26,490 nucleotides of DNA, from positions 1 to 26,490 of the IMG/VR virus record IMGVR_UViG_3300028129_000054. The stretch is one strand, 5' to 3'. The notes beneath the pieces are model-generated. The model saw only the letters and a list, made by a program, of their open reading frames with translations. It searched no databases and was not told the DNA's origin. The stretch's first letter is position 1, and every line of letters starts with the position of its first letter. The position numbers and the translations under genes are program-made. The DNA comes from a virus. Shown in pieces: positions 1 through 26,490 of this stretch.

Positions 1-1227
1 AAATGTACCAGTAAGTTTATAAATCTTTCCTTTGTATTTAAATACTATTCCTTCAGTTGGAAATATAGATTCTATTCCACCAATTCTATCAAGCCTTGCT
101 AGTTCAGCTTCTACCTTTCTTACTTGATCAGCCCCACCAGTCTTTTTAATTTTACTTCCTGCTGTTTGTATTTGAGCTCTTAGCCTTTGTGCTTCATCGG
201 ATGGATTAGCTGCTAAAAAGTCAGATGCGTTTTTAAGAATCACAGATCCTAATTCTAAGAACAGATCTTCAAAAGGTCTAATGTTTTCTTTATACTTTTT
301 AGCAACATCTTCTTTGTCAAACTTTTTAACTAGTGCAGCTTCTTTAGGTCCAATTTGTTTAGCAAGAGATCTCATATTTAAACTCTTCTTATCGCCGTAC
401 GCCCATCTCTTAAGTAAACCTTCTTTTACATCTTGAGATAATGTAGGGAATTGTTTATCAATTAATTCTCTCCACCACATTTCGTGATATTTAGCAACTT
501 CATCGCTATCAGTTAAACCGTATCTTTTTTCTAATGCGTTAACTTGGTTTATAAATCTTTTCTTGTTTGTGGTAAAATCCAAATCTTTTTGTAATTTAAT
601 AACTCTAGGTGGAATTATTTTAAAAGTTTTACCAATATCTGATTGTACCTTTTTAAGTATATCTGCAATTTCTTTTGCAGGTTTATTATTAGTGCCTGTA
701 ATGTTACCGTTACCATCAGTTTCCTTTATCCCGTGAAATTGAATTACATCTGTATCATAATGAATAACATTAGGGTTTTGTGAATAGATTAACTCCATGT
801 TCATAAAGTCTTTTCCATTCTTAAAATATTTTTCTTGGTCAGCTGGAGAAAGAGCCATTAGCAACCTAGCTAAATCCTGTGCAGCAAATTGAAAAGTATC
901 TTGTACTAATTTACTAGGATGCCCTTCAAATTTATTCTTAAATTCAGAAAGAGTCATTGGATTCTTTAACTCTGTTTTGTTTCTTGCAAATTTAACTTCA
1001 CCGTCTTGGATAGTAGCAAATGCATTTTGGCCATCGGTCTTTTCAGTAGCATCTTCTTCAAAGTTTAATTCACCTCTAAGACCAGCATCTATCATTGCCT
1101 TAAAATCACCAAAGGTTAAATCTTTATCGTCAAATGGATGGGCCATGTGACCAGCGGCACCTCCTTCAAAAAGAAATGGCTGGCTTTTGTCGGCCAGCCA
1201 TTGTTCAAACAATTTTATATGTTTCAT
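1..1227 (-). CDS. Ligase-superfamily nucleotidyltransferase with capsid-targeting-like N-terminus (C-terminus cut by window edge)
   Basis: The frame reads from an ATG at 1227 down to base 1 without a stop, giving 409 visible residues and no C-terminal end. Residues 62-68 read EKTDGQN, a good match to motif I (K-x-D-G) of the covalent nucleotidyltransferase superfamily (DNA and RNA ligases, capping enzymes), with K63 as presumed AMP-accepting lysine. Near the edge E392-GIVFK and K404-LTG fit motifs IV and V of the same superfamily. The N-terminus, MKHIKLFEQWLAD, resembles a T4 capsid-targeting peptide and is followed by a conserved-looking EGGAAGHMAHP segment. I recall related proteins with similar N-termini in marine T4-like phages, but could not check this. 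The enzyme may join or repair nucleic acid after packaging and ejection; the substrate is unknown. The next gene upstream stops 8 bases before this start. An internal Met28 preceded by AAGGAGGT is a less likely alternative start, because it would remove the peptide. Confidence 0.75.
   Translation of the reverse strand, partial: MKHIKLFEQWLADKSQPFLFEGGAAGHMAHPFDDKDLTFGDFKAMIDAGLRGELNFEEDATEKTDGQNAFATIQDGEVKFARNKTELKNPMTLSEFKNKFEGHPSKLVQDTFQFAAQDLARLLMALSPADQEKYFKNGKDFMNMELIYSQNPNVIHYDTDVIQFHGIKETDGNGNITGTNNKPAKEIADILKKVQSDIGKTFKIIPPRVIKLQKDLDFTTNKKRFINQVNALEKRYGLTDSDEVAKYHEMWWRELIDKQFPTLSQDVKEGLLKRWAYGDKKSLNMRSLAKQIGPKEAALVKKFDKEDVAKKYKENIRPFEDLFLELGSVILKNASDFLAANPSDEAQRLRAQIQTAGSKIKKTGGADQVRKVEAELARLDRIGGIESIFPTEGIVFKYKGKIYKLTGTF
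1175..1202 (-). terminator. Terminator-like hairpin inside the 5' end of the ligase-like gene
   Basis: On the minus strand AATGGCTGGC, an 8-base loop, and the perfect complement GCCAGCCATT form a 10-bp stem with six G-C pairs, followed at once by TCTTTTTG. This is the shape of an intrinsic terminator, and it is GC-rich against an AT-rich background. It falls in codons 9-18 of the ligase-like gene, just after the start codon. It could attenuate transcription into the ligase gene, end the upstream cargo transcript, or be a coding coincidence. Confidence 0.45.
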
Positions 1228-1235
1228 GTTTATGT

Positions 1236-1670
1236 TTATTTAAGGTTTCCTCTAGAATCAACCGCAGCGTATGCATAACTATTTTCTTGATTAATATCTT
1301 GTACTATAATTATTTTTACGTCTCCTAGCATTCCTTTATAAGCAGCTGTGTATGGTGATGGATCCATTCCTTTCCCTCTATCATTACCAAGAAGGTTGGA
1401 ACCTTTCATTTGAGGCGAAACAATATCATACAATTCATCATCATTAGCAGTACTTGAAAGATATCCCATATCAGCAATAGATTTTACTCCTAAATATTTT
1501 AAAGCTGGTTGGTAATTTTTATTAATATCCGCTACTGTCATTCCATCAAGATCAATATTACCTGTCATATCTTTGAGGGAGTCATAAGGACCGCCTTCAA
1601 CCCATGATGGTAATTCAGCTTCATTTAAGTTTTCATTTACAAATTCTGCAAACTTTTTTATATTACTCAT
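1236..1670 (-). CDS. Hypothetical protein with capsid-targeting-like N-terminus
   Basis: This 144-residue protein has no fold or family that I recognise. Its first 17 residues, MSNIKKFAEFVNENLNE, have the pattern basic, hydrophobic, aromatic, then V/L-N-E twice (residues 11-13 and 15-17). That resembles the T4 internal-protein targeting peptide followed by the prohead-protease site (I/L-x-E). The remainder, 18-144, is a small soluble mixed-composition domain with no membrane segment or cysteines. It lies between the acidic repeat protein (20-base gap) and the ligase-like gene (8-base gap), so it is probably cotranscribed with both. I infer a virion-internal protein. There is no clear Shine-Dalgarno; the leader is A-rich (AAAAACAAGAACTAAAGAT before the ATG). 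Confidence 0.75.
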   Translation of the reverse strand: MSNIKKFAEFVNENLNEAELPSWVEGGPYDSLKDMTGNIDLDGMTVADINKNYQPALKYLGVKSIADMGYLSSTANDDELYDIVSPQMKGSNLLGNDRGKGMDPSPYTAAYKGMLGDVKIIIVQDINQENSYAYAAVDSRGNLK

Positions 1671-1690
1671 ATCTTTAGTTCTTGTTTTTA

Positions 1691-3223
1691 TTATGATCCC
1701 ATAGTAGATTGTAAAGCTCCGACCATTGCGCCGTAATCTTCACCATACTTCTTAATTAATCCATCAGCAGTTTCAGTTGCTTTAGTTTCATCAAAATCAT
1801 CTCCGAATGCATCTTTTAGAATTGCCATTGCATATTCTTTAAATTCATCAGCAGAAGTAATATCCTTTTCATTAATCTTAGCTTCTCCAACTAATGCAGC
1901 ACCTTTTGCTTCAGGTTGAGCTTTTACTTTACCCATATCCATTATATCACCAGCAATACCTGCGGCAGATTCAGAACCGTCTCCCATTTTTGCAGGAACT
2001 TCAGTAGCATCCTTAAGATCATCAGCTTCACCTTTTACTTCAGTTGTAATCTTTTGGTCTTTAGTAACTAATTCTTCGCCTTTTGATTCAGGTTGTACTT
2101 TTACTTTACCCATATCCATTATATCACCAGCAATACCAGCAGCAGTTTCAGAACCGTCGCCTTTTTCTGCAGGAATAGCAAGGCCATCATCACCAGCTTC
2201 TTCATCAGCAATTTCATCACCGGTAACTTTAGTAATTACTTCACCTACCGCTTCTTCTACAGCTTCTTCTTCAGCCTCTATTTCTTCTTCTTCTTCTACT
2301 TCTTCTTCATCATACGATTCAGTTACAAAATTTGAAAAAGACATAATTCTTGATTCATCTTTCTTTTCTTCTTCTTCATCATATTCAGCATCTTTCTTTA
2401 ATGCATCAATTTCGGAGTCATCAGATTTTACAGCTCCTTTATAATGGTCAGCCTTTTCTTTGTCATCTTCAGAATCAACTTTCTTATCACCTTTGTCTTC
2501 TAACTCATCTCCTTCTTTTTCATCTTCCATTCCTTTATCTTCATCATCCTCAGAAATAGCATCGGCAGATGCAGCAACAACAGAATAGTCTTCTTTCTCT
2601 TCATCATCATCGTGATATTTGACATTCTTATTTATTGTAACTTCTTTTTCTTTAATGAAATCTTCGAAAGCCATAATTCTTTTTGTAGCAGCCGGAGTTT
2701 CCTCTTCTTCAGCAGCAACCTCAACACCTTCCTCATCTTCAACTTCATCAGCTTCAGCAGGAACCTCAGCGGTAATTTCAGGATCATCAGATACCTTATC
2801 ACCTGCCTTATCTTCTACATCTTTAGGTTCGCCTTTAGCTAATACTTCATCTTCAATATCTTTTGCAGAGTCTTCTTCAACTTCATCAGTTTCAGCAACT
2901 TCACCATCGGTACCAACTTTATCTTCATCTTTATCTTCTTCAGATTCTAATGATTTAGGTTCACCTTTCTTTTTAACTTCATCAGCTATATCTTCGGCTC
3001 TATCTTCTTCAAGTTCATCCTCAGAAATATCGTCCTTTGGTGAAACATCTTTTAATAAACCTTCTAATTTAGTTAAAAGATTTTTTTCTTTCTTTAATTC
3101 TTCGACACTTTCGTAACCCATCTTTTTAACTAGATCCATTACAGCATCATGATTTGGGTCAGCCGATTCATTAATTGAATCATCAGCTTTAGCCATCAGT
3201 GAAAACTTTTTAATTGGTTTCAT
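1691..3223 (-). CDS. Highly acidic repeat protein with internal capsid-targeting-like peptides (candidate prohead core or internal protein)
   Basis: The protein has 510 residues dominated by Glu and Asp with Lys, low complexity and no cysteine. Two degenerate 44-residue repeats begin at residues 69 and 113 (E-E-D-x-A-x-D-I-x-D-E-V, then K-G-E-P-K). Two strong repeats 59 residues apart (around 351-385 and 410-444) share GDGSE, AAGIAGDIMDMGKVK and QPE. Peptides resembling capsid-targeting sequences occur inside it: RIMAFEDFIKE at 182-192 and RIMSFSNFVTE at 292-302. The N-terminus, MKPIKKFSLMAKAD, is a weaker version. The C-terminal 60 residues look like a small helical domain (DEFKEYAMAILKDAFGDDFDET). 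In T4, acidic core proteins (gp22, gp67) are cut into peptides by the gp21 protease. A similar polyprotein or scaffold role is inferred here; no homologue is recognised. The start lacks a Shine-Dalgarno sequence. Confidence 0.8.
   Translation of the reverse strand: MKPIKKFSLMAKADDSINESADPNHDAVMDLVKKMGYESVEELKKEKNLLTKLEGLLKDVSPKDDISEDELEEDRAEDIADEVKKKGEPKSLESEEDKDEDKVGTDGEVAETDEVEEDSAKDIEDEVLAKGEPKDVEDKAGDKVSDDPEITAEVPAEADEVEDEEGVEVAAEEEETPAATKRIMAFEDFIKEKEVTINKNVKYHDDDEEKEDYSVVAASADAISEDDEDKGMEDEKEGDELEDKGDKKVDSEDDKEKADHYKGAVKSDDSEIDALKKDAEYDEEEEKKDESRIMSFSNFVTESYDEEEVEEEEEIEAEEEAVEEAVGEVITKVTGDEIADEEAGDDGLAIPAEKGDGSETAAGIAGDIMDMGKVKVQPESKGEELVTKDQKITTEVKGEADDLKDATEVPAKMGDGSESAAGIAGDIMDMGKVKAQPEAKGAALVGEAKINEKDITSADEFKEYAMAILKDAFGDDFDETKATETADGLIKKYGEDYGAMVGALQSTMGS
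1911..1996 (-). repeat. Direct repeat copy 2 (59-codon period) in the acidic protein gene
   Basis: The segment beginning tcaggttg on the plus strand recurs 177 bases away at 2088, with a long stretch of near-identity (ccatatccattatatcacc is exact in both). It encodes the second GDGSE / AAGIAGDIMDMGKVK / QPE unit. The 177-base offset is 59 codons, so the reading frame is kept. The high DNA identity suggests a recent duplication or ongoing exchange. Confidence 0.8.
2088..2173 (-). repeat. Direct repeat copy 1 (59-codon period) in the acidic protein gene
   Basis: Partner of the copy starting at 1911, offset by exactly 177 bases. It encodes the first GDGSE / AAGIAGDIMDMGKVK / QPE unit. Differences between the copies are scattered single bases (for example gcggcagat against gcagcagtt), with no insertion or deletion. 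Confidence 0.8.
2284..2312. repeat. TTC/GAA-rich microsatellite encoding a poly-Glu run
   Basis: A near-continuous run of ttc/tct triplets on the plus strand encodes the Glu-rich stretch just after the second internal targeting-like peptide (residues about 304-324). Triplet tracts of this kind can slip in length while keeping frame. Confidence 0.5.
2756..3019 (-). repeat. Two degenerate 44-codon tandem repeats in the acidic protein gene
   Basis: Residues 69-112 and 113-156 align as two units starting DELEEDRAEDIADEV and DEVEEDSAKDIEDEV, each followed by K-G-E-P-K at the same offset. The DNA copies (3019-2888 and 2887-2756) have diverged more than the 59-codon repeats nearer the C-terminus, suggesting an older duplication. 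Confidence 0.6.
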
Positions 3224-3286
3224 TATAATTATCTTTTTTTGATTCTTTTTTTATATATCCATCTCTCATGAGAAAGATATTCTATA

Positions 3287-4789
3287 TTAATACCTTACAT
3301 TTTGTACCTCAAAAGGAAACTTTTCTTCCTTGTATATTTTTCTTCTTTCCATACCGTGTCTATAGATATAATTTACCCAGTCATGATCATCTACTTTATA
3401 TCTAAAATCGTCAATGAAGTCATATATTTTTACAACATCTTTGGCTTCATGTTTTCTTAAACCTCTACCTATTGACTGTCTGATAATTACTTCTGATTTA
3501 AATGATTCAGTAAAGAAAATGTTATGAATGTTTTTAATTGAAATACCTGTTGAGAATGTTCCGTATGATGCTACAATAATAACATCATCATTCTTTTCCA
3601 TTCTCTTTTTAAACTCTTCTCTAAAATCAGACTTAACAGAACCGTCAACATAATAGACTTTTTTATCTGTTATTGTTCTAAGCTTTTGATATAGTTTTTC
3701 ACCGTATGCTATTTTATGAAATAAGACTAATGAGTTGGATGTTGATTTTTTAATTACCTGACAAACGAAGTCTAGTCTCTTTTCACTTTCGTTAATAAAG
3801 TTTTGTTCTAAACTAAATAGCTTTTGTCTATCATACGGATTTTTAGACAGAGATGAGAATGCTTCTTTTTGTGCATCGGTTGCATATTCCATGTGGATCT
3901 GTAAAACTTTACATTTTGCAATATGACCTTCTTCCTGTAAATGAGCAGCCTTTACTTGAGTTACTAGTGGGCCCATTGCCGACATTAAACTAAGTCTATT
4001 TACAGTTCCTCTTTTAGGTATAGTACCACTTAAACCAAATCTATAATCACAGTGCCAACATTTATCCATTATCTTTTGGATTGAATTTGCTTTTGCTTTA
4101 TGAGTTTCATCTACAAATACTGCATCAAATTGGCTAAAGTATTCCTCGTCTTTTTTAGTTAATGATTGATAAGTACCTATAACTATATTAGAACTCTTTC
4201 TTAGTTTAACTCCTGCATAAATTTGTTGAATCTTAATAGGTACTCTGCCTTTATTATATTCTTCAAAATCTCCACTCGCCTGAACTACTAAACTTACATT
4301 AGGCACGATCATTAAGATTTTCTTTTTGCCTAATTGTTCCATCATATAAGCAACCACCATAAATGAAATTAAAGTTTTACCTGCAGACGTTGCCAATTCA
4401 GCTAAACACCTTCTATATTTTAAAATTTTAATTGCAGCATCAATCTGATAATCTCTAGGTTTAATTTCAGACTTTGCAAAAAATTCATCTACCCAACCTC
4501 TAAACATATCTTCATCTATCGAAGTATCAAAAATATCAGTTATGCCATTTAGTGTAAATTGATAATCATATTGTTTACAGATGTCTATAACTTCTTTCCA
4601 TAACCCTGCCGGAATTTTATTTCTTTTAATAAACGAAATATTACCATCCCATACCTTTTTCTTTACTAAAGGGTGGAACCGCCAACCTTCTATTTTCTTA
4701 GTAAGACTAGATTTTAACTGTTCATATTCCAATTCGGTACATGAATCAATTACTAAAAACTTTTTATTTTCAGACAGAGATAGTTCCAT
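3287..4789 (-). CDS. uvsW: UvsW-type superfamily 2 helicase
   Basis: The 500-residue protein has the full motif set of a superfamily 2 helicase: Walker A ATSAGKT at 133-139, DETH at 227-230, LSGT at 253-256 and the arginine-finger motif QSIGRGLRK at 438-446. The N-terminal ~110 residues precede a Q-motif-like PRDYQ (111-115). Length and order match T4 UvsW (503 residues). T4 UvsW unwinds R-loops and branched recombination intermediates, helping the switch from origin-initiated to recombination-dependent replication. The start ATG overlaps the uvsY stop by one base (TAATG), preceded by AAGGAATTTTA, a usable Shine-Dalgarno, so the two genes are likely translationally coupled. In T4 uvsY and uvsW are also neighbours. 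Identification is confident. Confidence 0.93.
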   Translation of the reverse strand: MELSLSENKKFLVIDSCTELEYEQLKSSLTKKIEGWRFHPLVKKKVWDGNISFIKRNKIPAGLWKEVIDICKQYDYQFTLNGITDIFDTSIDEDMFRGWVDEFFAKSEIKPRDYQIDAAIKILKYRRCLAELATSAGKTLISFMVVAYMMEQLGKKKILMIVPNVSLVVQASGDFEEYNKGRVPIKIQQIYAGVKLRKSSNIVIGTYQSLTKKDEEYFSQFDAVFVDETHKAKANSIQKIMDKCWHCDYRFGLSGTIPKRGTVNRLSLMSAMGPLVTQVKAAHLQEEGHIAKCKVLQIHMEYATDAQKEAFSSLSKNPYDRQKLFSLEQNFINESEKRLDFVCQVIKKSTSNSLVLFHKIAYGEKLYQKLRTITDKKVYYVDGSVKSDFREEFKKRMEKNDDVIIVASYGTFSTGISIKNIHNIFFTESFKSEVIIRQSIGRGLRKHEAKDVVKIYDFIDDFRYKVDDHDWVNYIYRHGMERRKIYKEEKFPFEVQNVRY

Positions 4790-5238
4790 TAAAATTCCTT
4801 ATCATCTAAGTTTATTCTGTTTCTTATTGCAAATGCCATGTTATCTAAAGTCTTAATACATTCATAGTAATAATCTATATGTGATTGTAACATGTCAATC
4901 TGAGTTTTTAAAGAAGACAGATCGGCTTTTATAAATTGATGCTTTTCGCCATTAGTTAGTTTAACATCATAGTTAACTGAATACTCTCGATATTGGTTCT
5001 TATAATACCTGTCCCAAGTAGCATTCCTTTTATATATGGTGGTCTTAAAATCAGTTACTTTGTCTAATAAGATTTGCCGGTATGAAAGCATTCTTACTTG
5101 GCACTCTGCTAATTCATTCATGTTTTTTAGCTTAGAAACAAGATCTTTGATTTTTGCTTTCCAATCATTCCTATCAGAACCTAATCTAAGTTCTAATTGT
5201 TCATTAGCCTCTTTTATTTGTGTATCATCAAATGCCAT
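4789..5238 (-). CDS. uvsY: UvsY-like recombination mediator
   Basis: This 149-residue, helix-rich protein has no enzymatic motif. Its last ~50 residues have an Ala-Asp, then a long amphipathic helix, a Tyr/Cys-containing helix and a closing L-D-x-x-x-F-A-I-R-x-R segment. From memory this lines up with the C-terminal half of T4 UvsY (SADKDVLKVDTSLQYW, then ALDAIKSRGFAIKHI). T4 UvsY (137 residues) forms rings that load UvsX recombinase onto gp32-coated single-stranded DNA. Size, position immediately upstream of uvsW, and the presence of gp32 and primase in the same operon support the call. No UvsX gene is in this window. The start overlaps the preceding stop (TAATG) behind AAAGGAATATTTTA. Confidence 0.72.
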   Translation of the reverse strand: MAFDDTQIKEANEQLELRLGSDRNDWKAKIKDLVSKLKNMNELAECQVRMLSYRQILLDKVTDFKTTIYKRNATWDRYYKNQYREYSVNYDVKLTNGEKHQFIKADLSSLKTQIDMLQSHIDYYYECIKTLDNMAFAIRNRINLDDKEF

Positions 5239-5453
5239 TAAAATATTCCTTTATCGTTATTAATCTTTTTGTACTGCTTAATCTTTGGCTGAAACCTTTT
5301 CTTAGGTTGCGGTAATGTAAAGGTTGTTTTTACATCATCAGTTTTAATCTTTTTAAATTTAGTAAATAATTTAAGCTTCTTTTTAGAGATTGCTAAATCA
5401 TTATAAAAATCATCAAATTGTTCAGTCACAAAATTGTTGTAATTTTTTATCAT
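5238..5453 (-). CDS. Small basic protein with capsid-targeting-like N-terminus, inside the replication operon
   Basis: The 71-residue product is strongly basic after residue 23 (many Lys, PQPKKRFQPKIKQYKK) and has no recognised family. The first 11 residues, MIKNYNNFVTE, resemble the targeting-like peptides of the cargo proteins in this window. Its start overlaps the primase stop (ATGA) and its stop overlaps the uvsY start (TAATG), so it is translationally coupled on both sides and almost certainly a real gene. A nucleic-acid-binding or DNA-condensing role is possible from charge alone. It could instead be a replication accessory factor. It is too short for a T4 gp59-type helicase loader. Confidence 0.7.
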   Translation of the reverse strand: MIKNYNNFVTEQFDDFYNDLAISKKKLKLFTKFKKIKTDDVKTTFTLPQPKKRFQPKIKQYKKINNDKGIF

Positions 5454-6523
5454 ATAAATATAAGATCTAAATGATTGTTTGTAAAATATTTATCCAACTC
5501 ATGCAAGCACCCTGTTCTATGTTTAAATTCATACTTAACTAAGTCATTTAAATCCTTTACCTTTTTTGAAGGAATATTAAAATCCTTTAAAAACTTTTGC
5601 CACATAAAAACAGTATTACCTCTTTTTAGTTTTTGGATCATTTTTGATTTACCTTCAATATCATTATCAAAGAAATATCTAACGGTAGGTATATCATCAA
5701 AATCCAATATTTGTTTTTTAACACCAGTAAGACCAATGGTATTTGACATAAAGAATGAATCAATAGGACCTTCAAATACCGTGAACTGTCTACTCAAATC
5801 TGTTGTTAGTATACCGAAGATCATTGATATTTTGTTTAAAGAATCTAGTTCTTCTTCAGTTATATTTAAAGGTTTTTTAAGCCTGTCATATATTCTTTCT
5901 ATATTCCATGTTTTATATTTAGGACCGCTATTATCATCTAATGCTCTAACTTGAAAACCTATAATGTTTCCTTTGGAATTAAGATTAAATACATATAGTT
6001 CTTTTCTTCTTGGGTCATAACCGAATCTTTCAGTTTTATGATGAAGTAATCTACTTTTTAAATAAGGGTATGCTCGGTATGTTAAACTATTTATAGGATA
6101 CACATTAAAGCCTAAAGCAACCTCATCAAATGTTAATGCTAATTTATTAGCCATTTCAAATAAATGAAATTCTAAACTTTCTCCTAAAGAAAAGTTTTTT
6201 CTATTTTCTTTAATAAAATTAATTACATCTATACGATCTTCACCTTCAAAGTTTACATTATGATCTTTAAGAAAAACATCTAAACTTTCATGAGCAGAGC
6301 AGTTATAACAATGAAACTGTAAATTGCTCCAGTATAAATTTCCTCTTTTCTTTCTAGGACTATCTGTTGAATCTCCACAATATGGACATGCAAAATTTAA
6401 TCTTTCTTTACTTTCTAATAATCTTCTTTTTTCTGGATGAGAATGGTTAGTATGAAGAACTCGGACCACCTTATCGATGATCCGAGCTTTCATTTCAGAA
6501 GATATTATTACTTCTGTTGCCAT
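5450..6523 (-). CDS. 61: DNA primase, T4 gp61/DnaG type
   Basis: The 357-residue protein has a zinc-ribbon with C46-x2-C49 and C72-x2-C75 and a TOPRIM-type core: E251-GPID at 251-255, FFDND with D286 and D288, and later acidic D324 and D327. This is the layout of DnaG-family primases and the length is close to T4 gp61 (342). Such primases lay down short RNA primers for lagging-strand synthesis with the replicative helicase (gp41 in T4), which is not in this window. Its start lies 4 bases after the ssb stop, and its TGA overlaps the next ATG. I see no separate helicase domain and no frameshift. Two conserved-looking stretches between the zinc and TOPRIM regions (LKSRLLHHKTERFGYDPRRK and GFQVRAL) fit the N-terminal part of the primase catalytic domain. 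Confidence 0.9.
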   Translation of the reverse strand: MATEVIISSEMKARIIDKVVRVLHTNHSHPEKRRLLESKERLNFACPYCGDSTDSPRKKRGNLYWSNLQFHCYNCSAHESLDVFLKDHNVNFEGEDRIDVINFIKENRKNFSLGESLEFHLFEMANKLALTFDEVALGFNVYPINSLTYRAYPYLKSRLLHHKTERFGYDPRRKELYVFNLNSKGNIIGFQVRALDDNSGPKYKTWNIERIYDRLKKPLNITEEELDSLNKISMIFGILTTDLSRQFTVFEGPIDSFFMSNTIGLTGVKKQILDFDDIPTVRYFFDNDIEGKSKMIQKLKRGNTVFMWQKFLKDFNIPSKKVKDLNDLVKYEFKHRTGCLHELDKYFTNNHLDLIFI

Positions 6524-6527
6524 ACTA

Positions 6528-7448
6528 TTAAAGATCTAAACCATTAATGAAATCATCGAAATCATCTCCTTTAGAAGAATCTTCAGTTTTAGTTGCAGTT
6601 GGTGCAGCAGATCCTGCAGCTTCATTTACCGCCGATACAGCGGCTGCTACTTTTACTGGTTCTGGTGCGTCTTGCTTTTTAGTAACAGTTTCAATAGAAG
6701 ATCCTGGGTTACTAAATTGAGAAAGTACACCCATTACTTTATTTCGCTGTTCATCATTCCAAGGACGGTAATCAAAGTTTGCTAACTCTGGTGCATCCTT
6801 AATAAAATCAAGAATTGCAGTTCTACCTGCGTCATCAGAAGTTACTGCTTCTTCGTTAATCGTCATAGCGGATTTACTTCCTTGAAATTTACAAGAATCA
6901 TAGTTAGGATAACCACCTTTCTTAGAAATTACTAATTCAAAATTCTTTCCTTCAAACGGATCGAATACTTGAGTAGGTTCATCAAATTGTGGATTTAATT
7001 CCTCATCAATTTTGGTTTTAATCTTATAACCAAATTTCATGATTTTAACTTGTCCTTCTAAATCTCTGTTCTGTGGATCTTTTACGATTTGCACTAATGC
7101 ATAAAATACTTCTCTACGCTTCAGTCCTTCTGACATCTTTTTATCTACAGCAGATTCAGAATTTCTAAGTTTAAAGAACATGTCTTGTACTGCACATTTC
7201 TCTCCAACTGTTGAAGGTGAATCTACGTAGAAGCCGTTGCCATCTCTATCTTCTAACCAATAGACATATTTACGAACGAAAGGTTTACGTGGGTTTTTTA
7301 CATTAGGAAGAAACCTAATTAGTGAACGGTAAGTACCGTCAGTTCCCTGGTCGGGTTTTGGTGTGTACAGATCGCTACTTGGTGCGGGTCTGTCTCCAGT
7401 GTCAAGGTCCTTGACGCTTACACTGAAAATGTCGAATTCATTTGCCAT
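6528..7448 (-). CDS. 32: Single-stranded DNA-binding protein, gp32 type
   Basis: The 306-residue protein (T4 gp32 is 301) has the RSLIRFLP strand at 41-48 and the core segment RREVFYALVQIVKDP at 111-125, followed by EGQVKIMKFGYKI. It also has FEGKNFELVISKKGGYPNYD at 165-184, corresponding to the gp32 core as I remember it. A low-complexity Ala-rich linker leads to the acidic tip DDFDDFINGLDL, the partner-binding tail. In T4 it coats single-stranded DNA and organises replication and recombination. The zinc site differs: in T4 the ligands are one His and three Cys, while here only C85 is left in CAVQ (85-88), where T4 has CPVC. Zinc binding is probably lost. It heads a five-gene operon (ssb, primase, 71-residue protein, uvsY, uvsW) behind a 194-base leader. 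AAAAAGG lies 8 bases before the ATG. Confidence 0.9.
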   Translation of the reverse strand: MANEFDIFSVSVKDLDTGDRPAPSSDLYTPKPDQGTDGTYRSLIRFLPNVKNPRKPFVRKYVYWLEDRDGNGFYVDSPSTVGEKCAVQDMFFKLRNSESAVDKKMSEGLKRREVFYALVQIVKDPQNRDLEGQVKIMKFGYKIKTKIDEELNPQFDEPTQVFDPFEGKNFELVISKKGGYPNYDSCKFQGSKSAMTINEEAVTSDDAGRTAILDFIKDAPELANFDYRPWNDEQRNKVMGVLSQFSNPGSSIETVTKKQDAPEPVKVAAAVSAVNEAAGSAAPTATKTEDSSKGDDFDDFINGLDL

Positions 7449-7642
7449 TTTAATTGCCTTTTTATTTTTACTTTGTTATTAATTGTGGATATAACGCAGC
7501 TCTGCCTATTTTTAATTTGCCCGGGTATTGCCAATATACTTTGCCTTGTTATATGCCTGTTTATAAGTCGCTGAATAATATCAGTTCCTTTGTTTATTAT
7601 ATATTCATATCTCTATTTAGTTTCAGTCTAAATAGAACTTTT
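7449..7642 (-). promoter_or_regulatory. Long leader between the co-chaperonin and ssb genes, with a hairpin
   Basis: These 194 bases are the longest non-coding stretch in the window and lie immediately upstream of ssb. Near the groES end is a perfect 9-base inverted repeat (7612-7620 and 7628-7636, arms TCTATTTAG / CTAAATAGA, 7-base loop). Further in is an AT-rich TATATAAT-like segment (about 7593-7606) that could serve as a promoter -10. T4 gp32 represses its own translation by binding a structured and then unstructured leader; a similar control here is inference. The bases nearest the ATG are A-rich and unstructured. Confidence 0.4.
7612..7636. repeat. Perfect inverted repeat downstream of the co-chaperonin gene
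   Basis: Nine-base arms TCTATTTAG and CTAAATAGA flank the 7-base loop tttcagt, starting 7 bases past the co-chaperonin stop. On the plus strand it is followed by acttttttat, terminator-like, but no plus-strand gene is supported. On the minus strand no U-tract follows, so it is either a weak terminator or RNA 3'-end stabiliser for the co-chaperonin message, or part of the ssb leader. Confidence 0.45.
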
Positions 7643-7909
7643 TTATTGTATAATAGCGGTTACATCATTTTCTCTGATGCTGAATATGGTATTGCCATCA
7701 TATTTAAACTCTGTGCCTGCTAAGTCGTGGAATAGTACTCGTGATCCTACTTTATAATCCGGATCTTCTATGTCACCGCCTACAGAAATGATAGTACCTG
7801 AATATGGTGGTGCATACTGACCTTCTGTTTTTGGGACATATATGTTACCGATTTTTTCTGGTAATTCATCTTTTTTAATAAATATTCTATTTTTTATCGC
7901 TTTTATCAT
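7643..7909 (-). CDS. GroES-like co-chaperonin (functional analogue of T4 gp31)
   Basis: This 88-residue protein fits the GroES family over its whole length. It has an N-terminal strand with the typical R-I-F-I-K-K, a mobile-loop segment EKIGNIYVP (residues 19-27) corresponding to the GroEL-contacting GGIVL region, then Y-S-G-T-I-I-S-V-G, D-Y-K-V-G-S-R-V-L-F and a final I-R-E-N-D-V-T-A-I. It is slightly shorter than Escherichia coli GroES (97) and clearly closer to GroES than to T4 gp31 (111). In T4-like phages such a protein replaces host GroES so that host GroEL can fold the major capsid protein. It sits alone between two non-coding gaps, suggesting its own transcript or one shared with the resolvase upstream. 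The start has no Shine-Dalgarno. Confidence 0.9.
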   Translation of the reverse strand: MIKAIKNRIFIKKDELPEKIGNIYVPKTEGQYAPPYSGTIISVGGDIEDPDYKVGSRVLFHDLAGTEFKYDGNTIFSIRENDVTAIIQ

Positions 7910-8015
7910 AATATTCTGAAACTAAGTTCTGGTTTCTATATATAAAATATACTAAATTAAAGAAAGAGAAGTATGTAATTACTAGTCATTAAAGTATTTA
8001 GTGGTATTCTATGTA
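7910..8015 (-). promoter_or_regulatory. Non-coding gap upstream of the co-chaperonin, possible promoter
   Basis: These 106 bases hold no open frame of note. On the minus strand there is a run TTTAATTTAGTATATTTTAT and an alternating TATATATA (about 7936-7952) that could supply -10-like elements about 35-60 bases before the co-chaperonin ATG. I cannot identify a matching -35. This is a weak, position-based suggestion. Confidence 0.25.
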
Positions 8016-8690
8016 TTAAGTTTTTAATGACCACCCTTTTTCTTTATTTGCATTTAATATAAAGTACGCATCTACAAGGTCATCTATTGGTTTAGGGATC
8101 TTTTCTGTAAAGTCTTTACCTTGAGTCCATTTCCATAATTTAGTTTTCCTTAAATCTTTATCGTTAAAAACATCGTCTTGGAATGCTTTAACCATATAAT
8201 GTTTATTTGCATTACCTTTACCTGCTAATTTCTTAACATGTGATGGCTGGTAAATTGAAATATTTTCTACACCCCAAGAATTTACAATTTCATTTCTTAA
8301 GAATGTATTATACTGAACAATGTCAATGAATGAATTCCCTTTTGATCCATACGAAAAACCTTCTAGTGCAATCTTATGGTTTTCTGTTCCATATAATGTT
8401 ATTAAAATATTTGAAATTAAGTCGGCTATGTTTTGACCATCTGTGAGTTTTTCTCTTTCCCTAAGTAAAAAGTCCTTATCCTTTACTTGTCTATAATAAG
8501 GAAACCCTAATATTGTTTTATCGTCCATTAATTCTTTATGAACCGAAAAGGACTTCGGTATCTTTCTACCTTCTTCATCCCATATTCTATTACCGTAATT
8601 AAAGAATGTAATAAATGTGTATTTGCCTTTATGGTCCTGTGTACATGTACCTGGACTATTAAGAGAAAAATCTATACCTGAGTAAATCAA
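8016..8690 (-). CDS. RuvC-like Holliday-junction resolvase
   Basis: The 224-residue protein has an RNase H-like fold signature: D7 in YSGIDFSLN, E110 in KIALEGFSYG, and the closing pair D203/D204 with D207 in KPIDDLVDAYF. Between these, KKLAGKGNANKHYMV (153-167) is the K-x-x-x-G-x-G-x-A-x-K segment typical of RuvC-type resolvases. Such enzymes cut four-way junctions, which a recombination-replicating phage must resolve before packaging. T4 uses an unrelated enzyme, endonuclease VII (gp49). The start is TTG at 8688-8690: an in-frame TAA lies directly upstream, and the first internal Met (residue 55) would remove catalytic D7. It begins 10 bases after the stop of the glycine-zipper protein gene. 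Confidence 0.82.
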   Translation of the reverse strand: MIYSGIDFSLNSPGTCTQDHKGKYTFITFFNYGNRIWDEEGRKIPKSFSVHKELMDDKTILGFPYYRQVKDKDFLLREREKLTDGQNIADLISNILITLYGTENHKIALEGFSYGSKGNSFIDIVQYNTFLRNEIVNSWGVENISIYQPSHVKKLAGKGNANKHYMVKAFQDDVFNDKDLRKTKLWKWTQGKDFTEKIPKPIDDLVDAYFILNANKEKGWSLKT

Positions 8691-8700
8691 TTATAATGGA

Positions 8701-9057
8701 TTAGAGTCTTTTACCTAATACTGCTCCTAATGCAGCACCGATTAATCGACTGGTTAATAAATCATACAAGGCTCCTTTTTGAATACCTAGTACTTTTGCA
8801 ATAGCCTTTCCTACAGATTTACCTAAAGCAAAACCGGTAAGACCACCTAAAACAGATCCTAATATACCTTCATTAATTATTTCCTCCATAATAACCTCTA
8901 AGTCTTTTCCGTTATTATGTTCCTCCATAATTCTATCTACTGCATTATCAATTGCAGTTTCTTGCTCTTCTGTTAAATCATAAGATTCGTTTAATAGATT
9001 TTGGATATCTATAGATTCATTATGGCTTTCAGTAAGGTAATCTTTAAATGTTTTCAT
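8701..9057 (-). CDS. Capsid-targeted pro-peptide-like protein with glycine-zipper C-terminus
   Basis: The first ten residues, MKTFKDYLTE, closely match the T4 internal-protein targeting peptide as I remember it (MKTYQEFIAE). Residues 1-63 are acidic and hold six I/L-x-E triplets, the T4 gp21 protease recognition pattern, ending at E10, E24, E30, E45, E58 and E63. Residues 64-118 contain no Glu and only one Asp (D99), with seven Lys/Arg. They form glycine-spaced hydrophobic helices (GILGSVLGGLTGFALGKSVG, then LIGAALGAVLG). The layout is that of an acidic, cleavable pro-region followed by a cationic, membrane-active or glycine-zipper peptide. I infer a head-packaged, ejected protein; a small membrane protein such as a holin is a possible alternative. 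Upstream, TATAAACA lies 13 bases before the ATG. Confidence 0.78.
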   Translation of the reverse strand: MKTFKDYLTESHNESIDIQNLLNESYDLTEEQETAIDNAVDRIMEEHNNGKDLEVIMEEIINEGILGSVLGGLTGFALGKSVGKAIAKVLGIQKGALYDLLTSRLIGAALGAVLGKRL

Positions 9058-9070
9058 TGCTGTTTCTATT

Positions 9071-9078
9071 TGTTTATA
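9071..9078 (-). promoter_or_regulatory. Late-promoter-like TATAAACA upstream of the glycine-zipper protein gene
   Basis: The minus strand reads TATAAACA 13 bases before the ATG at 9057, one base from the T4 late consensus TATAAATA. The spacing leaves only a very short leader. Such octamers are common in AT-rich DNA, so position is the main support. Confidence 0.3.
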
Positions 9079-9080
9079 TA

Positions 9081-9635
9081 TTAAGTAAGATTAACTACAG
9101 TTTCTAATAAGTTATAGCTAAAGTCAATATCAAATGTTTGAAATTCTATCGTGTTACTTGAGAAGTTTAAATCCAATGCACTAACACCAGTAAAAATCAT
9201 ATCCTTTAATTGGCATGTAACAAAAATATTGCCATTACCATCAATCATTTGTAATCCTACTCCTTCTGGTACAAACGGATTTTTTCCACTTTGTTTATAA
9301 TAATAATCAAACACCTCAATAGCCATCCAATAATTAACCCAACCATCAAACGCTTGCATTGTTATAGTTAATGATTTATCAAACAATTCTTGTTTAGGTA
9401 AACTAGTTCTAAACTTTCTAGTATTTCCAGGAAAATCATTTTGCGATATTGGATCAAATGAAGGACCTGGTAAATTCATTGACTGTATTCCATAATTAAA
9501 GTAATCAATAGGTTCTTTAATCATAGAGCCTGGCATCTTATTTAAGTATGGCTTATACTTATCTGAAATTTCCTTAGGTATAAAATTTCTAGGAAATTCA
9601 AATTTAAACTGATTATTTCTTGCGCTTAATATCAT
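9081..9635 (-). CDS. Tail-tube-fold protein (gp19-like tube or baseplate tube cap)
   Basis: The 184-residue protein has features of the contractile-tail tube fold. It has a strand with L-T-I-T-M-Q-A-F-D-G-W (about 88-98), a helix W-V-N-Y-W-M-A-I-E-V-F, an IFVTCQLKDMIFTGVSALDL strand pair, and a closing S-S-N-T-I-E-F-Q-T-F-D-I-D-F-S-Y (about 159-174). From memory this corresponds to the E-I-Q-T-F-E-V-T-L-A-L-D-Y end of T4 gp19. An extra N-terminal ~60 residues rich in Pro and Lys are not part of that core, which could suit a baseplate-proximal tube protein (gp48/gp54 role). It is the last gene of the tail block. Its ATG is 4 bases from AATAAATA and it lacks a Shine-Dalgarno. Confidence 0.6.
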   Translation of the reverse strand: MILSARNNQFKFEFPRNFIPKEISDKYKPYLNKMPGSMIKEPIDYFNYGIQSMNLPGPSFDPISQNDFPGNTRKFRTSLPKQELFDKSLTITMQAFDGWVNYWMAIEVFDYYYKQSGKNPFVPEGVGLQMIDGNGNIFVTCQLKDMIFTGVSALDLNFSSNTIEFQTFDIDFSYNLLETVVNLT

Positions 9636-9638
9636 CTC

Positions 9639-10652
9639 TTATTTATTTAAAAAATCACTGCCTTGGTTTGGGTTATAGTCCGGATCAATAAGAACCCCTT
9701 TACCAGGCTCTGGGTCATACACTGGGTTAGCAGTGGAAACAAAGTCTTCATTAAGTTTAGCGGCCTGTTTATAAAAGCTTATAGATTTTGCTTTAGAAGC
9801 CTGTGCTTTAGCATTTTTTTGTATGGCAAATATCTGAGATCTTTTTCTTTTTAATCTTTCCAATGACTGTGCAATTAACTGAGAAGTCTTTAATGCCAAT
9901 TCAGATTCAGTACTTCCTAACTGTTCTGATAATAATGCTAACTCATTTGTTAATTGTAAATTAGATGCTTCTAATCCAGCTATTGTTGCAGTTTGATCTT
10001 CATCTAACGAAATCATTTCACGTAGTTCAGTTTCATAATTATCTATGATTCTTTGCTTACCTGCCATATCAGCAGCATATATTGCAGCTTGGCGATTTAA
10101 TCTATCTGTCATGTTTTTTTGTACAGAATCTTGCAAACTTAAAAAGGTACCTGAATAAATTGCACTTTCGTCACTAACTCCACTTTCATTCTCCATTCTT
10201 GTAGATACATAAAAAATATTATTATCTAAAGCTAAGATCTTTTTGGAATCTTCTTTACTTATTCTAAATAACACCTGTCCTTGCGAAAGGTCAACCTCTT
10301 GTACTTGTGTCCAGTTAGGAATTCTTATTTCATCGGTTTCACCAATAAAAACTAATGTTAAAGTTCCAACATTACTTAAGTCAATTGGAGTATCTGCTAG
10401 CTCACCATCATTGCCTGTTTCATCGAATAATGTAAAAATTATATAGTCATCAAATGGGGAAATCCTAATAGTCCCATCGCCTTCAGGTAAAGGTTCTGCA
10501 CCAGGATTTAAAGAAGTAAATTTTTTAAAATATTCATAACTCTCAGCAGTAACTGCAACATCAGTTTGAACTCCTAGTGGTGTTGTAGTTTCATTCGGCA
10601 TGTTAGTATTTGCATTTGAAGTAGTCTTCGCGTTATTCTGTTGTGCTGCCAT
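9639..10652 (-). CDS. Virion protein with BppU-like N-terminal domain and long coiled coil
   Basis: The 337-residue protein has three parts. Residues 1-50 are a disordered Asn/Thr-rich arm. Residues about 58-172 form a beta-rich domain in which P-I-D-L-S-N-V, a V-F-I-G strand, G-Q-V-L-F-R-I and a final Y-V-S-T-R-M strand resemble the N-terminal domain of BppU-type baseplate upper proteins. Residues about 176-290 are heptad-rich coiled coil (for example LEASNLQLTNELALLSEQLG) ending in a basic helix, followed by a Pro/Asp-rich tail. The head likely docks on the baseplate or a neck collar, and the coiled coil trimerises into a whisker or fibre stalk. The gene overlaps the previous stop by 20 bases, so translation is probably coupled. 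The family assignment is by pattern only. Confidence 0.6.
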   Translation of the reverse strand: MAAQQNNAKTTSNANTNMPNETTTPLGVQTDVAVTAESYEYFKKFTSLNPGAEPLPEGDGTIRISPFDDYIIFTLFDETGNDGELADTPIDLSNVGTLTLVFIGETDEIRIPNWTQVQEVDLSQGQVLFRISKEDSKKILALDNNIFYVSTRMENESGVSDESAIYSGTFLSLQDSVQKNMTDRLNRQAAIYAADMAGKQRIIDNYETELREMISLDEDQTATIAGLEASNLQLTNELALLSEQLGSTESELALKTSQLIAQSLERLKRKRSQIFAIQKNAKAQASKAKSISFYKQAAKLNEDFVSTANPVYDPEPGKGVLIDPDYNPNQGSDFLNK

Positions 10653-12018
10653 CGTTTTCTGTTATTGTTTGTATTTTTGCTGGTGAAATTGCAGCCTTTA
10701 CATTTATTCTATCTCTAAATGAAGTTACATATTTTGTCTTTACTACCAGCTGTTCTACTATTTGATCTGACGTCTGTCCTGGATTATTACCAACACCGCC
10801 ATTATTTACAATTATGTTTTTACCATCATCTTCTGCTACTTGATTATAAACATTAGCAACAGTTGGTACTACACCTAAATTTATTTTCATTAATCTTCGA
10901 CCATACTTATTAACATCAAATGAAGTCAATTTAGCAATTTTCACTATTTGAGTATTATCAGCTCGGTTATAAATTCTTAACATATAATTAATAGAAAACG
11001 ACGCGGCAACTGCACTGTTTAAAATAATAGGCCTAAATAAAATAGGGTTATCAAAATTCGTAGTTTGTGTAAATACTTGTGTGCTGGTTTTTATAAAGTT
11101 TGTACCTATTTGTTCACTTACATTAATTTCATGAAATACTATATTATCAGCACCACCAGAAGAAGAGTTTAATTGAGCAATAAAATTAGCAAAAGTTGAA
11201 CCGGTAACCTGACCACTCAATTCAAAATAGTCTCCACCATCAGCCTCCTTAACTTCTGCGTAAAGATTATCGTATATATCTCTACTTGCAAATGTTGCTG
11301 CGTTTATCTCTTCAACATTATAATAACTATATCCGTTATCTACTATAGTTTCATATATACCGGTAGCTTTAAATGTAATTGTAGGTGTACTTAAAAATCC
11401 TTGACCTTCAGTTAACCTATACCCTAATCCGTTAGGATCTCCTGTATTAAAGGTGTTATTCATAAAGAACAATGAAGGTACTCTCCATTCTATGTAACTT
11501 GCAAATAACTTATCGTTTATTAATACTGGGTCTGGGTTAAATACTGGTGTATCATTCTTTAAAAAATTAATAGAAGAAAGATTAAGCAAAACACCATCTC
11601 TTCTCGGTATTAAAGTTTCAAATATTATACCGTCATATCCAGTGAATGTAAATCCTGATATAAAATGTATTCTTATTTTATCATATGCAATGTTTTGCTG
11701 TGGGCTAAAGGATTGTAATAAATTTACACTATCAGTTAATTCTGGATCAAAATCGTTATAAGGTACACCTACGTCGGTATCTAAATACGCGTATTGTGTT
11801 TTGTTCTCGTTAATAGGTACTGCAGATATATCTCTATAGTTCCCCATTTCTGGCGATACTGCTTCTGTATTAAAAAGAAAACTTCCACCAGTATGCCCAT
11901 CCCTCATTATCTCAATAGGATAAGTACCTGTATTAAGCTCCGTTGGGTTTGATTGGCTAGTATAAATATACTCCAATAATATACCGTCTGATAGTTGTAT
12001 AAATTTAGATGATTCCAT
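10633..12018 (-). CDS. Beta-rich virion structural protein, unknown
   Basis: This 461-residue protein has no recognised family. It has no cysteine, signal peptide or membrane segment, and is rich in Asn, Thr, Ser and aromatic residues in alternating beta-strand patterns, typical of baseplate and fibre proteins. N-terminal segments such as EYIYTSQSNPTELNTGTYPI and DKIRIHFISGFTFTGYDGII suggest stacked beta domains. A Gly/Asn-rich flexible stretch (VNNGGVGNNPGQTSD, about 407-421) precedes a short C-terminal domain. It lies between the membrane-anchored protein gene and the coiled-coil protein gene, and overlaps the latter by 20 bases. I infer a baseplate or tail-fibre component. The ATG follows AATAAATAAAAAGA with no Shine-Dalgarno. 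Confidence 0.65.
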   Translation of the reverse strand: MESSKFIQLSDGILLEYIYTSQSNPTELNTGTYPIEIMRDGHTGGSFLFNTEAVSPEMGNYRDISAVPINENKTQYAYLDTDVGVPYNDFDPELTDSVNLLQSFSPQQNIAYDKIRIHFISGFTFTGYDGIIFETLIPRRDGVLLNLSSINFLKNDTPVFNPDPVLINDKLFASYIEWRVPSLFFMNNTFNTGDPNGLGYRLTEGQGFLSTPTITFKATGIYETIVDNGYSYYNVEEINAATFASRDIYDNLYAEVKEADGGDYFELSGQVTGSTFANFIAQLNSSSGGADNIVFHEINVSEQIGTNFIKTSTQVFTQTTNFDNPILFRPIILNSAVAASFSINYMLRIYNRADNTQIVKIAKLTSFDVNKYGRRLMKINLGVVPTVANVYNQVAEDDGKNIIVNNGGVGNNPGQTSDQIVEQLVVKTKYVTSFRDRINVKAAISPAKIQTITENDGSTTE

Positions 12019-12031
12019 TCTTTTTATTTAT

Positions 12032-12814
12032 TTACCATTGTAAAAACTTTGGTGTATAATTTAAACCTATACCTATGTATGGGCTAATTTGATTTCCAGT
12101 TAAACCTACGCCTAATTGTAAACCTAGACCTATGGTTTTTCTGTTTTCATATTGTAAACCTTTAAATGCTTTACTCTTTTGATCAATTAATATTCCTTCG
12201 GCACTATTAAATGTAGTACCAGGATAATCGGTTAAAAGATTTACAAATAATTCTTTTGTTTTAACATCTCTTGTTAATGATGCAGTTAAAAATATATTTT
12301 GCTTTAATCCTATATTAGCATTACCGAATGATATAAGACTATCAGAAGTTTTATAAGGTATTATAGCATCAATAATTCTAGAACTTTTACCCCATTCCTT
12401 TTTATCTGAAAACGTTAAGGCTGAATTAAAATCACCAACCACGGTATTTATAATTGTATCTAATATAACTACCGGAACTTCTACTATAACTTCTTTAATT
12501 ACCGTTTCTGTTTTAATAATAGTTATAGGTGGTTTTTCTTTTTCAAATTCTAACTGTCCTTCTATTTCTTCTATAGATAAATTAAGAGCTCTTATTTCAG
12601 CGGCAGCATTACCATTCTTATCAATATAATTTTCAATTGTATCTAATGATGCTTTCCAATTATTGCTAATTTTAACAGCTTCTCCTTTTGCTATATTTGT
12701 TTGTTCACATTGTCTAAATAATAAAATAAATAACACTACAATACCACCTAATAAAAACATTCTTGTATTTTTAGGATCAGTTAGTATTTGTATTATGTTT
12801 TTTATAATTATCAT
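12032..12814 (-). CDS. Membrane-anchored periplasmic protein, candidate spanin
   Basis: The 260-residue protein has one N-terminal transmembrane segment (about 18-34, FLLGGIVVLFILLF) after a basic stretch, so the bulk should lie outside the inner membrane. A coiled-coil-like helix follows (about 60-93), then a proline- and valine-rich extended region (94-125), a mixed domain, and a C-terminal glycine-alternating beta-hairpin pair (GLGLQLGVGLTG, then YIGIGLNYTPKFLQW). The end, with alternating hydrophobic residues and a terminal Trp, resembles an outer-membrane beta-strand. The layout matches Rz-like or fused spanins that bridge inner and outer membranes at lysis; I recall similar proteins of unknown function in Bacteroidota phages. 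It overlaps the upstream small gene by ATGA, behind AAGAAGGA. Other possibilities are a superinfection-exclusion or tail-assembly membrane factor. Confidence 0.7.
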   Translation of the reverse strand: MIIIKNIIQILTDPKNTRMFLLGGIVVLFILLFRQCEQTNIAKGEAVKISNNWKASLDTIENYIDKNGNAAAEIRALNLSIEEIEGQLEFEKEKPPITIIKTETVIKEVIVEVPVVILDTIINTVVGDFNSALTFSDKKEWGKSSRIIDAIIPYKTSDSLISFGNANIGLKQNIFLTASLTRDVKTKELFVNLLTDYPGTTFNSAEGILIDQKSKAFKGLQYENRKTIGLGLQLGVGLTGNQISPYIGIGLNYTPKFLQW

Positions 12815-13053
12815 AATCCTTCTTCGTAGACCTGTAATAACTTATATGGTGTAACATTACTTTCTCCATATTTTTCTATTAGCTTATCCATAAACTGTTT
12901 TTCATTAACTTTCATTTTTTCAAGATCATTAAATAGATCATCTCTCTTTTCTGCTAAGCTAAGAATACTTTTTTGCATAAGATCAATAGATGTTTCAATC
13001 TGTTTGTATTTGTCAATAAATTCAGTTAATTCTTTCTTTTCTTTTTTTGTCAT
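12811..13053 (-). CDS. Small coiled-coil protein coupled to the membrane protein gene
   Basis: This 80-residue protein is almost entirely charged helix with heptad-like spacing of Leu, Ile and Met (residues about 8-62), followed by a short Y-G-E-S-N-V-T-P-Y-K-L-L-Q-V-Y tail. No family is recognised. Its stop overlaps the start of the spanin-like gene (ATGA), so the two are translationally coupled and may form one complex. It follows the collagen-like fibre gene by 22 bases and could also be a small assembly chaperone for that fibre. Confidence 0.65.
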   Translation of the reverse strand: MTKKEKKELTEFIDKYKQIETSIDLMQKSILSLAEKRDDLFNDLEKMKVNEKQFMDKLIEKYGESNVTPYKLLQVYEEGL

Positions 13054-13072
13054 TTTTAAAAATTTAATATTA

Positions 13073-13080
13073 TGTTTATA
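13073..13080 (-). promoter_or_regulatory. Late-promoter-like TATAAACA before the small coiled-coil gene
   Basis: The minus strand reads TATAAACA 19 bases before the ATG at 13053, overlapping the stop codon of the fibre gene. It is the same octamer as at 9071-9078 and one base from the T4 late consensus. It could serve the coiled-coil / spanin-like pair. Confidence 0.3.
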
Positions 13081-16000
13081 GCATTATATAAGCAAATGAG
13101 AAGTGTACATTTGAGTTGGCTAAACTTACCCAAGCAGCATTTCTTCTAAAACTAAATCTGTCACTACCAACTTGAACAACATGGCCAGTCACATCATCTA
13201 AAGTTCCTCCTTTTACTATATCACAGTGTCCTCTAACAAGATTGGCACCACCACTTGTTCCTTTAACCGGTAGATATACAATTCTTTGACCGACACCATT
13301 ACCAAACTGTATATTACCATGACACGATATTGTGTTACCTATTCGTTGCCAATGTATATATGAATTATTAACGTTAATAGCAATACCACCAGCCTGTTTA
13401 GCTTTCATCCACCCAGACGCAAAAATACTTCTGGTTGAATCACAGGAAAGTACATTAGGATGATCGACTATACTGTTAATACTTCTAACTTGGAATCCTA
13501 GATCTTGGAAGTCGTCTACACTAGAATAATTTCCATGTCCATAAAACTGTAGTTTAGGTTCATTTGGGTTATTAACGACTCGCCCATCATAATCACCACC
13601 CTGATTAATCCTCATTGCTCCCCAATAACCATCTTTAGCACCAATAACTAAACCACCTTCACCAGCTCCTACTTGCACAGCTCCATTTGTTCCATTATTC
13701 ATGTGCATTATTAAAGTATCATTCTCTTCAACATGCGGGTTAAAATCGTTTGCTCCTAAATGTGGGTAGAATTCTATACCGTTAGAATTGTTTCTATTAT
13801 AAAAAGCTACTGCTCCAGCTGAATCCGCATCGGAATAGCAACTTTTAACCATCATTACATATCTAGATTCATTTCTTCTTTCCTCATCAGTATTACCGAT
13901 GTTAATTATAGATGGCGGCTGATGAATCTTTAAAAATATTTCATCCTTTTTATAATTAGGATTCCATGATGTGCTATTCATAGTAAGAGGCGGTCCTATT
14001 GTTATCTGGGCAGCAGATCTCCTAGTAGCATTTTCCTCGCTAGTAGATGCACCATTAGGTAAGTCATAGTATGGATTATATCCAATTTGAACACCTTTAC
14101 CATATTCAGTTGCGACAAGCTGATTTTGACCACCTGGTGAAAGAGTAACCCAACCAGCTTGCCCTGATGTATTTCCACCATCACCACCAAGAACAGCTGC
14201 ACCACCACCATAATGTCTAGATCCAGACGTAGTTGTCTCTGAGCCATCTGAGCCTTTAAAAACTATTGGTTTATTCTGCCAGTAATTGTTGGTAGTACCA
14301 CCTGCAGTAGTTGATGTCTCCTCTGGCCTGGCCCATATACCAGCCATTTCCTTTCCGGTACATTGCCCAGCAGAATTGGTCTTTGGTGCAATTTCTATCT
14401 TACCATAATTAACTGTGCTCGTAGTACCATTCCTTAGCTTCCCGCTTACGGTTCTACTACCAATCACCATTACGGTACCAGGAAGCTTTCCTTGATACCA
14501 ACTACCACTACTACTTCCCTCATTTTGTTCAGCAAAGGTTAGATTAAGCTGAAATTGCGTATTAGTATTTGACCTTGTAGATCCAGTGAGTGGTGGTTGA
14601 AAGGAAAGCTCATCCCCTGGTACAAATCTCACAACCCCAGTGCTAGGTGAGTTGCCACCCGATATTTGTAATGTATTTCTATTATATGTACCAAGATCAT
14701 CATAAAAAGACAAGAGACTATTACCAGTACTATCTCCACCTGAAAGATGGAGGGCTCTAATACCTCCGCCGTAAGTCGACCCTAATTTTTGTGTATCAGT
14801 CTGATTAGGATATATTGCGTCCCCAGACATTATCCAATTTTGGTTTTGTAATGTATTCTGAGCACCCCATGAGACTAGATAATTATCAGTACCGGTTGAG
14901 CCTTCCAAATTTGAGTTTACAGTATTATAAGATATCTGACCGACTGGTACAACACCCCCATTAAAACCAATTTTAGTTAAAGATTCTCCAGCTGTATATG
15001 CAACTAAACCTGTCGGTGCAGTTGAAATACTACTTAATCCATCAAATATATATGTACTTGCATCAGATTTAAATTCTATTGAAGTTCTACCATCAATTAA
15101 AATTTCATCAGCCCCTAAATAAGCAAGACCATTAAATGCATTAGTTGTAGGAGGGGTAGTCTGCCCTAATTGAAATAATCCAGATTTATTACCTAGAACA
15201 TTAACACTAAATGCTGGAGGTAACGCAGCATTAACTTCATTTATTTCAATTTCATAATCCGCAATATCATATCCACCAGAACCACTACCTATTCCACCAG
15301 TTACATACTTAACACCTCTCCCAGACCTAAAATTCATACCGCGCGGTCCACTGTATAAATTAAATCCAATTGCAGATGATGTGCTGGTTGGTGTAGTTAC
15401 TTTAGGTATGTTTATGTTAAGTACATCATCGGCACCTAAATAAATTTCGGCTAAGTTACCAAGATTATCTTGTTCAAAATTTTCGGGAAGAGCATCACCT
15501 CCCATAAACTTAATAGCCCTAGCAGATGTGTTTTTCTGATGTATGAGCATACTAACTCTTGATGAGTCTAAAGAAGCTGTCATATCATCAGTTAATTCAT
15601 ATGCAGCTGAATAACTATATCCTACTGTTGGGGTTTGTGTAGTAACACCTCCAACTAAAACCATAGCTACACCTTCGTTAGAAGCATTAGCACCAGCACC
15701 ACCTGGCATACCTGAAGGGTATAATGTATTTTTGTTTGCAGGAATTACATTACCAGATCCATCATTACCGATATATAGCCAACCATCAGAGGTTCCTGGG
15801 GTTCCAGTAGGACCTGTTAAATTAACTGGTGTCGTAAACCAAGTAGTTCCATTATATTCCCATACTTGACCATCGCTCTGTAAGTAATAATCACCAGGTA
15901 AGAGTGAAGGTGATACTATAATTGTGTTAGGATTAACCGTCCCATCATACCAATCAGATCCTCTTTCCCCTCTACCACCGATTGGGCCAGGTGTACCTTG

Positions 16001-16123
16001 TGGGCCACTAGGACCTACTGGCCCTCCACCATTTAACAAGAGCTGATCAAAATTAAAATTTATTTTATCAACAGCTTGAGAGATAGTATCAGAGGCTATC
16101 AAATCTTGTATAGTTATTGCCAT
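13076..16123 (-). CDS. Long tail fibre or spike with collagen-like triplets
   Basis: The 1015-residue protein starts with a short helical segment (AITIQDLIASDTISQAVDKI) that may dock it to the baseplate. A Gly-x-y run follows at 34-55 (GPVGPSGPQGTPGPIGGRG), then a small W/Y/G-rich module (58-100) and a second short Gly-x-y run (104-110). Collagen-like runs in phage fibres form trimeric rods. The long middle is Gly/Asn/Ser/Thr-rich beta repeat sequence (about 120-900), typical of fibre shafts. The last ~110 residues (from GWMKAKQAGGIAINVNNSYI) form a distinct domain ending in F-A-Y-I-M-L, a plausible receptor-binding or trimer-tip domain. I see no S74 endosialidase-type catalytic motif. It follows the 1544-residue protein gene with a 7-base gap. 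It is most likely the host-recognition fibre. Confidence 0.75.
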   Translation of the reverse strand: MAITIQDLIASDTISQAVDKINFNFDQLLLNGGGPVGPSGPQGTPGPIGGRGERGSDWYDGTVNPNTIIVSPSLLPGDYYLQSDGQVWEYNGTTWFTTPVNLTGPTGTPGTSDGWLYIGNDGSGNVIPANKNTLYPSGMPGGAGANASNEGVAMVLVGGVTTQTPTVGYSYSAAYELTDDMTASLDSSRVSMLIHQKNTSARAIKFMGGDALPENFEQDNLGNLAEIYLGADDVLNINIPKVTTPTSTSSAIGFNLYSGPRGMNFRSGRGVKYVTGGIGSGSGGYDIADYEIEINEVNAALPPAFSVNVLGNKSGLFQLGQTTPPTTNAFNGLAYLGADEILIDGRTSIEFKSDASTYIFDGLSSISTAPTGLVAYTAGESLTKIGFNGGVVPVGQISYNTVNSNLEGSTGTDNYLVSWGAQNTLQNQNWIMSGDAIYPNQTDTQKLGSTYGGGIRALHLSGGDSTGNSLLSFYDDLGTYNRNTLQISGGNSPSTGVVRFVPGDELSFQPPLTGSTRSNTNTQFQLNLTFAEQNEGSSSGSWYQGKLPGTVMVIGSRTVSGKLRNGTTSTVNYGKIEIAPKTNSAGQCTGKEMAGIWARPEETSTTAGGTTNNYWQNKPIVFKGSDGSETTTSGSRHYGGGAAVLGGDGGNTSGQAGWVTLSPGGQNQLVATEYGKGVQIGYNPYYDLPNGASTSEENATRRSAAQITIGPPLTMNSTSWNPNYKKDEIFLKIHQPPSIINIGNTDEERRNESRYVMMVKSCYSDADSAGAVAFYNRNNSNGIEFYPHLGANDFNPHVEENDTLIMHMNNGTNGAVQVGAGEGGLVIGAKDGYWGAMRINQGGDYDGRVVNNPNEPKLQFYGHGNYSSVDDFQDLGFQVRSINSIVDHPNVLSCDSTRSIFASGWMKAKQAGGIAINVNNSYIHWQRIGNTISCHGNIQFGNGVGQRIVYLPVKGTSGGANLVRGHCDIVKGGTLDDVTGHVVQVGSDRFSFRRNAAWVSLANSNVHFSFAYIML

Positions 16124-16130
16124 TATATTC

Positions 16131-19100
16131 TTATTTTTTAACTATGGTTATACTGAAACCAAAAGACTCAGTAAAACCTTTCCTTTTGTTATATATTAGG
16201 CTTAGATCAAATGGATTAGTATTTAATAATTTTGATCCTATTGCAGTGTTTACTGTTAGGCCAGCCAAAACCTTTTCAGAATTAGTTAATTCGGCTGTTG
16301 AAAAATCCAACAATGAAATTTCTCTAGAAGTTTTAACATAAAAATCTACGTTTTCTATTTTATATAATTGTAAAACATTTTGCCTAATATACCTTAACAC
16401 ATCATCGTCTAACGTTTCAATGTCACCAAAGCTAAACTCAGGTTTTATGTACTTTTTAAACTCTTCTTTAATTGGATCAAACAAAAACTCTTCTAATCTT
16501 TTTTGTATGAACATATAAAATCTAACATTAGTTTCATTTTCTCGCGTAATAAATGTCCCATCAATTAAACTAGGCTGCTTTATAGCACCTTCAGTAAAAG
16601 GAGAATGTATAAATGTTTCTAATTCTATTAGTTGAGGTACCTTTAAATATTTTGAACCAAAGAACGACTTCTTTTCAGTCATTGCCCTAGTACCTATAAT
16701 AGATTCAATCTTAGACTTATCAATACTTTTTCTAAAATAAGAAGGTTCCCAATTAGACGAAAACGCGTAAAAGTCCCTACTTGCAATACCTACCTCATTA
16801 ATAAGAGGGTATAAACTTAAGAATGCACTTTCTGTGGAAAGTTCAAGTATAGTAGATGGATCTTCTTCATTTACTTTATGATAAAATAAATTCTTTATTT
16901 GTCCAAAGTTTTCATAATCACTACTATTAAATTGAGTATTCTCATATCTACATAATTCTTTAACCTTTATCTTATATAGTTCATCATTAATAGAACCGCC
17001 AGTTATTCCAGTTCCACCTGTCACACTATCAAAATCAATATTTAAATATGGATCTCTAAAAAATATAACATCAAGGGCCGTTGGTTGATAATAACCAGCA
17101 TGCCTACCTATAGGAGTTATTCTTGGTTTAGTTTGCAAAGACAAGTCATATCCAATAATATCAGTTAAGTTAAATGCAGTTGGTTTTGCAGGGTCAGGTA
17201 ATACACCTATATACACAGATTTTAATATATCTGCCTGGGCTCTTAATTCTATTGAAAACGTTTGACCTAGATTGCCATCTTTATCTAAAACCCTATTCCC
17301 ATCCTTATCTATAGTTTCATAAATTATTGTTGGATTACCTTGATTAATATTTTTAAATAATGTAGCAAAACCAACATCAGAAAGCCTGGATGAATAAGTG
17401 TTAAAGCCACCACCAATAGTAATATAATCTGCAGTTAACAGTGAAAACGGAGATGGGTTAGGTCCACCTGGAATAAAAGTCAACCCGTTTTCCGTAATCC
17501 TAGTTGCAAAGAATTCGGTATCACTAACAATTCTTACTATTCCACCAATTTGGTATACATCAGACCCTATAGTAAATTCAATTCTGTTAAACTGCCCGTT
17601 TGCCCCTCTCGTTAGATCTCTTAAAAACCTTGTAGGAATTCCATTTACGTCTGGTTGCCCTTGAAAAAGATAAGCGCCAACTGTGCTATTCCATGACACA
17701 TTAGCTAAATTTATTGCCCCTTGGACTTCACCGGCTTCAAACATAAAAGTATTATCAATAGGGTTAATTTCAGGTTCACACTCATTAGGCGGTAACTGTG
17801 TTTTGTAATCACTTCCAAATGAATATAAGGTTGTACGATCAATACTCTGGTCACCAGGGCCATTTATACAATCATTGCTTAAATCTAAAAAGATTAACAT
17901 TACTACGGTTCTCCACTTATCATTTTTTATAAACTTAACCTCTACTTCAGGTTTATCTGGTGCATTAGGAACAAGCATAACTGAAAATCTATAATCATTA
18001 AACCTACCGTCATTAACATACTTAATTGACCTAGCATTAAAATTAGGCTTTTCAAAAGCATCTGCTTTAGGTTTAGCAATTACTCTAACTCCTCTCAAAA
18101 ACGCCTCAGCAAAATTCTTTTCATCGCCTCCACTAAATCTACCATATCTAAGTTGTCTATCAACTAAATTAATAGTACCACCTGTCGTAAACTTATCCAC
18201 TATAAAATAATCATTAAAATAATCTTTATCTACTCTTTGGAATGTTCCTGGTGTATACACAGCCCCAGTAAAAGGATTTTCTTCAATGGTATCAGTTGGT
18301 GCATTATCAATATAACTCCATGAACTCTTAATTGCTTCATTATTAAAGTAATAAGGAAATTCACATAAGTAATACCACTCATGTGAAAAGCCCAGTGGCT
18401 CTTGCCCAATTGAATACTTGGAAGGCGCAAAGTTATTTTGACTAAACGCTTCACTTAAGTTTAATCCATAAGGTAAATTCCTAACATTTTTACCATCATT
18501 AACCCAAGACCATTTATTTATATAAGGTATGACTCTAGATGCTACAGCCTGTTGCTTTAAATAGTTTTCTTCTAGTCTATCATATTCTGATTCTATTATA
18601 GAGTCAAAACTTTCATCAGGGTCTGCTGATCTTAATAAACCAATTAATCTAGTAAATCCACCATCCCTATAAAATTCTCTAACCTCAGGGTTAGCACTTA
18701 TACCCGTAAAACTACCACTCGCATCGGTTTGGTTATATTGATCTTCTTCATATTCCAGTTCTCCCATTTGACTGTATAGCTTACTATAAAAGTCATAATC
18801 AAAATCCTTTATTGGAAAAATTGAAAATCTACCAAACGAAGGTCTATAATCAGAATATAATGCAACTTGACCAGTCCTAGTAACATTTATTTGATTATCA
18901 TCTAATGTAATTATCGCATATTCATTTACACCTGTATAGCCTAACACTGTACCGTTTTGGTTTGTTATAGGTTCATCTAAATAAGGAACCCAGTCGCCAA
19001 TTTCAGCAAAACCGTTTTTTGATTGAACCCAATTACCTTTTTTAAATCTTTCTTGGTCGCCATTATTAACTTTTAATAAAGAATTATTAACATCATTTCC

Positions 19101-20765
19101 ACCAACAAAATGTTTACCTGGTTCTATGATAGAAGTAATAGGGTATGAAGTAATATTATTAACCATAAGTGGATATTGTGCATAATCTATAACAAAATTT
19201 AATCTGTTAAATCTGCTACCAGAAAACCTAGACTGCACATATACAGTATCATTATTATGAGTAGCTTCAAAAAATCTTTTTTCTAATGAAATTCCATTAT
19301 TGATAGCTCCTTCTATTGATTTAGCAATTTCTTCAGGTGTACCATTAGGATTAAAAAATTGTGACTTATGATTGCCAGGTATAGGTACTGTTGCAGTAGA
19401 TGCAGCAACTTCCCCTACTAAATCTAAACCATCATAAAATGTAATTTTAAACCCATCAGTCAATTCCTCTAAGATTTTAAAATAACTTATAGCTTTACCT
19501 TTTCTTGAAATTATAGATGCATCAGCAAAAGTATCAGGTTGTTTATATCCTGCTATAGTTGAAATATCCATTATAGTATCAAATAACCTAATTTGATTTT
19601 CTCCCCAAACAGATCCTTTTTTAACAGTATGAAACTGTTCATTCTTATCCTTAATATAAAATATAGATTCAACCTCATTAACTCTTTGTGGTGTAGGTAA
19701 ACCTGTTATTGTAGTTGTTTTAGCAGGATCTAAATATATTAATAAACCATTTTCATTAGTCATCTCAAACGGAGTATTAAGTTCTTCAGAAACTTGTGTA
19801 ATTGTTTTTATTTTTGGTAGTTGTGTCTTTTCGGTATTCTTATAAAAACCTTCTCCAGAAATATCAAACAACCCCTCCTCTACTTCATTTACATATAAAC
19901 CGAAATACCTATTTAATGAATAATCCTTTGCATTAGTATCAGAAAACAAAAATTCCATATTTATTAAATTTGCTAAAAGAATATTATTACGCTGAAACCC
20001 TTCAGTAAAAAAATGCTCGTTTTGGATTATGGTAGCATCATTAACCACCAGATCATCATACGAGAAACTACCAGAAGAAGTAAACCCTCCTCTATTATAA
20101 TTTATGCCGTTCCATTGTATAGGCTCATCTTGCCTCCAGCTAACATTAAGGGGTGTTGTTGGAAACGAATCTTGGTTTCTATAATTTCTAATATAAGATC
20201 CTAATAAGCTATTAGAAGACAGGTCAAATGTTTTAATTGCCGTACAGTTCTCTAAGACATTCTTAGTAAATGCAATAGATGTTTGTGCATCTGCGCTATT
20301 AACATTCTGTAAACTTTGGTTTATGTTATTTACTGCTGCTGGGTTATCTATTCTAAATATAACAAACTTGTTAGGTATTTGTTCATTTAGCCAAAGTGGA
20401 GATAGCATACCTAAGTTTTCAGAATATGCTTCAGATGCTACTGATCTAGTACCAGCTGAGTAAAACATTTCATACTGATTTTGATACTGTGACAAAACAG
20501 AAACATCTTGATATTCCTGAAATACTTCATATGCTAAATCTGTTGGGAATTTACCAAGCTGAAAGAACTTAAATACATCAGTATCATAAGTTTCTTTACC
20601 ACTTAACTTAAATGCTTTAAATGTAGATGTTGCCAGTTGAGTATTAGCACTAAAAGATTCTAGATATAAATCTTCACCATTACTAACTAATTTAACATTA
20701 CCTGTTAATTTAGGATTAGTTCTAATTATACTATAAGACGCTTTATCAAAAAGTTTTTCAGCCAT
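16131..20765 (-). CDS. Giant baseplate-type structural protein (1544 residues)
   Basis: This is the largest protein in the window. It has no enzyme motif, membrane segment or coiled coil that I can see, and is rich in Asn, Phe, Tyr and Asp with many short beta-strand patterns. The N-terminal ~150 residues (MAEKLFDKASYSIIRTNPKL, later LSPLWLNEQIPNKFVIFRID) look like a conserved docking domain. The C-terminal ~170 residues are more helical (from IELETFIHSPFTEGAIKQ through RLEEFLFDPIKEEFKKYI), suggesting an assembly interface. Position between another giant protein and the fibre gene suggests a baseplate wedge or peripheral component, in the role that gp6, gp7 and gp10 share in T4. I cannot align it to a particular T4 protein. 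Confidence 0.65.
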   Translation of the reverse strand: MAEKLFDKASYSIIRTNPKLTGNVKLVSNGEDLYLESFSANTQLATSTFKAFKLSGKETYDTDVFKFFQLGKFPTDLAYEVFQEYQDVSVLSQYQNQYEMFYSAGTRSVASEAYSENLGMLSPLWLNEQIPNKFVIFRIDNPAAVNNINQSLQNVNSADAQTSIAFTKNVLENCTAIKTFDLSSNSLLGSYIRNYRNQDSFPTTPLNVSWRQDEPIQWNGINYNRGGFTSSGSFSYDDLVVNDATIIQNEHFFTEGFQRNNILLANLINMEFLFSDTNAKDYSLNRYFGLYVNEVEEGLFDISGEGFYKNTEKTQLPKIKTITQVSEELNTPFEMTNENGLLIYLDPAKTTTITGLPTPQRVNEVESIFYIKDKNEQFHTVKKGSVWGENQIRLFDTIMDISTIAGYKQPDTFADASIISRKGKAISYFKILEELTDGFKITFYDGLDLVGEVAASTATVPIPGNHKSQFFNPNGTPEEIAKSIEGAINNGISLEKRFFEATHNNDTVYVQSRFSGSRFNRLNFVIDYAQYPLMVNNITSYPITSIIEPGKHFVGGNDVNNSLLKVNNGDQERFKKGNWVQSKNGFAEIGDWVPYLDEPITNQNGTVLGYTGVNEYAIITLDDNQINVTRTGQVALYSDYRPSFGRFSIFPIKDFDYDFYSKLYSQMGELEYEEDQYNQTDASGSFTGISANPEVREFYRDGGFTRLIGLLRSADPDESFDSIIESEYDRLEENYLKQQAVASRVIPYINKWSWVNDGKNVRNLPYGLNLSEAFSQNNFAPSKYSIGQEPLGFSHEWYYLCEFPYYFNNEAIKSSWSYIDNAPTDTIEENPFTGAVYTPGTFQRVDKDYFNDYFIVDKFTTGGTINLVDRQLRYGRFSGGDEKNFAEAFLRGVRVIAKPKADAFEKPNFNARSIKYVNDGRFNDYRFSVMLVPNAPDKPEVEVKFIKNDKWRTVVMLIFLDLSNDCINGPGDQSIDRTTLYSFGSDYKTQLPPNECEPEINPIDNTFMFEAGEVQGAINLANVSWNSTVGAYLFQGQPDVNGIPTRFLRDLTRGANGQFNRIEFTIGSDVYQIGGIVRIVSDTEFFATRITENGLTFIPGGPNPSPFSLLTADYITIGGGFNTYSSRLSDVGFATLFKNINQGNPTIIYETIDKDGNRVLDKDGNLGQTFSIELRAQADILKSVYIGVLPDPAKPTAFNLTDIIGYDLSLQTKPRITPIGRHAGYYQPTALDVIFFRDPYLNIDFDSVTGGTGITGGSINDELYKIKVKELCRYENTQFNSSDYENFGQIKNLFYHKVNEEDPSTILELSTESAFLSLYPLINEVGIASRDFYAFSSNWEPSYFRKSIDKSKIESIIGTRAMTEKKSFFGSKYLKVPQLIELETFIHSPFTEGAIKQPSLIDGTFITRENETNVRFYMFIQKRLEEFLFDPIKEEFKKYIKPEFSFGDIETLDDDVLRYIRQNVLQLYKIENVDFYVKTSREISLLDFSTAELTNSEKVLAGLTVNTAIGSKLLNTNPFDLSLIYNKRKGFTESFGFSITIVKK

Positions 20766-20819
20766 TTAATTTTCACTTTTTTTATTTATTCACCATGAAG
20801 GTTGTGAAAATTTAAATGC
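20766..20819 (-). promoter_or_regulatory. Intergenic stem that could cover the ribosome-binding region of the 1544-residue protein gene
   Basis: A perfect 9-base inverted repeat (AATTTTCAC 20768-20776, GTGAAAATT 20804-20812) spans the gap between the two giant genes. On the minus strand the 3' arm GTGAAAATT ends two bases before the ATG, so pairing would hide the ribosome landing site. The loop holds AATAAATA (20783-20790), a late-promoter-like octamer 17 bases before the ATG. If transcription starts there, the 5' arm is absent and the site is open. Confidence 0.4.
20783..20790 (-). promoter_or_regulatory. Late-promoter-like AATAAATA before the 1544-residue protein gene
   Basis: AATAAATA on the minus strand lies 17 bases before the ATG. 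It matches the NATAAATA late-promoter pattern that I recall for T4-like cyanophages. It also lies in the loop of the intergenic inverted repeat. Confidence 0.35.
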
Positions 20820-23800
20820 TTAAATATTAGCATCAACACTAACAAAACCTCGATCAACTCCACCAGATCCACGGGAGTTGACTCCACCTGTTCTAACAAT
20901 TTCATTTACTCTTGTAGCAGTAACTGATGGACTTAATTTAGTTAATACCTTTTCTAGGTCGTTTAGACCTTTTGTAACTGTTTGTGTAGGGAATACATCA
21001 ATATTAAGATTATCAGATCTATATTTAGAAAATACCTCAATGTCATATTGATATACATCTGTGTTATTAGGAAATATATCAAATCCTACTTTCTTAGCAT
21101 ACGTGACGTTTACTGTTGCACCAGACGAATCACCTCCAATATTACCTAGCCCACCAGCGGCACCAGAACCAGTACCGAAATAATCAGTCATTCTATATTG
21201 AAACACCAAAGGTATATTTATAGAATTCTGTTGCCCAAACTGTATTATTCTTTGTGACTGTATAGAATCTCCACTAACTTGAATATTTTGGTGATCATCA
21301 GAAGACATAAATAAATATGAACCGCAAGTCTGTTCACCTAATAAGTATTGGTCAAAATTTTCAAAGGAAGTTTTAGTATTTCTGCTATAACCTTTACCAC
21401 CATTAACAGACTGCAATTCTACTAAAGTAGTATTATATAATGACGGGCTAGCTTGAATCGTTTGACCAGTAGAGGTAAAGGCTGCACCACTTAGTAACCC
21501 TGTTGTTCCTAGTGCTTGTAGATCATTAATATTTTCATTTAAATAAATTGCTTGCTGTTTACCTTTATCTTGATCCGATTGTAAAGGTATAAATCTAGAA
21601 TGTCTAAATAAAACATCCGCAGTACCATTTCCACTATTAGTACAATCAACCCCACCCGTTGCATCAAGTGGTAATGTTACTGTATCACCAGTAGTATTCT
21701 CATATGCCTTTTTGTATGTAGCATAACTAGTTAAATATGGGTGAGATGTATGAAGTTCTAATGTATTAGGATCCCCTAGTGGATATCCTGTAGCTGTAGT
21801 AGGTGCACCAGCATTATCGAAACCTCCACCCCAAATAAATTCACCAGATACAACCGCCCCAGTATCACTTGTTCTACCATAAAAATTTTCTATACTATCT
21901 AAGTTAAAAGTGTAAAAATCATCATTAGGTCTTTGGTAGTTATAAAAATTACCTTCATTTGATACATCACTAAATCTACTATAAATAAATTGGTTTTTGT
22001 TTTGTGAAGATTGAAATGGCGGAGTTGATACAGTTTGACCATAAGGCCATGAAGAATCAACTGTTGGATTTGTTAAAAGCTCTGGCGTTAAGTCGTATTT
22101 TCTAATTGTATTATAATCAGTATCATCTGATGAATATGTAGCTCTACTGTTTGATTGATTAGCCGCGCTATTATCTAGCCATGAATATGTTGCAGGTAAT
22201 ATGGTATTACCAGAAGTAACATCCACCACCGTATAACCAGGATTTTCTGATTGTTTAACCATTCTCCCTCTGTTACCAGCAATCCTAGAAACTATTCTTA
22301 ATCCTGTTTGTTCGTTGTTAGCTAAATTAATAAAGAATGTTTTTGATATAATTGCACCTCTAGGATCATCAAGATTAGATACTTCTTGTGAATAAAAACC
22401 AGCAAATATTTTAGTTACCGAATTTCTTTTTAGGTTAGTAACATTTCCTTGATCATCAATTAAAGTAACCACCAAGTTCCCTTTTGCATTTGCTAGTATT
22501 TCTGAAAACAAATCTAATTGATTTTGCATCTCAGTTAATTTAGTAAACAAATCAATTGGGGTTTGGTTCTCTGATAAAAACCCTGATGCTATTACTGGTG
22601 ATGAATGAGCAAAATAAGTTTCATTTGCAGTAAACGAACTACTTAAATGTTCATCTATTCCTTTAGCACCTAAATCTTGCTCTAATGCAACCTTTGCTCT
22701 ATCTTGTTGATTTTGATTAATAATTGATTCTACCGCGTTATCAGAACTAAGATCAGCAGGGAATCCAATTATAACTGGAGTTGACCAATCACTCTCTAAT
22801 GGATTCGATGGCCATCCTGCCTCAGAGACAGATTTAACTTGTATTTCTACTTGTTCACCTTTTCTAATAGGTATGTCTAGTTGATTAATATTTACAGCTT
22901 CTGCATTATCAGCATTTATATCAACCCATTGATAAGTACCATTGATAGGATTCTTTTCTCTAGGTCTTAAGGTACTATCTACAATATTATAATTAGAAAA
23001 TGCACCTTGGCTCTTGCCTGATCCATCAACAAAAGTAAATTGGTCTACCGGGTTAGCGGCACCATCACTAGACAAATAGCGATATCTTGTTTTAAATTTA
23101 ACGACTGCTTGTGGGCCAGTTGCTGGTGTGGATCTTTCCTCAGGCATTGCCCAAAAACCTCTTACCCTATATTTAGGTGATATACTAGCAACAGAATTAT
23201 CTTGTCCTTTTGCATCTATTTCTTTAACTACAGATGCATATAATTCGGCCTGTGAAGATCTCTCTGTTATTAAACCTTGTGCAGCATTTTTATCAGCATC
23301 TCGCTCAACATTAGTTGAATAGTTGGTAGTTTGTATTTTTGCTCTACTCTGTACTATAGCGCCATCTAATTCTTTTAATGTAGCTTCAATTGTATTTTTT
23401 TGATTACTTAAATCGGTAAGTTCTATAATAGCCGGAGAATTACTAACCTGCCCATTTATTAACTTGACGCCAAAGTCACTTGCGTCTAATGTAGGCGGAT
23501 TAGGTTTAGCACCTTCTCTTGTTGTAGGTATCTTATCGTTTGCAAAAGAAAGAAGCATAGATCCAAAATCTATTGCACTCTGTTGGTAAAATTCTGATAA
23601 TGTCTGTTCTACTCCACCTGAATTGATAGTGGTTAAAGTGTTCGTGTAAAATGCACTACCTGGTGACCAGTTCACTGAAGGTATTTTTGATTCTGGGTCA
23701 ATAGGTTTTACAAAAGTAACACACCTTTCATTAAATCCAACGGTTACATCAACTTGTATATTGTCTTCTAATGCTGAGGATATTTTTAATATGTCCGAAC

Positions 23801-24704
23801 CTATTCTTATTGGCGCAGACCCTTCTACTAATTCTAGAATAACTGTGTTTGTACTAGAATCTAGTTTAGTAATTCTATATCTTGTATTAATAGGATTTGT
23901 AATTACCTCTAAGCTATCACCAACCGCAAGCTGTATAGTATCATCAAAATCAGCTTCAGTGTCAGTATAAAATATCTTATTTAGTTTATATTGTTTTCTT
24001 TGTGAAGTGACACTAACACCGTTTATTTCCTCTGTAACGGTGGCGTCTGATATTCTCAATACACTAAAGTTACCAAAGTATCTTTTATCTCTCGGTGGTA
24101 AATCAACAACGGCTTCATCTAATACATAAGATATATTTTTTTCTACAATATCTTGTAAAAAGGTGTTAAATGAAATATCAGACCTACCTTCATATGAATT
24201 ATTAAAAAAGTTTATTTTAGTCTGAGTATTGGTATTTAAAATGTATCTTTGTATAATAGCTCTTTCAGTATCAATAGGCACTTGGCCAGTTAAATCAAAA
24301 GATACATAAAGTAATGGATTAATTAATTCTTCAAAAAACCAATTAGGTTTAATATCAAAAGTATTAATAGAATTAATAGAAGATAGGTCTGGTGCTTCTG
24401 TAGGTAGTTTAGCTAAAACCAACTTTCTAAATGTCCCATCAGCTAATCTTATAGAACTATCAGCTCCATTTAAATTAGTAATAGTATCAATATTTGATTG
24501 TAATCTATCTACTGAATTTTTTAAATACCCAAAGCTAGGTATTGTTACTCTAGCATTAGTACCATCATTATTCTGAATGTTAATTGTAACTGACTCGTTA
24601 CTGGAAGTTATGGCTTGATTAACCTTTTCAAAACTCTCTAAAGAATTGTTAAAAAGTCTAAGAAGCTCTGGTAACATTGTTGATATTGAATTATTTTCAG
24701 CCAT
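20820..24704 (-). CDS. Giant baseplate-type structural protein with a fibronectin-III-like domain (1294 residues)
   Basis: The protein has an N-terminal helical region (about 1-95, with L-P-E-L-L-R-L-F-N-N-S-L and V-D-R-L-Q-S-N-I-D-T-I) and a beta-rich region to ~450. A predicted helical hairpin follows (TDLSNQKNTIEATLKELDG). Residues about 513-650 look like a fibronectin type III-like module: YRVRGFWAMPEERSTP, VVKFKTRYRYLSSDG and later EQVEIQVKSVSEAGWPSNPL with SDWSTPVIIGFP. A helix with M-Q-N-Q-L-D-L-F-S-E-I-L-A (about 725-737) precedes an Asn/Ser/Gly-rich C-terminal half ending in GGVNSRGSGGVDRGFVSVDA. The modular layout and its neighbours indicate a baseplate or fibre-connector protein. 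No specific T4 counterpart is assigned. AATAAATA lies 21 bases before the ATG, and AAAGAAG is a weak Shine-Dalgarno. Confidence 0.68.
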   Translation of the reverse strand: MAENNSISTMLPELLRLFNNSLESFEKVNQAITSSNESVTINIQNNDGTNARVTIPSFGYLKNSVDRLQSNIDTITNLNGADSSIRLADGTFRKLVLAKLPTEAPDLSSINSINTFDIKPNWFFEELINPLLYVSFDLTGQVPIDTERAIIQRYILNTNTQTKINFFNNSYEGRSDISFNTFLQDIVEKNISYVLDEAVVDLPPRDKRYFGNFSVLRISDATVTEEINGVSVTSQRKQYKLNKIFYTDTEADFDDTIQLAVGDSLEVITNPINTRYRITKLDSSTNTVILELVEGSAPIRIGSDILKISSALEDNIQVDVTVGFNERCVTFVKPIDPESKIPSVNWSPGSAFYTNTLTTINSGGVEQTLSEFYQQSAIDFGSMLLSFANDKIPTTREGAKPNPPTLDASDFGVKLINGQVSNSPAIIELTDLSNQKNTIEATLKELDGAIVQSRAKIQTTNYSTNVERDADKNAAQGLITERSSQAELYASVVKEIDAKGQDNSVASISPKYRVRGFWAMPEERSTPATGPQAVVKFKTRYRYLSSDGAANPVDQFTFVDGSGKSQGAFSNYNIVDSTLRPREKNPINGTYQWVDINADNAEAVNINQLDIPIRKGEQVEIQVKSVSEAGWPSNPLESDWSTPVIIGFPADLSSDNAVESIINQNQQDRAKVALEQDLGAKGIDEHLSSSFTANETYFAHSSPVIASGFLSENQTPIDLFTKLTEMQNQLDLFSEILANAKGNLVVTLIDDQGNVTNLKRNSVTKIFAGFYSQEVSNLDDPRGAIISKTFFINLANNEQTGLRIVSRIAGNRGRMVKQSENPGYTVVDVTSGNTILPATYSWLDNSAANQSNSRATYSSDDTDYNTIRKYDLTPELLTNPTVDSSWPYGQTVSTPPFQSSQNKNQFIYSRFSDVSNEGNFYNYQRPNDDFYTFNLDSIENFYGRTSDTGAVVSGEFIWGGGFDNAGAPTTATGYPLGDPNTLELHTSHPYLTSYATYKKAYENTTGDTVTLPLDATGGVDCTNSGNGTADVLFRHSRFIPLQSDQDKGKQQAIYLNENINDLQALGTTGLLSGAAFTSTGQTIQASPSLYNTTLVELQSVNGGKGYSRNTKTSFENFDQYLLGEQTCGSYLFMSSDDHQNIQVSGDSIQSQRIIQFGQQNSINIPLVFQYRMTDYFGTGSGAAGGLGNIGGDSSGATVNVTYAKKVGFDIFPNNTDVYQYDIEVFSKYRSDNLNIDVFPTQTVTKGLNDLEKVLTKLSPSVTATRVNEIVRTGGVNSRGSGGVDRGFVSVDANI

Positions 24705-24725
24705 TAGTTATCTTCTTTCTTTTAT

Positions 24726-24733
24726 TATTTATT
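24726..24733 (-). promoter_or_regulatory. Late-promoter-like AATAAATA before the 1294-residue protein gene
   Basis: AATAAATA on the minus strand lies 21 bases before the ATG at 24704 and overlaps the stop codon of the preceding gene. Of the examples in the window, this one has the spacing most compatible with a promoter. Confidence 0.35.
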
Positions 24734-26490
24734 TAATACAGTCATATACAAAACTTAACACACCCTGCTCAGTACATATAAATTCAATAATGGGTTTTGT
24801 TGAAATAATAGCATTTGGTATTACTCCCATAGATACACCATAAACTCCAGTATTTAATCTGTCAGATGCATCGGTCCATACTCTAATGTTTCTTGATCCT
24901 ATATTTAAATCATTATTAAATGTTAATCTTAATGTTTGTCCAGTACTCCATTGAATATCAGTATCATTAATATAAATATTTAAATCTCCACCAGCCTCAT
25001 TAACAGTATCTAATCTCAGCATGTTAGTATAAGTCTCTAATTGAGCAAACACCCTCGGTATAGCCTGATTTAAATTTAATGGGTTTGCAGATGTGACCTG
25101 AACTTCACTAGTATTAAAAGGTACCATAAAATTATATTCTTGTGTGGCTAATGATATGGTTACTAAATTAGGTATATTATTATTTACTATGATTCCTGTA
25201 CCTTGTCTTAATACATCAGTATTGTATTGTAATGTAATAGGTACATTGCCATTTGCCAATGCTTGTATTTCATCCGAATTTTTTGCAATAAGATCTAACA
25301 AAACGGTGTCATTTGCAAAAGCCAAGTTAGCATTGTCCAATTGGTTTTGTACACTTGTGATTTGCGCTTGGAGTGAAGTTACATCCGCTACACTAGTAAT
25401 TTGATTTTCTAATGATTGAACCTTTTGGTCTATTGTAGATATTTCTAATTGCTGTGTTTGGAATATTTTAGCCGATTCCTGTAACTGTGCAGTTGCTTCA
25501 CTGAAGAGCTGCATTGAAAATGTATTATAGTCATTAACAATTGTGTCGATGCCGGCCGATCCTGGCGAAGCATCAAATCGTAAATTAATTTTAAATCCAT
25601 AACTGTTTCCATTTTGCCCAGTAACTTTATTAGGTTTATATTTTGGGTATCTTTGAATATAGCCACCATCTGTTGTTGGGGTAACATTGTCTACAAGTAA
25701 AATACCATAAAGATTTGTTACAGTGTTTGCGGTATTGCTAGTATCTACTAAATCATAATAAACCAATACTGCATTAAATTCAAATGTACTTGCTAAATCA
25801 GTTCCATTAAATTGTGCAATGGTAGAAATAGTAGGATCTGTTATAATCTGCTCATAATCATTAGGTGTAAAGTCAACTGAAATACCATCCAATTCTGATC
25901 TAATATATGCAGTTCCATTATATCCTATAGGACTGCCATAATCAGCAGGGTATTTTTGTATAAAAACACTAGTAGGATTAGTAAATGTATTAGGTTCAGT
26001 AAAATAAGAATCTATTGTCGTTGGCGGAGTTGATTCATCCATCCAATTTGCATTAGGATCAGTATAACCAGCTGGCCCTGTTGGGTTTAATAAAGGTTGA
26101 TCGTAATCATAAAATGCATTAATGCTTAATCCTTGTGGTTGAATTGTGCTTGCATTACGACCTAATATAAATTCGTCTTTACCTTGAATTTTTAAACTAG
26201 GTTGATAATTTGCATCCGATATAGAATCAAATAGAATAGTTGGAGTTCCTCCTACTTCAGTTGGTACATTAATGTAAAGTTCTGTATAAGCTTCACCTGC
26301 TTTATCTACATTGTTTACAATATCAATATCACCTACGTATTTCACTACTCGGTTATATTCTTCCGTTGCAGTACTTATAGAATCTTCTTCCACAAATAAT
26401 GGCCTTGCCACACCTGGGTTCTTTTCTAAAGTAGTAGCAGCACGGAACCTCATAGCACCAGTCTCCTTTAACCACTTAAAGAATACTCTT
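24729..26490 (-). CDS. Structural (baseplate or fibre) protein with central coiled coil, probably 5'-truncated by the window edge
   Basis: An ATG at 26453 gives 574 residues, but the same frame stays open to the window edge and adds VFFKWLKETGA, which reads like protein. I therefore treat the gene as probably continuing beyond the window. The ATG does have AAAGGAG 9 bases upstream, and both other frames have stops there, so 26453 remains a possible true start. From that Met, residues ~1-320 are beta-rich with many Thr, Pro and Asn. Residues about 331-398 are coiled coil (QKVQSLENQITSVADVTSLQ). The C-terminal ~160 residues form a beta domain with two cysteines near the end (FICTEQGVLSFVYDCIK). 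It precedes the two giant proteins in transcription order. No family is recognised; a baseplate or fibre role is inferred from context. Confidence 0.65.
   Translation of the reverse strand, partial: RVFFKWLKETGAMRFRAATTLEKNPGVARPLFVEEDSISTATEEYNRVVKYVGDIDIVNNVDKAGEAYTELYINVPTEVGGTPTILFDSISDANYQPSLKIQGKDEFILGRNASTIQPQGLSINAFYDYDQPLLNPTGPAGYTDPNANWMDESTPPTTIDSYFTEPNTFTNPTSVFIQKYPADYGSPIGYNGTAYIRSELDGISVDFTPNDYEQIITDPTISTIAQFNGTDLASTFEFNAVLVYYDLVDTSNTANTVTNLYGILLVDNVTPTTDGGYIQRYPKYKPNKVTGQNGNSYGFKINLRFDASPGSAGIDTIVNDYNTFSMQLFSEATAQLQESAKIFQTQQLEISTIDQKVQSLENQITSVADVTSLQAQITSVQNQLDNANLAFANDTVLLDLIAKNSDEIQALANGNVPITLQYNTDVLRQGTGIIVNNNIPNLVTISLATQEYNFMVPFNTSEVQVTSANPLNLNQAIPRVFAQLETYTNMLRLDTVNEAGGDLNIYINDTDIQWSTGQTLRLTFNNDLNIGSRNIRVWTDASDRLNTGVYGVSMGVIPNAIISTKPIIEFICTEQGVLSFVYDCIK

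Follow-up and report, generated by a model that had tools for sequence, protein, structure and literature searches.

In phage T4, the internal proteins IPI, IPII, IPIII and Alt are each made with a short N-terminal leader, which has an aromatic-x-x-aromatic core and is removed after a glutamate by the prohead protease, so that one leader serves one protein. According to the consulted portions of PMC9026906, the T4 protease gp21 cuts after L/I-x-E, and in the 10-residue leader of IPIII residues 4 and 7 act in targeting and residues 8 and 10 in processing; replacing the glutamate by aspartate blocks processing in T4 but leaves targeting intact. The T4 core proteins gp22, gp67 and gp68 are described in the consulted portions of PMC9026906 and PMC5694885 as acidic or helical substrates, from which gp21 makes several pieces. 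Giant phages of the phiKZ/SPN3US type also have multiple cut sites per chain and ejected head proteins, but their extra sites lie in long discarded propeptides, and no cassette chain is described in the parts of PMC5694885 and PMC10052503 consulted. Polyvalent proteins, likened to polyproteins by Iyer et al. 2017, join many domains in one transferred chain, and the consulted portions of that paper (PMC5512222) give them known enzymatic domains and often a metallopeptidase of their own. In the PMC literature on phage polyproteins with prohead protease or targeting (subscription papers and preprints were outside the scope), no cassette chain of the kind reported below was described.

The gene P0001 comes from a marine phage and lies in a 26,490-bp viral record, the whole of which was analysed and is called the window. 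It is a candidate acidic head-targeted polyprotein gene, recognized from its ORF and composition at 1691..3223 on the minus strand (as are all features of the window given below), and encodes 510 aa with a pI of 4.10 (169 D+E against 65 K+R). Unlike the T4 internal proteins, its product has two complete tags inside the chain, and its relatives join many cassettes behind one leader. The tags are RIMAFEDFIKE (aa 182-192; 2648..2680), with a predicted cut after E192, and RIMSFSNFVTE (aa 292-302; 2318..2350), with a predicted cut after E302; an acidic stretch follows each of them, exactly as the initial annotation had placed them. The predicted N-terminal targeting propeptide MKPIKKFSLMAKADDSINE (aa 1-19; 3167..3223) would be cut after E19, and an INE at aa 450-452 (1868..1876) would be cut ahead of the conserved three-helix C-terminal module, called the N cassette (aa 453-510; 1694..1867), which is common to the distant family. 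E19, S20 and E452 are invariant in 22 aligned sequences, and in relatives the last site reads VNE/AEIKSADEF (here and below, a slash marks the predicted cut). Between these parts lie a 59-codon repeat with one copy closer to the N terminus (2066..2226) and one closer to the C terminus (1889..2049), and a 44-codon repeat with the units AKDIEDEVLAKGEP (2813..2887), homologous to cassette B of the distant family, and AEDIADEVKKKGEP (2945..3019).

In the predicted model of P0001, 365 of 510 residues have pLDDT<50, and the model is disordered except for the C-terminal module, which reaches about 88 pLDDT, and short helices (178-200 and 296-305) that lie over both tags. P0001 matched no family of PHROGs (E up to 0.001) or of Pfam (above its cut-off), which includes the known core families, and tblastn of P0001 and megablast of window positions 1-24,900 against INPHARED gave no matches. 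Foldseek searches of PDB with the models of P0001 and of a 1029-aa orthologue returned nothing at E below 0.8, which says little since both models are of low confidence overall. Thus none of the P0001 pieces had a fold or domain match in PHROGs, Pfam or, by Foldseek, PDB.

The layout aromatic-x-x-aromatic-[ILV]-x-E is that of the T4 IPIII leader, and the F-x-x-F-[IV]-x-E of the internal peptides fits it. The leader of P0001 itself, MKPIKKFSLMAKADDSINE/S, has the cut motif and a T4 IPI-like length without the second aromatic residue of the full FxxF form; its orthologues begin with MxKLxxFxxF. As a control, T4 IPI starts with MKTFKEFTSTTTPVSTITE/A, 19 residues on a plan close to the P0001 leader. 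The strict tag regular expression misses T4 IPI, but it finds the region of the T4 gp23 cut site, FGSFLTE. Tags of this form are common at the starts of proteins in these phages. In G015, a related 234-kb record, 27 of 297 called proteins have the motif within the first 20 residues, typically as MKHIKLFEQFVNE; the same holds for 3 of 20 proteins in the window, and with a slightly looser pattern 7 of 211 proteins of G030, a 181,663-bp record of the window clade, carry an N-terminal tag. Internal motif matches are rarer than N-terminal ones in G015 (14 in 66,142 residues, where shuffles gave 8.8), and the protease-scaffold fusion accounts for 5 of these 14. These data support the view that the internal peptides of P0001 are full copies of the N-terminal head-targeting and cleavage tag of these phages.

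Several other tagged proteins were observed. In the window, the neighbouring 144-aa protein (1236..1670), downstream of P0001 and outside it, starts with the tag MSNIKKFAEFVNE, and small tagged genes lie at 5238-5453 (MIKNYNNFVTE) and 8701-9057 (MKTFKDYLTE). The next downstream neighbour (1..1227), which runs off the window and whose homologue adjoins the G015 polyprotein, has a tag-like start, MKHIKLFEQWL, and a KTDG motif, in full EKTDGQN; this gene had no Pfam or PHROGs match. We take KxDG to be motif I of nucleotidyltransferases and ligases. The G015 protein at G015:C1:84671-85237 (L091:4671-5237, minus strand) carries the tag MKRIKLFEEFLNE/K and matches anti-CBASS Acb1 (PF23474; 31.2 bits, cut-off 27), which suggests a counter-defence enzyme pre-loaded in the head, and the tagged start of G021:C1:96068-96625 is similar to it. 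Besides, a cytidylyltransferase-like domain (PF01467; GRFQPFTLGH) with cut-like flanking sites occurs at L001 14924-16294, G015:C1:155773-157644 and G030:C1:180966-181663; the first of these also has a tag-like start, an internal MKNLKSLTSF...SLNE/G and cassette c. The Acb1-like and cytidylyltransferase-like tagged proteins of G015, the latter from the same region, are encoded by separate genes and would fit injected counter-defence or metabolic cargo.

To what extent the two internal tags exceed chance was judged with composition shuffles of residues 21-510 of P0001. Of 20,000 shuffles, 295 contained the motif [FY]xx[FYW][ILV]xE once and not one contained it twice. The strict cut sites are not enriched in P0001 (3 against a shuffle mean of 1.43 and a maximum of 5). 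We collected 33 ORFs as close orthologues, of which 9 cut at a contig end were dropped, and all 24 full-length ones have exactly two internal tags. A second, wider set that partly overlaps the first held 55 ORFs, and after 16 cut at a contig end were dropped, exactly two internal tags were again found in each of the 39 complete ones. The initial annotation had named as counter-evidence homologues that lose the internal peptides while keeping the rest; the opposite was seen. Column conservation is 96% for tag 1, whose 11-mer ranks 2 of 500, and 88% for tag 2, whose 11-mer ranks 187 of 500, many other stretches being better conserved; still, both F, the V and the E of tag 2 are fixed in all 20 variants listed. 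For tag 1, the nonsynonymous difference is 0.008 against a gene mean of 0.228, while the synonymous difference (0.248 against 0.244 for the gene) is ordinary, so selection acts on the peptide.

The tandem repeats behave differently from the tags. The 59-codon pair has a spacing of 177 nt and a longest exact run of 40 nt, and the near identity claimed for it holds for the core only (57/60 in the best 60-nt window) but not for the whole pair (123/161 nt); the 44-codon pair, at a spacing of 132 nt, is 72% identical. A tagged 160-aa protein of G015 (G015:C1:211437-211919) begins with MDRAEEIEADVVAKGTP, which resembles the 44-codon unit. The number of units does change among relatives, as had been proposed, with 1-2 copies of a GDGSE repeat and 0-4 copies of a GGNKGDKSKT unit. 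Since the tags are constant at two and the repeat copies vary, the tags are fixed while the repeat number drifts. We counted indels that span 35 residues or more between well-aligned flanks and asked for a site within 6 residues of the ends, leaving out ORFs that were truncated at an end or did not exceed 200 aa. In the window clade, 1 of 61 indels had a site at both ends (0.1 at random) and 16 of 61 at one end at least (9.5 at random). The repeats of this clade are not bounded by cut sites, and the tandem repeats are thus a process separate from the tags; their interpretation as cassettes was rejected on this ground. A notable exception is L035, in which an extra cassette of about 61 aa lies exactly between KVNE and ESVNE/A, at the predicted cut position ahead of the C-terminal module; this insert had no match in INPHARED.

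In the distant relatives the arrangement is a chain of cassettes. Scanning with the window protein yielded 69 loci, and scanning with an alignment of the long orthologues 80 of 99; the family members were then collected by means of a C-terminal-module profile. These proteins range from 209 to 1029 aa and share the N-terminal module, an AEDIEDE unit (the 44-codon repeat of the window) and the C-terminal module, and the gene order is kept as UvsW, polyprotein gene, tagged gene or genes, and KTDG gene. Between the shared modules lie exchangeable cassettes delimited by ES..[ILV][NTD]E/[AGS]. We defined 30 reference cassettes by hand from the compared proteins, and their coverage of 88-99% is partly by construction because they were defined from the same proteins. 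Among 15 proteins, cassette N occurs in 15, O in 14, K in 10, J in 8 and P in 3. The order of cassettes varies (G stands ahead of J in L056 and behind it in L068), and the minimal members (L167, L170-L172; 209 aa) consist of the N-terminal module and two C-terminal modules.

The sites are concentrated in these chains. The 1029-aa G015 protein has 14 [ILV][NTDAGS]E[AGS] sites against a shuffle mean of 1.96 and a maximum of 7 in 500 shuffles; the runner-up among the 297 G015 proteins is the protease-scaffold fusion with 8, and the 1029-aa protein holds 9 of the 13 ES-type delimiters in all 297. In the distant clade, 50 of 106 indels had a site at both ends (2.8 at random, at most 11 in 300) and 90 of 106 at one end at least (26.3 at random), counts that are not of independent events because the events overlap. 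In the AlphaFold2 model of the 1029-aa protein, 13 of the 14 sites lie in segments of pLDDT<50, which make up 41% of the chain (binomial p 7e-5), in a model of low confidence overall with a mean pLDDT of 54. This orthologue had no match in INPHARED by tblastn and no Pfam match above the cut-off, and the family was not found in GTDB genome contigs. The general anatomy of a viral polyprotein, with predicted cleavage, is strong in the distant clade and weaker in the window protein. A candidate relation to polyvalent proteins was rejected, as Pfam finds no enzymatic domain or zincin-like metallopeptidase in P0001 or the 1029-aa orthologue; in the P0001 family, unlike in polyvalent proteins, what separates the domains are short cut sites like those of a prohead protease.

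Cassettes also turn up in other genes. Cassettes F, Y and K are present in a second tagged protein of 982 aa adjoining the first (L066 12224-15172), C and G in L069 11766-13412, and c in L001 14924-16294, which belongs to the window clade. In another multi-site protein, G030 76376-77470, cassette E is matched at 47% over 89 aa, and the cassette after it shares 83% identity with one found in L163 and L173, two of the distant polyproteins, while the shared C-terminal module of G030 and the reference is only 65% identical. Our interpretation is that cassettes have moved from gene to gene and from phage to phage. More tagged, multi-site, cassette-like proteins that share cassettes with the main family were observed at G015:C1:153007-155748 and at G030:C1:74001-78051 and 92487-95074. 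What's more, the 579-aa protein of G021:C1:93154-94893 begins with a tag and carries another complete one, LKHVKLFEQFVTE, at residue 371, an apparent fusion of two tagged genes, and G015 150650-151426 carries an internal KKFKSFEQFINE. For P0001, the search for a gene encoding the segment after tag 1 on its own found none, and since such a counterpart is lacking, the serial fusion suggested initially is plausible but unproven for the window gene.

The genome context agrees with a T4-like phage. Upstream of P0001, PHROGs and Pfam give UvsW helicase, UvsY-like, primase and gp32-like matches, and farther off a tail-tube match, indicating that the contig is from such a phage; the gp23 and gp21 models found no head genes in the window record, which is a fragment. 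A gp21-type protease is present in the window-clade record G030, unlike in the 26-kb window record. G030 has a head cluster at about 16-23 kb (portal, a 573-aa protease-scaffold fusion and a 642-aa gp23), and its P0001 orthologue of 577 aa, which adjoins UvsW and the KTDG gene, lies at 174-176 kb; in G015, the head genes are at 116-120 kb and the polyprotein gene at 160-163 kb. Over the records searched, the PF03420 protease was found in 8 of 21 and 1 of 12 and gp23 in 6 of 21 and 1 of 12, most records without the protease being fragments. The gp23 of G015 is closest in INPHARED to that of the 462-kb metagenomic phage LR756500 (51.7%), with Prevotella Lak phages at about 38%, and the family profile matched neither LR756500 nor Lak-A1. 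PMC12619734 describes jumbo phages of aquatic origin that stand near Lak and T4 and for which Bacteroidota are the predicted hosts; the word "polyprotein" is absent from that paper, and its phages and this lineage may belong to the same broad group.

The prohead protease-scaffold fusion (G030:C1:18182-19903; G015:C1:118398-120320; G021:C1:2704-4716) has a scaffold half built of 14-residue repeats, each ending in [FY]xx[FYH][ILV]xE, the form of the targeting tag. In G030, this half contains the tag motif seven times (shuffle mean 0.11, maximum 2 in 2000) at spacings that are multiples of seven, and it occurs five times in G015 and three times in G021, mostly in the same register. We hypothesize that the targeting tag copies the coiled-coil repeat of the scaffold. 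The parallel with gp22 and gp67 drawn in the initial annotation does not hold, because in these genomes the scaffold is a gene of its own, and so is the one intervening between portal and protease. In contrast to the T4 core proteins, scaffold and protease are fused here, and in the distant family the pieces resemble separate folded domains, each of which is gained or lost as a whole. Orthology of P0001 to gp22, gp67 or gp68 was rejected by the gene position outside the head cluster in G030 and G015 and by the separate scaffold.

Different explanations can be considered for these observations. We regard as probable that P0001 encodes a polyprotein that is targeted to the head and processed there by the prohead protease, and that within its family the window gene is a derived acidic member which has kept two full tags inside. 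This reading is partly supported for P0001 itself, where full copies of the tag lie inside the chain and are kept in relatives, and where orthologues are cassette chains, but the repeats of the window clade lack bounding cut sites; for the family it is well supported by anatomy. Further points against it are the strict cut-site count of P0001, which is not enriched, the modest conservation of the tag 2 11-mer, the leader short of the full FxxF form, and the missing fold or domain match for any piece. The rival that deserves most attention, though we find it rather unlikely, is that P0001 is a core-organising protein, similar to an accessory core protein, whose three tag-like elements are multivalent docks cross-linking the scaffold, its acidic pieces being waste cleared before DNA entry, with no cargo. 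The tag motif at every 7n residues in the scaffold half would suit this explanation, since docking could rely on the tag imitating the scaffold repeat, and so would the acidic, disordered pieces of the window protein, which are like processed T4 core peptides. However, orthologues have varied and apparently folded cassettes in place of the acidic stretches, which waste would not need, and in G015 the place between portal and protease is already taken by a small tagged gene distinct from this one.

Two further explanations concern the tags themselves, and both appear highly improbable to us. One is that ribosomes start at the ATGs of the RIM tags (MAFEDFIKE, MSFSNFVTE), so that nested genes rather than cleavage of a long chain would account for them. 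The M of RIM is indeed ATG in all contexts printed but one, starts of the form MxFxxF are tags here (MNFDQFLNE in G015), and the annotation of T4 gene 21 includes an internal start. Internal starts were nevertheless rejected, since the M codon of tag 2 is CTG in L026, the synonymous sites upstream are unconstrained (0.282 and 0.205 against 0.244), the R-I ahead of M is conserved as protein, and the internal contexts are unlike the A-rich gene starts of the window. The other is that an acidic, disordered protein gathers E-rich matches by chance or low complexity and the tags have no role. It is true that one third of P0001 is D+E and that the strict cut-site count is within the shuffle range, but the shuffles never produced two tags, tag 1 is strictly conserved at the protein level, and the number of tags stays at two in every complete relative while the adjoining repeats vary.

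Returning to the head-targeted polyprotein, the N-terminal leader and the two internal tag copies would draw the precursor into a T4-like prohead core, where a gp21-type prohead protease would cut after glutamate at about four places (E19, E192, E302 and E452). The predicted products are the leader, three acidic and mostly disordered pieces (20-192, 193-302 and 303-452) and a small folded helical one (453-510). For P0001, packaging, cleavage and the function of the pieces are what we infer. P0001 would thus represent, in the window clade, a wider family of cassette polyproteins targeted to the head, whose domains of 60-90 residues, separated by the same cut sites, are gained, lost and swapped between phages. 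One leader probably loads many small proteins in a fixed ratio, which would be freed at head maturation and ejected with the DNA. We put forward a more specific form tentatively, as somewhat more apt to fail than to hold: in an aquatic, Lak-related, T4-like lineage, one leader would carry up to about a dozen and a half cassettes of 30-130 residues, freed by the protease, injected as a combinatorial set of early effectors and swapped between several such genes across phages, with the tag copying the scaffold heptad, so that a single motif would serve both docking and cutting.

In conclusion, if the polyprotein reading is right, tailed phages load their heads by the polyprotein strategy that RNA viruses are known for, the prohead protease serving as the processor and the cassettes as interchangeable parts. 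This would account for the ability of large phages to stock numerous proteins for injection. It would also give a reading rule (leader, cassettes, E/A, E/G or E/S sites) for finding unknown injected effectors in metagenomes, and a natural design for loading several proteins into phage heads. Besides, the link between the tag and the scaffold repeat makes the docking of T4 leaders, an old question, testable.

Follow-up and report, generated by a model that had tools for sequence, protein, structure and literature searches.

Described systems and comparison with the locus

Packaging of the phage T4 internal protein IPIII requires no more than its first 10 residues, of which 4 and 7 act in targeting and 8 and 10 in processing (PMC9026906). 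The 118-aa protein analysed here (P0001) shares with T4 IPI, IPII and IPIII a 10-residue leader (aromatic at 4 and 7, hydrophobic at 8, Glu at 10), a small basic body and a gp21-type protease, which in this case is found in relatives. It differs from them in that the body is unrelated, being a predicted glycine-zipper hairpin, and that a long acidic linker carries candidate cuts at 24 and 63; moreover, the relatives' genomes are much larger than that of T4 and the gene lies behind a tail-tube gene. The head and ejection proteins of phiKZ and SPN3US are likewise products of giant phages, with long N-terminal propeptides and multiple redundant Glu cut sites (PMC5694885, PMC9026906), but the phiKZ motif is S/A-x-E and its protease belongs to family S80, whereas here the leader is T4-like and the relatives' protease is S77. 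In the T4 core proteins gp22, gp67 and gp68, too, several [IL]xE sites in an acidic part would allow it to be broken down into small fragments; unlike them, P0001 has a conserved non-acidic C-terminal domain, Glu-free in most members, and its gene is not beside a protease gene. GxxxG-rich helices are shared with Gly-zipper_Omp (PF13488) and Rick_17kDa_Anti (PF05433), families made up mostly of envelope or outer-membrane proteins, although the matches of P0001 are far below the curated cut-offs. A Lak phage relative (MK250029.1 152855-153181), whose gene has an S77 protease gene about 4.4 kb away, possesses a homologous C-domain including DEG, LGIxEKG and LLTSRLV, and its N-terminus NNLFE↓G also reads L-x-E↓G (arrows mark candidate cuts). 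Its leader is different, however, and GxxxG spacing and positive charge are mostly lost.

An earlier note on this DNA had proposed a packaged pro-peptide, in which a cleavable acidic leader of 63 residues precedes a cationic, membrane-active glycine-zipper peptide. Our analysis partly supports this plan, which appears right in outline and has more in its favour than the letters alone could show, but by way of a different feature, a ten-residue T4-type leader. The protein would represent the T4 internal-protein plan with a new, conserved and unusual cargo, alongside many sister cargoes in a clade of giant phages.

A widespread gene with a conserved composition

The DNA examined (the window) is an IMG/VR virus record of 26,490 bases and represents a fragment; its relevant features are listed in Table 1. 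The gene for the 118-aa protein is real and widespread. A scan of IMG/VR identified 301 stretches encoding a relative, and 244 stretches in an IMG/VR profile scan were confirmed with the LR756500 version. The 462-kb uncultured phage genome LR756500.1 contains a 51% identical copy with the surrounding gene order unchanged, and Lak phages (540-552-kb) contain a 37% identical copy. Searches of Pfam, PHROGs and NCBIfam with the protein returned nothing above cut-off, only weak glycine-zipper and unknown PHROG matches. A plasmid search with the C-terminal part gave matches at chance level, and a scan of bacterial genomes gave one 38% match, in a Desertihabitans contig.

Gene order was counted over 162 loci, with those that had room for the neighbour as denominators. 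The tail-tube-like gene was directly upstream at 144 of 148 loci and the RuvC-like gene downstream at 156 of 158, missing only in Lak. Given these neighbours, the family gene ends a run of virion-protein genes, before RuvC, GroES, ssDNA-binding, primase and UvsW-like genes. Across 48 distinct genes, pN/pS ranged from 0.09 to 0.39 by region: residues 1-10 were the most constrained (0.09), followed by 61-64 (0.11, four codons only), 25-60 (0.28, moderate purifying selection) and 11-24 (0.39).

Re-reading the ORF bore out the composition described in the earlier note. All six [IL]xE triplets, at residues 8 (LTE), 22 (LNE), 28 (LTE), 43 (IME), 56 (IME) and 61 (INE), lie within residues 1-63, where shuffles of the same residues gave 2.3 (p=0.006) and the net charge is -14. 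Their absence after residue 63 is automatic and has no independent weight, because residues 64-118 contain no Glu. This C-terminal part does have the claimed single Asp and seven Lys/Arg (five Lys and two Arg, net +6), and its 12 Gly form seven G-xxx-G pairs versus 2.3 in shuffles (p=0.0005). A small residue follows only three of the six triplets (LTE↓S, LNE↓S and INE↓G), the other three (LTEE, IMEE and IMEE) lying inside an acidic stretch predicted to be helical. The overall plan was maintained across 72 distinct relatives, with an N-terminal part of net charge -10 to -18, a C-terminal part of +4 to +6 and six or seven GxxxG pairs; Glu was absent from the C-terminal part in 56 of these and occurred once in 16.

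Table 1. Features of the window discussed in the text (AF2, structure model; arrows, candidate cuts)
Feature	Coordinates	Strand	Basis
Gene for 118-aa leader and glycine-zipper protein (P0001)	8701..9057	-	ATG at 9057
Residues 1-10, MKTFKDYLTE, predicted T4-type capsid-targeting leader; candidate cut E10↓S11	9028..9057	-	Match to T4 IPII/IPIII; pN/pS 0.09
Residues 22-25, LNE↓S, second candidate prohead-protease site	8983..8994	-	E24 invariant in alignment; fits [LIV]NE↓[ASG]
Residues 25-63, acidic, predicted helices 30-48 and 53-62; removed or kept depending on the cut used	8869..8985	-	AF2 local pLDDT about 70-80; pN/pS 0.28
Residues 61-64, INE↓G, cut proposed in the earlier note	8866..8877	-	E63-G64 invariant
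Residues 64-118, Glu-free cationic glycine-zipper helical hairpin (predicted helices 74-89 and 104-117)	8704..8868	-	Composition; AF2
Upstream neighbour, tail-tube-like protein	9081..9635	-	phrog_45 tail tube, E 5.6e-6
Downstream neighbour, RuvC-like Holliday junction resolvase	8016..8690	-	phrog_159, E 4.8e-12
Other leader-bearing protein, MSNIKKFAEFVNE	1236..1670	-	Leader pattern at residue 7
Other leader-bearing protein, MIKNYNNFVTE	5238..5453	-	Leader pattern at residue 5
Acidic 510-aa protein, internal leader-like copies at 186-192 (FEDFIKE) and 296-302 (FSNFVTE); INE↓S at 17	1691..3223	-	Leader-like motifs

A T4-type leader shared with unrelated proteins

T4 IPII and IPIII start with MKTYQEFIAE↓A (read from NC_000866), and the start of P0001, MKTFKDYLTE↓S, agrees with the T4 capsid-targeting sequence (CTS) at all of the positions with a known role in T4 (4, 7, 8 and 10). 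These positions were also retained in the 72 distinct relatives: position 4 was F or Y and position 7 Tyr in all 72, position 8 was L, I or V in 71, and position 10 was Glu in 70. In the family E10 is frequently followed by N, D, E or Q, which is less canonical than Ala.

When the N-terminal 24 aa were searched for [FY]xx[FY][ILVM]xE, with expectations taken from shuffles, similar leaders emerged on many other proteins. LR756500 had 23 among 585 proteins versus 2.2 in shuffles, and four long marine contigs had 13 of 176 (0.35 shuffled), 9 of 134 (0.27), 8 of 131 (0.40) and 6 of 194, with shuffles giving 0.27-0.48 over the four. The bodies behind the leaders were unrelated, and included leucine-rich-repeat proteins, a polynucleotide 3'-phosphatase domain, a DUF2201 metallopeptidase/VWA protein and a RimK-like ATP-grasp protein. 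Among 84 distinct leaders, the residue after the Glu was Ala in 19 (4.5 expected) and Ser in 13 (5.6 expected), and Asn directly preceded the Glu in 40. Ala or Ser at this position is how a T4-type CTS with a scissile bond should look, as in the E↓A of T4. We infer that the other leader-bearing proteins may be packaged as well; the pattern is degenerate, and some of them could be ordinary cytoplasmic enzymes. In the Lak genome the T4-type pattern was not enriched (2 versus 2.4 expected). A different N-terminal leader, approximately K-x-L-[ILMV]-E-S-L-F-D-D, recurs in Lak-C1 (MK250029.1; e.g. genes at 34333, 142601, 151442, 269360 and 367677), and possibly also ends in a cut of the form L-x-E↓S.

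Several of the proteins encountered in these searches displayed features of their own. Within the window, the protein at 5238..5453 also occurs close to the family gene elsewhere, in other contigs, whilst the 510-aa protein is highly acidic with near-repeated segments and may be a core or scaffold-like substrate. Leader-bearing leucine-rich-repeat proteins were observed at L089:13446-14279 (+) and, in LR756500, at 180972-181730 (-), 198758-199531 (-) and 331856-332545 (-). Many LR756500 leader proteins have a common C-terminal motif like NADDFGFFDN, and together the leucine-rich-repeat and motif-bearing proteins possibly form a family of packaged effectors. A leader-bearing protein of 420-430 aa is conserved in contigs G020 (70945-72228), G023 (67659-68954) and G024 (66965-68251) and in LR756500 (267941-269206); its GHMxHPFD-like and E-K-T-D-G-Q-N-like motifs resemble, by eye, a nucleotidyltransferase/ligase active site, and the LR756500 copy had no Pfam match. 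Two small leader-bearing proteins of contig G020 (116376-116723 and 123750-124196) contain strongly hydrophobic segments, with best 19-residue hydropathies (KD19) of 2.23 and 1.82, and mildly favour membrane-active cargo as a class.

Prohead protease and candidate cut sites

The gp21 protease family (PF03420, S77) was detected above cut-off in LR756500, in Lak-C1 and in 7 of 12 further records, and the protease genes adjoin those for the portal (phrog_213) and major head protein (phrog_138). Neither the window nor any of the 18 shorter marine contigs searched yielded one, all of these being fragments (26 kb in the case of the window). The protease ORFs span 570-735 aa, with an N-terminal S77 domain followed by a long acidic/coiled tail (e.g. 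G020 104769-106973, LR756500 226725-228623) that may be a fused scaffold, in place of separate gp21 and gp22. The 118-aa protein is likely to be targeted to the head and cleaved, since its leader matches the T4 CTS, the leader recurs on unrelated proteins and relatives encode an S77 prohead protease. By this reasoning the packaging and cleavable leader of the earlier note gain support, with the T4-like part confined to residues 1-10 instead of 1-63.

Three conserved Glu residues (E10, E24 and E63) are all candidate cuts. In almost every relative S or G comes after E24, and E63-G64 was present in 34 of 34 aligned sequences, Lak included as DEG. The invariance of the latter bond agrees with the cut that the earlier note had placed there, but its P3 residue does not: this was I in 34, V in 23 and T in 15 of the 72 relatives, so that only about half fit the strict gp21 substrate rule (L/I-x-E kept in the family). 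A looser clade pattern, [LIV]NE↓[ASG], accommodates E63↓G64 in 57 of the 72. This pattern occurs in the 118-aa protein at residues 22-25 and 61-64, and genome-wide counts exceeded those of shuffles (44 vs 9.1, 26 vs 8.5, 24 vs 6.4 and 43 vs 24.6). One 1075-aa protein of contig G024 (70382-73609, +) contains six such motifs and may be a cleavable head polyprotein.

Residues 25-60 may remain in the mature protein, given their helical look and moderate purifying selection. The mature N-terminus may lie at 11, 25 or 64, and the protein may be cut more than once; redundant propeptide cut sites are known in T4 and giant phages (PMC5694885; PMC9026906).

The C-terminal glycine-zipper part

An AF2 model, built from an alignment without the Lak rows and with the LR756500 gene taken as its IMG/VR copy, had a pLDDT of 64 and placed both C-terminal helices at low confidence. 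The seven GxxxG pairs fall in this predicted helical segment, and most of the invariant positions lie in the C-terminal part (G71, G79, L90-G91, K94-G95, L100, T102-S103, L105, A109, G111 and G115). The KD19 of the protein, 1.43 (family mean 1.40, range 1.27-1.79), is borderline, falling below the value of about 1.6 or more that marks a transmembrane helix. Pfam Gly-zipper_Omp weakly matched 26 of 32 members (best E 5e-5), P0001 itself lying far below cut-off. A profile search of the PDB returned no match with E below 0.3, and Foldseek searches of PDB and BFVD returned none better than E about 1, with a query model too weak to use. Lak relatives keep the hydrophobic C-domain at a net charge of +1 with one GxxxG pair; neither charge nor GxxxG spacing is therefore universal. 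In sum, the suggestion of a membrane-inserting or pore-forming peptide gains from the GxxxG spacing and is weakened by the hydropathy, the model confidence and the Lak losses, leaving a membrane role plausible but no more.

Proposed mechanism and alternatives

The best explanation, which we consider probable, is that this giant tailed phage targets the protein to its capsid as an internal head protein in the manner of T4. Residues 1-10 would dock it into the prohead core as a capsid-targeting sequence. Acidic pieces of the leader would next be removed by a T4-type S77 prohead protease, which would cleave on the C-terminal side of E10 and likely of E24 and/or E63 as well. The glycine-zipper hairpin, as residues 64-118 or as a longer form starting at 11 or 25, would then remain in the head with the DNA and be ejected with it, its most likely role being at the host envelope. 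The features read directly from sequence are the leader match and its recurrence, the S77 proteases of relatives, the conserved sites and purifying selection. The low pN/pS at residues 1-10 and 61-64 and the place of the gene at the end of the virion-gene run also favour this explanation, while the degenerate leader pattern, the less canonical residue after E10, Thr as P3 of E63 in 15 of 72 relatives, the low hydropathy and the lack of a structural match count against it. From these, packaging in the head seems rather probable and cleavage at some Glu site nearly as much so; cleavage specifically at E63↓G64 is quite possible, if slightly doubtful, and action on the host membrane is a more tentative proposal.

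A serious, if unlikely, rival keeps the same packaging and cleavage and dispenses with the membrane, the lysine-rich C-terminus instead packing on the packaged DNA. Lysines of T4 internal proteins contact DNA phosphates (PMC3012670) and the C-terminal part is consistently positive in the 72 relatives, yet the Lak C-domain has been kept at a net charge of +1 and hydrophobic residues are better conserved than charge. The protein might alternatively tether the prohead to the membrane, with the leader and acidic part bound to the core and the hairpin inserted, so that a cut at E63↓G64 frees the prohead and leaves the hairpin in the producing cell, not the virion. T4 heads are indeed assembled at the inner membrane and set free once proteolysis has taken place (PMC5694885), the invariant candidate cut sits exactly at the acidic/hydrophobic border, and a small helical hairpin would suit such a task. 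The borderline hydropathy, the location of the gene among tail genes (in LR756500 the protease lies tens of kb away) and the fact that in T4 the leader directs cargo into the core interior make a tether clearly unlikely.

Two further readings are less probable still. The fixed place behind the tail-tube-like gene could mean that the protein belongs to the tail or neck structure, being small and produced together with the tail tube so as to plug or cap it; the likeness to the T4 leader would then be incidental. We judge this improbable, as the position is not kept in Lak phages and agreement with four T4 CTS positions in 70-72 of 72 relatives would be hard to get by chance. A holin or other lysis protein, expressed late as a two-helix membrane protein whose acidic N-terminus faces the cytoplasm, would account for the small size and the predicted helical hairpin with its glycine zipper, and one of 32 members weakly matched a 'hol-like' PHROG (E 0.005); P0001 itself matched no holin family in Pfam, PHROGs or NCBIfam. 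Such a role leaves the T4-type leader and the invariant NEG site unexplained, the gene is flanked by tail-tube and RuvC genes instead of lysis genes, and the C-terminal conservation is very high, which is unusual for holins. It is the least probable of the readings considered.

Implications for giant phages

The open-licence papers searched yielded none that joins glycine zippers with phage ejection, describes this T4-type leader in these giant phages or describes this conserved, small, possibly membrane-active cargo. The fullest version of the proposed head-protein reading, which remains speculative and on balance unlikely, is that the giant-phage clade of LR756500 and its marine relatives loads dozens of cargoes by a T4-type leader. 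One near-universal glycine-zipper cargo would be freed from its acidic pro-part by the prohead protease and ejected to act on the membrane of the host, perhaps by forming a DNA-entry conduit or as a depolarizing peptide. The analysis turns a guess based on composition into a head-loading signal that can be tested, as a leader of ten residues would tell which proteins of giant phages are carried in the capsid. If true, this would provide a sequence rule for finding the injected proteins of uncultured giant phages, and would single out a conserved, small and possibly membrane-active cargo amongst them.
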